Shown here one piece after another: positions 1 through 64,000 of a stretch of 64,000 nt of DNA. Positions within the stretch are counted from its first letter, which is position 1, and each line of letters begins with the position of its first letter. The position numbers and the translations under genes were made by a program. The DNA comes from Phoenix dactylifera (taxonomy: Eukaryota; Streptophyta; Magnoliopsida; Arecales; Arecaceae): the NCBI RefSeq assembly GCF_009389715.1, contig NW_024068188.1, forward strand, positions 124,001 to 188,000, given 5' to 3'. The notes beneath the pieces were generated by a model, which saw only the letters and a program-made list of their open reading frames with translations, did not search any database and was not told where the DNA came from.

Positions 1-317
1 TCTTAATTTTAAATATTTTTAGTCAATATCGATAACAATAACCGTGATAAAAAAAATATTTATGATATGAGATGTTAATAAATTAGAATCTCACATATGT
101 GCAACACACTAAAAGCTACAAGACGAGGCCCATAAAATATACTTGATGATGGGAAATTGGAAAAAAAAAATGCAAAAAGTCGAGCTATATGAGAACAGCA
201 TGCATATAATCAATTCAAGATGAAATGCCAAGAGTTAAGAGAAAAAATGTTTTTTAAGAGAAAGTGAAGCCAAACTTGGATAGAGTTGCTGCCCATTCTT
301 ATTATAATATAATATTA
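1..317. other. AT-rich flank without a recognisable gene
   Basis: AT-rich non-coding sequence to the left of the Mutator-like element. I see no coding potential and no repeat that I recognise. Confidence 0.5.
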
Positions 318-326
318 TTATTTTTA

Positions 327-548
327 GGGTTTTTTGCATGGATATCCTTCTAAATATCAGATTTTGCATGAATACCCTTTCAAAATTGATATTTGCATAT
401 ATACCCTTATAAAACTTTGTTATTATACAAATACCCTTAATATAACGGTTGTTCTAACGGTGTTAAAAAAAATCATATTTATATTAATTAAAAATAAAAT
501 TAAAATTTGAAATTATATTATTATCCTTACTCTTTTTTTCTCCCTGCT
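327..548 (+). repeat. Left terminal inverted repeat of the MULE
   Basis: About 220 bp pairing with the right repeat. Its outer 130 bp is built from about four degenerate 29-31-bp subrepeats, each with a core like GCATGAATACCCTTCTAAA, starting near 336, 366, 395 and 426. The inner part includes an AACGGTTGTTCTAACGGTG segment and an AT-rich stretch. Confidence 0.88.
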
Positions 549-961
549 TCACATTCCTCGCAGGAAAAAATGGCTTTGTGTCGCACTTGGTTATCGATTC
601 CCTGCGCACCTCGCAGCCCTCCCGCTCCCTACAAAAACCCTCCCACGCCCCCACCCTTCACCCTCACTTCCTCTGGCCTCTCCCACCCCCACATCAAGTC
701 ACTCTTTTCTTCTCTCTCCGCACACAGCACACGACAGAAAAGAGAAGAAAAGCTATATTGTTCTTCCAATCGCGTGATCCCACATAGCAACCTATCTAAA
801 CCTTTTTAGCACCTAGAGAATCTCATCTGCTGCGTACCCTCTGCCTGCTTCTAATCCAAATGGCCGTTCCTCATTCACCCCCATACGTTTCCTCGATCGC
901 CCTTTTAACACGAATTCCCAGGAGATAATCGTTTCAGCCGTTTCGGAATCGAACACAACGA

Positions 962-1637
962 ATGGCCTCCTCCGATACCGAAACCAGCTGCAGGAACTCA
1001 ATGCCATGCTCATGGTCGTCCAATTCCTCGCCGTCACCGTCTCCGAAGAAGAGAGGTTTGACGGGCGGCGGGGGGAAGCAGGCGCGGGACGGGAGCAAGC
1101 ACCCGGTGTACCGCAGCGTGCGGAAGCGGGCATGGGGGAAGGGGGTGTCGGAGATCCGGGAGCCCCGTAAGAAGTCGCGCATCTGACTCGGGACCTTTCC
1201 GGCGCCGGAGATGGCTGCGCGGGCCCACGACGTGGCGGCGCTTAGCGTGAAGGGCGCCGCTGCCGTCCTCAACTTCCCCGACCTCGCCGCCTCCCTCCCC
1301 TGCCCCGCCACCCTCTCCCCTCGCGACGTACAGGCCGCCGCCGCCCGCGCCGCCGCCATGGACCTGCCCTCCGCCACCCACCCCACCCATCCTGACGAGT
1401 CCTCCGACGACCTGGGGGAGATCGTGGAGCTGCCGCGACTCGGGGAGGACCTCTTTGACTCAGCCAAGTCGCTGCGATTTCGTGCTCCACGACTTGCCGG
1501 ACCCGTGGGCGTACTCGCCGCCGTGGATGGCGGGTGCCGACGAGTACGACCTCTTCTCCGACCACGCGTGGATGGCGGGTGGACCGCCGGAGGAAAATTT
1601 TCCCACCGGCCTCGAAGCTCTCTTGTGCGACCACTAA
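962..1637 (+). pseudogene. DREB-subfamily AP2/ERF transcription factor pseudogene, intronless
   Basis: The translation has a basic and Ser-rich N-terminus, then an AP2/ERF domain beginning [15 protein letters not shown] and the DREB-type strand [13 protein letters not shown]. It continues with the helix region [15 protein letters not shown] and the [11 protein letters not shown] extension typical of A-4/TINY-like DREBs. An acidic C-terminal part closes with a PPW segment and EALLCDH. Functional relatives bind DRE/CRT promoter elements in stress responses. This copy looks dead. The codon expected to be Trp in the WLGTF motif is TGA at 1184-1186, in the same frame as the rest of the AP2 domain. 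A frameshift near 1455-1470 moves the C-terminal part to another frame, which ends at TAA 1635-1637. The second Trp of the GKW motif is Gly. It sits wholly inside the MULE. DREB genes are normally intronless, so lack of introns does not distinguish DNA capture from retrocopying; a promoter-like leader upstream favours DNA capture. Confidence 0.85.
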
Positions 1638-1777
1638 GAACCCAGAAAATGTTTTCTTCTCTTCTTCTCTGTTCCCATTCACTTAATTTCTACTTAACTA
1701 TGTGGGTTTGCTTACGAGACCATTAGCCCTAATTCAATTGTGCGGTGTTCGTTTTTAAAGGGCAAGAGAGGGGAGGA

Positions 1778-1998
1778 GAGAAGAAGAAGAAAGGGTAAGG
1801 ATAATAACGTCATTTTAAATTTTAATTTTATTTTTAATTAATATAAATATAATTTTTTTAACACCGTTAGAACAACCGTTATATTAGGGATATTTGTACA
1901 ATAACAGAGTTTTATAAGGGTATACATGCAAATATCAATTTTAGAAGGGTATTCACGCAAAATCTGATATTTAGAAGGGTATTCATGCAAAAAAACCC
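1778..1998 (-). repeat. Right terminal inverted repeat of the MULE
   Basis: The reverse complement matches the left repeat nearly base for base, including the same periodic TACCCTT subrepeats and the AACGGTTGTTCTAACGGTG core. It ends at 1998, directly before the second copy of the 9-bp target duplication at 1999-2007. Confidence 0.88.
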
Positions 1999-2209
1999 TT
2001 ATTTTTATAATAATACGAGGTGTTTGGTATTGGGTCATCATCAAGAGTAACCAAAACTAAACTTTCTCATTAAGCAGATAAAAAATCAGGTTATTCTGGG
2101 AATATAGCATGGCTTGAATCAAATTAAACAGGTTAAAGGGCTAAACATTGCCACCGTGCCACCCCAATCAAGCATTATTCTGAGAACAATTTTAGTAAAT
2201 CAAGTTAAT

Positions 2210-2328
2210 TGGGCCAGCCCAATAAGCTCAAGCTTCAAGCCAGGTTCCGGGTTCCGGGCTTTCGGCCCAGGCCACGCTCTTTTCTTTCTCTCTCTTCCCC
2301 ACCCCAAGTTCCAATCATCATTTCCCGC
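2210..2328 (+). promoter_or_regulatory. FANCI promoter: site II motifs and an E2F site
   Basis: Upstream of the FANCI start are TGGGCC (2210-2215), a GCCCA motif (about 2218-2222), GGCCCA (2264-2269) and a perfect plant E2F consensus TTTCCCGC at 2321-2328, about 95 bp before ATG. Site II elements bind TCP factors and E2F sites drive G1/S transcription. Both suit a replication-coupled DNA-repair gene. The motifs are seen; their function is inferred. Confidence 0.55.
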
Positions 2329-2422
2329 GCAAGCGCGAACACGCTCCCCAAGTTTCAAACCTGAGGGAGCGAGGCGGAGAGCAAGGAAGAGAAACGAAGC
2401 GCCACCAAGCCACGGCGGCGCC

Positions 2423-5400
2423 ATGACCACCACCGCCAGATCAGCCCGAACCCACCACCCAGCTCCGCCGACTCTCACCGCCGACGACATCGTCCGCCTC
2501 GCCGAGGATCCATTCGCCACCCTCCCCTCCTCCGCCTCTCCCTCTGCCCTCCTCTCCCTCCTCGACTCCCCCTCCCCCTCTCCCTCCGTTCCCGTCACCA
2601 CCTACCTCTCCTCCCTCCTCTCCCTCCTCTCCCGATCCCCTCCACGCGCTTCCCTCCTCTCCTCCCTCCTTCTCTCCTCCCTCCGTCTCTTCCTCTCCTG
2701 CCGCCTCCCCCACGGCCCCGACACCGCCCTCGTCTTCCACCTCTTCTCCCCCCTCCTCCCCAACCTCGACCCTTCCGACCTCCCCTCCCTCCTCGACCTC
2801 ATCGCCTTCCACCTCTCCGACATCGCCGACCCCGACGACGCCCAGCCCCTCGACCTCCTCCCCCGCCTCCTCGACCTCGCCATCGATGCCTCCGGAGAAG
2901 AATCCATCGTCCCGATCCTCGAGAGATTCCTCGCCACCGATTGGTCCAAGGCCCTGTTGGTAAAGATCGTCTCCCTCCTCCGCGATTTCCCGGCGCTTTC
3001 TAGGGTTAGTGTTCTGGATTTCGTCGAGAAGGTATTCGGAGGAATGAAGGCGGTGGACCTCCAGGATCTGCCGTCCCTTGTCTACCAGCTCCTTCTCCTC
3101 GCTTCCAAGGGGATCAACAAGAGGGCGGTGATTGGAGGGATTTTAGGGTTTTTTGGTGGGTCCCTAACGGGGCCGGCTTCGATTGTGCGGCAGGTGGAGG
3201 GGACGGTTTTGATGCATGTGAACTTCGCCGTGAAGCAGGACCCTTCCTTGGGGCAGGAGGTGCTGGCCATTGTTCGATCCGATCGTGGTGTGCTTAACCA
3301 CTTCGCGGTCGCCATCCTGCTGTCGGTAGCCAGGGTGCGACGATTCAATGAGAGGTCTATTGGTGTTTTGAGGTCAGCGGTGGTGACCTCTCACCGCGAC
3401 TATAAGCTCTCATGGTGAGGATTCTTTCCAATCAGCGACATTTCTCTCTTCAAAAATATGATTGTGATTTGTTTTGTTGTGTTTGATTAAAAGGTTGAAA
3501 CTTGTAGGAATTGCAAGTGGTTGCCTGATGATGTGAAAGAGGAATGCCTGGAGACTGCTAAATGTGTGGAGAAAGCATTGATAAAAGCTGTAACTTTCTT
3601 TGCACTCAGCTTCTTATTTTTCCTTATGTTTGAATTATTGCACCCGCTCATACTAGTTGAATTCATCATCAAGCATAATCGAGGCACTTCACTATTTTGT
3701 AGGTGAATGAGAGCAACTATGGACGGGAGCATGTTGTACCCAGCACTGTTCAGTTTGGCTTTGTTTTGCTGGAATCAATAGATAGTGGGAGTGGAGAAGT
3801 TGGTGGTTCTAGAGGTTTGATGAGCATGGAAGAGCTCGGCATTCAAATACTAAAGACACTTTTTGAGGTCCATGACATGGCAAGAAACGAGGTTTGTTTG
3901 GTTGGAACTTGTACAATTCCATTAGCTTTATGAACTGTATGGAACCATGGTTTACTTTGTCAGTGATTATTATTTAAGCCTTTTATCGCTCATTGCCAAA
4001 TTTAAAATGAAAGGAAAAGGAACTGGAAAATAGATAGCAATCAATGCAGCGGTTTTTTTTTCATGGTTATTGTGCTTTGCCCCATTTATGTATCATGCCT
4101 TGTTCCTTCTTTCTTTTTTGATATTGTCATGAAGTGCAGCCTCTCAATATTTTCTATTAAGGATTTGATTTCCCCCGAGCTGCAGATAATTGAGCAGTGC
4201 AAATTTCGGATTCTTTCTTTGAAGCCTCATGAGAGCATGCCGATCATCAAGTATTTAAGCAGTTTGATTATAATTTTTTTGAGCACTTTTCTTACAATCT
4301 GATACATATTAATACAATCTTTATGTGAATCTTGTAATAGGTTATTTGGTCATCTGGTTCAAAGCTACCCTTACCCTATGCTAGATTACATTGCTCACCT
4401 GAAAGAATTACTGGACTATTTCTCTTTCATGAATGATGTAACTTCCGTTGCTCTCGTTGATGCCATCTTGCCACTGATCAAGTTCAGCCGCGATCTCCAG
4501 GTGTTGGTTCTCAAACTATCTCACTATGCAGTAATCTTTCAATACTCCAAGTGCTGTTATGATGCTGTTGATGAATATCTGCAGGATTACGTTGTTTTGG
4601 TTGTAAGAAAGGCCATGTTCAAACGAGAAGATTCAGTTCGTATAGCTGCTACTAATGTTATCATTGAATTAATTTTAATGGAAAACAGATCTAAGAAAGA
4701 TGGTATAAATTCTTTACAAGAGTCATCCAGCCAAGCAAGTTGCAGCCAGCAAGCTATATCCTGTGGGCTGGGCAGAGGTCTCTTTCAAGAACTCAGTGGA
4801 TTGCTTCAGAGATGTCTTTCACAACAGGTGCTTTTCAGGCACTTATAGTCATGAAAATTTCACTTTTTCCCCAGCTTTAACAAGTCTTTTGATAGCAGTT
4901 GCTTGCTTTAGACAGGCTAGAGTTAAAGAAATCATGTACCATGGTCTCATTAAACTTGTTGTGTTAGACCCGTTTGTTCCTACCTCTGTCTTGGATTTTC
5001 TCTGGCCTCACTTTCTTCACTTTTACAAAGAGGTATTTTATCTTTTGCCTCATCCTTTTGATTTTTATCTGTAGTTTGCAAAAGTTGCATATTAGCTGTT
5101 ATTTCTTTTGTGTTGTCTTCAGGATCATGTAAAAATTCATGAAACCATCAAATATAATCCTTAAGGAATTACGTCATAACATTGTTGGCATATTTTGGAC
5201 AAATTCTTTTTGCAGGATGCAGACTCTCCCCTTAGAGTTGATGCATGCTTTAAGTTGGAGAGTGGAAAAATTTGTCTGGTAGAACCTTTGGACTATCTTT
5301 TATCGTGTGTCTCTTGGATTCTTCTTCTTCAGCCACATGATAAATCTGACCATCCATCAGAGTATTCTTGGCCATGTTTTGACTTCTCCCCTTCACAAGA

Positions 5401-8400
5401 GAATGAGGTAAGGGAGGCATGGCTTGCCTTGCTGTCAATGGATACATCTGAAGTTGTCACTGTAAGACTTGCAGTCACAATCCTTTCTTGAACCTATTGC
5501 AGGTTGCAAGGACATCATCTGGTGAGCTGTTCTCAAATGCATTATCAAAGATCCGGAGATCTCTAAGAAAATGCACTTTAGATGGTTTTGTGTCCCCTTC
5601 AACTCTCATTGTCTGACTCTTGTTGAGCTAATATTGTTTCAATTTCAATACTTTTTCTGCTTCTGACCATGATATGATTGCTTCCATTGTTGGATCAGAT
5701 GGTGAAGGCCAGAGTGAAGATACTTCTCTTCCATCACAAGGTGGGAAAACTTGTTTTCGTGGTTGGATTTTGCTTGGAATTATTGAGGTGTTCGTTAATG
5801 TTGTTGCTTCAGAGTTAGAGAAAGCAGCTGATGAAGAAAAGATAGTGCTTGAAAAAGAAATAATGGAGCTTGTTAGTTCATATGATTTTCTAGAAAAAGA
5901 ATCAATCATGAATAAACAGAGGAGTGGCAACCGGAAAGGATCTTCGAGATATATCCAAGACAAGGCTAACAGTGAGTCCAAAGAGTACCCACATGTTTCC
6001 CTCCAAAAATTATCTCAAGCAAGGAGACCTTTCTTTGCAACCTCAAATATCCATCAGCTTCTAGTGACTGCACTTAAGTCAGGCAATGCTGATTATCCTG
6101 ACAAACACACTGCTTCTCAGAATCATAGTCAATCATCTTCGTGCAAGACATGGGACCAGTGTCTGAAGCTAATATCATTTGCTTTAAAGGCTTGTCTTCA
6201 TCATTTACAATCAATCAGTTTGATGAAAACTGGATCAAATAATGATCCATTGAAAACTTTATTCCATGGAGATGTTAAACAGCTGGGACAACTTATAATG
6301 CAGCTGGTATGGCTGCTTAAGTCTGGCCTAAAACTAGAAAAAGATCCTAAAAAGATAGAAGGCAAACGGAAGACAAACATAGAAAATAAAGGAGACCAAC
6401 TCTTACTATCATTGTTATGCTTGAATGAGTTGTTCAAGCTAAATTCATCTGGGGTTCATTTTGCTCAATTGATTGAGGATATGCTTATCCTGCAAGCACC
6501 AGAGTTGGATTCCGAAACTACAATAGATACTGCTCAGGGTATTGACAATGGGCAAGGCTCAATGCCGGAGGATAAGTTCTTGAGAAGACTCCATTTGTTT
6601 TTAGAGAAAATAATAAAGCCACTGTATTCAGAGCTTCTTGCTCTTTCACTTTTCCATGAATCTGAGGTAGCTCTAGTCCCTCTCTGTAGCTGATTATTAA
6701 GCATATTTCCTGTTTTCACACTACAATTTCTTTTCCATTGTGAATGTAGATTAACAGATGTAGCAGCCCTAGTATATTGTGTTAATATAGTACTGTGTTA
6801 TTTTTTGGCTACTTCTCATCCCCCACGGTATTACCCACTTCGGAATGATTATATTGTTATGATCTTCGCCTACAATAGAACGCAGATATCTTCCTGCAAT
6901 GGGGAGGAGTGCCTTACCATGTGATGAATGAGGGCTTGCTCCTTTCTGCTTATATGGTTATTTGAAACAATTAGTCTGGAATTTATGTTACTTAGTTGTT
7001 TGAATCAATCTGCTGGTTTCAGCTAGCTTGATTATTTAGGCCGAACTAAGTGTTTTTAATGCATCATCTGAATAAAATGAAGCCTTTTCGGAATCTTTTT
7101 AGACTAATCCATTAAAAATTACTGCATTTTAATCGTTATATTTTACATGAAAATTTACACCAAAAAACTAGGGTAAATTTTGTTTCTATTTCTGTTCAAT
7201 AAGTCAGCAAGTCTTCATGGGGATGGTGGTGCTTTGAGGAGTGTATTCAGCTCCAGTGAAGTGTTAGTTCATGCTGAGATGGCCTCAAGAAGGGAGGAGG
7301 GAAAAATCTCATCATCATTTTGCTATTTTGTTTGCTTCATGTTTCTTTCCATGATTTCATCTACTTATGTAGAAGATGGATGTGAATTTATTCCCATTTT
7401 CTTGTTTAGGTTCTAGCTGAATTGATAGTGATCATGGAGAAGAAATTGCCACGTCAACAGAAGACCTATCATGGAAACTGGGCTGGGGGCATCTGTAGGA
7501 GCAGCAGTATAGAGAACCCCAATGCTGCACGAAGTGTAGCGGGACTCGCCATTTATCTGATGCCTGCTCCAAATGACCTGATTGTTGCTCATGACATGGC
7601 ATTAGAGCTGTTGAAAGTTATGGGATCTGAAGATAAAGATCCAGAGGAGATATCTGAAACATTTCCCATTATTAATCATTCAACAAAAAATGCAATTTCT
7701 GCTATGCTTATACAAGTGGTTGAATGTTGCATGGTTGAATTGGACTGGTCTGTATCAAAACTTAAGGCAATCTCCATTGTCAATCTTGAATTCATTGGCC
7801 TGAAAAAGAAGCACCAATTTGGTGAAAGGCTACCTGGACTAAAATTGGAAGAAGCATTGCACTCCAGGTCAGAAGCACTGGCATATCTCTTGTCCTCTTT
7901 TCTGGAGATGAACCTTAAGGGTATGCTTTTCATCCAACAATGAATAACATGCTTTGCTTTTACTTCACAACCAACACTTTTATGTCCTTATTTTACAGAC
8001 TCTCAAGCAGAGCATTTACTGAAGGTAACTGCAAGATTTTACAAGCTTTTGGCTCGCATGACAAAACTCTGCATTGCTCCTAAAGGTTGCAAGCAACTCT
8101 TACCTAGCCGCAAGTTTCAGAAGCTAGCAGAAGTGACTTGCTCAAGGCTCACCAGTCCTTTATACAATTTTGTTGCTCTTGTGCAAAGGGTAAATAGCTC
8201 TGCAGTCTTAGTTTGCCTATGTCCGATTTAGCTTTCACTTCTGTTTCAATGATCTATATAAGCTTGTTCATTCTACCTTTAAAGTTTCCCTCATCTCCTT
8301 TCTTTTCTTTTCCCTTTCTTTTTTTGGCAATTCAGAACCAGCAAGAGAATGCTCAGAGGAGGGGAATCATTAGCAAGATCAAAAGGGAGAATAGATGTAT

Positions 8401-8785
8401 TCCTGATTTGATATTCCAAATTGAGGACTATGAGAAATATCTCATTCAACTCAGCAAGCTGACTAAAGTCAACTTGTTGAGGCATGCCAAGCGCAGCACA
8501 GCAAGGGATTTTAAGATCATAGAGATGAAGAAGCTTGCCATTGAGGGAGAGGCATCTGAACATGATCCCAGCCAGGCCAATTCTACATCATCTGAGAATG
8601 AATCAAGTGAGGAATCTGTAGGACCAGATGAGGAAAATGCGTCTGAGAAGGTTGCATCCCCGGAGTCCGGTGGCGGTACTCCTGATGAACATTCCGAGAC
8701 TGATAAGGAAGATCAAGAGATGGGGTTAAGAAGGAAGAGGGCTAAAATGAGTAGGATTGTGGAAGACTCTGATGAAGAAACATAG
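2423..8785 (+). CDS. FANCI: Fanconi anaemia group I protein homologue (FANCI), 13 coding exons
   Basis: Exons read by frame and GT-AG sites: 2423-3414, 3508-3589, 3703-3891, 4186-4250, 4341-4500, 4585-4827, 4916-5032, 5216-5407, 5503-5584, 5699-6666, 7410-7920, 7999-8189 and 8336-8785, total 4242 nt, 1413 aa. FANCI forms the ID complex with FANCD2, clamps on DNA at interstrand crosslinks and is mono-ubiquitinated. Family landmarks are [34 protein letters not shown], the ubiquitination-site motif LVVRKAMF (Lys505, matching human Lys523), EPLDYLLSC, and the C-terminal block [19 protein letters not shown] with ARDFKI. An SQ pair (Ser545, Ser550) lies just after the Lys, as in the vertebrate phosphorylation cluster. 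The tail is acidic with a basic RRKRAK stretch, a likely nuclear signal. The ATG at 2423 has a good context (GCGCCATGA). The frame is open further upstream but has no ATG. Exon 1 is GC-rich and Leu/Ser/Pro-rich. The gene looks intact, slightly longer than the 1328-aa human protein. Confidence 0.93.
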
Positions 8786-11160
8786 GGACGAGGTATATTC
8801 TTAACTTGTCTCAACTTGTTGATAAAGGAATTAGAAAATATGACAGAAACATCTTCATAGAATGTCTTTGTTCCTTTGTTATCTGTAAGTCTTGTTTATC
8901 ATTTTGTTTCTCTTTTGTAATTCTTTATGTAGTGGACACTAAGAGTTAAATGCCAGTAGAAAACTGGACAAGTGCATGCTTGGATAACACTCTGAGGTTT
9001 GAGTACTAAGGGTTGTAATAGCCTAACAAATGACAAATTCTATCATTTCATGAAATGCTAGTATTACTACGGTTGGCTGCAGAACTTCGTGCTGAACACT
9101 TAGCTAAGGCCTTTTCCGTGTTATACATCATGAGAACTAAGGCCTATTTTCAAACAATTTATCTCTAATCACTGTTTTGTGAACATTTTTTTGCTGATTA
9201 TGGATGAATGGTGCGTAGCTTTTCAAGGTCTTGCTTCTGAGACCTAACAAATTTTGAAGAATACATTATAAAGCATTGAAAACGATATTATCATGTGACA
9301 TAAGCATATTGCAGCCCCAGAACTGCTTATTAACTATTGCAGCTTGAGCGCATTTTTCTTTTGTGTGTTTATTATATTGTTTTGGCTCTCATCAGAAAGA
9401 ACCTGTTTTCAAGGATAGCTTTTCTTCGGCTCGTTTCTTATCTTAACCCCACAGGATTTCCAAGCACCTTCAGCTTTTTAAACTCGTTCGCTGCATGACA
9501 GTGTAACTCCATCCTTGTTGCTTAATCGTCAGGTCATCTTGGAAGACAAAAATAAACAGTATCTTTTGCTCATGCTGGGAGTTCCATCGTTGTGGAAGAA
9601 GTTTCTTACATCACTTAAATATTAATTTTTATATTTAAAAAAACATTAGTTTGATGCTGTCAACTCTTCAATGTGAAAAATAGCAGCATTTCATGGTCCA
9701 CCAATTATTCACTATATAAAGCCTGAGAAGGCATGTACTTTTTCAAGTTTGCTTTTATGTACAGTCAATAAAGTATTTTTTGATCAAAAGTAAATTAAAG
9801 GAAAATCGTACCTGAAATTTTCTTCTCCTTCTTTCTTGATGGAGAGGGACGGACAGCTAATCGTACTATGACTATTCAGGTTTAAATTATTGGGAGTGTA
9901 CCAACCAAGAAAAAGAATCTCTGCTTATTGAGCAGAGGTTGTTATCATTGGTGTCATCCGCGGCTCACCAACTGGCAAATTTCTTATGGATCGCCCCTTG
10001 TAAAATTATCTCTATGATGTTCTTACCAACTCGAGAATGAAAGAAAGTTTGATATTTATTGCATTGGCCATGCAACAGGTTGTGCGAAATAGGGGAAACT
10101 GGCACCTGTTCTTGTGTGATGTGCATGTGGCTGTGCATCTTACACTTCTCGATATATAATGCATAGCTATTTTTACATTGAATTATTAAATGATTTGGTG
10201 AGAGATGGATCTAATCTGGTTTTAGCACTGTGGCTCTTCATTTTCTTGTGATGGTTTTTTTCAGTTTCGTATTATCACGCATCATTATTTTCAGAATGGA
10301 AGCACAACCGTAGGATTACTTAAATATTTGGAACCACCTCCCAAGGTTCAAACTTACAACTTCCATCCAAACAGATGAAGAGTGCAGCCATGATTATTTA
10401 TTTCTTTTTTCTTTTTTTTATGCAATTTAAATTTTTTTGAGGTAAACCATAGCTCTTATTTGCACCAGGTCTTGTTTTTCTTTTTGTGTGGCTGACCATC
10501 TGAAGTTTTTAGGTCTGAAACACCTACTTTACAATGGAAAAAATTCACATCCCTTTTCAAGTACTAACTTTTCATTTGCATATCCAATTCCACAGCAACA
10601 ATTTAAGCTCAAATTTAAATAAGCTCGGACCAGTCTCGTTTTAATTATAACTAAGCCAATCTGAAACTTATTTTAATCAATTATGAACCAAGCTTATAAG
10701 ACCTCTGGAAAAAAAAAGAGAGACAAAAAGCTGGATCAGCCTATAACCAATCACTGAATCAAAATAAATTTGAGCTAGATGCTATGAGGCCCAATCAGAT
10801 GATAAACTAGCGGAGCCCATCTCTAGTTCAAGGAATGATTGCACCAGTATATATGAAGCCTGACTTGGTCACAACGTATTTTGGGTGCAAATGTGGGTGC
10901 TCTGCTCTCTTGGCTCGGTCTGTCGGAAAACGCCGCGTTCTCAGGCCTCTCGAAGCCCTAGTACTGTCGTTTGCGTGCACTGAGTGCAAGCCCCTCCACA
11001 AGATAATTTGCTTTTCCATCACGCGACGCGGTATCACCACCAGCCACCATCTATCCCATCGTACGAAATACTCATGCTGTCGTCTCTTTTTCAGCATCTT
11101 GCGTGGCCTAATTTACTTTCTCCAATCTGGGCTCCGGCGGGTGGATGCAAAAAGCTTCGC
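8786..11160. other. FANCI 3' region and spacer to the dynein gene
   Basis: AT-rich sequence with no convincing exon. The proximal part is presumably FANCI 3' UTR. AATAAA-like signals occur, for example near 9768. From about 10,580 to 10,800 the sequence resembles other dispersed AT-rich non-coding repeats in the window. Confidence 0.4.
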
Positions 11161-11168
11161 TTTTTAAT

Positions 11169-11194
11169 CCCCCCCCCCCCCCCCCCCCCCCCCC
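11169..11194 (+). repeat. Poly-C tract of 26 bases
   Basis: Uninterrupted C homopolymer about 190 bp upstream of the dynein light chain start, followed by a TATTTAAA motif near 11,202. A second C run of about 21 bases lies at 14168-14188 inside intron 2 of the same gene. Confidence 0.9.
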
Positions 11195-11383
11195 GGATTC
11201 ACTATTTAAATTCGAAATTTGAAACCGTTTTATGACGCTTGCAAGTCAGATATAAAACACGATCCAGATCTTTTATCCCGAAACTTCCATAAACGCACAA
11301 GAGGGGGAAAGAGCGCCCGCGTTGTCTTCGGGGCTGGAGCCGGCGATCTTGGAAAGGGACTGGAAGGGAAAAAGGGGGGCGAG

Positions 11384-14300
11384 ATGGCGGACGACAGCAG
11401 GAAGGGCGTCGCCGGATCGGCGCCCTCCGCGGCGTACCTGCGTGCCTCCTCCGACGACCGGAAGCCGCCGGCGACGGCGGCCCTGGGGGCGGGGACGGGG
11501 GCCGCGGCCCGGAAGATCACCTTCAAGAGCGCGGACATGAAGGAGGAGATGCGGCAGGAGGTCTTCGAATGTGCTCGCATCGTACGTTGCTCCACCTCCT
11601 CCTCATCTGCGTCCGCTTCCCCCTTTGATATCTTCCGTAAAGTTCGTATCCTGGTACTATTTTTGAGTCTCTTGATTACGGTTTATTCTGATCAGGCGTT
11701 CGAGAAGTATACGGTGGAGAAGGACATCGCGGAGTACATCAAGAAGGAGTTCGACAAGAACCACGGCCCAACTTGGCACTGCATTGTCGGTCGCAACTTT
11801 GGTACCCACCGATGATCTCTTCTTTCTTCTCCCATTTGTCTTCATATCAATCTTTGAGCCTCGTTTTTCTTTTCTTTTTTCTTTTTGTTGCTGAGATGAA
11901 GGTACTAACTTCCAAGAACTTATATCTGTATGCTTTTTAGCTGGATGAAGTCACGAGTAATGAATTAACTGGCGCATGGTCAAGAAGTTACCTGATTTAG
12001 AACTTGATCTATGTGCTTGTCACGAGGATAAAGGAAAACAAAAAAAAATTACAAAGAAAATGTTGATGAGAAAGCATGACCTGGAGATTTATCAATTTAT
12101 CTGAAAAACATTTAGTTAGTATTAATATGTGAATTGGGATTATCAATAGAAAAATGATGGTTATTGCGAATTATTAGAAGCGTTCTTGGAATGTTTGTCC
12201 CCTCCCTTCTTTTTTTTTTTGAACCTCATTTTTTTTGATATCTTTTTTGACGAAGGATGCTTGGCAACGTCATGCCTGTGCAAAGCCAGTGCTTCTTCCT
12301 TGACGGTCAGAGTATCTTTTTGAAGGTAGTAGAAGAGGGTTTTGTTCATCCATGAGGGCCTGATGCTTATTCTTGCGGACAAGTTCACTGAGGCATTGAC
12401 AGTTTTGTTACAAGGTTTTCTCAGAGATGGTTTCTGTTCTGGTTTGAATGCCGAGTCCATACTGAAGAAAATGGTAGCTTGTCCCTGCATGTTGATGTGC
12501 CAATTCATGCAATCTGGGTCAGCTGAAATCTTCGATAAACTGCAATATAAAACCTTTTAACATATCTGGATATAGAAAAACAACTTTATCTCAACTAGGA
12601 TTTTTGTTCCTGTGCATTTGCTCAAAGTATGTCAGAATGAAGATATCAGCTTACCAAGTAACTATGAAATGCTAATTCCAGCCATCCACAAATTTTCATG
12701 ATCATTACAAGATCTGAAGTGTTCCATATGTATCTATATTTGGGAGTCTGATATGACTCTCAGCATCTAGCTTTCCACAATCACTGCAGTATTAATGTAG
12801 GTCAGAAGCTGCCAAAACTTGTTTCATATGTGTGAAATTTTCAGCTTGCGAGTTATTCATGTCAGCTATTGCAAAGTATGCTCTACTCTTTTGCCACCAA
12901 GATGAAGAAGCTATAATAGTCATTGCTGTAACCAAGAACATTTCATTGGAGACTAAGATAATGAATTAGGCATCAACTTCTTTTACCTATCAGAAGGCCT
13001 AGTTTTCCTATGAGCCAAAGTTTGCGTAATCCTTTCTTGAAAAAGCAATCTCCTGTTCATTGCAACTCGAAACTTTATTTTGAAGTAGTAAAATAATTAT
13101 CCCTTGGTTTATCTCATATGCACTTCAACATCCACATGTTCTCAAGCCATATATCTAAGTGAACCTTCTTCAATGTCAAGAGTTCGTTTAATATATTCTT
13201 ATCATTTTATTGTTTTCTATAATATGTTTCTTCAAGTTTTAACAGCATGTGGTGATTTGGCAAACCAACTTCTCATTACCCACCTGCTTCAAATCTATAG
13301 GATGCTCCATTTGTCTCTCTGTTTCATATATTATAAATGTAATAAAGGCTTAGTTACTCCAAGATTCTCCTGGAAATAGAACTCTATGTTGGATGGAGTA
13401 AATGTTTTTCAATCCGTGTTTCTATAAGTTTTTCCCATTAATTTCTATTTTTGTCTCATTGATTCAACTTTGCAACATTCATAAATAGTATACATAATCA
13501 CGTTCAATGGAATACCATCTGTCTTTCTATTAAGATGAAAAGATATGAGGGCATAATCCTAACTCCTGGTGCAGGCTACCACTACCACTAGAACTTACTA
13601 TTCTTGCTGCATGCAGACATATCACTGTATTCTTATACATATCTAAAATGATATGTATATGACCTTCTCTCTTGCCTTTTTTTGATGGTTACCAAACTAC
13701 TTTTAGTAGTAGTATGCATGTTTTCCGCAGCCTATAAAGACTGTGTGTATATCTTTTCTCTTGCTATATGTTTTCATCATTCCGTAAGCCTGAAAATAAA
13801 TTTCATATGTCGATCTGCATGAGCACAAAGCCACTAGCGTTTTTGGCAGTTATGGGTATTTTTGTAATATTTGCATTAGCAGACACTGTCAGATAATCTA
13901 ATGCATCTCTAGTTAATGTAAAACATCCTTGACATTTTCTTCTGTTTCTAAGATATTACTTGATTATTGGATTACATAACCTTTTTTTTTACTTCAGTTA
14001 AGTCTTTTTGGATGTGTTCACTATCTAATTGTTAAACTATAACCTTTAGATACACTTTCCAAATAGCTGATGTATTATTTTTGTACCTGTAACTGGTGTT
14101 TTGCCATACCTATAAGTTTGGGTTGATTTTGTTTTTTAGTGCAGAAAAGTTTAGCAATCCACACACACCCCCCCCCCCCCCCCCCCCCAACCTCCTCTGC
14201 GCAAAAAAATAAATAAATCCATTTATAATTTTAGTTCCATGTGGCATGGTCATGGTTGTTGATCCCATTTGGTTGTACTTGTTTGCAAGATAAATGAATT

Positions 14301-16855
14301 TGAGAAGTGAAGTCTTTCGCATTCATTCTTTTGTAGGTTTCATCCATATTTAGATGGAAAAACCTCATTTTCTTGTCCTTTCATTGTCTTATAGCTGAAA
14401 TTTGACAATTGCTTGAATTAATGCTGAATGATTTACAATCAAATTATTGGGCTAGATGACATGACATGGCACCATATAAGAAGGATTGGTCACGTGAGGT
14501 CTGAGCAAGCACATCCAGAATTGATTGCAGTACTGGCTGTGGAAATGGGATATTTATTGTTTGTGGGTAGAAGACAAGCTTGGGTCTGATTGAAGTCAGG
14601 ACCTGAAGTCCCTCTTATATCCTAGAAGGAAAATTATTATTCTAAAGTGATGGTAAAATATGCATTGGATAACTAATAATATGGGTATTAAAGCAAATGA
14701 GTAATAAAGGGATACTGTGGCTAATTGACATACTATGAGAACTATCTGTCAAACATGGTATAAGTGCCTTGGCTTGGAGCAGGCTGCCCATCAGCCTCCT
14801 TGGATCAACACCATGCTGTCTCCAAGCTCTTTTGGAATCAATGTAGTCACCTGAAAATGTAGGAAGTAGGCACTCAACTAAAGAATAACACAATTCCCTA
14901 TAAAAATAGAGGGATAACCTGCTGTGTTTCTATTTTTTAGGTTCTTTTGCCATGAGTAGGACTTGTAGGTGCTCTCAGGAATGGAAATGGACTCAAGTTT
15001 GATTAAATTATTGCTAAGGCATGCTTAAGGCATTTTGATGCATCATGTCCTGCAGCAGATGCAATATTGACTAAACTCGAACGAGGACCCTGAATCTAGG
15101 TTGGTATTACCAGGATGGGTTCATCCAAGACATGGATATCTATTCTATATCCATCGAACATTAGTTTTAGATTGAAAGCTTGGGCTGATGTTTTTGATGC
15201 ACCAGGGGCTACTTTTCTGTTGAAGTGATAATTTGAGGTAACTCGACTCCTGGGTGATCTTGGCATGGAACCTGAGGTGGGGGGTTCCTTGTCCCATATC
15301 AGTTAATTTCTCTTGGTTTCTTCTATTGTAACTAAATGATTTGATTGTCCTTGTTGTAGCTGTAAATTGTGTAGATTTATGCCTTTCTTTTCACAAGATT
15401 GATTTACTGTATGACATTCTTCTTGATCAAACTCATGCTTTGTAATTTGATCTGCATTTGTTTGAACGGACTTTTCCATTTTCTGATTATTTATAATGCT
15501 TTGCTTGGACCATGACTGGATAACCTGTCATGGATCTGCTGTTCTAATATAACTGTCCAGCTAGTGATATGGGATCTGCTGGTTTTATAAAGTCTATATA
15601 AATAATTGTACTTTTGGCATTCTTGTGGCGGTCTTGTTGAGGCTAGAGTGGCATCATTTTTGTGAAAAATTCACCAATCCTAGGTAATATGGATGGAAGC
15701 GAGGGAAAAGCCAATGATGCACTTGGCAGTTCTGCTATCATTATTCGTCTCACTTTTTAAAATGATGACTTATTCATGATATTACACAAAATCCATGGCA
15801 CCCACTATATTTGCACGATAAATAACATGCACAAACTGACATATGAAGAATTCCTCTAAAAATGAATTTTATTAAGATATTTCCAGTCTCCGTTTGTTTT
15901 TGTTCTCTATTCCTCTCTCTTCATGTCCATGTACTTTCTGAATTCTCATGAAGACTTTCTTTAACTAGTATGCAAATTCTAAATGATGACAAGCTACAAC
16001 ATCTTTTGTACAAGTTTGTTGTTCTAATGCTGCCCATACCCTTTTAGAACCATATCCTTGAATAACATATTTGCTTCAAGTTTTAAACATGGGAGCACAA
16101 GCTTGTGTTCGAGAGGAAATAAGAAATGGAATTGAAACTGCCTGCTCTAAATTGATAAGATACGGCTTGCTGTTTATGTTGTGTTTATGTGATCGTGTAA
16201 TTGTTCTGCATCATAGTGGAGTAGGTGGAGATCTGGTCCCCCATCATGCGGCACAGAGTTTGATGCCTGCTGGATGACTGAGGTGGGCCATTTTCAATTG
16301 GGACATACTGTTATGTGATGGGGGCTTTAGGTGGAATTCGGTTGGGTTTGGACCTTGTTGTTTGGGCTCCGAGGCTATTATCTTTTTTTCTTTTTCTCTC
16401 TTGTTGTTTTATTCTGCTTTTTGTTTCCATTTCATTTCTTATGAAATGCATGTTGGACTATTCCATTGTTTGGCTCAAAAAAATTGCTCTGCATCTTTCT
16501 ACCATATATTTTCCATCACACCCATCACTTTTACATCTCGTTCCGCTGTCCCCTTTCTCCTTGGTAAATCTCATATTTGGAAATTCTAAAACACCAAAGC
16601 AGCTGAGTTCTAATCCGTTTAGCTTCTAAAAATCCACATATGCAGTTTACTTTTGGTAAATTTGATGCCCTTGTTAATAGCAGAGACCATCTTGTCTTCT
16701 TGACTTTCGGCTCAACCATCAGTTCATTCTTGGTTATATGGACTTTTATCTCTCAAAATTTTTCTTTATCACAAATGGTACTGCTACTTTAGTATTGGCA
16801 TAATGGATCAGGTCTTATATTAACCTCTTTTTCTTTTTTTGGCTTAACTGAGTAT

Positions 16856-16902
<47 letters not shown>

Positions 16903-17246
16903 GGGGGGAGAGGGGAGAACCGAGATTATGACTGAACTATGTATACTTGTAACTGTGAAGTTCTACTCAATGCACAGATATTGTAATTATGTCATAGTTA
17001 TCTCCATATTTTGGCTTGAAGTTTTTCCCCTCTTTCTTTTTGTCGCTTTATTTTAAAACTAATTGTTATGGATTAAGGTAATTATTTTGCTTCATTCTGT
17101 TAGTTAATCTGTCCATGGAGTGTAAATATTCTTTTTCTGTTGGTTTCTGGTTGTATTGCACAGGTTCGTATGTGACGCATGAGACCAACCACTTCATCTA
17201 TTTCTATGTAGATTCAAAGGCAGTGCTGTTATTCAAATCTGGTTGA
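11384..17246 (+). CDS. DYNLL: Dynein light chain, LC8 (DYNLL) type, 3 exons
   Basis: Coding exons 11384-11581, 11696-11801 and 17164-17246 give 128 aa. The LC8 fold starts at about residue 48: [10 protein letters not shown], then [20 protein letters not shown], then [20 protein letters not shown] and [17 protein letters not shown] at the C-terminus. The TWHCIVG and GSYVTHE strands form the dimer and ligand-binding groove of LC8. A Gly/Ala-rich N-terminal extension of about 45 residues is usual in plant members. Flowering plants lack dynein heavy chains, so plant LC8 is thought to be a dimerising hub for other partners (established knowledge). Splice phases are consistent (GT-AG). Intron 2 is 5.36 kb, very large for such a small gene; it holds a poly-C run and a GA/poly-G microsatellite but no second gene that I can see. 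The gene appears intact. Confidence 0.93.
14168..14188 (+). repeat. Poly-C tract in dynein intron 2
   Basis: Homopolymer of about 21 C preceded by a short CA run. Confidence 0.85.
16858..16908 (+). repeat. (GA)n microsatellite followed by poly-G
   Basis: About 17 GA units (to about 16891) run directly into 17 consecutive G within dynein intron 2, about 250 bp before the last exon. Confidence 0.9.
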
Positions 17247-18720
17247 CGATGACAATGATGCTCCAGCCAGTGCCTGTATCCTATTTTTGGTAAAAGTACC
17301 TGTATCCTATTAGTTAAGAGCTTCCTAGCTTGCAAATTCTCGCCCTGGCTTTCCTACACGTTGCCTGTATATCTTGGTCCATCTGTGCAATTAGCAATGC
17401 GTTGGAACATGTAATCTGAACTGATAAGCTTAGAAAGTATTTACTACTGTTAGCTTAAAATTTTAAATGTTAATGATGTTTATTGTTGCCAGGTGAGAGC
17501 GCATGTTGATTGTAAGCTCAGAGCTAGTTCCTTGTCAATTAAATCAGGAATATTTCTGTGCAAACATGAGAGCTAAAAGATTTTGTAATGCGTGACTTGT
17601 AATACAATCTTGATGCCAGTTTTGACCTGCTCTTCATTGTGTTTAGATGTAGCAGACCATGGTAATGCAAAGGTTGAGGGATTATTGTCATTTGGAGTCC
17701 TTGAACATGAAACCAGTGATGAACTGATCTTAACTACAGTAAGTTTCAAAATTTCTCACCCCTTGGCAGGATTATTGGAGCCTTATTTGCACCTGTTGAG
17801 AGTTTGATCTGATCCTAGCCAAATTAGCATATTGGATTTGGACTGCATTCTTTAGAATTTCTCTTGGTTGAGTTTTTAAACTTGAGCCAGATGTGGCCCG
17901 CCTGCTTACTAACAAATGACACCCGCTGCTGGGAAACTTCTCTGTAAGCCACTTGGCCCTTTCGGAGTTCAAGCGTAGCCTCCCTTACTCAGGATTAAGG
18001 GATTCTAATCCATTTCAGGTACTTGGTGATAGTCTGATATTTTGTTTTTTTGAGTGGAATTAGTCTGACATTGTTTGTTGAAATCTTTCTTGATTAGGTT
18101 GTATCTTGATTGTAGTGGCCCCCTAAGGATTCGCAAGGCTTATTAATTAAGAGGTGCAATGGTGGTTGTCTGCCTAGTAACTTAGTAAGGTCTAGATCTG
18201 CTGATTTTACTGCACCTTTTGCTTGCTGCAATGGAATTGGAGAAGGGTGTTTGTTCCATGAAGGAAAGAGATACTATATGGAAACATTGTTTTTTAATCC
18301 GAAAAAATATATTTTAGCCTCTGGGTTCGTTAATTTGGAATTGTCTATACTGTAGGCCATGATTTGCTGTTGGATAAAATGGTAGAAATAGCTGCAACTT
18401 CGCCTTTGAAAGCTGTGCGGAGTGTGCAAGGTGAGCTGAAAAGGGGCCCTGCACTTCGAGGATCGTGGCACTCTGCCATCCTTATTACGATACTGCTCGG
18501 TAGATAATATCCTATCATGCTCGCGAATGAGGGGTTTGAGAGATGTCTGTACTGTTGCGTTTCTCGCCACTTTTGCCTTTAGTCAAGTTGGTGAGTCGCA
18601 TGAATTGCACGTGCAGCATTTTTTTTTTTTTGTTTATTTCATCCGAGGATTATATATTTCTATCCCACTCAAGTATAAGCATGTACAATACTGTATATGA
18701 CACTAATCTATCTGTTGGTA
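17247..18720. other. Dynein 3' region and spacer
   Basis: Presumed 3' UTR followed by non-coding sequence. A short open stretch around 17,640-17,750 has no family similarity that I recognise. Confidence 0.4.
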
Positions 18721-18727
18721 GGGTATA

Positions 18728-19230
18728 TCTATTGGTAGGGGTAACAATCCGGTCGGATTAGATGTGAGTTGGTTCAAAAATTTATTAATCCAAATCTGAT
18801 ATTTATTAAATAAGTCAAAATTTTAAATTTGAATTAAATCTGTTTATTAAATAAATAATTTGATTTGATCCACATAACTTATTTATTGAATAGATTAGAT
18901 GGATTTTTAATAAGTTAAATGGATTTAAACATAATAAACAGGTTAAGCAACTTAGGTTAAACAAGTCAGAAATAGGTTAAATAGATTTCAAACAGATTAA
19001 ATTAGTTTTAAAGAGGTTAAATGGGTTGGGTTATAACTTGACCCGATTATGAAATGAATTAAATAGGCCAAAAGGTTTAAATTTGAACTCAACTTATTTA
19101 ATATTTAGTTTTAGACGGATTGACTCATTTACAATCTAAACTCATTTATGTCAAACTCAAATATATTATAAGTGGGTCTTTCATAAAATGGGTTGACGGA
19201 TCGGATCATAAATTACCATCCTTACCTGCT
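18728..19230. repeat. Dispersed AT-rich repeat, possibly a hAT-like non-autonomous element
   Basis: It begins TAGGGGTAACAATCCGG and ends near ATTACCATCCTTACC. The reverse complement of that end (TAAGGATGGTAAT) is a weak match to the start. The interior repeats short motifs such as GGTTAAA, ATTTATTGAATAG and GGGTT. A related but shorter stretch ends with GCCATCCTTATTC near 34,385. I could not find a convincing target duplication, so the class is uncertain. Confidence 0.4.
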
Positions 19231-19957
19231 AGTCCCTACGAACATATCCATCCATATGAAATAAAAAGATTTGATTAGTGCGCTCATATCTTTCTTCTAA
19301 AAATTGTATTTTTATAAGAAATGTAAAATGTGGAACTTTATCTATCATTGCTGACAACTTCAAAGCCGTCTATTGCAAATAGTGTCACTCTCATTCTCTC
19401 CCGTAATTTTAAAGGAGTAGAAAAATTTATCTTCAGTCCAACCACAAGGCTTCTAGCCGAAATAACATCATTGTCTAATTATATTATTTATTCTACTTCA
19501 ATAACAAGTCTAGAAAACACCGAAATTTAAAAGAGATTCTTACTGTACCAATCCTCTCCTTTTGTCTTTTCACCCACATGGACCTCAATTCTCCTCTACT
19601 CCCCCAAACCATTTAACTGTATTTTCTCCATCTTTTGTGGTTTTATATACTGATACTAGTCACCATGTATAACCCAAACTATAGCTATTCTCTCCTATAT
19701 ATAGTCATCGAAGTAAATGTAACATGGCCATGGACGATAATTAATCAACAAGAGTAAAGATAAAATCTATTTCGAATCTACTACAAAGCAAGGGACGCTC
19801 TTTTCCATATGCATCCTCGGTTCTTGTTAATATACTCTATGACCACCCAAAAGTTCACCATGTAATACCAAGACATTGACAACAAGATCATTTGGGAGGC
19901 CATCAAGTTATGATCACTTTACAGATCGAGTCTATTGAAGTCACTAGTAGGATTCAT

Positions 19958-19976
19958 AGTGTGTGTGTGTGTGTGT
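19958..19976 (+). repeat. (GT)n microsatellite
   Basis: About nine GT units followed by a T-rich run, in the spacer upstream of MCTS1. Confidence 0.8.
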
Positions 19977-20340
19977 TTTTTTTTCTCGTTTTTTTGCAGC
20001 GCTTACTGTTTTGTCCATAAATAAGGCTTATGTATGGTGTAATGGCCATGATTGAGGAGGGCCATACAGGTATCATATGGGTTATACTCAACCATGGCAA
20101 TTGTGATTGGCAAGCTGGCTTTCTTGTGTCCAACCACATACTGGAGAGGATCCGGTTCCTTGCTTCTTCGTCTTTTCCATTCCTTCGATTCTATTGTTTA
20201 CTACATGCACCGCACGTCACCCCATGGTTGAATTCGACTGTCTCTAGTTCAAACCATGGATTGAAAAGGATCCCAACTCTTTTTTTATATATTATTTTTA
20301 TTAAAAAAACATCTAATTCTATTTTTTAGCACTCGTATTG

Positions 20341-20446
20341 CACGTGTGACTTTCTGGTTAAAAAAAAAAAAAAAAAAAAAAAACCCGTCGCCACCGTCAC
20401 GTGTCCAGTCGGTCCATCCGAACGTCAGCCCTGTAATCAGCACGTG
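20341..20446 (+). promoter_or_regulatory. Three G-box (CACGTG) motifs upstream of MCTS1
   Basis: The palindrome CACGTG occurs at 20341-20346, 20398-20403 and 20441-20446, that is 226-331 bp before the start codon. A 23-A run lies between the first and second copies. Plant bZIP and bHLH factors bind this core. Motif presence is direct; use in regulation is inferred. Confidence 0.5.
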
Positions 20447-20671
20447 CCCGTTCCAACCGGGTAATAAGCCGTGCCGGCGTATCGCCGAGCTATCCGTAAC
20501 CCATCCTCGCCCGCTGCCGACTCCCCCTCGGGCCCAATCTCTGCGCTCCACTCTGCCGCGCCCCCAACTTCGTCGTCTTGTCTCTCTGAACTTCTTCGCC
20601 CGAAGCCCTCGTTGCTGTCCCTTTGGATCACTTCGGCCTCCGATCTCTCCTTCCCTCTTCCAGGTTCCAAT

Positions 20672-23600
20672 ATGTTTAAAAAGTGAGCTCCCTTTTCGTT
20701 TTCTTTTTCTCTCCTAAGATTTTTAGGGCATCACTTTTTTTAATCCTCTCAAGAAGTTTGGACGGACTTTTTTCCTAATTTCTTTAAAAGATCCTTGTTT
20801 TACAGTCTATCAGGTAATCCCTCGATTCTGCTAATTATGTTTTTGTTGGTCGATTAATTTGCTCGAGGTTTTCTCTAAGGTATTAAACTCCAATGCGTGC
20901 TGTTTTAGGGTTTCAAATCCTGATTCTTTTTTTATCTCGTTAATGTTTTTCTGTAATGTATGTGTATTATCCTTGCCAGAGAAATATGTATTTATCTTCT
21001 TTGCGGGATTGGATCTAGTAAGGTGGATATTGGGAGCACAAATTTTGAGTTTGTACCCAGTTTTTGGTGTCCGATTGTTACAGGGAGTTAATTTTAAGTG
21101 TAATTTTAGTTAACAATGCAAATTTTATTTATTATTGAGGTACTGCCTGTAGGAAAGAGTTCGAACGTTTTGGAATGTGAATGAAGTTAACATTGGACTG
21201 CAAGATGCCTTATTGAGTATTCTTTATGTATTGTAGATCAGCAAGTATCGTCATGGTAGAATTTGGACTCTAGATCTTGTATTCTTATCTGTTTTCGCTG
21301 TGAATTATGTGATATAAGATGGCTCACCTTATCCCATGGACCATTTCGTGTCTGAGGTAATGTGGCTAGAGAACTTGGAACTGGAGTATATGGAATAGTG
21401 GAGTGTCAGCGTGAGGATAAGGATTTCAATGTGAATTACATGAGATCTTAGAAGAAATTTGTGTTTGATGTGAAGAAGGAAGCCAATGCTTTGATTAAAA
21501 ATGGGAGGCAGAGAAGTGATATCGTGTATTGGGGTTATGACAAGTGAGTTGGCATCGAGAGAGCATTGAAGGTTTGATCTCCTTACATGGTATATAACAA
21601 AATTATCTGCGCTTTGGATTTGTGGAAGATAATATGAGAAGTCAAAGGATGTGGAGGGAGGAGTTGATTCATTGAAAGGTGCTGGCGATTTCTCAATCCA
21701 TAGTGTTGTCTTGTTTGAGGTATAGATTTAATAAACATACTAAGATAAAAACTCTAGTGATTGGATAAAAACTCTAGTAACCTATTATGTGGATAATTTG
21801 GGAGGATTGATTAGGGGTGCAAAGAATTACCTTTAAACATCCATAGTCATGTGGATGAATAGACTACAACCATAATGTAGCCTATAACATGGAGAAGTTG
21901 TTAAAACCTCCTAGATTATTTAGCTGTCAGCGATCCATTATGTGGGAGATGACTGATGAGGATAAAGCCAATCTTTGGGGTTTACGTTTGTGAAGTGGCT
22001 ATTGAGAGGATTCCGCACCCATCCACAAAGACAAGATGTTTCATGGTAAAAATTGTGATTATCACACAGCATATGGGTGGAAAACTTGCAGTAGCTAATT
22101 GTGAAATAATATTTTGGTTTTCTTACTTTTGAAATTCTCCTACATAATAACATTGGGAGGAACATTTTTTAATCCTTGGTTTTGTACTATTATTTAAAGC
22201 ATGTTTGGATATTCCTACAGGATTGGGCTGAAAATTCTGTAGGAATTGAGCCTATTAGCCTATCTAGCTTACATTTTCTAAGAGCCTATCTAAATCTAGC
22301 CCAGATCCTAGCTTTTCGACCGCATGGAGGTCTTTTTTTCTTTCCATAGGATGTGGGTTGGGTGGTGTCTAGTTGATACAGTGCGATGCTTAAATAGATG
22401 GCCTAATCTACGAATCCTATAGGATTTTCAGTCTAATCTTGTAGGAATATCCAAACAAGCCCTTAGAGGTAAATCTTTGCTAAGCGAATCTTGACAAAAG
22501 GAGAATCAAAGTGGGCTGTCATGAACATTTGTCCTTCTAGAAGATGATTTTCTGGAGCGCTAGATTTTAGGCTTTTACACTTCAATCGACCTTGTTGATA
22601 TGGTGGCAGATGATTAGCATTCGTAATTACTCCACTATGAACTATGCCTTTCTTGCTAAATATAGAAAAGAGATAATTAGAGTCTGATGGTGAATTTAGA
22701 AATAGAAGAACATGCAAATATTTTGAAAATAGGTGTTGAACATTGATGAGGTGTTTAGCTAGATTAAATTGTTGTTTTTGAGCAGTAAGAGAGATTCTTA
22801 CCTCAAAGGGGATGTCTTATATGGATTGATGGTTCACTCAACATCTTCTTTCTTGTCGTCTTCATCCTTCAAGTTATGCTCCTCACTTTAGGGCTCCACC
22901 CGTTAGACACATGCACTAAATTAGTTGTATATTTGTGGCCTTTTGCTGACTAATTTTTTTGTTCTTTTCTTGGTTGCTAATTCTCTGAATTCTGTACAGT
23001 TCACAACAAAAAAATTTAACAATACCATTCTAGGTGAATATGAAAAACTTGTGGCAAATTATGTTATGAAGGACTATTGTTGGATTATGTTCATGAAGGG
23101 ATTAAAATGAGGTTTGATAATAACAATTTCTATCTCAAGAGTGTGATGTTTTGTACTTGTGAGATTGGCCCTTGTGTCTCCACCCTCTTCTTCCCCTTTG
23201 ACTGAGATTCATAAAGAGGTAATGTAGAATCCTGTTACGGAAATCAGGATGTGCCTAGGGATGCAAATAGCTGGAAGGTAAAGCCATCTTCTTTCATTTT
23301 TCCACAGAGGCTTCTGGCGCATTTTCAGAAGAAAACCTTCCAGTGCCTCCTATTTTCTAATGCAGTACTTATAAAGGATAGAATGATTGTTATGGAGATA
23401 CTCGTATTACCGTAATTCATGATGACGATCTATCATAAATGTTGTCAGTCCTGTAAAAGTTGCCTACGAGGTACACAAAAAGGTTGTTTGATTTTAGTGA
23501 TCATCAGAGACCTCAATTGTCATGGCATCTTCTTTTTGCCACATGCTTATGAAGAACCTTTTCTTCTGAGGAATGACATAGTCTGATATGCATACTTGTA

Positions 23601-26600
23601 AAGTTTCGACTGGAATTTTATTTATGGACTTAAAGTTAACTAGTCATAACTATGTGCAGATAGGAAAATAAATAAATAAATTAGAATTAGTTGAGCCAAA
23701 TAGCAGCATCTCGAGGATGGTTTCTACAAGCATCAAAAAGCTTGAAGCATCGAAGTGTAAAAGCAAGGATAAGTTATAAATCTGGATCATCCTTAGTACA
23801 AGGGACTATGCACATGAGTTTTGCATCGATCTTGATGCTTTTTTATGCATTCTTGAACTGCAGTCAGTCAGGTGAGAAATAATTGAAGCCTGTAGTTTAT
23901 CCACTCCTTTCCGTTATTAGGTTTGGAAATTACTCTTGTAGGAAAAAGTGGTTGGACAAGATCTGAAATGCAAAACCCAAATAAATATACATAACTTTTT
24001 TTTACTATAAATGGGAGATGAATTTTTAAGATCTTTGCTCTGTGTGAACTTCAATTACAAGGTTTTGATAAGTACAGTAATGTCTTGGCTTGCAAAATTT
24101 TCTCTTTCTTGAAGTATGCCAACAAACTTTCACTTTCTCTTTGAAGGTTCTCCTTTGAAGATATATCTGCACAAAACCAAGTGAAGGCATCTGTACAGCG
24201 GAAGATTCGACAAAGTATTGCTGATGAGGTTTGTGTTAAATTTGAAGAGTAACTTTTGCTTGATTACTTTGCCCTTCTGATTATATTAAGGCAATATGTT
24301 TTACTCTTGTTTATATCTTTGATGAGATTACTTGTTTTGCAGTACCCTGGCCTTGAACCTTTGTTAGATGACCTGCTTCCAAAGAAATCACCTCTAATTG
24401 TTGCAAAATGGTCAGTCCAATCTTTTCTCCATGTTTTTGTACTTTTTTCCTCAAAACTGAGGTATATGTTCATTATTGGTGATTTATTTATAACATTAGT
24501 GGTTACTCTATTTGTTACATGCTGGTTTAATCATGTTCACAAAAGGAAATCGGAACTGAAATTTGAATTGATGATGTATTTTTCTAGGGTGTTTCCTTTT
24601 ATACTCTCAATTTTTCATTTTATATATAACCTGGATCACAATAAAACCAAATAGGTCGAGATGTGGTTGGCTAGCTATTAAATTTTTTTGATTATTATAA
24701 TTAGTGTCTGGGTTTGTTCTCTTATTATAACCATTTAGCTATAGAGCTGCGAAACAACATGTGCTCTATTGTGGATTGACTAGTTTTCAAATTATCATCC
24801 TTCAAAATGTTCCATCTTACCTGGTTCAGCATCTATCACTGCTAGCCTCATTATTTAACACTAGATCATCCATATCTGATCTGTTATCACCTTGTCGTGG
24901 ATATGTGCATGCAACTATAACAGGTTTAAAGTGGTTCAAGCATCAAGAGCACCTTTGTAGCATGCTGCAATTAGAAATTTTCTTTGTTCTTCCACAGTTA
25001 GTTCTCACATTGGTTCTGCTCCTTCAATAATGCTTCTATCTGTTCTCTAAATCGATAGATTAAAGAGGAGCATCTCTCTTTTTCACATGAAAAATCTTGT
25101 CCAAAGGTATACTGATTTCTTAAGAATTTTCTGCTTACAGATCAACCTACTATTCCCGTAGCTTTATAGTAAGACCTTTCTGTCCAAAGGTAAACTTCAA
25201 TTTGACTATTATCAACATTTTCCATGCTTACTGGTATTATCAGTCTTCCTCTCTAATCGACAATTATTTTCCATATATAAAGACTGAAGACAGTAAATCA
25301 AATCAAAAGGCTATTTGATCCAATTAACCTGATTCCATGTCAGTTTTTCACACAATGTTAGTGTTTATTAGTGCATCTTCCTTTACTTCTTTTATTTGCA
25401 AAGTTGTCTTTACTTGCCAAAATTGTCTACCGATGCAAATGCAATTTATGCTCCCTTTGGTGTAGAACTCCTCAGAAGTATGTTGTAATATCTTCCTCAT
25501 CCTAATCTGTCCATTCACAACCCCATCCTTTCATGGATGAGAGAGTATCATAAGATTGTTCAGAACAAAGTAGAACTAGAAGTTTTGTTTCTTGCAATCT
25601 TATTAGGATGATGAGAGCAGTGAAAAGGTGCATTTGGAAGAAACTAGCGTTGAGTAAATAACCTTCCATCCTTAAAATTTATTCTATATGATATTGAAAG
25701 CTACAGGTGTGATCCAAACTCATATACCTCCTCATCCTCGACTAGAAGACTAATCCTATATTTCATCCTTCGAAATGTCCCCCTTATGGCAAGTGGAAGA
25801 GCTATCCAAGCTAACCTCCCATTCTTTGGAAAAGGAAATTATGATCATTGTTCCATCAAATAAATTGATTTATGTAAGTCTTTGTGAAGGAAGGATGTGA
25901 ACTAAAAGCTGCCAAAACTTAAAAGCGGCAGCGAAGAAAAGAATGATTTATCATGTTATCTGCTTCCTTGCTGTTCTCATTTGAATATAACTGTTCTTCA
26001 AAAGGGAGCCTATGCCATTTTGTGCATCAGCGCTGAAGCAGGTCAACATAACATTTATCAATGATCTCTTTATGATATTTTTGATGACAAAAAAAGCTTC
26101 CAAATCCTTCTGTAGTGTTGTTTGTTTTGGCACAGAGCTGTACGCACCCGAGAACAGCATGGTACGTGCCTTGCCAGCTATTGACTGGTGATTTCATGCT
26201 ACTGCCCACAAGCACTTAAATCCTAGCTCTGAATTCATCATTAGTTTATCTTTAAAATCACGCTGACTAAAGTAGACCGAAAGAAAATTTAGTCCCAAGG
26301 AAAATAGAGGCTACCTAAATTTTTCATGGTGGAGTGATCTAGTCCCCTTTCCATCATAAGGAAAACTAAAGAATTCTCTGCTCATCAGATTTGATGAAAT
26401 TCCTCCTGACTTTAGGATGCCATGCTTTCCAAAGTCAAGTCAACAACCTGCCAAATCCTTCCATTGTTCAAATTCCAGCGAAGGCTGAAATCTTAATGTG
26501 CTGGTTACTACAAAAAAATATGTGCACACTAATTTCTGAGTTTCTAGCGAAAGTTCATTCTTTCTATAACCCTTTACTTACCCACCATGACCAAATTCTA

Positions 26601-29600
26601 TTAGTTATTACTGTGCCCATAGTGGTTTATATTATTGTCATCTTTTTCTGCCTCTTGTCTCGTAGTCTTCCAGAGTCTCTAAAGTTGAATCTTTTACACA
26701 TGCACACACATCACTGACTTTCCCTACTTTCTTCCTTTCTTTACAGTATCCTTTAATTTGTCCCAGTTTTGCAAGGACTTTTCATGATGCTGATTGGGTA
26801 TTTCTTTTTAAGTACATGTGCAACTTATTAGCTTTGTTTTTAATATTAGTAGAATTTTGTGCTTTTATCTACATTATTGATGCTTACATAGAGATAAAAA
26901 AGTCCTAAAGTTTTTTCCTTTGAGCAAGGAGGTTTCAGAATAGGAACAAGATCCAGAAAAGAAATCAGTTTGGGAATAAGAGCAAAAAGAAAATGAAAAA
27001 TGTGAACCATAGAATGTAATGATGCATCTTTGATGGTGATATAAGGATGGTTTCTGAGAAAATTTCTTTTGCAATGTAGAAGTTATTTAGAGTTTGCTTT
27101 ATATGATTCTATGAATCTTGCATGCTTGTCATGCTACTGCTCAGTAATGTATGTTGTACAATTTCGTGTAAAGTGGATCCTTTAGAACTTTTCTGGTCAC
27201 TTTGAAGAGTTGTTTGTTTAGATCATTAAATGTCATAAGGTTTAGTACTGAAATGCTAAACTGTTCTCGTCAATTTGTGTGTAATATTTGGTTTTCTAGT
27301 TGTCTATGATATTAAATGATGAAACTGGATTTTCCTTAACTGAAATTCTGATTAATTTATTTTTTTGTTTAGCCAAAATCATCTGAATCTTGTCGTAGTG
27401 AACAATGTACCACTGTTTTTCAATGTTCGAGATGGTCCTTACATGCCAACTTTGAGGCTTCTTCATCAATGTAAAGTATTTCCTTGGCCCTTCATCTTCT
27501 TATATGTTCGTTGCTTTGTACAAGGTTAAGCTCCAAGCTTTACAATATTTGGGGTATTTTTGGTTTTATGATTTTGGTAATGTTCCTTATTTTTTTTGAC
27601 CTTGCTAAAGAATTATGAGCCTATTAAGCTTACTTTATTTTAATTTATGCAACATATTATTTGTTTGAGCTGTGGTGTAGTTGGCCTAGGGGCAGACAAA
27701 TTGTGGAACCCCATGGGAGATGCGACCACTGAAAAATGCATCTTGTTTGAGTCTTACTGATAACTTAATATTGAGGAATTATTTTTCCATCTAAGTTTTT
27801 TTGGTTCTCATCCTTTCTCTTATTCTGTCTCAGATCCAGATATAATGAAAAAGTTTCAAGTGGATCGAGGTGCGATAAAATTTGTTCTTTCTGGTGCTAA
27901 CATCATGTGCCCTGGTCTGACATCCCCTGGTGGCGCTTTGGATGATGAAGTATTGGAGGAAACCCCTGTGGTACACATTCCCTGTTACAAGTCATTGCAT
28001 GAGTTGATTTATATTTTAGAATATAAAATTTAGTCCCTGTGACTTCATCTAGTCAAGGTTGAACTTGTCGACCTGCATACATCAGTTGCTAGGCTACTTT
28101 ATGGAGTAGCCATAGATCAAATTGGCATCATTGAACAAGTTCAACTGTTCGGTGACCAGAAATTCTGGGTTATTGGCTCCTTAGGAGGTACTGATGTGGT
28201 ATATTGACCTGCGAGAGTTGATTGAATAGTTATTGCTATAACCTGTGTAAATTTGAAGCAGCCAAGCATCTTTAATATAGACTCCTTTATTAAGTGTTTC
28301 TTTTGTACAACTAATATATGAGTGCTTTTATGTTGTGGATATTTTCTGATTTATGTGACTTCATAATTTTCAGGCCATAATGTCTGAAGGAAAACAACAT
28401 GCTTTGGCAATTGGATATACAAAAATGTCAGCAAAAGATATGTAAGTTTTACTGTTTGAATTCTTTTCTTTCTTAACCTTGTTTTTAAGCTTTAATATTT
28501 TGATGTTCCACAGGTCAATTGCATTTCATTTGCTAACTATTTGCATACATATATGTCAAAATCATAATGTTTTTTTTTATTTAAAATATTCGTTTTGCGA
28601 CTTAATTTCAAATTCACAATGAATGCCATTTTCCAGAAATAAAAGCCACAAATATAAGCTCTTCTTTTAGTTTAAGCTATATTGGTTGAGAGATTACAGA
28701 TGCAAAGATGGAAAATTTTTGGATAAATATGTCTTGAATAGAATTTCTTGTATTATTTTGTAAACTACATACTATTTTCTGTAGGTAAGGAGGCTGTATA
28801 GGTAATTATACTATACAGAGTGAGGAATTGACAAAATATGTGGACACAAAATGTGGGTTGCCTAGACAAGAAACCTAATATCTTTTCTAAATTAAGGGCA
28901 AACAATGATTCTCTCATTTATGAATGAGATTATGGTAGAACTATTCATGTTGTTCGAGTCACAGGCCATTGTTGAGTGTTTCTTGATTTTAATTCTTGAA
29001 ACATAAATAGTCCTTTAATTTCTCTTGTTGTAAAGTGTCCAAAGGACTGCTAAGGTTAAACTAGGTGAACAGGTTACTTAAATAAATCTTGTCATAAGGT
29101 TGTCAACAGCATCCTCAAAGTTTTTGTCCAAATAATGCAAGAAATTCACAATGAGAAAAAGATTTTTCAGTTGTTTTCTCAATGATTTTGTAACACTGAG
29201 TAACCAAGAACTCATTGAATTTCTTTTTATTAAAACCACCTTTATTAGTAATGCTATAGGATATGCATAAGGGTGGGGACGACTGAGGGTGTTTCCAGCT
29301 CAACTTTACTAGCTTGAATAGGTTCTTTAAACACTATATGGGCAAGAAAATTTTTTCGGTTTCAGTAAGCTTTCTCTCGAATAAGGGAACTATGCTATAT
29401 CTCTCTTTTCTTCACTTGAAAGCCCCTTGAAATCTGGAAGGCAATAATCAGTGTCCACAGTCATAATAATAATTGATAGTGTTCTGAAACATGGCCACAA
29501 TATGTAGGCAGTCAAATGCCTATAGTACATGTTCAGTGTGAATGCGTAGTGCATGTACAGCTGGCATTTTTTGAAAGGTTTTAAAAAAGTAAATAATATA

Positions 29601-31616
29601 CATAAAGGTATAATAATTGCAATAACAACAAGAGGAACATTAATAAAAATAGTAAATGACAATCACTTCTTTCTCCTTGTACTTAAAACCAAATAGCAAT
29701 AATTATCATTTTTATCAAATTAACATGATTAGCAATACTTGCATTTGGCCTAGCCATAACCAGCATCTAGCTCAACTGAATTCACAATGCTCGCATGGGC
29801 CCAGGAGTGGGCCACATATGAGGCTTCATAATGCAAATTGGGCTGCTTGTTCAATATATATAGGCCGGCTGCATATAGTAACTACATTTAAAGCATGTGG
29901 TATGGTCAGGGAACGACATTTGTAAGATGGATGCTGTGATACTCAGTTTCTAAGTATGATGCATTGCAGAGGCCTGACTCATGGAAACCTTATTGCCAAG
30001 TTGTGGGGCATGGTAAAATAAAGTTCAAGTGTTCTGCATAAACGAGAAAAGTGAAGATGTGGTGTTGTATGAAATAATTATAATTTCTTGCCATCCCAGC
30101 ATGCATATATGCATGTGTGGCTGGGGTTTTCTCCCCTCTATTTATCTACTATCTCCAACCATCTGGTACGCACCCATCCTCATCAGCAAATGATGATATG
30201 GTCATGCTTGGCATTATCCCTTTATCTAGTATATCCAACCTCTTCAGCAAATGATTAAGCGGCCATGCTTGGCATTTCCTGACAGCAAAGCTTGGCTCTT
30301 CCAAGTTTATGAAACTGGTTTTCTTGGCCATCTTGGCTGGTGACCTAAACGAAATGATGGAGATCTCAGTTTTTCTTGGCCCAGAAGGAGAAATGGTGAA
30401 AAATAAAAGAAAAAAGGGGGAAACATCTAGCATCTGAGATTTTTGGAGATCATGGCCTTTATTATAGGATCCAAGATATCAGAATCTCGGCCGTTATGGT
30501 AAACATGGATTTAATTACCATATTAGGGTATTTATGTGAGTAATTATTAAAATTTTAATTTAAATTCATAACAGTCCGATTAGGAATTATCAGTTGACAT
30601 GGTGGAATGTATCAGTATCTGTTGGCCAAGATAATCAGGCTGAGATATCAGTTATGTCATATCAATAGGTGCCCGATACCAATACAAGCTGATATCTCTG
30701 CTGAGATGGAAAACTGGGCTTCATCCTACTGAGGCTCCTTTGAAAACTTTTCTTTCCCCAAGTGTAATTGAACAGGTATGTATGACCTTATATAACTAGA
30801 ATTTTCCCTTGGGCGCTTGTCGATGCCCTTCTAGTGTATGTGTGGCTCTCATTGTTCAGGAATGATATATTGGTGTCAAACGGTATCTCAAGCAGAACAT
30901 ATTGGGCTATTTCAAATTGTGTTATATTTTCTTTTTCTGTTTTCAAGTACCTTGTGTTAAAGGATGTATTTTGTTGCTGCAGTAGGACTATCAACAAGGG
31001 AATTGGAGTTGATAATATGCACTATCTAAATGATGGCCTCTGGAAGGTATGATTTCTTCTTTTCTTGTCTGAATGGCTCTTATTGGTCATTTCTGTTATG
31101 AGCAAGCTAGAACATTGTAGCACCAAAGCACTTTAGAAAGGTAATTCGTACAATTATCTTAACATAATCCTTGAGGGATAAAAGGAGCTTTTCAATCCAC
31201 CGGATCTTTGTCTAATAATTACACTATGGTTCATCTGTAAGCTTCAGGCTCTAGACCAGAAAATCATTGCAGATCTTTGTTCGTTTGACTTCTCCTTCAC
31301 CCAAGGAAGTGAGGGTCGAATTAATATTTATCTTTATGTTTGTGATTGCTCACCATCTATTTGAAAGGAGTCTTTGCATTCATATAATCTTATATTATTT
31401 TTTTAGACACATTTGAGGGAGTAGCTGGGACAGCTTCTATTGGAAAATCATTCTAATTTCTTAACATATGTACCATATCCATTGGTAGCATCATAATCAT
31501 GGCATTTATTCTCATGTAATCTTTATATTTTCTTGCTAGTATCATACTTTTCTTTTGGGACTATTCTTCACGCACTGATGATTTTCTTCTGATTGCAGAT
31601 GGAACGCCTAGAATGA
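20672..31616 (+). CDS. MCTS1: MCTS1 homologue (PUA-domain translation re-initiation factor), 8 coding exons
   Basis: Exons 20672-20682, 24147-24228, 24343-24410, 27373-27470, 27834-27970, 28374-28441, 30983-31046 and 31599-31616 give 546 nt, 181 aa, the same length as human MCTS1. The protein starts [15 protein letters not shown]. The N-terminal domain holds [17 protein letters not shown]. The PUA domain (about residues 92-171) has the near-invariant [20 protein letters not shown], then [14 protein letters not shown] and [21 protein letters not shown]1 pairs with DENR on the 40S subunit to release deacylated tRNA and allow re-initiation after upstream ORFs (established knowledge). All introns are GT-AG with consistent phase. 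The first coding exon is only 11 nt and the last 18 nt. Introns 1, 3 and 6 are 2.5-3.5 kb; intron 1 contains a Tourist-like MITE. The gene looks intact. Confidence 0.95.
22197..22462. mobile_element. Tourist-like MITE (PIF/Harbinger type)
   Basis: 266 bp in MCTS1 intron 1. About 50 bp at the left end (core GTTTGGATATTCCTACA, then GCTGAAAAT) pairs with the inverted right end, which reads GGGCTTGTTTGGATATTCC on the other strand. Both ends abut TTA (22194-22196 and 22463-22465), the 3-bp target duplication used by PIF/Harbinger elements. The interior has no ORF. GGGC(N)TGTTTGG termini are typical of Tourist elements. The left tip has diverged, so the insertion is not very recent. Confidence 0.75.
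24411..27372. other. MCTS1 intron 3 (2.96 kb)
   Basis: AT-rich intron with short open stretches on both strands, none of which I recognise. No clear transposon ends were found. Confidence 0.5.
30165..30292 (+). repeat. Short imperfect tandem duplication in MCTS1 intron 6
   Basis: The phrase CAGCAAATGAT, then about 8 bp, then GGCCATGCTTGGCATT (first copy GGTCATGCTTGGCATT) occurs twice, about 60 bp apart. Confidence 0.55.
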
Positions 31617-34600
31617 GGGCTCGCTGAGGACAAGTTAGAATGCTGCTAGAAGTGTTTTTCTCAGGTAAATTATTTGAAGACCAGGTTTGCTTTTTTTTCT
31701 AGCAATAACCAAAATAATTAATATTGGATTCCCATAGGTGAAGCAACTATCCTTGTAGAGGAAGGTCTTAACTAGGAATGAAGAATATGAAGTTCGACAG
31801 CTACCTTGAAGAGCCATCACCACAATATATTTTATGGCTTCCAAAAAAACTTTCAGCTTTTATAATGCAGCGGATATTGTGTTGTGCAATTATTATGCTT
31901 ATGGCTAATTGCATCAATCATAAAGCATGTAGTTTATAGAAATTTACTCTTGAGTTCTACTTTTTTCTTTTTAATAGCAAATACATTACATCATTTTCGC
32001 ATCTTTATTCTGTAGTTTGCTTAACCAAAGCCATCACTGTACTTTGTGTGCAGCGACTTTTATGATATATCAGGTGCTGATGGAAGGGTATCAGTTGTAT
32101 CTTTCACGCGAAAGAATAATTGTATCTTCTTTCACGATGTCAAATGTTGGATGGCACCTTGTGCAGATTTCAAAGCACTTCAAACTCCACTCGTGCATCA
32201 GCCTGCAGAGATCTCAAAGCGTTTATTGTGCGATTCAATGGTGGATTCTTATGAAGGAAGGTGAATTCTTTTTTCGCACGAAAGATACAATCCGAACCCC
32301 TAACCCCTGATAGAAAGCTTAATTACCGCTGTCATTGCGTCTGCTTCGTGAGAAAGTTAAAATATGTGCTGAAGTGTTTCTTGGCTTCACTGGAATGCTA
32401 AGGAAATTGTTATAAATCTTTAGGAAGTATGGTTGGATCAGAACACGTAGATCTTGTGCGGAAACCAATTGAGAGAAATAACAAAATTTCAGAGTTAATT
32501 TTTGTAGGGAATCCCGGTGTGTTTAAATGCCTAACTTTTGCTGGGACTTTAATATGCCTAGCTTTAGTCTATGCGTCCAGCTGAGGGGAGAGTCAAAAGG
32601 GACTGAAGAAGCTCCTGATCACGGTCTGGACAGAGCGAATTGAGACTCCCTGGTCCAACTCTTCATGACTACTGCGCTTACCTGCTCTGGCTTTATAGCG
32701 GGCCAGCTTATCATCTGGTCTCCTGATGTCGGATACTAAACGTATTTGCAACGTGCAACAAAATTTGGACAAAGCCATAAAATAACGCATCTCCGAGCGT
32801 AATTTTTTGTTGGATATCTTATAGTGCTGTGTATGAGAGCATGGAATGGAAAAGGTTTGTAATAGTAATGCTAGGTGGAAAAAAAAAAAAAGGCCACTGT
32901 GTACATTACTTGGTGTTATAACATTTTGTTATAACAAAAAATAATGTTCATTATTTTCATGTGCGCCTTACTCTAAATAAAATACCAGTTTCTTCTTTGA
33001 AATTCATTTTTTTTTGCATTATATTTCTCTCAAAAATGATTATGTGGTCCAAAAAATAATACTTTTGGTCAATGAAAATCAAAGGCAAGATAATATCTCT
33101 ATTTCCCATTATTGTCTAATAATTTTGATATATGTCATGTGACAACCATGATAATGGTAATTATTTTGCATTAAAAGTTTCAAATGCTATCTCTCACTTT
33201 ATTTCGGACGGTATAGGATTTGACATGGGGTGGTTCAATTCCGAAAAGTATCAACCCTAGTCCAACGCCGTGTATATATATATTTAAATTCTTGGTTCAA
33301 TGAGCAATGAGTAATAGTTCTTTCCAATTTTTTTTTGAAAAATTTTATTTTTTAAGAGAAATTATAGAATTATAACTGTTGCAAGGGTCAATAATATTTT
33401 TGGTGTGGTTCCTTTCTTGCACGCCAGCTCCTGGCCGGGTCATTCTAAGGTTGGGTTTGGGTGATCTGTAGCTGATCCGATCTTAACCTGATTTATAGCA
33501 GACCTATACCGTTTTCAAGTTAGCCTACAGACTTGCTGGTGATCTGGCTCTTTTGTATCATCCGGATGAATGGTATAGCGAGGAAGTACTAAATACTATA
33601 GAAATTATATTTGAGAGCACATCTAAAACAAAAGATGGCAATAAAGGCTATATGAGTTGGATTCTGTGTTTCAATGGACACAAAGGGAAATCGCAGATTT
33701 AAAATTACTTTTGATGTAGGGATTTTGTTGAAATGGTCAAACCAAATCTTACCTGTTAAATAGTGATGCTAATAAACTAGGATATGTTTGGCTGGAGGGA
33801 GTTGGACTCTCGAATGAGAGCTGTTTAGTTGGAAGGAGTCCCATTTTCATTTCGATTTTACGAAAAAATAGAAATTGCCCTAATCTCCCCCCTCTCTTCT
33901 AGTATTCAAATTCGATTTTGATTCTTATTACAAACTAAATGCATTAGAGGATACGACCATTTCTCTTTCTACCCTGATTTCGATTCTAGTTTTGATCCAA
34001 CTGCACTCTAAATTTGGTTTGTTTATTAAACAAGTAATACTAGCTCACTTGTCTAGTCCATTCAATAAACAAATTAGATTTGTTCATGCTTGAGATGATA
34101 GGATTAACTTGTTTCCACAATATGCTTAAAATGTTCTTATAATTAATTTAATAATAATTCAATCAATATATTGACCAATGTTAATCTCCTAATTTTGTGC
34201 CCAATTAATCTATTCTTCTATATAATGTGTTATAAATGGAACAACCCTTTTAAACTCAAGCTCGATCTTTTTAGTAAATGGATTATCTCATTAACTTGTT
34301 TATCATCTCTAATCATGCCCAATCTAAATCCGCTATCTTTTAAGTTCGGTCAGGTTAATGGGTGAAGTAGGGACTGCCATCCTTATTCTCCTGTGAGTGC
34401 ACATCTGGTGTAGGTTGATGAAGATGGAATATGGCTAATTAATTATGATGGACAAGTGTTTCACCATATTTATGGTCATGATCTTCAGGTCTTTTTGAAG
34501 GCACATCGTTAACACTTTGAGCCATGCCTATAAATGGCTCATGATCTAAAATAATGACGCATTAAATCGTTCTATAATTGTTTTAAATTTATAAAAAATA

Positions 34601-35090
34601 TAAAAAATATCAATTATCGTAGAAGGGATGAGCTTATATCACGAGATAAATTTTTTCCGTATTTGGTTTGGAAAATAAATTAGATGACATAGGGGGGATA
34701 GAATGCACTTAATACATATTGAACTTTACAATAATCTGAATTTTACCACAAAAATAAAATTACCGTTCCATTCTTTTTTAAGAGTGTATAGGAAAAGTAA
34801 AAGAGTAAAATGGTAATTGGGATAAACTACGGGATGGAATAAGCTTATTCCACCCTACGATAGTCCACTCTTGATATAGAACTGGTTTATAACACAAGTG
34901 AGAGGGAATAACCTCGTGGGCATTATAAAGGGAATACTCCTATTCCATCAGTCAAGATGTTTGGTACGACCAGTGAGGGAATAGGGATATCTCCCGATTT
35001 TATTCCCCATCCAACCATCCAAGAGAAACGGTTCGGATCAACCGCGTATCGGGCGAATAGAATGCCAAATCCAACACCAAGAACCGGCGG
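31617..35090. other. Spacer between MCTS1 and RPL18
   Basis: AT-rich sequence beginning with the presumed MCTS1 3' UTR. From about 34,020 to 34,385 it resembles the repeat at 18,728-19,230. I see no coding exon; open stretches at 32,017-32,310 and 32,593-32,790 match no family I know. Confidence 0.4.
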
Positions 35091-35110
35091 CACAACGGAC
35101 AGCACCCTTC

Positions 35111-35173
35111 TATAAATACCCCCCGATAGAAGGGCCAAAGGGGGCGAGGCGAGGGTGGGCCGCTCAAACCCTA
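35111..35173 (+). promoter_or_regulatory. RPL18 core promoter: TATA, site II and telo box
   Basis: TATAAATA at 35111-35118, site II TGGGCC at 35156-35161 and telo box AAACCCTA at 35166-35173, within 110 bp of the start codon. The site II plus telo box pairing is characteristic of plant ribosomal protein genes and couples expression to cell proliferation. Confidence 0.75.
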
Positions 35174-35220
35174 GAACTGTAGCCGCCGCAGAGGGCCGTG
35201 GAGGGGGAGGAGCTCTCGCC

Positions 35221-38200
35221 ATGGTAACATCGTTCTCTTTCCCCAAACACGGAACCCTAACCTTTTCTCTCTCTCTTCTCTGTCTCTTCTTATCCCTTGC
35301 TTTCTTCCTTCTTCGTTCGTCGCAGGGTATCGATCTCATCGCCGGCGGCAGGAGCAAGAAGGCTAGGCGCACTGCGCCAAAGTCCGACGATGTCTACCTC
35401 AAGCTCCTCGTCAAGGTGAGCTCAGCTCTGAACGTGTCCGTTTGCAGTGGATCTGGTCTTTACGCCATCTTTTAGATTGCATTTGATGGAATTATTGAGC
35501 CGATGGATACGTTTGTTTGCTCTCTTTGATCAGTTGTATAGGTTTCTGGTGCGAAGGACGGGGAGCAAGTTCAATGCGGTGATCCTTAAACGGCTCTTTA
35601 TGAGCAAGATCAACAGGCCCCCCATCTCCCTCAAAAGGCTCGTCACCTTTATGCAAGGAAAGGTTGGTCTCCACTGATTTCCCGTATTTATAGTTTTTGT
35701 TATTTGATAAAACAAAAGTTTTGATTTTTAGATGGGTGGATTTTTACTGGTAGTGTTATTACTTTGAATCAGGACGATAAGATTGCAGTGATTGTTGGTA
35801 CGGTGACAGATGATAAGAGGGTTTACGAGGTCCCGGCCATGAAGGTGACTGCTTTAAGGTTTACGGAGACGGCTAGGGCAAGGATCCTCAAGGCTGGAGG
35901 AGAATGTTTGACCTTTGATCAGCTTGCCCTCCAATCTCCTCTTGGGCAGAACACGGTATATACTATATTGCACGCTTCCTGTACATGCGCTTTTCCTTTT
36001 GATTTAATTGGAGAAAGGAAGAAAAATGGTTGCTTTGTTTGTTATTCGGCTTGTAAGATGGGTTTAATTGTTCTACTAGCCTGAACCTATATACTGTTTG
36101 AGTGAGGTATAAGAACGATACAATTGTATCTACAAAGCACTAGAGAAACATGCAAACGATTGAAAATTTTGGCTATATTTAGATGTGGATATTTGCAATT
36201 TCAAGGTGATAATCTGCAATTCTATTACTAGCTTCTGGGTTATGAGGATTTTTGCTTATTCTGGACTTGGTTTGGCCGTGTGGTCTTCTCCAAATTTTTC
36301 AATATCTTCTTTTGAGCCTATATGCACACACATCTACCACCTCAAAAAATGTATTCTTTTTAATTCTTTGGCTTTCTGCAATCACATTATTGCCATGTTC
36401 CAAGATCGAGTCTTAATGGTGGTTGCTGTCTTTTTATGTGACTTACCTTTCAACACTAGCTAGATTGTTGAAGCAGTGAAGATATTGCTCTTTAAAACCC
36501 AGCTCATTATGAGGTCTTCCATCCATTGGAAGGTCAAGGAACAGAGTTCATATTGATATCTGAGATTAACACAAAGTCGAGAAATTTTATTCGTTTTTCT
36601 TTACTTGATGTTTATTTTGGTTTGATTCCCTATGATGTTTGTCTAAGCCATGCTAATGCTGATGTGCATTGATGAACTCATTAAATGTTATACTGAGGGA
36701 ATCACTCCTTTATTTTCAGTTGCGTGATTTGGATTGCCATTTAAAGAAAATTTTGCTGTTCTTATTAATAATATTTTGGAATAAATGCATGATCCACAAT
36801 GCTGAAGAAAAGCACAGTCGAAGTCGTCATGTGTCTTTTTGATCAGTCTAGACTAGTTGAGTCAAGACTGCTTATATTGGTTTGATGTTTGATTGCTACG
36901 AATGCATTATACATTTTTAGACTAAACTGATCAATTGGATGGCTCTTAGATTCTCAGCAGTACGGTTGACTTACATCCCTTGGTCTATGATGAATATTGA
37001 ATATCTGTCCTTAAAATGAGGAGAATGGACATTCAAATATCTTTGGATTCCATAATCAGGATTTCTGTTTCTTAGATGCCCAACCTCACTTGATAGTATA
37101 TGTTTCAGCTTAATCTGCCGTCTTTACATGAAATGTTGCCGACTGTTGATCTTGCTAATTTTATTCCTTAATGTCTTTCAAATGTTTCCCCCCAAGCCTT
37201 ACTCCTGAAGCTTATGATACTTCAGGCTATAATAATTGAAGCAATGATGATATTGTTTTAATCCCAGCTCATTATGAGAACTTCCATCTAATGGAATGTC
37301 AAGGAATGGATACCAAAACATTATCTGAGCTAAATGCCTCATTCCTTCTAGCATTTATTTTTTGTTGTATTTTTCTGTTTATTTGCATCTGCTAGAGATA
37401 ATTTTATTTAAATTAACTTAGCTCTTGTGGGTTTTGGATGACTCTTCCCATATTCTGATCTAAAAGAACTGTATGCTTTTTTAGCGTGGCTGGTCTTTCG
37501 ATTTATTCTTTCTTCAAAGTGACTCTCGAGTTTTATTAATTTATTGTTTTGGATGACTTTCAAGTTTTTGTAGTATTTCTTTCTGATTCTTTTTCTATCT
37601 TGTGAAATCTGATTCTTGATTATTCCTTCGCCTTCAAGCTTAAAATTTTGGACGAAACTGATGTTTGGTTTAGCTGATCTTGGAGAGATCAATATATGAT
37701 AGTATATATAATCAATAAAAAATATCAATAATTCTATATTTGTCACTTCATTTTCTATAACAAACACTATAATTTCTGGTATAACTAAGTATAACATAGG
37801 CACGAGGCAGCATTTCTTTTATCAAAATATGTTGGGAGGGGCTTTGCTTTTCAGGTTTTTACTTGATGCTTGAATGTACTGTTGCTGCAGTCATGCTTCA
37901 TACCGAATATATTTGATCTCTTAAGACTTGCTTTAGTTCTCGTTAAATGGCTACCAAATATGATGGTCGTAGATGACCGTCGACTATTAGTGCTGCAGTA
38001 AGGAAGATTGCTGGACGGCAGCATTTTGTCAAGACTTGCATGTTTCTAACAGTTGCATGAAATTACAGGTTCTCCTCAGGGGTCCAAAGAATGCTAGGGA
38101 AGCTGTGAAGCACTTCGGTAAAGCTCCAGGAGTTCCACACAGCCATACTAAGCCTTATGTCCGTTCCAAGGGAAGAAAATTTGAGAAGGCCAGAGGAAGA

Positions 38201-38227
38201 AGGAACAGCAGAGGATTTAGGGTTTAG
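35221..38227 (+). CDS. RPL18: 60S ribosomal protein L18 (eL18), 5 coding exons
   Basis: Exons 35221-35223, 35326-35415, 35534-35662, 35773-35955 and 38069-38227 give 187 aa, the usual plant L18 length. It starts [20 protein letters not shown] after Met, then [68 protein letters not shown] and the basic end NSRGFRV. The protein is a structural part of the large ribosomal subunit. Coding exon 1 is the ATG alone, spliced directly to the Gly2 codon (ATG|GTAACA donor, CAG|GGT acceptor). Intron 4 (35956-38068) is 2.1 kb and holds a duplicated segment with C/D-like boxes. The gene looks intact. Confidence 0.96.
36468..36562 (+). repeat. Copy 1 of a 95-bp duplicated segment in RPL18 intron 4
   Basis: Shares TTGAAGCA, CCCAGCTCATTATGAG, CTTCCATC and ATCTGAG in the same order with the copy at 37233-37332. 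It has a degenerate C-box-like GTGAAGA and a D-box-like CTGA. Confidence 0.6.
37233..37332 (+). repeat. Copy 2 of the duplicated segment; possible C/D snoRNA-like
   Basis: Contains ATGATGA (C box) near 37,243 and CTGA (D box) near 37,326, about 80 bp apart, inside a ribosomal protein gene intron. A three-base AGC/GCT pairing flanks the boxes. The rRNA guide match was not verified, so snoRNA identity is only a possibility. Confidence 0.35.
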
Positions 38228-40544
38228 GTCAGATTGTCTTGTTTTTATTCCAAAGGATGAAGTAATGGTAATGTTTTTACCAGGGAGGATTATTATCATG
38301 AAAATTTTTGTTGTGTTTCAATTTTGGGTACAATTTTAATTAGTCTGGCAGGTATTTTCATTTCCCCCTCTGAATGCATATCACTATCAGAAACGTTAAG
38401 AACCTTTTAAGTTTGGATTGTGGTGCACGTTTTGCTTCCTAACATCTGTGACATGGTGTCTTTTCCCTTTTTTGGTCCTACAGTCTCCTTTGTGTTGACA
38501 TGCATAGTCGTATAAACTAGCGTACACGTTTTTGGCTGGCACATCCATTGCTGAAAGAGAGGTAATTATATTTCTTGCCTGCAAAGGATGCATAATTGTT
38601 CAGTGTACTCGTTTTTAGTTTAAATGTCAGGCCACTGAGATTGTTTGTGGTCTGTGAGGTGATTTGGTTCTTAAGATATGCTGTGATGTATTTTTTTTCC
38701 TTAAGTTATGCTATGATGATTTTAATTACTCTTGAGTAAATGCAAAATTGGGCGACTGGATGAGGTTTGGAGTAACAACACTTGTAACTACCACTGGGGC
38801 TGAATGTTTTTAGGAATTTTTGACATATTAGTCTCTTTTCTAATACAGTGCCACAAGAACCTCCTTTTGTTCTTTAAATAGACGAGTCATCTGATTTTAA
38901 GTAAGTGGGAGGGACAATGTTGGGCTGTTTAACTTATGATTGGTATCTATTTAATGGTGATTGTATTTTTTACTTTTACTATGATATTAAAAAAATGTTA
39001 ATACTATAGGGGAGGATAGTAGATAGTATTTGCTTATTTATTATAATAATTAATACAGCACATATTCCTTTCTAAGAAAGAAGAGAAAGAGGGAGTCTCT
39101 CTTATAATGGCTCTCTCGTGGATCTCGCTTTACCAAAATGAAAAAAAAAAAGAGAATTCAGTTAGAGATTTCTTGGAGTCCTGTTTGCCCAGTTCCAAAA
39201 GATCTTATTATATGGATTAGACAAAAGATTTGAATCATAGCCATTGTTAGATAATCAACTAATCAGTCATTTTACAGATGTTAGAATCTAATATTCTAAT
39301 AACATAGAACGCTTATTTTTGAGAAATTCACACAAATGGCTGTGGAAATTATTGTATGATCTCAAGTGCCGAGGCAAGAGTTTAAGATGTTAACAGCTGA
39401 ATGAAGCTAATCACACCTTGTTGCTAACTTAAATTGTCATATTTTAAAGTGATCACTGAGCATTTGTTTGGCTTGCATCGCCACCTACCCGTTGGGTAAG
39501 AGGCGGAGAGTTTTAGCAGATTGGGATTTCGGGTTTGGAGTGTTTAAGATTTGTGTCAGGCATGCTCTAATGGATGATGTCCTGAGAGAGGATCAATCAT
39601 TCTTTCGCTCGAAAAATAGAACCGGAACCCTCCTAGTTTTAATGTGACATCCACAAGTGAAAAGTTTTTTTTTTTTTTTTTTTGGTTGAGGGTGGAGGTG
39701 GATGTTTTCTAGATTTTCTGATGATGCCTGCATAGCATAAGTGCTCTGGAGGATAAAAGAAAGTTGAGGCATCACCTTTGGAAAAAAAAAATCAGGGACT
39801 AAATTGTATCCAAGTGGAGCCCGAAAACAACCCCATTCGCCCACCAGGTAAAAAAAATCCCATTTCAACCTCATTTCTTTCCTTTCCTTGAGATACTTAT
39901 ATGTGCTCATGCATTTTACTCATTTAAATTTCACTCAACATACTTGGCTTTGGTTTCATGACCTATCACCAAGCAAGCAACTATAAAGCCCCCATTTTTC
40001 CCTTCGAAGGACAAACTGAAACCGTATTCAATTCCCAAGTGCACCTGAAATTATCATGCCCCAATTGCTTGGGTGTCAAGCCCTCGCTCTTCAAAAGCTA
40101 TACCACTTTCTTTTTACTCTCGTAGTCTTTCCCTGGTTTACACTGCTCGTATCAGTTTTGTCCCGTGAGATTGGAGTCCTCGGACTTCTTGATCTCCCGG
40201 TCTCTCTATCATCTTCTCTCATATCTTATCCCAACTAATCGACATGTCGTCAGATCCATTAATCAGGCCCAAACTGACCCATAGATGGCTCTAATTTTAA
40301 CTTGAAAACTACAATTCGACCAGGAGCTATAGCTGAAAATTCTACTTCCAAGCTCAGCACAGATGGAATTTCCCATGTTTAATTGAGTACCACATCAAAA
40401 CAAAATGCAAGTGATAATTACAGAACCAATCAGAACATATATCTTTCAATTGTAATTGTGTCATTTATATCGGTTATACTTAATTCAGGTTCGACAAAAT
40501 TGATTTGAATAAAATGGAGGGCAACAAGAGTGATCTTCGAATAT
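38228..40544. other. RPL18 3' region and spacer to the epoxide hydrolase cluster
   Basis: Presumed 3' UTR, then AT-rich non-coding sequence. No gene or transposon that I recognise. Confidence 0.4.
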
Positions 40545-40752
40545 CAGAACTCATATATGCAGTCAGAGATCTCATCTAGTTTTTCCTGGTTAACGAATGA
40601 AATGGCCCACTCCTTCCTTTAATGTAGTCTCTTTCGAAGAAATCCTGAAGAAATGCATCATCTCTTTTGAAACCACCCTAGCAATGTAGTCTTGGATATG
40701 GTATGGTAATGCTATTTGGACCCCAGTCCAAGGTGCTGTGAGCTCCCAGATA
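40545..40752 (-). pseudogene. Decayed last exon of a soluble epoxide hydrolase
   Basis: On the minus strand this aligns along its length with the terminal exon of the intact gene at 42000-42246. Shared stretches are CTCAT around the stop, TTTTCCTGGTTAA, GTAGTCTTGGATA and CCAGTCCAAGGTGCTGTGAGC. It has several small indels, lacks the central stretch covering the catalytic Asp region, and has no open frame. No upstream exons were seen between here and 42,000. It is a third, degenerate member of the minus-strand cluster. Confidence 0.75.
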
Positions 40753-41999
40753 GGGCACATCAGTTATGAAGTCATCAATGGATCTGAATTCCCAAAATAA
40801 ATGAATACAGAGGAATAACAAGTAGAATTTTATGTAGCAAAAAGCGTGAGTGTAAAATAAATTTAATCTATTCAACTACTTCAACCATTTCCAAACACCT
40901 CATATCATTTCTAAGGCATACGATTATCTTACGGATGATTCTCGCCCAATGCCTCTTAAAATGGGTTTCGTAGATACAAATGCGTCTTTTTTTTCTTCTA
41001 TTGGGCCAATGGAAATTCTCACTGCCCCTACCGTACCGCATGTCCCGGGTTGAGCCCTGAACTTTGACTGCAGACTAGAAGGTGATCATTTAGCTTTGTT
41101 ATCGCCTGTTGATTTCCCAATGGAGCAACAAATCCTACATGGAGATGATCAAGGTGATCCCTTAGAGGACCCAGGCGCCTCTGGTTGGACCATTCATATT
41201 GGGCTGCTTGTCCCATGACATATATCACTTTTCTTGCAAGTCATGGCATTTTTAGCAAATCACTGTTGCGAGATCACCTGGCTAAAATACATTCTTTACT
41301 ACTCTTCATGGTGTTTCAAATACCCAACCCATGAGATTACATTGTGACAGCCAAGCCGCTCTTCATGTAGCTGCAAACCGAGTTTTGGATGAATGGACCA
41401 ACATATTTAGACTGCTATTTGGTTTGTGAAAAGATTCAATCGGGTCAACTTGTTACACATCTCCACCCTCTAGCTTGAGACATGCTAGCTTGAGACTACC
41501 ATCATGCCATGGAATGTTGTGAGTAGAAACTTCACATGCTAGTCCTTGCTATTCAATGTACTACTATGAAATGGGATGGCTGCCATTATTGTATAGGATG
41601 GCGTGAGAAGAAATTTGCCCTTGTTTATTTTACAAATATCTTGATATTTTTCCATCTTTATATAACAACCACATTTGTGCTTTCCTCCAATTTTGCGTAA
41701 AAGCCGTAGCCCTGCATCTTTTGTTTTCACTCAATTTCATCAATCTTGAGAGTATGATCATTCTGTACGATTATAAGTATACACATCGATGAAAAGTTCA
41801 CTAGCATTGAACATGAAAAGTTCGCATGCTCAATGCTAGTTATCTTCTTACATTCTGTATGCCTTACCAAAATAAGATTAAATCTAATTCATGTAAGTAA
41901 AGAAAAAATAGTGATCATATGATTAAGAAGATACTAATTAATGACAAAGGTCACACGACTAAATTATGCATGCATCGCAGAGCCTGCTGGCTAAGCAAT
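40753..41999. other. Spacer inside the epoxide hydrolase cluster
   Basis: Non-coding, AT-rich. I looked for further exons of the relic and saw none. Confidence 0.4.
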
Positions 42000-44900
42000 T
42001 CAGAATTTCTGAATGAACTCATAGATGTGATCAGTGATCTCCTGTGGCTTCTCCTGGTTAATGAAGTGCCCTGCGCCTTCTATGACAACTACATCCTCTA
42101 AGAAAGGTACATCTCTTTCGAAGCCGCCCTTGTGTATATAGTCTTTAACCCCTGGAATGTTGTATATCAGATCCTGATTCCCCACAATAAACTTAACAGG
42201 AACTTTAATCTGCATCCCAGTCCATGGTGCTGTGAGCTCCCAATTTCTGCACATGTACCGTTGAGTTATCTAAGATGCACTTAAGACAGTATAATAAAAA
42301 TGAAAGATTTGAAGTCAAATCCATAAATCCGAGCACAACAAAGGAGCATTGTTGCGAAAAATCTCCTTGTCTCGAATGATACACAAAACTGATCTAATAA
42401 AATTGGAGAGTCATTAACAAGGCAGAACAATGGATTACTACTTGTTGTGTAGACCAAATCAGAGCGATTCATGTGAGTTAAGAAAATCATCTGGCTAGAA
42501 TGATATACAACATTCACTGAATCAATTAGAAACCGAGTACTTTGCTGCTTACTGAATGGAAGAATCTTTAAGTGATTTGAAGTATCTTGATTTTCTCTAG
42601 TTCTATCTATTTTCATATATCTAGACCTTTTTTTTTTAAGAAAAAAGAGAGACATAGCAAAGAATCTTCTTGGATCATGTCCAACTTTTTCTTAAAAGAA
42701 TAGACAAGAACTTTAAGATGTGAGTCAATGCTTGAACATTAAAAGAACAGATTTCTCTTAAGACCTGCAGAAGGCCTGGAGAGAAAGGAAAAAGGAAAGA
42801 AAAGATTTTAATTAGATGTCAAGGAATACATCTTTTTTTCTCAGGGTGACTAATGGTAGAAAAAGGCATGGATCAAGTGATTAAGTGCAAGGTTACCCTA
42901 TAAGATATGAAGAAGGAAAAATACCTTAGCAGCTAACCATAAAATGCACCCTAGTGATTGAAGACTACCAATCCTAAGACCATGCAGCATAATGATCATG
43001 CAACTCATACTTAAGATAAACCACGCCTTTAATTAAATCAGCCTTTATGAATGCATACAAGTCCAAAGCTCGGTAGTAGTTCAATCCTCCGGTGAAGCCT
43101 GACTTATCAAATTTGCTAGCAAAATAGTCGACGTCCTCTTCTGACAACCAAGAAGGCAGGGTAATTTCCTTATCAGGGGAAGCTGCAAACCCATTCTCCT
43201 TGGGCACAATAACAGGGGCTGGATCATGATAAGTCAAGAACTTCTTGATCACCAAAGCAGTAGGAATGCGAGCAAATTCAGCTTCGGTTCGACCGGGTTC
43301 CTGCAAATAGTTAGATAAATTTTGCTGCTTAGAAATTTATGGAGGAATAAGAACAATAAAGTCGTCATATTACATCCCTGGAGGAGTTTCTAATAAGCAT
43401 AGATAATTTACCACACAGAAGAAAATAAAGGATTTGCTATAAAGTCTTATCAAATTTCAAAAGCTTGTGATATTATGCTCTAGCAAATGGGAGAAGCCTC
43501 ACAACTAGTTTGGAGTACCGAGTTAGAAGATTCTATGAAAAGAAAATAATGCTCTGTAAGAAACAAGAGCCCCTTCAGCTTTCAGAGTAGCTACTAACGA
43601 TTCGCTTTTTTACAAATCAAAATCAAAATCAAAATCATTTCATGTTTCGAAACACTTAGTTCGTAAGGCACAATATCAATCAGCACTGATTATGTTGATG
43701 ACATAGGAAGCAAAGTCCTACCAGGACCAATCCTACTATGACTTCATTAGAACCCTCCAAATAGGATCAGGAGCTCTCTATGAGAAATCAAGGCACCTCT
43801 TTAATCCAACCTCATATATCATCATAAATCTTGATCACTCCTACAACATGCACAGGAAAATGCCTAGTGGTCAATGGTCAAAGAAATGAAAAGAAACACT
43901 CAATATCTTTTTTTTTTTTAACAAGTTTCATTAATGATATTTTATGTAGCATTCTGGATGGGACAGTTTGACTTTTGAGAAATAAATACATGCAGGTATA
44001 CTCTCAGCTTAAGAATATATCATCACATGTATTTCCACTCTTTTAATACAATTCTAATGATATATTCTGGCAGAATTCTAATGATAAATGGTACATCAGC
44101 AAGTGTAGGTTGTAGCATGGTCTCGAAACCAAATAAATAAGCATGTAGAGGACCAAGAAAAAAAAAAAGGCAAAATATTTGATTAATGCTGTGGTAACTT
44201 GGAAATATAGCTCTGAAACCTGATGTATTAATTACTTTTTTCAATTGGCATTATGAAACGTACCATATGATGAAATTAAACGAAGGTGCAAGTCAGCCAA
44301 GTGATTCTTTTGAGTGAGATTTCCGAGCTAGTGTATCATTGCTCAAAATATTTACTTGGGACCGTTCATCCAAGTTCCAACTCTCTTTTTTCACAGTGGC
44401 TCCACTCCAGTTCAACGAAACAATTGATGAATTATATTACAACAAGATTGTTAAATAGCAAAGGCTTCTTATTGGATTTCTTCCTCGTACTACAGCAACC
44501 ACTAGGATGTGAATTGCTAAGATGTGATCGGCTAAAGTTGGGACCACCTCACCAAGAATGCACTTCAAAGTACTCATAGAAAGTCCAATATATTATGAAT
44601 CCAAGATCCAAACTTACAACAGAAAGTTGGACAACATTAATTGATTCAGATCCACCTACCCAGCACCCAACAACCAAAGACCCTCAGAACTAGACAATCC
44701 CCCCACTCCAACTTCATCCTTTGCAATAGAATTTTTTTCACACTTGACCAAGGTTTTCAATAAATAATGTAATTTCAACTGTCATCAACTAGCCCTCAAA
44801 ATAAAAAATGACAGTAAAATAGAGACTTCATTTGATTACTCCTCTGTTCGAAAAAGAACTACTAGAGCTTTAAAATACATCAAACATTATTTTTATCATA

Positions 44901-45668
44901 TGAACATTAATAACACCAAATGAAAAAAAATAAATCATCATCTTTCCGGTTATATATTACTGGTTACAGAATGGGATAATAACTAGACGATATATAGGAC
45001 TTGCCAACCCAACCACTTCTCTCTCCGTCCGAGCTATTCAAAGGCATTAAAACGTTTAAACAAGACTGATTGTAGTTAAGGAGAAGGTTAAGACATGAAG
45101 ACGAGAGACCTGGAAAGTACAAATATAGTAGTCGTCACCGTAGAGAGCCCTGAAGGTCTCCACCGGCTTCCGGTCCGGGCTCCTCGGCCGGAAGGCCACG
45201 CTCAGGTTCACCAGCGCCCGCACCTTGTCGGGCCGAAACAGGCACAGGCTCCAGGCCACCAGCGCCCCCCAGTCATGACCCACCACGAACACCTTCATGT
45301 TAAATTTTCTTAAGCATTAAAGCTTAGGAAGGAAGACTTCATATGGAAGGAAAGTTAGCTGCAGGAGTCACCTTCTCCTGGCCAAGTGTGTGAATGAGGG
45401 CGACGAGGTCGCCGACGACGTGGAACATGGTGTAGGAGGAGACGTCGGGAGGGGCGTCGGTGTCGCCGAAGCCCCGGAGGTCGGGGGCGATGGCGCGGTA
45501 GCCGCGGGCGGCGAGAGCGAGGATTTGGTGGCGCCACGAGTACCAGAGTTCCGGGAAGCCATGGAGGAGGAGGACTACGGGGCCCTCCCCCTTCTCGGCT
45601 ATGTGCATGTTGATGCCATTCACTTCCACCAACCTGTGACTGATCTCTGCCATCAGCTCTCCCTCCAT
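42000..45668 (-). CDS. Soluble epoxide hydrolase, alpha/beta-hydrolase fold, 4 exons (copy A)
   Basis: Exons in transcript order: 45668-45372, 45292-45110, 43300-43059 and 42246-42000, total 969 nt, 322 aa. It hydrolyses epoxides to diols, in plants mainly fatty-acid epoxides used for cutin and defence lipids (family knowledge). Visible motifs: oxyanion HGFP (36-39), WYSWR, DLRGFGDTDAP, nucleophile Asp106 in GHDWGA, lid Tyr in FTGGLNYYRALDLNW (Tyr235/236), acid Asp266 in GNQDLIY and base His301 in GAGHFINQEKP. All catalytic residues are present. There is no signal peptide, so it is probably cytosolic or peroxisomal. A second in-frame ATG at codon 6 is an alternative start. Introns are GT-AG with phases matching copy B, which shows common ancestry. 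Confidence 0.94.
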
Positions 45669-45736
45669 CTTCTTTCCTTTTTCTCGAGTTCCTGGACGAT
45701 TTTTGCTCTATATCTGTTCTCGAGTCGCTGCATCAT

Positions 45737-45747
45737 TATATATATAG
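45737..45747 (-). promoter_or_regulatory. TATA box of epoxide hydrolase copy A
   Basis: TATATATATA on the minus strand about 70 bp upstream of the ATG at 45668. A (GA)n tract follows further upstream. Confidence 0.6.
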
Positions 45748-45858
45748 AGGGAATGGAGTTGAGAGAGGAGGAGTGGCATCGGGAAGGGACGAGTATTAAC
45801 GGCCGGAGTAACTTTGGAGTCAGCGGGGTAGGTGGGAGAGCCGGGCTGCTTCGCCTCT

Positions 45859-45863
<5 letters not shown>

Positions 45864-45906
<43 letters not shown>
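45864..45906 (+). repeat. (CT)n microsatellite in the copy A promoter
   Basis: About 21 CT units, read as GA on the gene strand, roughly 200 bp upstream of the copy A start. Such GA tracts can bind BPC/GAGA-type factors; function not shown. Confidence 0.9.
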
Positions 45907-45910
<4 letters not shown>

Positions 45911-46112
45911 CCTCCTTTAACGTCTCCCTCTTGGGAGCTTGGAGTGTTCGCTCACGGTTTTTTTTCTGCCTCGCTCGGTCGGTGGCTATTACCATCAACT
46001 GTTCTGTTTCCAATTAATGAACAACAGTGTACGCTCGGTAATGGTTGGGATCTAGGTATCTAAGTTTTGTTGAAATTTTTGCTGGATGATAAGTGTACTT
46101 TATCTTCGGTTG

Positions 46113-46118
<6 letters not shown>

Positions 46119-46153
<35 letters not shown>
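46119..46153 (+). repeat. (CT)n microsatellite
   Basis: About 17 CT units, about 450 bp upstream of the copy A start. Confidence 0.9.
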
Positions 46154-46156
<3 letters not shown>

Positions 46157-49100
46157 AGATGCATTTAGTTAAAAGGTCGGTATTTACGTTGATGTTCTTC
46201 GATAAATTGGCGACAATAACATGTCTCCACTGAAAAAAGTTTGGAAAATCCGAGTTCTGATTTACAAGTTGGAAAGCCAGATAGTTCTGCTTTTTGATAA
46301 AGATTGTCTTTGTTATTCGACTTAAGGAATGCGGCAATAACTTTGATTTATATATGGGCATTTTACAAAAGTGGTCGTTATAGTTTTCACTTTTTGCAGG
46401 ATCAGTGTCGGTTTTTTTTTCCCCCCTGTATGTGCAGTAATACTCGATACAGATATCAGTTGAGTGTGAAAATGTCAAAAGTGTATACAAGTCAACCGAA
46501 AATGTGCATCTCACTATTGTGCAACAGCTAAATCAAAAATAAATCCAGAATTAAGAGCAAGAAAATATACATCTAATTAAAGAGAAATGTGATGGTGGGG
46601 CATTAAAACCTACAAGAATGTGCATCATGATGACATAAGATAAACATAAAGTTAATCAGAAATGTGTCAATCAAACCATGGATGGACCGCTCGTAGCCTG
46701 TGAATCACATCAAGGATTCCAGTGACAAATAAGTGTGCAACTAAGCAAGGATCTGGATCCTCTGGGGAGAAGAAGAGAGGAAGAAGATAGGATAGCTTTT
46801 TGAATGAATGCATCGCATGGGACAAAATGAACAGCAAACCATAATCCATTTTTTGATAGTTTTTTCTTTGGTTTTGTTAGATTTTCAAAATCCAAACCGT
46901 GTACTTCAGGCAACTAAAATTCCTACAAACCGCCACCTACCTTTTTCTCTTTTTGGGTAATCAGAGACAAAGAAACAACGGTCGTTTCCACAAATATAAA
47001 AAAACCTACATCCATCAGAAAAAAAGTGAAAAGAAAAAAAATTTGGTTTGAAAAGAAATATTAACAAGTGTTGTCTTAGTCTGCCCTTATAGAGCCTAAG
47101 CTAAGACATAAGAGTGGTAGGACGGCTAGGCTCCTTAATCTAAATAAAAATAAAAAAAAAGAAAAAAAAAACTACGGAAAGTTGTTTTTGACTATTATTC
47201 ATTCTTGTCAATTTTTTGTAATAAAAAATCGTTACATTGCATCCAATTTTGGTTTAGGATTTCATGTAAACAAAAGTACAACCTTAAATATATTTATAAT
47301 TTGTGTTATATAGCAATAACATTCCATGCAGGCACGCCCTTGTATCATGCAAATCACAAAAAAAAAAGTATGAGAATGACACAAATCATAAAGCTAATTT
47401 TGTTACGATACATTAGAAGTACGAAATTATAATACCTACACTACATGTACACATGCACGTAGGTCTTGAGCATTGTAACGTGCACGGTGCACGTAGCCAG
47501 GGACTTGACATATAGGATTTAGTTATCGTACCTCAAATGACAAATAATTATAATTTTTGATGCACCAACAATGATTGTTGCCTTATACTTCCGTATCACC
47601 ACTGATTGGATCTAGTTAGGTGCAGTATTAACTCATCTAGACCCATGTAGTTCAAAATTAGGTCGGGTTAGAACCACTCTAGATTACAGGTTAACCGGAT
47701 TCAGTCCAAAATGGATACTCCATCTAGATTTTTAGCAGCAACCAGACAAACGCTTTAAGTGGATTAGGTCAGCTGAACAAAGTCTATCTTGGGTGGATGT
47801 CCTCCTTTCTCAATGTCCATAGCGCATGGGTATCTTCTATTTAAGAAGGAACAAAGCAAATGCATTGATGGTAGGACTGGCCACCTTAAGCAAACAAGCT
47901 CGAAACGTCTCTATATCCAAGAAGTCTTAGGCAATGGGCAAGCAACATTTGCAAATCCAATTGGATATTTTCAGACACGATCATTGAAGTGGTTCTCTGG
48001 AAGCATATGCTTTCTCGGAAGTCGATCCTTCGGATATCAAATTCACGGTTTCAATAGTTCCGTTACTGCTACATTAAATGCTGAGGCCGGAACCTATAAT
48101 GCTGCATTAAATGAAATCAACGTACAAAATAGTATATTTTTAATAAAATATTATCGGCATTCTTGAAGATTATAGTATTAAAATGAAAAATATTGCATGG
48201 ATGCGAATTATGGATGAATCATAGCCATCTTACTAATTCTTTCTTAAATCTAGGCCGAACTAATTTAAATTTTTTTGGATGTTAGATGCCCTACGCATCC
48301 ATCCGATCTACATCTAGGAGGGATGGTTGTTGCCGTATATTGCAACCTAAATCAATTCCAAGAAGATATGGTTTAAATTCTATTCATTTTTAGTCTCGAT
48401 GGAAGAATGTTTAAAATTTGATATTCTTTTATCTAAATTCTGCTTGTAATATACGGTCTATTAATACCTAACCGAGCAGTAAGTTGATGGATGACTTTTA
48501 TGAGCATTTTTCTTTATACTGTTCTAGCTATGCAAGACTTTTTCTGTCGTACTTAGGTGGGCATGGCTTTTTGTATTATTATATCATATGGAGCAGAAAT
48601 GCCTTGAACTAGGGAAGCTTCAACCTATCTCTAAGAGTCCAGACTCCAGAGGTCCCGATCACTGGAGTCCCAACTCTTCCAAAGTCGCATTGCTACTCGA
48701 TGCCTACGGTTCAAGCTCATGAAATAAATGTTCATCAATGCAGCAAGGGAAAGCACTCGAAAGTTAATGCATCTCACCAACAATACAATGCTCTTTTCTT
48801 CTCTTGTGAAGCTGTCAATACGTACTATGTTCATCGGATCCTAAAAATATAAGGGACAGCAAGGCTAAGCTAAGGCCTTTCTCGATCCGACTACAAGGAC
48901 AAGGGTAAAAATAAAAGGCAGGAACCCCAAGCCGAAACGATGAAACTTGCAACTAATCTTTTCTGTATCCATTTATTCCTCCAAGACTCTTTTATTTCTT
49001 GTATATTCAAAGTTCAGAAGGAGAATTGAGGTCATGTATTTGGCCAGAGATAGCCAGAATTTAAGACTCCCATGTTTTTTTTTTAATGTCTTCACCTATA

Positions 49101-50011
49101 TCGCCCCAACAATGATTTGGTTAGTTACACAATTTAACCAAACATGTCCATCATTGACTATTTTACTCTGGATTAAGTTCTAAGTTTCACCCTCAGGAAC
49201 TCGGAAGAGCGCAAGCATGCGAGGCTCAACTTGTTAAGGGATATATTAAGTACTACCCATCAAACTTAAGTAGCTAAATAGTTCTTGAAGGTCGTTCATA
49301 TAGAAAAGGTTGGTGTATGTAATCTTCTTCCGTATTATCACACTAATTTGGCTACAAGTATCCTACATCAACCTAGAACAAAAAAATAGCAAGACATGGA
49401 TGGAGATTGAACATTAAACTAGTATTCCCATCTTCGAATCCTCGAATACATGAATTAGTTACTGAAAAATACATACTTAAATGTTAGTCAAAGGGCTGAG
49501 TCGCTGACTGACTTCGCACAATAATGTTTAATTGCCTAGCTAGTTAATTTGGAACTTACAATGGAAAGATAGAGAAGAGGGAGGAAAACACCTTGCCCAC
49601 AGGGTTTCCAAGAAAATGTTCAGAACCACAGTGAACAACCAGAAAATGTTCCCATTGCCACGAATTTACGAAAAGTTCTAGTCTTTGCTACCAGGTTTAT
49701 AACTAAATAGAAGATAAGTAGCATTAAATCCTTGCACAAAAAAGTAAAATAAAATCCAAGTACTCATGGAACATATGCTGCGAGCTATATTTAATGATCG
49801 GTTCCAACAATTCACACCACAGCTACATCTTCAACCAATCAGTTGCGATAAACAGGAGGAAATCCTCCAAGACCAAAACAAATGCACACAAGTTACATAG
49901 ATATACAATCGCACAACAGCTTCCATTAAGCTGTTTGACATAATTGCTTTATTTATATGCAACATAGATGGCTGCACCAGAATTGAGCTTAACAAGAATT
50001 ATAATTGCAAA
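46154..50011. other. Spacer between the two epoxide hydrolase genes
   Basis: AT-rich non-coding sequence. A 125-codon open frame at 47,789-48,166 has no similarity that I recognise and no splice or promoter context. No transposon ends identified. Confidence 0.4.
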
Positions 50012-50713
50012 TCAGAATTTCTTGATGAAGTTGTAAATATGCACAGTAATTTCATGTGGTTTTTCCTCATTGATGAAGTGGCCTACTCCTTTCATTACAA
50101 CTACTTCCTCAAGTAATGGAACATAACTCTTGAAACCAACCTTGTGTATGTAGTCCTGGATTCCAGGTGTATGGTAAGTCAGGTCTACATCTCCCACAAT
50201 GAACTTTGCTGGTACCTTTATGTGCGCCCCAGTCCATGGTGCTGTAAGCTCCCAATTTCTGCATGGCGTTCATACCATCGTAATGTTTCAGTCACGTACT
50301 GATATGGAAGTATGAGGATGAATAAATAACAGATCTCACTAACTGAACAGGACGCATATCATAACCTATATTAAGAAAACTTCTAAAAAAAATAAAGATA
50401 TATATTATCTGTTTTAAGACCAGTTAACTCTGAAGTTAAAATAACAGGATAGGCGTTACCAGCAGGCTGCTTCACTTGTTGATTAACCAATAAAAGTGGT
50501 GCACAAGATGCTAAATAAACAATTTTCCATGAACAAAAAAAAAATAATTCTGTGATTCCTTTTTTTTTATATATATAAAACCAAGTTGGTTCTGCAGTAA
50601 TATAACATCTCCCACATCTACTAACTAATATTTTTATTTTGTGATCTAAAAACAAAATACTAGTCATCGATTGTCTACCTGTATTGCTTACACATTCTAA
50701 AAAGAGATTGGTG

Positions 50714-50763
<50 letters not shown>

Positions 50764-53700
50764 AACATGCACAATCTCTGCATGCAAAGACAAGGATAAT
50801 GGAACATTTTAGGTCCACTTTAACCCTAACTAGATTCGCATTTGGACTTGGATCTCCGAATGGAAAAACTTAGGACAATTAACCATTTTAGGTCCACTTT
50901 AACCCTATCTAGCTTTGCACTTGGGCTTGGACTCAGACCAGAATGATTTACTTTCAGGCTTTATATTATGTTTGGATCAAATCTGAGTTTTATAAGCCAA
51001 AACCTAGTCAGATATTCTCACAAAGTACCACCAAGCACTTGCTTGGATGGTATTACCCCTTGTCCTCTGAATCAAAATGGACCCAAACCAGAATAATTTA
51101 CTTTCTGTTTTTATATTTTGTTTGGGTCTAATCTGAGTTTTATAAGCTAAAACCTAGTCAGATATTCTCACCAAGTATCACCAAGTGCTTACTTGGATGG
51201 TATTGCCACTCAAAGCAAGAGGTCACAGGTTCAATTCAGAGTAAGGTCAGTCCTCACATCTACTCTCGGTTAGCAAAGCCTAGTTCCTTGCGCTTCGACC
51301 AGTCTGCCCAATGGCTTAAGCTCTGGTCTAAGGTGGGATGGGGTGGGTATAGTGCAGCAGATGGGGTTAGAACTCAAGAAGAAGATGAAGGCCGAAACCA
51401 TAGGCCTGGTTCCATGAGCCAAGACCATATACATCCCAACTCATTAGACTCCGAACAAACATTCCAAACCAGCAAATTAAGACCATAATCAAATGCAGAT
51501 CATATCAGAAATACTGCATTACTACTTTGTTAGAATTTAGAAAAAAAGGATTACGTCATTTTTTGCCTTATGCCCTGATTGTCACAATTAGGCCTTGCTA
51601 TATGACTGAGCATCCAGATCTGAATTGCATTTTGCCAGCACGTTTGCATCAAATCGATCTATTCTCAATATGCCAGATATAAAAATTTTGAACATGGATT
51701 ATCGTATAGTTGGAAATGACACTCCTCAATTTTATATAACTGTATGATAAAATTGATTTAGAGAAGATGATTGAAAATTTTGTTATTTTAGAATTTGATT
51801 AATATTGCAAATCAGAGGAAATCTGATCTGCCTCAAAGTCAGGATTATGAGTTTTATTGTTTTTTCACAATATTTCCATCATGATAGCAACAACAAACAT
51901 GAGAATGTATTTACATAAGAACATTGGTAATGACACGAACTGTATGATAAAACTAATTTAGAGAATTTTGCTGAAAATTTTCTGATTCTAGAGTTTGATT
52001 AATATGGCAGATCAGAGAAAATCTGATATGCCTCAAAGTCAGGATTATAATTTTTTATTATTTATTATTTATTTCACAATATTTCCATCAGGAGAGAAAT
52101 AACAAACATGAGAATGTATTTACATAAGAATATTTCTCAATTCTCAAACATAACAAATGCTGAAGGATATCAACAGGGGTACCTTACATCCATATGCAAA
52201 TGTACATAAACCATTTTGATTCCACCGTTCTTTTTTGCATCAGTACAAACTAAAAAACGAACTAAATGAAATGCAGGCTCTATGATTGCTATGCACACCT
52301 CATAGTTGCATGCTGTTCTTAACTATACGTAGAATGTCTAATCCTCACCAAAATCCTGTAACACCATTTATTGGCTCCTGAATGTTTGAATATCGGAAAA
52401 AATTAGTCCAATCCCATTTCCTTTACTCTGCCAAGTCTTTTAGACCCAGTACCCCTTTACCAAGAACAATAGCTTCATCATTTGTTGAATATAACAGCAT
52501 AATTCTAGTAGCTTAAAAAAAAAAAAGTTCTAGTTTTCCTCTTCTAACTGTTCCTTCATAGTGTTTTTTATACATCGACTTAAACACCCTCATTTTTACT
52601 ATCATATTTGAGGCCCCATGTTGCCCAATCATCAAGTCATTACAAAGCATGCAGCCTAATAATTTTTAATAAACATAACAGAAATAAATGATTGGTATTA
52701 AACTACTTTAATTGGAAGGATGAACTTGGTTCATCTGAAGTTTAAAGAAACTTTTCCTGGAAAAAATATTGAAAATATCGTGCTTTATAGGTCACATAAT
52801 TCAGTCACACTACTAGTTTGGGTAGACAAAAGGTTGCAGTAAACTTACAAGTCTAAACACCGATAATAGTTCAGTCCTCCTGTAAAACCAGTCTTCTCAA
52901 ATTTGCTAGCATAATATTTGATGTCATCTTTCGAGAGCCAAGAAGGCAATGGGATTTCAGTGTCAGGGGAACCCCATCCTTCCTTGGGGATAAAAAGGGG
53001 ATCTGGAGAGTGATATGTGTAAAACTTTTCGAGAACCAATGCTGTACCAAGACGCGCAAATTCTGCTTCTGCTGCTCCAGGTTCCTACCGCATTCAAAAA
53101 TGTTAATTAAGAGACAGTTGGAAACTCTTTGGTACTTAGAGCCAATCAATGTCATCTGGTAAGAAGAAATTATTATGTCATTGGTTTCTGGATATATAAT
53201 ACAAGCCATTGACATTGTTCATGAATTAGTTAAGGGTTTCCAGAGAGAAAAAAGCCATTCAATATATTCCATGGATATTGTCATTTTTGAGAAGAATACA
53301 AATAATGTCAAATCTGACAATGTCATTTAAGAGCATGCTATTTAGAACAACATAAGAGCATTGCAATGGAGAAAAAAGGTCGCGAAAAATAAGACCAACA
53401 GATATCTCCCCAACAAGCTTCCGCTCCATGTACTATAGATAAAACTTCATGGCAGCAAATCATTGTACTAGGCCAAGATCAAAATATTGGCCTTTGAAAC
53501 CTTTTTTTATGAGAACTTTCAAAATTGGTTCACTGTATATATCATGACAATCCAGTAGCATGCAAACTTATAAGAGGGTTTCCAGTGAATTGTAAAGATC
53601 GATCTCTTAAAATGCAATTGCCATTTTAAACATAAATGAATTGAGCAGCTAAAATATTAAAATTTTGAAATGTGATTAAAAAAAACCCTTATCTAAAAGA

Positions 53701-55707
53701 CATCGCTATTATGAAAGGCAATGCACAAATTGGTTGCAAAAGTGAAGCCCATGACCAAAAGAGTGTTGAGAAAACCTTATCTCTGGACAAAGTAGCATTC
53801 CGTTGGACTCCCAGGGATCCTCGTGACGCATATGTTTGAAACAAAAGGTGCAAGGCATTCCTTAGGATAAAGACATAATTTCACACAAGTCTACAAGAAT
53901 TTGAATCAAAGGCAATTCAATCTAGGTCTAACTCCGTATGTATTATGGGATGTAGATCCAAATCCAATTGAAATAATAGAATTTTGGGATTATTTGATTT
54001 CTGCTTAAGCATTTGACCCCAAGATTTCCAGATGACTTAGTCATCTCGGAGCAAGCTTGGTCAGAGGATTTTGGCATGATCAGTTGTTATTAAATAATGT
54101 GATGAAATCCATTCTTTCCTCTCCTATGGGGCAAAGGATTAAGTGCTTTGACTTTGTCCCTCGGGATCCACCACAAGTTGGGTTTGAGAGTCGTGTGATG
54201 GGTGACTGTCCAGCACGGTTCGGAGAGCACTTGTATGTAGTCTGCGCTGGTGAATGGAAGCCCCCGCCGCAAAAAAGAAGCAGCTCTTCCCATGGCTCCA
54301 TTAAGATTAATATCTATATATTTATCTACATATTGGCACGCACTTGCTAAAAGTACTGCTAGAATAATGCAAGTATTATATCTATCTATCAAGTTTTATT
54401 TTTTGTTTTTTCGATAAATATCTATGTATCAATTTAAGCCTAGTAAAATCCAGATATCACAGGCCAAGTCTCTGGCTCTTCTTCCTCACAGGTGAATTAA
54501 TGATGCAATGTTAAGAAAGTCCTTGATCTGGCTCAAACTTGACCTGATCTTGTTCCAACCAGTCATAAATATAGAAAAATGGCCAGCGTTTGGATCCCAA
54601 ACCTAGAATTGATCCTCCAACTAGTACAAGTCTAGATCTCACAAAACTGTACATAACCCAAATAAGCCCGAGCTGCCAAGACGAGATAAAAAATATCAAA
54701 TCTAACTCAGTGCCTACAATTACAAGTCATCCCAACTTGAACAAACACCACTCATTTGCTTCCCCAATTAAAGTTTGCATCTAATTTTTATAATGAATTC
54801 GACGTTTTGCTGAATCCGAAGAACCAGTGGATATGTGACGTGGCCACATGGTTCTCCAGTTCTTTAAATAATTCACTACCATTCAGCAAGGGAAATCCCT
54901 ACCAAAGTAATTACAAACTTCATGTTGATCCGAGATAAGTGTCCAGAAGCAAAACATCGCTACATATACAAAGGCCACACAGAACCATAACGAAACCCAT
55001 CCAATAAAATAATATAAGAAACAAGTCAACAACTAATAAAATTATTGCAGCACCTGGAATCGGCAAACGTAGTAGTCGTCTCCATAGAGGGACCTCAAAT
55101 ACTCCACCGACTTCCTGGCCGGTTTCCGAGGCGTGAACGCCACACTCAAATTCACCACAGCTCTCACCTTCTCCGGCCGAAACATACACAAACTCCACGC
55201 CACCATCGCGCCCCAGTCGTGCCCCACCACAAACACCTTCACGGCAGTTGCCTTAAACATTAGGATCCAAGAAGCAGTGCCTAAGAAGAATCCGTGACAT
55301 ACAGTAATCACCTGGTCTTGGCCGAGGGAATCGATGAGGGCGACGAGGTCGCCGACGAGGTGGAATATGGAGTAGGAGGAGACGCCAGGCGGGGCGTCGG
55401 TGTCGCCGAAGCCGCGGAGGTCGGGGGCGACGGCGCGGAAGCCACGGGCAGCGAGGCCATGGATCTGGTGGCGCCACGTGTACCAGAGCTCCGGAAAGCC
55501 GTGGACCAGGAGCACCACCGGCCCCTCCCCCTTCTCCGCCACGTGCATGTTAATCCCGTTCACCGCCACCGTCCGATGGGTGATCCCTTCCCCTCCGCCG
55601 CCGCCGCCGTCCATCTCTCCGCCGCTCGCCGGGTTCTGTGTTTCGGGCTCTGAGACGGCGCGGCAGCAGCACAAGTGAGAGCAGAGATTGCAGACAAAAT
55701 CCACCAT
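50012..55707 (-). CDS. Soluble epoxide hydrolase, alpha/beta-hydrolase fold, 4 exons (copy B)
   Basis: Exons in transcript order: 55707-55312, 55236-55054, 53084-52849 and 50258-50012, 1062 nt, 353 aa. Starting instead at the ATG at 55614-55612 gives 322 aa, the exact length of copy A. The longer form adds a Cys-rich 31-residue leader (MVDFVCNLCSHLCCC...). Both ATGs have G at -3 and +4, so the start is unresolved. Motifs in 322-aa numbering: HGFP (38-41), DLRGFGDTDAP, nucleophile Asp108 in GHDWGAMVAW, lid Tyr in FTGGLNYYRCLDLNW, Asp266 in GDVDLTYH and His301 in GVGHFINEEKP. The catalytic set is complete. Intron 1 is only 75 nt and stays in frame without a stop. Introns 2 and 3 are about 2.0 and 2.6 kb; intron 2 carries an organellar intron fragment and intron 3 holds tandem duplications. 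Exon boundaries match copy A. Confidence 0.92.
50714..50762 (+). repeat. (CT)n(CA)n compound microsatellite
   Basis: About 14 CT units followed by about 10 CA units in intron 3 of copy B. Confidence 0.9.
50925..51215 (+). repeat. Tandem duplication of about 140 bp
   Basis: Two adjacent units share ACCAGAAT(G/A)ATTTACTTTC, AATCTGAGTTTTATAAGC, AAAACCTAGTCAGATATTCTC and CTTGGATGGTATT in order. An upstream short unit, TTTTAGGTCCACTTTAACCC, is also doubled (about 50,803 and 50,884). Confidence 0.75.
51175..51360 (+). repeat. Possible tRNA-derived SINE-like segment
   Basis: GGTCACAGGTTCAATTC (about 51,222-51,238) matches the Pol III B box, preceded about 35 bp upstream by a weak A-box-like CTTGGATGGTATTGCC. 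No clear tail or target duplication was seen, so the assignment is tentative. Confidence 0.3.
51738..52134 (+). repeat. Tandem duplication with a 200-bp period
   Basis: AACTGTATGATAAAA begins at 51738 and again at 51938. Both units then share GTTTGATTAATAT-like sequence, TGCCTCAAAGTCAGGATTAT, CACAATATTTCCATCA and CATGAGAATGTATTTACATA. They differ by point changes and small indels. Confidence 0.85.
54055..54305 (+). other. Organellar (probably mitochondrial) group II intron fragment
   Basis: Positions 54188-54221 form a 34-nt group II intron domain V. The GAGTCGTG strand pairs with CACGGTTC, there is a GTGA tetraloop (GNRA type) at nucleotides 15-18 and a two-base bulge at 24-25. It lies in a GC-richer island inside AT-rich intron 2 of epoxide hydrolase copy B, antisense to that gene. 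The flanks (GGGATCCACCACAAGTTGGG before, GAATGGAAGCCCCCGCCGC after) look like organellar intron and downstream sequence. I read this as a nuclear insertion of organelle DNA, most likely mitochondrial; the source gene is not identified. Borders are approximate. Confidence 0.65.
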
Positions 55708-57804
55708 TTCATCTAAAGCCAAATAAAAAAATTAAAAAAAAAAAAGGAACAAACTCTTAATTTCCGCCCAATATTGTAGAGCAAAAGTGACGACATGGCC
55801 GGCAATACTATTTATCTTTTGATAGACATAAATAATTCAAAAAGGGCTTAGCAAAATCTCCTTCCAAGTAGATATTGTCCGTACCCAGAATAAGCATTGT
55901 ATAGGTGATGCTCTTCCACGCAGTTCTTAGCTCTGCTCCCATGATAGCCACGTCGAATATGCATCATCCTCCAACTACGACAAGTTTGGAGTCGTGATCT
56001 CTGATCGCAAAGCCCATTCTTCTTCTACCTACACCGTCAAACATACTACCATCAAAGCTCATCTTAAAAAAGCTAGGGATCTTAAGAAAGCTAGGAGATA
56101 GGAGCTCATAGGAAACAATAGTCGCTTCAAGATCTATATATACAAATGGATGAATAATAAAATTGAAGTGATTTAAGGGCTGTGCAAAGTGATGATATCT
56201 CGAAAAAAATATCAATTATTCTCTCGTGCCAAAGATCTAGCCCGAACCTTGAAGGCACAAGTACGGATAACATTGAATCGAATTGGAGAAGATATTAAGG
56301 AGGGGACGCTGCACGCTGCTAGAGGGTTTGTTATAGGAATGGATAGCTAAGATAAAAGGCCGTGCTTTGTTCCCATCGGCATCGTTCTTGGCTTTCCGGA
56401 TGAGCAAGGCAAGAATAGAATATTCGGGGGAGCTTGGAACCGAAGCTGGATAGCGTGATTTCTTTCATTGCGAATCTAATCGGTTCAGCCTAGTTTGTTG
56501 GAATATTAGACAGGGAGACAAGGCCGCCAAGGACCGTTTGCTGGAAAAAAATTTAGGACGTGGCAACAATGAACAAGTAGTTCCCAAATAACTAAATTCT
56601 TTTCCTGAAAAAAAAGATAAAACAGTCTCAAACAGCTCATCCAATGGGAAAGGTCTTGCAGTCACACGTCCGGCTTCAAATCATCATATCAAGAGGAAAA
56701 AGAATGAAAATCCTCTAATGTGTCCATCTTCCTTTCCCTTTACTACATCTCATATAATTATCTGCCTTTTTGACTTTCTCTCTTTTATCTAAAACTTTTA
56801 GTCCTGTTTTTGTTTTTAATAACGATTATACTCAATTACCTTACATACGGTTTTCGTATCAGTGGACACTTGAGAGCAAGTTATACACAAGTTGGTGAAA
56901 AATGGACGTAAAGATACAAATTTATGGATTGTATGTAACTGTGCCACCTTAACACGATTGCTACGACTAAAACTTTTTTCAAAGAAAAAGAAAGGAAAAG
57001 GAGTAAACCATAGGTATATGGGTGATCTTGCCCATAGACAGGATTTGAGATAAATAACCATTGGATTATACACAGTTTTACATCCTATACATAGCTGCTA
57101 TAATTTTATACACACAAAAAAAATGTACAAGTTGTGAACCAAATTTATACATAATTTGGCAGAAGAGACGTGCTGGGATTACATTTCAAACTAGGAGATA
57201 AGTCCTTTCCGCTATGATTATATATGACAAATCCTAACCCAACTAGAGATTGAGAGGTAAATACAATTTGTTTGATTGAGAAACCAAGACTCTAGAAGTA
57301 TTGGATTCTATCTCTTCTAATACAACTTTATCAATTCTTCTCCACCTCCTTTTTCCCTTTTTATGAGGTCTCAACTTTCCAACAGTTGTTCTCACAACTC
57401 ATATACATTGCACATGTCGAGACCTAAAAATAAATAATTGTAGTTAAGAGTAATGCAAATATTCTAGAGCTTGGCCTATTTCATTAGATATGCCATTGAT
57501 AATCATTCAACATTCAACATTTCTCTTGAGAAAAATATTTTGACTAGAGGATAAGCTTGATAGCTGCAGTTATCCATGATGAAAACCACATAGGCTATTG
57601 AGTAAGTCTAGCAATCTTCTAAATTGCAAAGTGCATAATGATGCGTACAAGCCAAGCCATGTCAGCTATCAATGAGGGCCCATGCATGAAAAAGTGCCAG
57701 CTTGTGCATGCCATGCACTTAGCATTGCTTCGAAGAAGGAATAAAAAAAAGAAGGATTAAATAAATTTTTATAGGGACCAATGATGATACAGATACCACT
57801 GGAT

Positions 57805-57841
<37 letters not shown>

Positions 57842-57853
57842 ATACCACTGGAT

Positions 57854-57922
<69 letters not shown>

Positions 57923-58230
57923 TTAGGAGCTCTACCAAAAACCTCTTGTATGCTTCATCCTTGCAAGGAAATAATTTCAATTGTATACAAATTGTATAGT
58001 ATAATTCTGTATATGTTTATGCACTCAAGTGCCTATCACCCCTAAAATATTTTGACGCACAAATAAAAGAATCTACATATTTATCTCTTTTTTGATAAAA
58101 GAAGGAATAAAAGTTCTGTCTATTTCATTAAGGCTATAAACAGAGAAATGTAAAGATACTTATAGTATCCACAAAGAAACCACGAAAGCATCCCAACAAT
58201 AATAAAGTCATCATCTCGTAGAACCCACCC
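55708..58230. other. Upstream region of copy B and spacer
   Basis: AT-rich non-coding sequence with CT microsatellites near 57.8 kb. No gene that I recognise. Confidence 0.4.
57790..57915 (+). repeat. Duplicated unit with two (CT)n tracts
   Basis: CAGATACCACTGGATAG followed by CT repeats occurs twice in tandem (tracts 57806-57839 and 57855-57915), which suggests duplication by slippage or unequal exchange. Confidence 0.85.
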
Positions 58231-58264
58231 TATGTTTGGGGTCCCATAGGACTTAGGTTTTATA

Positions 58265-58360
58265 AACTATCATCATCTCAGCAACACAGCCGGCTGAAGA
58301 TCGATTCTAGATTTCTCTACTCAGCTGGGCAGCTGGCACTCCACCACAGCTGGCTTCTTT
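58265..58360 (-). repeat. Inverted repeat arm at the 3' side of the copia fossil
   Basis: The reverse complement matches 60285-60383 over about 90 bp with few differences. Shared cores include GTGGTGGAGTGCCAGCTG, CCCAGCTGAGTAGAGAA and AGAATCGATCTTCAGCCGG. Confidence 0.85.
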
Positions 58361-60284
58361 GATTGATTACATGTGACACATGATGGCATCTCTGAGTAGG
58401 GCACTCCCTGCAGCCTGCACACTTGTGAAACGGTAGCAGAATTGGGGTGGCCTAATCTGTGATGGCAGAGGACACTTGAGTTTGGTGAAGCCTGTAGTAC
58501 TGTTGTAGAGGCAGTGAAAGGTTTTGTGGTCATTGTGGAAGATGAAATGGAGTAGAGACCATCAGTACACTGATCCTGAAACAGTGTCTGCCCTGTTTTC
58601 TTGTCCTTAATTACACATCCACCCGAGTCGAAAATGACAACACAATCATTATCAACAGCTAATTTATGTACTGACAGAAGACTGTGTGAAATTTGTGGTG
58701 AATGAAGCAATTTAGAGGGGCGAAAACTATGAGAGTCAGTAGTAATCGTACCAGAACTGGAATGGGTAATTGGAATCGAATTGCCATCACCTACTGAAAT
58801 CTGATTTGTACCGAGGAATGGTGATGCATTGTGAAGAGCAGCAGGGTCAGCTGTAATGTGGGAAGATGCTCCACTGTCGATGATCCAGTTTCTTGTTTGT
58901 GTGGAGGGAGGTGCTGTAAACAGCGCCTGATGGTTTGTATCTGGAGGGGAATACTGAGCATTTGGGTATAGGTGGAACCAGCAATTTGCAGCTGAGTGCC
59001 CTGTCTTCTTGCAGATTTGACACTCGATGAAGTTTGAGTTGTTACGCCCGGACCGCCCACTTCCTTGCCATCCTCTTTCCTGCCATCTGCCTCTATTTTG
59101 GTCATAGGACCATCGTCTACGTCCTCGAGGGAATTGGTTTCTTGATCGGCCCCTTCCACGGACAGCAGAGAGAGCAAAAGACAATGCTGTACTGGAATGC
59201 TGTGAGTCTTTGTTAAGCAGGATAATTTCCTCACTGTTCAATAATGCATAAAATTCATCTAGTGGGAGAGAGGAGGATCTAATTCGGATAGCAGTAGAAA
59301 GGCGTCGTAGGCTGGTGGAAGACCAATTAGAATGTAGAGGATTATATCTTCTGATTCCATTGTGGAACCGGCTGCTCCCAAGGTATCTACCTTTATCTTG
59401 ATCTCTCCCAGATATTGTTGCATGGATTTGTCATCCTTTTTCAAATTGTGGAGCTCATTCTTAATTTGAATGACGTGTGATTTGGAGGCAGAGTTTAGCC
59501 TTGTTTCTAAAGCAGACCAAATTTGAAAGCTATGGTCTAAGTTTACTACATGGTGTAGAATAGCAGGAGAAATTGTTGAATTAAGAGCAGTGGCTAAGAA
59601 CTGATCAGTCAGAAGCCAATTATCATATTCTTCTGAGCTGCTGGAAGGGCCTGAGGGAGGTTTATATACAATTGATCCATCGAGGAAAGCGAAAAAACCT
59701 GATGCTCGAAATACCCAGAAGATCTGCGATTTCCATGTAAGGTAGTTGTCTGATGCAAGTTGAATGGAAACAAGAGATGTGATTCTTGTAACCAGGAACT
59801 TGAGTTTTGGAGAGAATATCGAGTCGGATGAGTGTTGAACTTCATCTGATCGAACTGCACTTACTGAATTCGGGGATGTCATTGACTCTTCTGCAGTATC
59901 TGCCGCTGAGAGTAGTTACTTGGGGTGGGATATAGAGATTCGAGTGATAGTTGGGAAGAAGGAGGGTGGGAAGTTGATAGAAGGGAGGACCGCCTGCTCT
60001 GATACCATAAAGGGATTCTCAGAACGTATAGAACATAGAAGAGCTGAGAGGAAAAGAAAATTGATGTATTAGGCTTCTCTCACTAAAACATTACATTCCT
60101 CTCACTGGCGCGGCACAAGCTACAGTGCTCGGCTACAGTGCCGTACTTCAGTAAAAAATTAAACAATGCTTACAGAAATCAAGTATTTATAGACTTGTGA
60201 AGAGTTGCCCTGCTAAGTCTTGCTCTGAAAGAAACCTGGTAGCTTGCAGGGGAAGAAGACGAGCTTGGTATCTTGCTGGGGAAG

Positions 60285-60383
60285 AAGAAAAAGCCAGTTG
60301 TGGTGGAGTGCCAGCTGCCCAGCTGAGTAGAGAATTCTAGAATCGATCTTCAGCCGGTTATGTTGCTGAGATGATGATAGTTG
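60285..60383 (+). repeat. Inverted repeat arm at the 5' side of the copia fossil
   Basis: Partner of the arm at 58265-58360 in opposite orientation. A genuine LTR pair would be direct, so this arrangement implies rearrangement. Confidence 0.85.
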
Positions 60384-60389
60384 ATAGGT

Positions 60390-61690
60390 TTGATTTGTAA
60401 TTACCACCTAGCTAGCTAAAGTGCTAGAAAGCTATCTAATGGATAAAGCTGTAGATAAGGATCAAATTTTATGATGGAAAAGGGCTATTAGTGTAACCCA
60501 ACCACCTCTTCTATAAAGGAGGTCCTAAAGAAAAATGGGCTTTCTAGTATATCCTTAGATGCATAAATGAAAATGAAAAGAAGAGACCAAGAGGAGAAAA
60601 AGGAGAGAGGGGTTTAGAGTCTGGTGCTCCTTTGAAGCCCATTCTTTCTTTCTTGTCAAATGCCTATCAAAAAAATTAGGGTTAGGTTTTTAATAGAAAG
60701 AGGAGAAGGCAGGTGAAAAGGGAGATGGTTAAGCTTTAGAATGGCTCAAGAAAGGTATAGTTTCCTTAAGAGTATTCCAAATTTTAGCCTACTTATAAAA
60801 GCTTTCTTCTATGATTTTTTTTCTTAGATTTTGGAAGAGGAAAGAGGGTTTTATAGTGAGAGATGAGGGATTTTAATATTAAGATTTAATGACCATATGG
60901 TTGTCCTAAATTTCATGTCTAGGAGAGGGAGATTGAGTGACTTAATCCTAGAGCCTAAGAGATTGAGAAAAAATTGATGAGATAGCGCAAATGAAGGATT
61001 GAGATGATAAGAGAATATATTTCTATGGATTGTGTTCCTTTGGAGGGATAGAATTGTATAGAGAGGCGAAGAATTGGTTTCAGGGCTATAATAAAATCAT
61101 AAGAGATTTCAAGGTTAATGAATTTGAGATGGCATGGTTTCATTGCATAAGAGATATAAAGAGAGGATTGAAAATGTAGAAGGTGGAGATATAAGAAGGG
61201 TGGGTTTGTTTAATCATGTTTCTTTGGAATGCTAGTATTAGAGTAAAGAGAAGAATGTTAGGATTAGGGGAGTGATGAGGAGGTGAGCTAGATGGAGGAA
61301 TTTGATTGGATCCTACCCTCCTCCAAGCATTGGTGATGTAGAGGTCGATGGATGGTTGCAATGTTATAGAAGAAGGGAGTGTCATCTAATTGTATAACTT
61401 GATGGTAGTATTGATGTGAATGCTATTAGATTTAGGAGTAAGATTTAGGGTTACTTGATTTTTTTGGGAAGGATAAGAGGACCAAACATAGCATACCAAT
61501 ATTAATTAGGAAATGCATGTCAAGGATTTGGAATCTAAATCGATAACATTAGTTACGAGAAAAAATCTTAGTCATTTAGTGGAACAAGGATTCAATGTGA
61601 CAAGAGAAGTGTAAGGAAGAAATTAAATTAGTTAGAAGGAATAATGATGTCAAGACCTCTCAGGATGCTACTTGGTAAGTCATCCAATGA
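60390..61690. other. AT-rich non-coding stretch
   Basis: Purine-rich and AT-rich sequence between the copia fossil and the LTR-like region. I see no gene and no clear element ends. Confidence 0.4.
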
Positions 61691-61699
61691 GAGAGAAGG

Positions 61700-63440
61700 A
61701 TGTGGGTTAAGATGACTGTTCGTCCGATTCCTGTTTACCTAAAAATATGCTAAACAGATCGTTGTTAGAACCGACAAACAAAATTTAAATTAATTTTTAC
61801 TCTTACCTTTCCTACTCGAAGAATAGCGGTTGTAAGAGGTCGATCCATAGGGAGGCGAGTGGAGTTGCTTAAAAATAAAAACGTTCACTCGAATTAAAAA
61901 TCAATTTTTGATTAATAGAAGAAAAACATTACGTTGGGGATGTTGACGGATTCTCTGGTCTACCGGAGAATATTTTCTACTTGAAATTAACAGAAAGACA
62001 GGTACTTAAATTCGAAAAGCATTTATATATTTAATGGAAAAGAAAGCTCTGGCATAAAATGGATAAAAACCGTGCTAGGACTATTGAAGACCAGAACATC
62101 GATTGCATGAAATAAATTTTAATGTATTGCATAAAAAAAAAGAAAGATTACAGAATTTGAAGAACGGAAATTAAAAACAACAGAAATTACAACTTTAGCA
62201 TAAATAAAACTCTCTATTAAAATAAAACTAAAAACCCCAAAACATCTTGCTCTCAATTAAAATAAGACTAAAAATAAAACAGAAAGCTAAAACTAAAAAT
62301 AAAATAAAATAAAAACACAATGCTCTGCTTTGGCGATCGTGATGGTTCTTCTTCCCTTGTTTCTTGGCCAACCGAGCATACCTCCTCCTCCTGGGACCCG
62401 CCGGCCACCACCCAGCCAAGCTCCTTCCTCCTCCCCTCTTCTTCTCTGTTCTCTCCTTTATATAGATCTCCCCTATCCCTTGAAACCGGCGGTGGATCTC
62501 CTGATGGAGGGGTAACGGACGCGAGTCTTGTGCGATTTGCTGACACGGGAGGGCTGAAGAAGATGGCTGGATCGGTGGAGCTGGCCGCAGGATTGCTTGG
62601 AGGAAAACATGGATCCGCCACAGAGATGGCTGGGATCACGGCTTGCAATCGGATGGTAGATGCTTGATTGCGGATGGTTGTGAATGCGGACGGAAACGGG
62701 GGTCTTCCGAGAGGCTGGGAATCATGGATTAGCGTCCGCATCACGGGCGCAAGCAGAGGCGGAGGAAGGGGAGACGCGGGCTGAGGCGCTGGGGATCCGG
62801 CGGAGCTAGCACGGGTGCTTGGCTCGGATCTGTGAGGCGGAATGGCTGGGATTTGCTGCTTTTGAAACGGGCGGAAGAAATGGGAGCGGACGTCGGATGC
62901 TACTATCACGGGGACGCGTTGAAATGAATGCCAACGGGAAGGAGGGGCTGGCCGCTGGGATCGTCCGGCTTGGATCACGAGAGAGGGGGACGGTGTGGGC
63001 GGACGCTGGGAGGAGGCGTTGATGAATCGGAAGGAGGGATCTGCGGGATGGATGCTTCACGGATGGAAGAAGATGGATCCTCTTCTTTGGCCTACGGACG
63101 AATGCGAAATCCGTGATGAACGCGGACAGGCGTTGGAGACGCACTGGGGACTCCCGTGATCGCACGGAATGGGGCGCACGTGGGATGCTATGAGGATCTG
63201 GAAGCTTGGAGCTGGGGAGGATGGGCGACCGCGATGCACTGCGGGAGGCTAAGTGGCTGAGAAGGAAATGATCGCGGGGCCTTGATGCGGGACTGATTTG
63301 GAAGGTGATCTGATGGATGGTGCGGGATTTCATGCTTGCATGGCAGCTGGAGAATTTGTTGAGCTTGAGCTGCCGGGCATTGGGCTCAAACCCAATGTTA
63401 TTGGGTCTCTTGGACTCCTTGCACTCAAACACAAATACAA
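61700..63440 (-). mobile_element. LTR-like or retroelement-derived segment, unclassified
   Basis: On the minus strand a GC-rich stretch (about 63,430-62,470) leads to a TATA motif CTATATAAA at 62465-62457. A purine-rich leader (GAGAGAACAGAGAAGAAG) and then a long T-rich stretch follow. Promoter inside a GC-rich block followed by a T-rich tail is the layout of a plant retrotransposon LTR. Two overlapping Pro/Ser/Arg-rich open frames in the GC-rich part look compositional, not coding. No protein domain, primer site or second LTR is visible, so the family is unknown. Confidence 0.35.
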
Positions 63441-64000
63441 TGTTAATTAATTAATTTTATCATTAAAGATTAACTATAATACTAATTAAGGTGGTACGAT
63501 GATTGCACTTTTGTGCTCTCATCAATGACTATGGTTTTATCATAGTGCGTTCTTCTGGGAATACACTTATGATAAAAAGGATATGGTGAGGATATCAAGA
63601 GGTCCAATAATATATAGACTTAGCCCAATTTTATATTTGATTTCTGAAGGGTTTAATTTGGAATATATGTATAGATTTGGAGGCTAATTAGGCTTATGTG
63701 CCCTCAAATCGGATAAATTGGATTAGGGAGGATGAGTAGGCTTAAAGAGGGGTTGGTTTGGTTGGGCAAAACTTTGATTAAGTATGATTAAATATAATTG
63801 GGTTTGATTAGGTATGGGATATACTCAAAAAAGTTAACTTCACTAGATTTGTTTAGGATAGTGTTGATTTGGTTGGCTAAATTTGGGATTGGGCTGGATC
63901 ACATTAACCGAGATTTGGGTTGGATGGATTGAGATTTAGGTCGGATAGGCTAGAGTTTTTTGCCGCTATGTAAGGAAGTTACTCCTTTTATAGCTGGAAG
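63441..64000. other. Window edge, no recognised feature
   Basis: AT-rich sequence with repeated GGGTTTGATTAGG-like phrases. No gene seen. Confidence 0.4.

Follow-up and report, generated by a model that had tools for sequence, protein, structure and literature searches.

Pack-MULEs, the gene-capturing elements of the Mutator type, are best known from rice, where they are reportedly the subject of Jiang et al. 2004. The locus considered here lies near the left end of a 64,000-nucleotide stretch of the Phoenix dactylifera genome (hereafter the window; C541:124001-188000), in which a DREB-like gene, of a stress-type regulator, is enclosed between long inverted repeats, and it raises the question of whether such an element captured and moved this gene, where the gene came from, and what has become of it since. 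The reading that we regard as highly probable is that of a non-autonomous TIR-MULE belonging to the Pack-MULEs, with a history of DREB-type gene capture and subsequent transposition. The features of the locus are collected in Table 1.

Table 1. Features of the element and its right-hand neighbour, in window coordinates
Feature	Positions	Strand	Basis
Left target-site duplication (TSD), TTATTTTTA	318-326	.	Exact match to 1999-2007
Left terminal inverted repeat (TIR), ~212 bp, starts GGGTTTTTTGCATG	327-538	+	91.0% identical to reverse complement of 1787-1998
Captured segment of the host (DREB-like gene and its 5' and 3' flanks); edges approximate	547-1786	+	Homology to C11 and C4
Disrupted DREB/AP2 coding region; ATG at 962, last piece ends ALLCDH	962-1637	+	Frames and alignment with the intact 226-aa ORF of C11
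Right TIR	1787-1998	-	Inverted copy of 327-538
Right TSD, TTATTTTTA	1999-2007	.	Exact match to 318-326
FANCI gene, first part; start codon read from ORF	2423-3418	+	Pfam FANCI_S1 4.1e-17, FANCI_HD1 2.2e-16

Several other features were observed further along the window. A cluster of C/D-box snoRNAs, comprising two snoR69Y and one snoR53Y above the Rfam gathering scores, occupies 36466-36571, 36625-36703 and 37234-37335. A 150-bp tandem repeat of 1.8 copies lies at 50928-51204, a CT microsatellite with an exact 49-bp duplication at 57790-57915, and in the last segment, 60001-64000, the GC skew stands out from that of the remaining window, at 0.33 and 0.25 in 2-kb windows.

Ends of the element and their family

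The element spans 327-1998. Inverted ends of about 220 bp had been claimed from the letters alone, and BLAST recovered them as a pair aligned over 212 columns at 91.0% identity with 294 bits, whereas 100 shuffles of both ends under a first-order Markov model reached at most 26.5 bits. The exact 9-bp flanking duplication, also claimed, is present as TTATTTTTA in all nine positions on either side, and no other of the 1,444 local left/right pairs of 9-mers matches exactly; among 103,986 wider pairs, 2 do. Since the 9-mer is AT-rich and occurs five times on the plus strand of the window, the evidence for a TSD lies in its exact position at both TIR ends. Duplications of about 9 bp accompany related insertions as well, being exact (9/9) on C64 and 8/9 on C600 and, where the boundary was picked by eye, on C6. 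TIR-MULEs are defined in the excerpt of PMC3903597 by TIRs of 100-500 bp with high similarity. Compared with that excerpt, the window element has TIRs of a size and similarity within the given range and differs in no structural respect; its transposase would be one of the MURA type.

The searches covered the window's own genome, 773,078,369 bases in 2,391 contigs. The left TIR has at least 42 matches (40 scored of 2,666 first-look candidates), two of which are the element's own ends. Copies of the TIRs with other cargo, which the sequence-only reading had proposed as support, do exist: in two elements that were read, C64:64300-66000 and C600:45450-47100, the TIR pairs are those of the window element, with about 90-91% identity to its left TIR, and they enclose one and the same GC-rich, non-DREB sequence in opposite orientations. 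This interior is itself high-copy, with at least 43 matches (40 scored of 189 candidates), and it shows only that the window's TIRs also enclose other sequence.

A source of transposase was sought with PF10551, which has at least 150 matches in the genome, from 452 candidates. Compared by eye, none of the 150 PF10551 places listed is near any of the 42 TIR places listed, and among these matches no transposase-bearing element with the window's TIRs was found. One copy of a high-copy MULE transposase element with its own inverted repeats, L058, was read and matches the window TIRs at best with E 0.12. It was rejected as the autonomous partner, as its ends differ from those of the window element.

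The cargo and its parent-like gene

The claim that the cargo is a host AP2/ERF gene is borne out by window 605-1706, which is 92% identical to an AP2 gene at C11:13502589-13503699. This parent-like gene is an intact, single open reading frame of 226 aa whose protein scores 57.4 bits against Pfam AP2 (cut-off 33.3), with ERF096 as the closest solved structure (1.6e-19) and no match in NCBIfam. No match to the TIR was found in the 9 kb read around it. The intact parent elsewhere that was to be looked for is therefore present as a copy of the parental type that lacks MULE ends. As to subgroup, we take V14 and E19 of the AP2 domain to be the rule that separates DREB from ERF, and by eye the residues of the C11 protein (KWVSEIREP) look right for DREB. 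A second intact gene of 226 aa, on C4, is a diverged paralogue at 81%. The C11 region recurs on C2324 and C544, collinear over about 7.1 kb at 97%, with broken reading frames; many of the differences are gaps and may be assembly noise, so that these two are not counted as separate genes and the intact parent-like frame rests on C11.

Beyond the stretch of 92% identity, the alignment to both C4 and C11 continues on the 5' side over window 545-604, and that to C4 on the 3' side over window 1707-1786, none of 200 shuffles reaching any of these three scores; the capture therefore runs nearly from TIR to TIR. No alignment of 1707-1786 to C11 was found, and 141 of 200 shuffles reach that score. Either this captured 3' flank later disappeared from C11, or the capture drew on a gene closely related to C11 that has since vanished; because C11 is without the flank, the true donor could be such a lost relative.

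The sequence-only reading called the captured gene nearly whole, and this holds for its extent and fails for its coding capacity. A TGA stands at 1184-1186, inside the AP2 domain, where C11 reads TGG, and in the alignment with C11 a 5-bp gap between 1470 and 1471 shifts the frame. The open pieces reach at most 14.1 bits with Pfam AP2, against the cut-off of 33.3. The window's DREB gene is a decayed pseudogene.

Sister insertions and the order of events

Sister copies with the DREB cargo, a further check that had been proposed, were found on C6, C33 and C17, where the cargo is joined to the window's TIRs. The pairs of loci that were compared match over the element only. Two more contigs are second versions of the C17 site, C1611 matching it at 98.4% over 5.1 kb and C800 matching the right half at 99.3% over 5.5 kb; both were counted with C17, which gives four independent insertions, namely those of the window, C6, C33 and C17. 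A tree of window 605-1387 unites all Pack copies with 98% ultrafast bootstrap and the three sister copies, which share a deletion, with 100%; the window copy is sister to these three, on a branch of its own of 0.022. The same unit, with long TIRs, an exact 9-bp TSD in the window and a host gene as cargo, is thus present at four independent sites as one clade. Since the four insertions at unrelated sites share their cargo and form a single clade, they are most simply explained by one capture and later transposition.

The deletion shared by the copies on C6, C33 and C17 has the junction GACGACCATTAGCC and removes approximately the last third of the coding region. On C33 (C33:1161123-1165012, reverse strand), an open frame of 158 aa scores 48.6 bits with AP2 and lacks the C-terminal region. 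The TSDs of the C33 and C17 insertions are obscured by poly-A flanks. On C17 and C1611 the cargo ends at window 1387; the remainder on C17 lies about 49 kb away, at C17:1138298-1138403 (the locus of the split element being C17:1138298-1188174). The sequence CCACC at both junctions of the split, together with TG...CA ends, fits an insertion of one or more nested LTR retroelements.

No sign of retained function was seen in the captured gene. The private coding changes of the four insertions, counted up to window position 1387, number 33 nonsynonymous and 13 synonymous, close to the neutral expectation of 2.63:1 computed from the C11 ORF, and give no sign of selection on the four inserted cargoes. 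On the C11 side, over the same positions, there are 4 nonsynonymous and 7 synonymous changes (Fisher p = 0.038), a small count into which changes on the stem of the Pack clade also enter. Taken over its entire coding region, the window copy has 8 private nonsynonymous changes, one of them the stop, and 2 synonymous ones.

Capture followed by transposition has to be weighed against two other accounts. The flanking repeats might be unrelated local duplications, or a pair of independent MITE-like insertions, that came by chance to surround a duplicated DREB gene, and the great abundance of TIR-like sequences in this genome speaks in that direction; given the exact 9-bp TSD at the outer edges of the repeats, such a coincidence is scarcely credible, and it is already contradicted by the recurrence of the joined TIR and cargo unit, with shared junctions, at independent sites. 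The mRNA of an intronless DREB gene might otherwise have been reverse-transcribed into an existing MULE, which then carried the gene and did not capture it. The C11 gene is a single ORF, so that intron loss is uninformative on RNA versus DNA copying; however, the homology nearly reaches both TIRs, extending ~360-400 bp 5' of the ATG and ~145 bp 3' of the coding end, and the window sequence shows no poly-A tract where the capture ends on the 3' side; a retrocopy is accordingly very improbable. Within this genome, neither of the circumstances that were to contradict capture by a Pack-MULE was encountered, namely the DREB gene at the same place without flanking repeats, or repeats that are unrelated local duplications.

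In the favoured reading of capture and transposition, the ancestor of the C11 gene would have served an ancestral MULE as the source of about 1.2 kb of DREB-type sequence, comprising the coding region and its 5' and 3' flanks, and the resulting TIR-DREB chimera would later have been moved to new sites by a transposase of the MURA type; we infer both steps. One branch would have retained the full cargo and led to the window copy, while another, which spread to C6, C33 and C17, would have lost roughly the final third of the coding region. No longer under constraint, the captured gene would then have decayed, and the window copy would have landed upstream of FANCI, at a locus of which the C173 version lacks it.

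KI-MULEs carry a ULP-like protease, which is kept as an element gene. The window element is like them in being a MULE with a long host-derived coding sequence, but whereas the KI-MULE gene is retained, all signs in the window copy are of decay. The excerpts of PMC8277862 and PMC13317346 mention KI-MULEs with this protease, and they describe the Pack-MULEs of rice. The window element shares with the rice elements the MULE ends and the 9-bp TSD around a duplicated segment of a host gene, and an unlinked donor without MULE ends, and its family likewise has several copies at different insertion sites. Compared with the duplicated-region size of 305 bp given for Pack-MULEs in the excerpt of PMC8277862, the capture in the window is large, at about 1.2 kb, and takes in the whole ancestral coding region. 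In a literature search at title level, no title describes the DREB element of the window. The element is a true Pack-MULE, of a kind that is already known, with a cargo that is unusually complete and a history that is readable.

The FANCI locus and what the element may mean

The FANCI start codon follows the element at a distance of about 415 bp, and the cargo is on the same strand as FANCI. A search with the FANCI first-exon region gave two strong matches, C541 and C173, and 41 others that are weak, at 111 bits or less; as the two strong matches, these contigs are probably two haplotypes of the FANCI locus. Window 1-309, in the left flank, and the sequence from window 2001 onwards, in the right, both match C173, in an alignment that extends about 4 kb to the left and about 3 kb to the right. 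Between the two versions there are 17 mismatches in ~3,000 aligned bases of the right flank (~0.6%) and 66 in ~4,010 of the left (~1.6%). The search for an empty site, which had been suggested as a check in related genomes, thus yielded an element-free version of the locus here, on C173, but not a clean site: the junction reads CCCATTCTTATTATAATACGAGG, is without TTATTTTTA, and falls 25 bp short of the length predicted for the site before insertion. The 6-bp sequence ATAATA is common to both sides of this junction.

As to the history of the two alleles, we lean towards a loss of the element on C173 after its insertion, by deletion or excision through the 6-bp ATAATA homology, and not towards a C173 that kept the original site. 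The missing TTATTTTTA and the shortened junction argue for such a loss, and so does the comparison of the window copy's own branch (0.022) with the flank mismatches; as the branch exceeds the mismatch level, the element looks older than the split between C541 and C173. Against this, the site is AT-rich and slippage could have altered its length, 20 of the 40 private changes of the window copy are C>T or G>A, which may mean that its rate is raised, and the donor of the window copy may be unsampled.

Possible effects on the host can be considered in trans and in cis. If the former held, the deleted branch would spread a protein with the DREB DNA-binding domain and no C-terminal region, which could compete with the real factor, and copies with inverted ends could yield small RNAs against the parent. 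If the latter held, the window copy would place the promoter leader of a DREB-type gene in front of FANCI in one of the two versions of the locus. That the MULE lineage acts in trans on its donor, or supplies in cis a DREB-type leader at FANCI, has a slim chance of being correct; what speaks for an effect on the expression of DREB or FANCI is anatomical.

In this palm, the donor-like gene, a paralogue, a copy with the full cargo, deleted copies and an element-free version are all present in one genome, and because all these copies are readable there, the course of events can be traced from capture through transposition and internal deletion to decay. The captured copy also preserves flanking sequence that the present C11 gene does not have. 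Two questions are thereby opened to testing: whether a large, GC-rich gene captured together with its leader has any expression, and whether FANCI expression differs between the versions of the locus on account of the upstream insertion.
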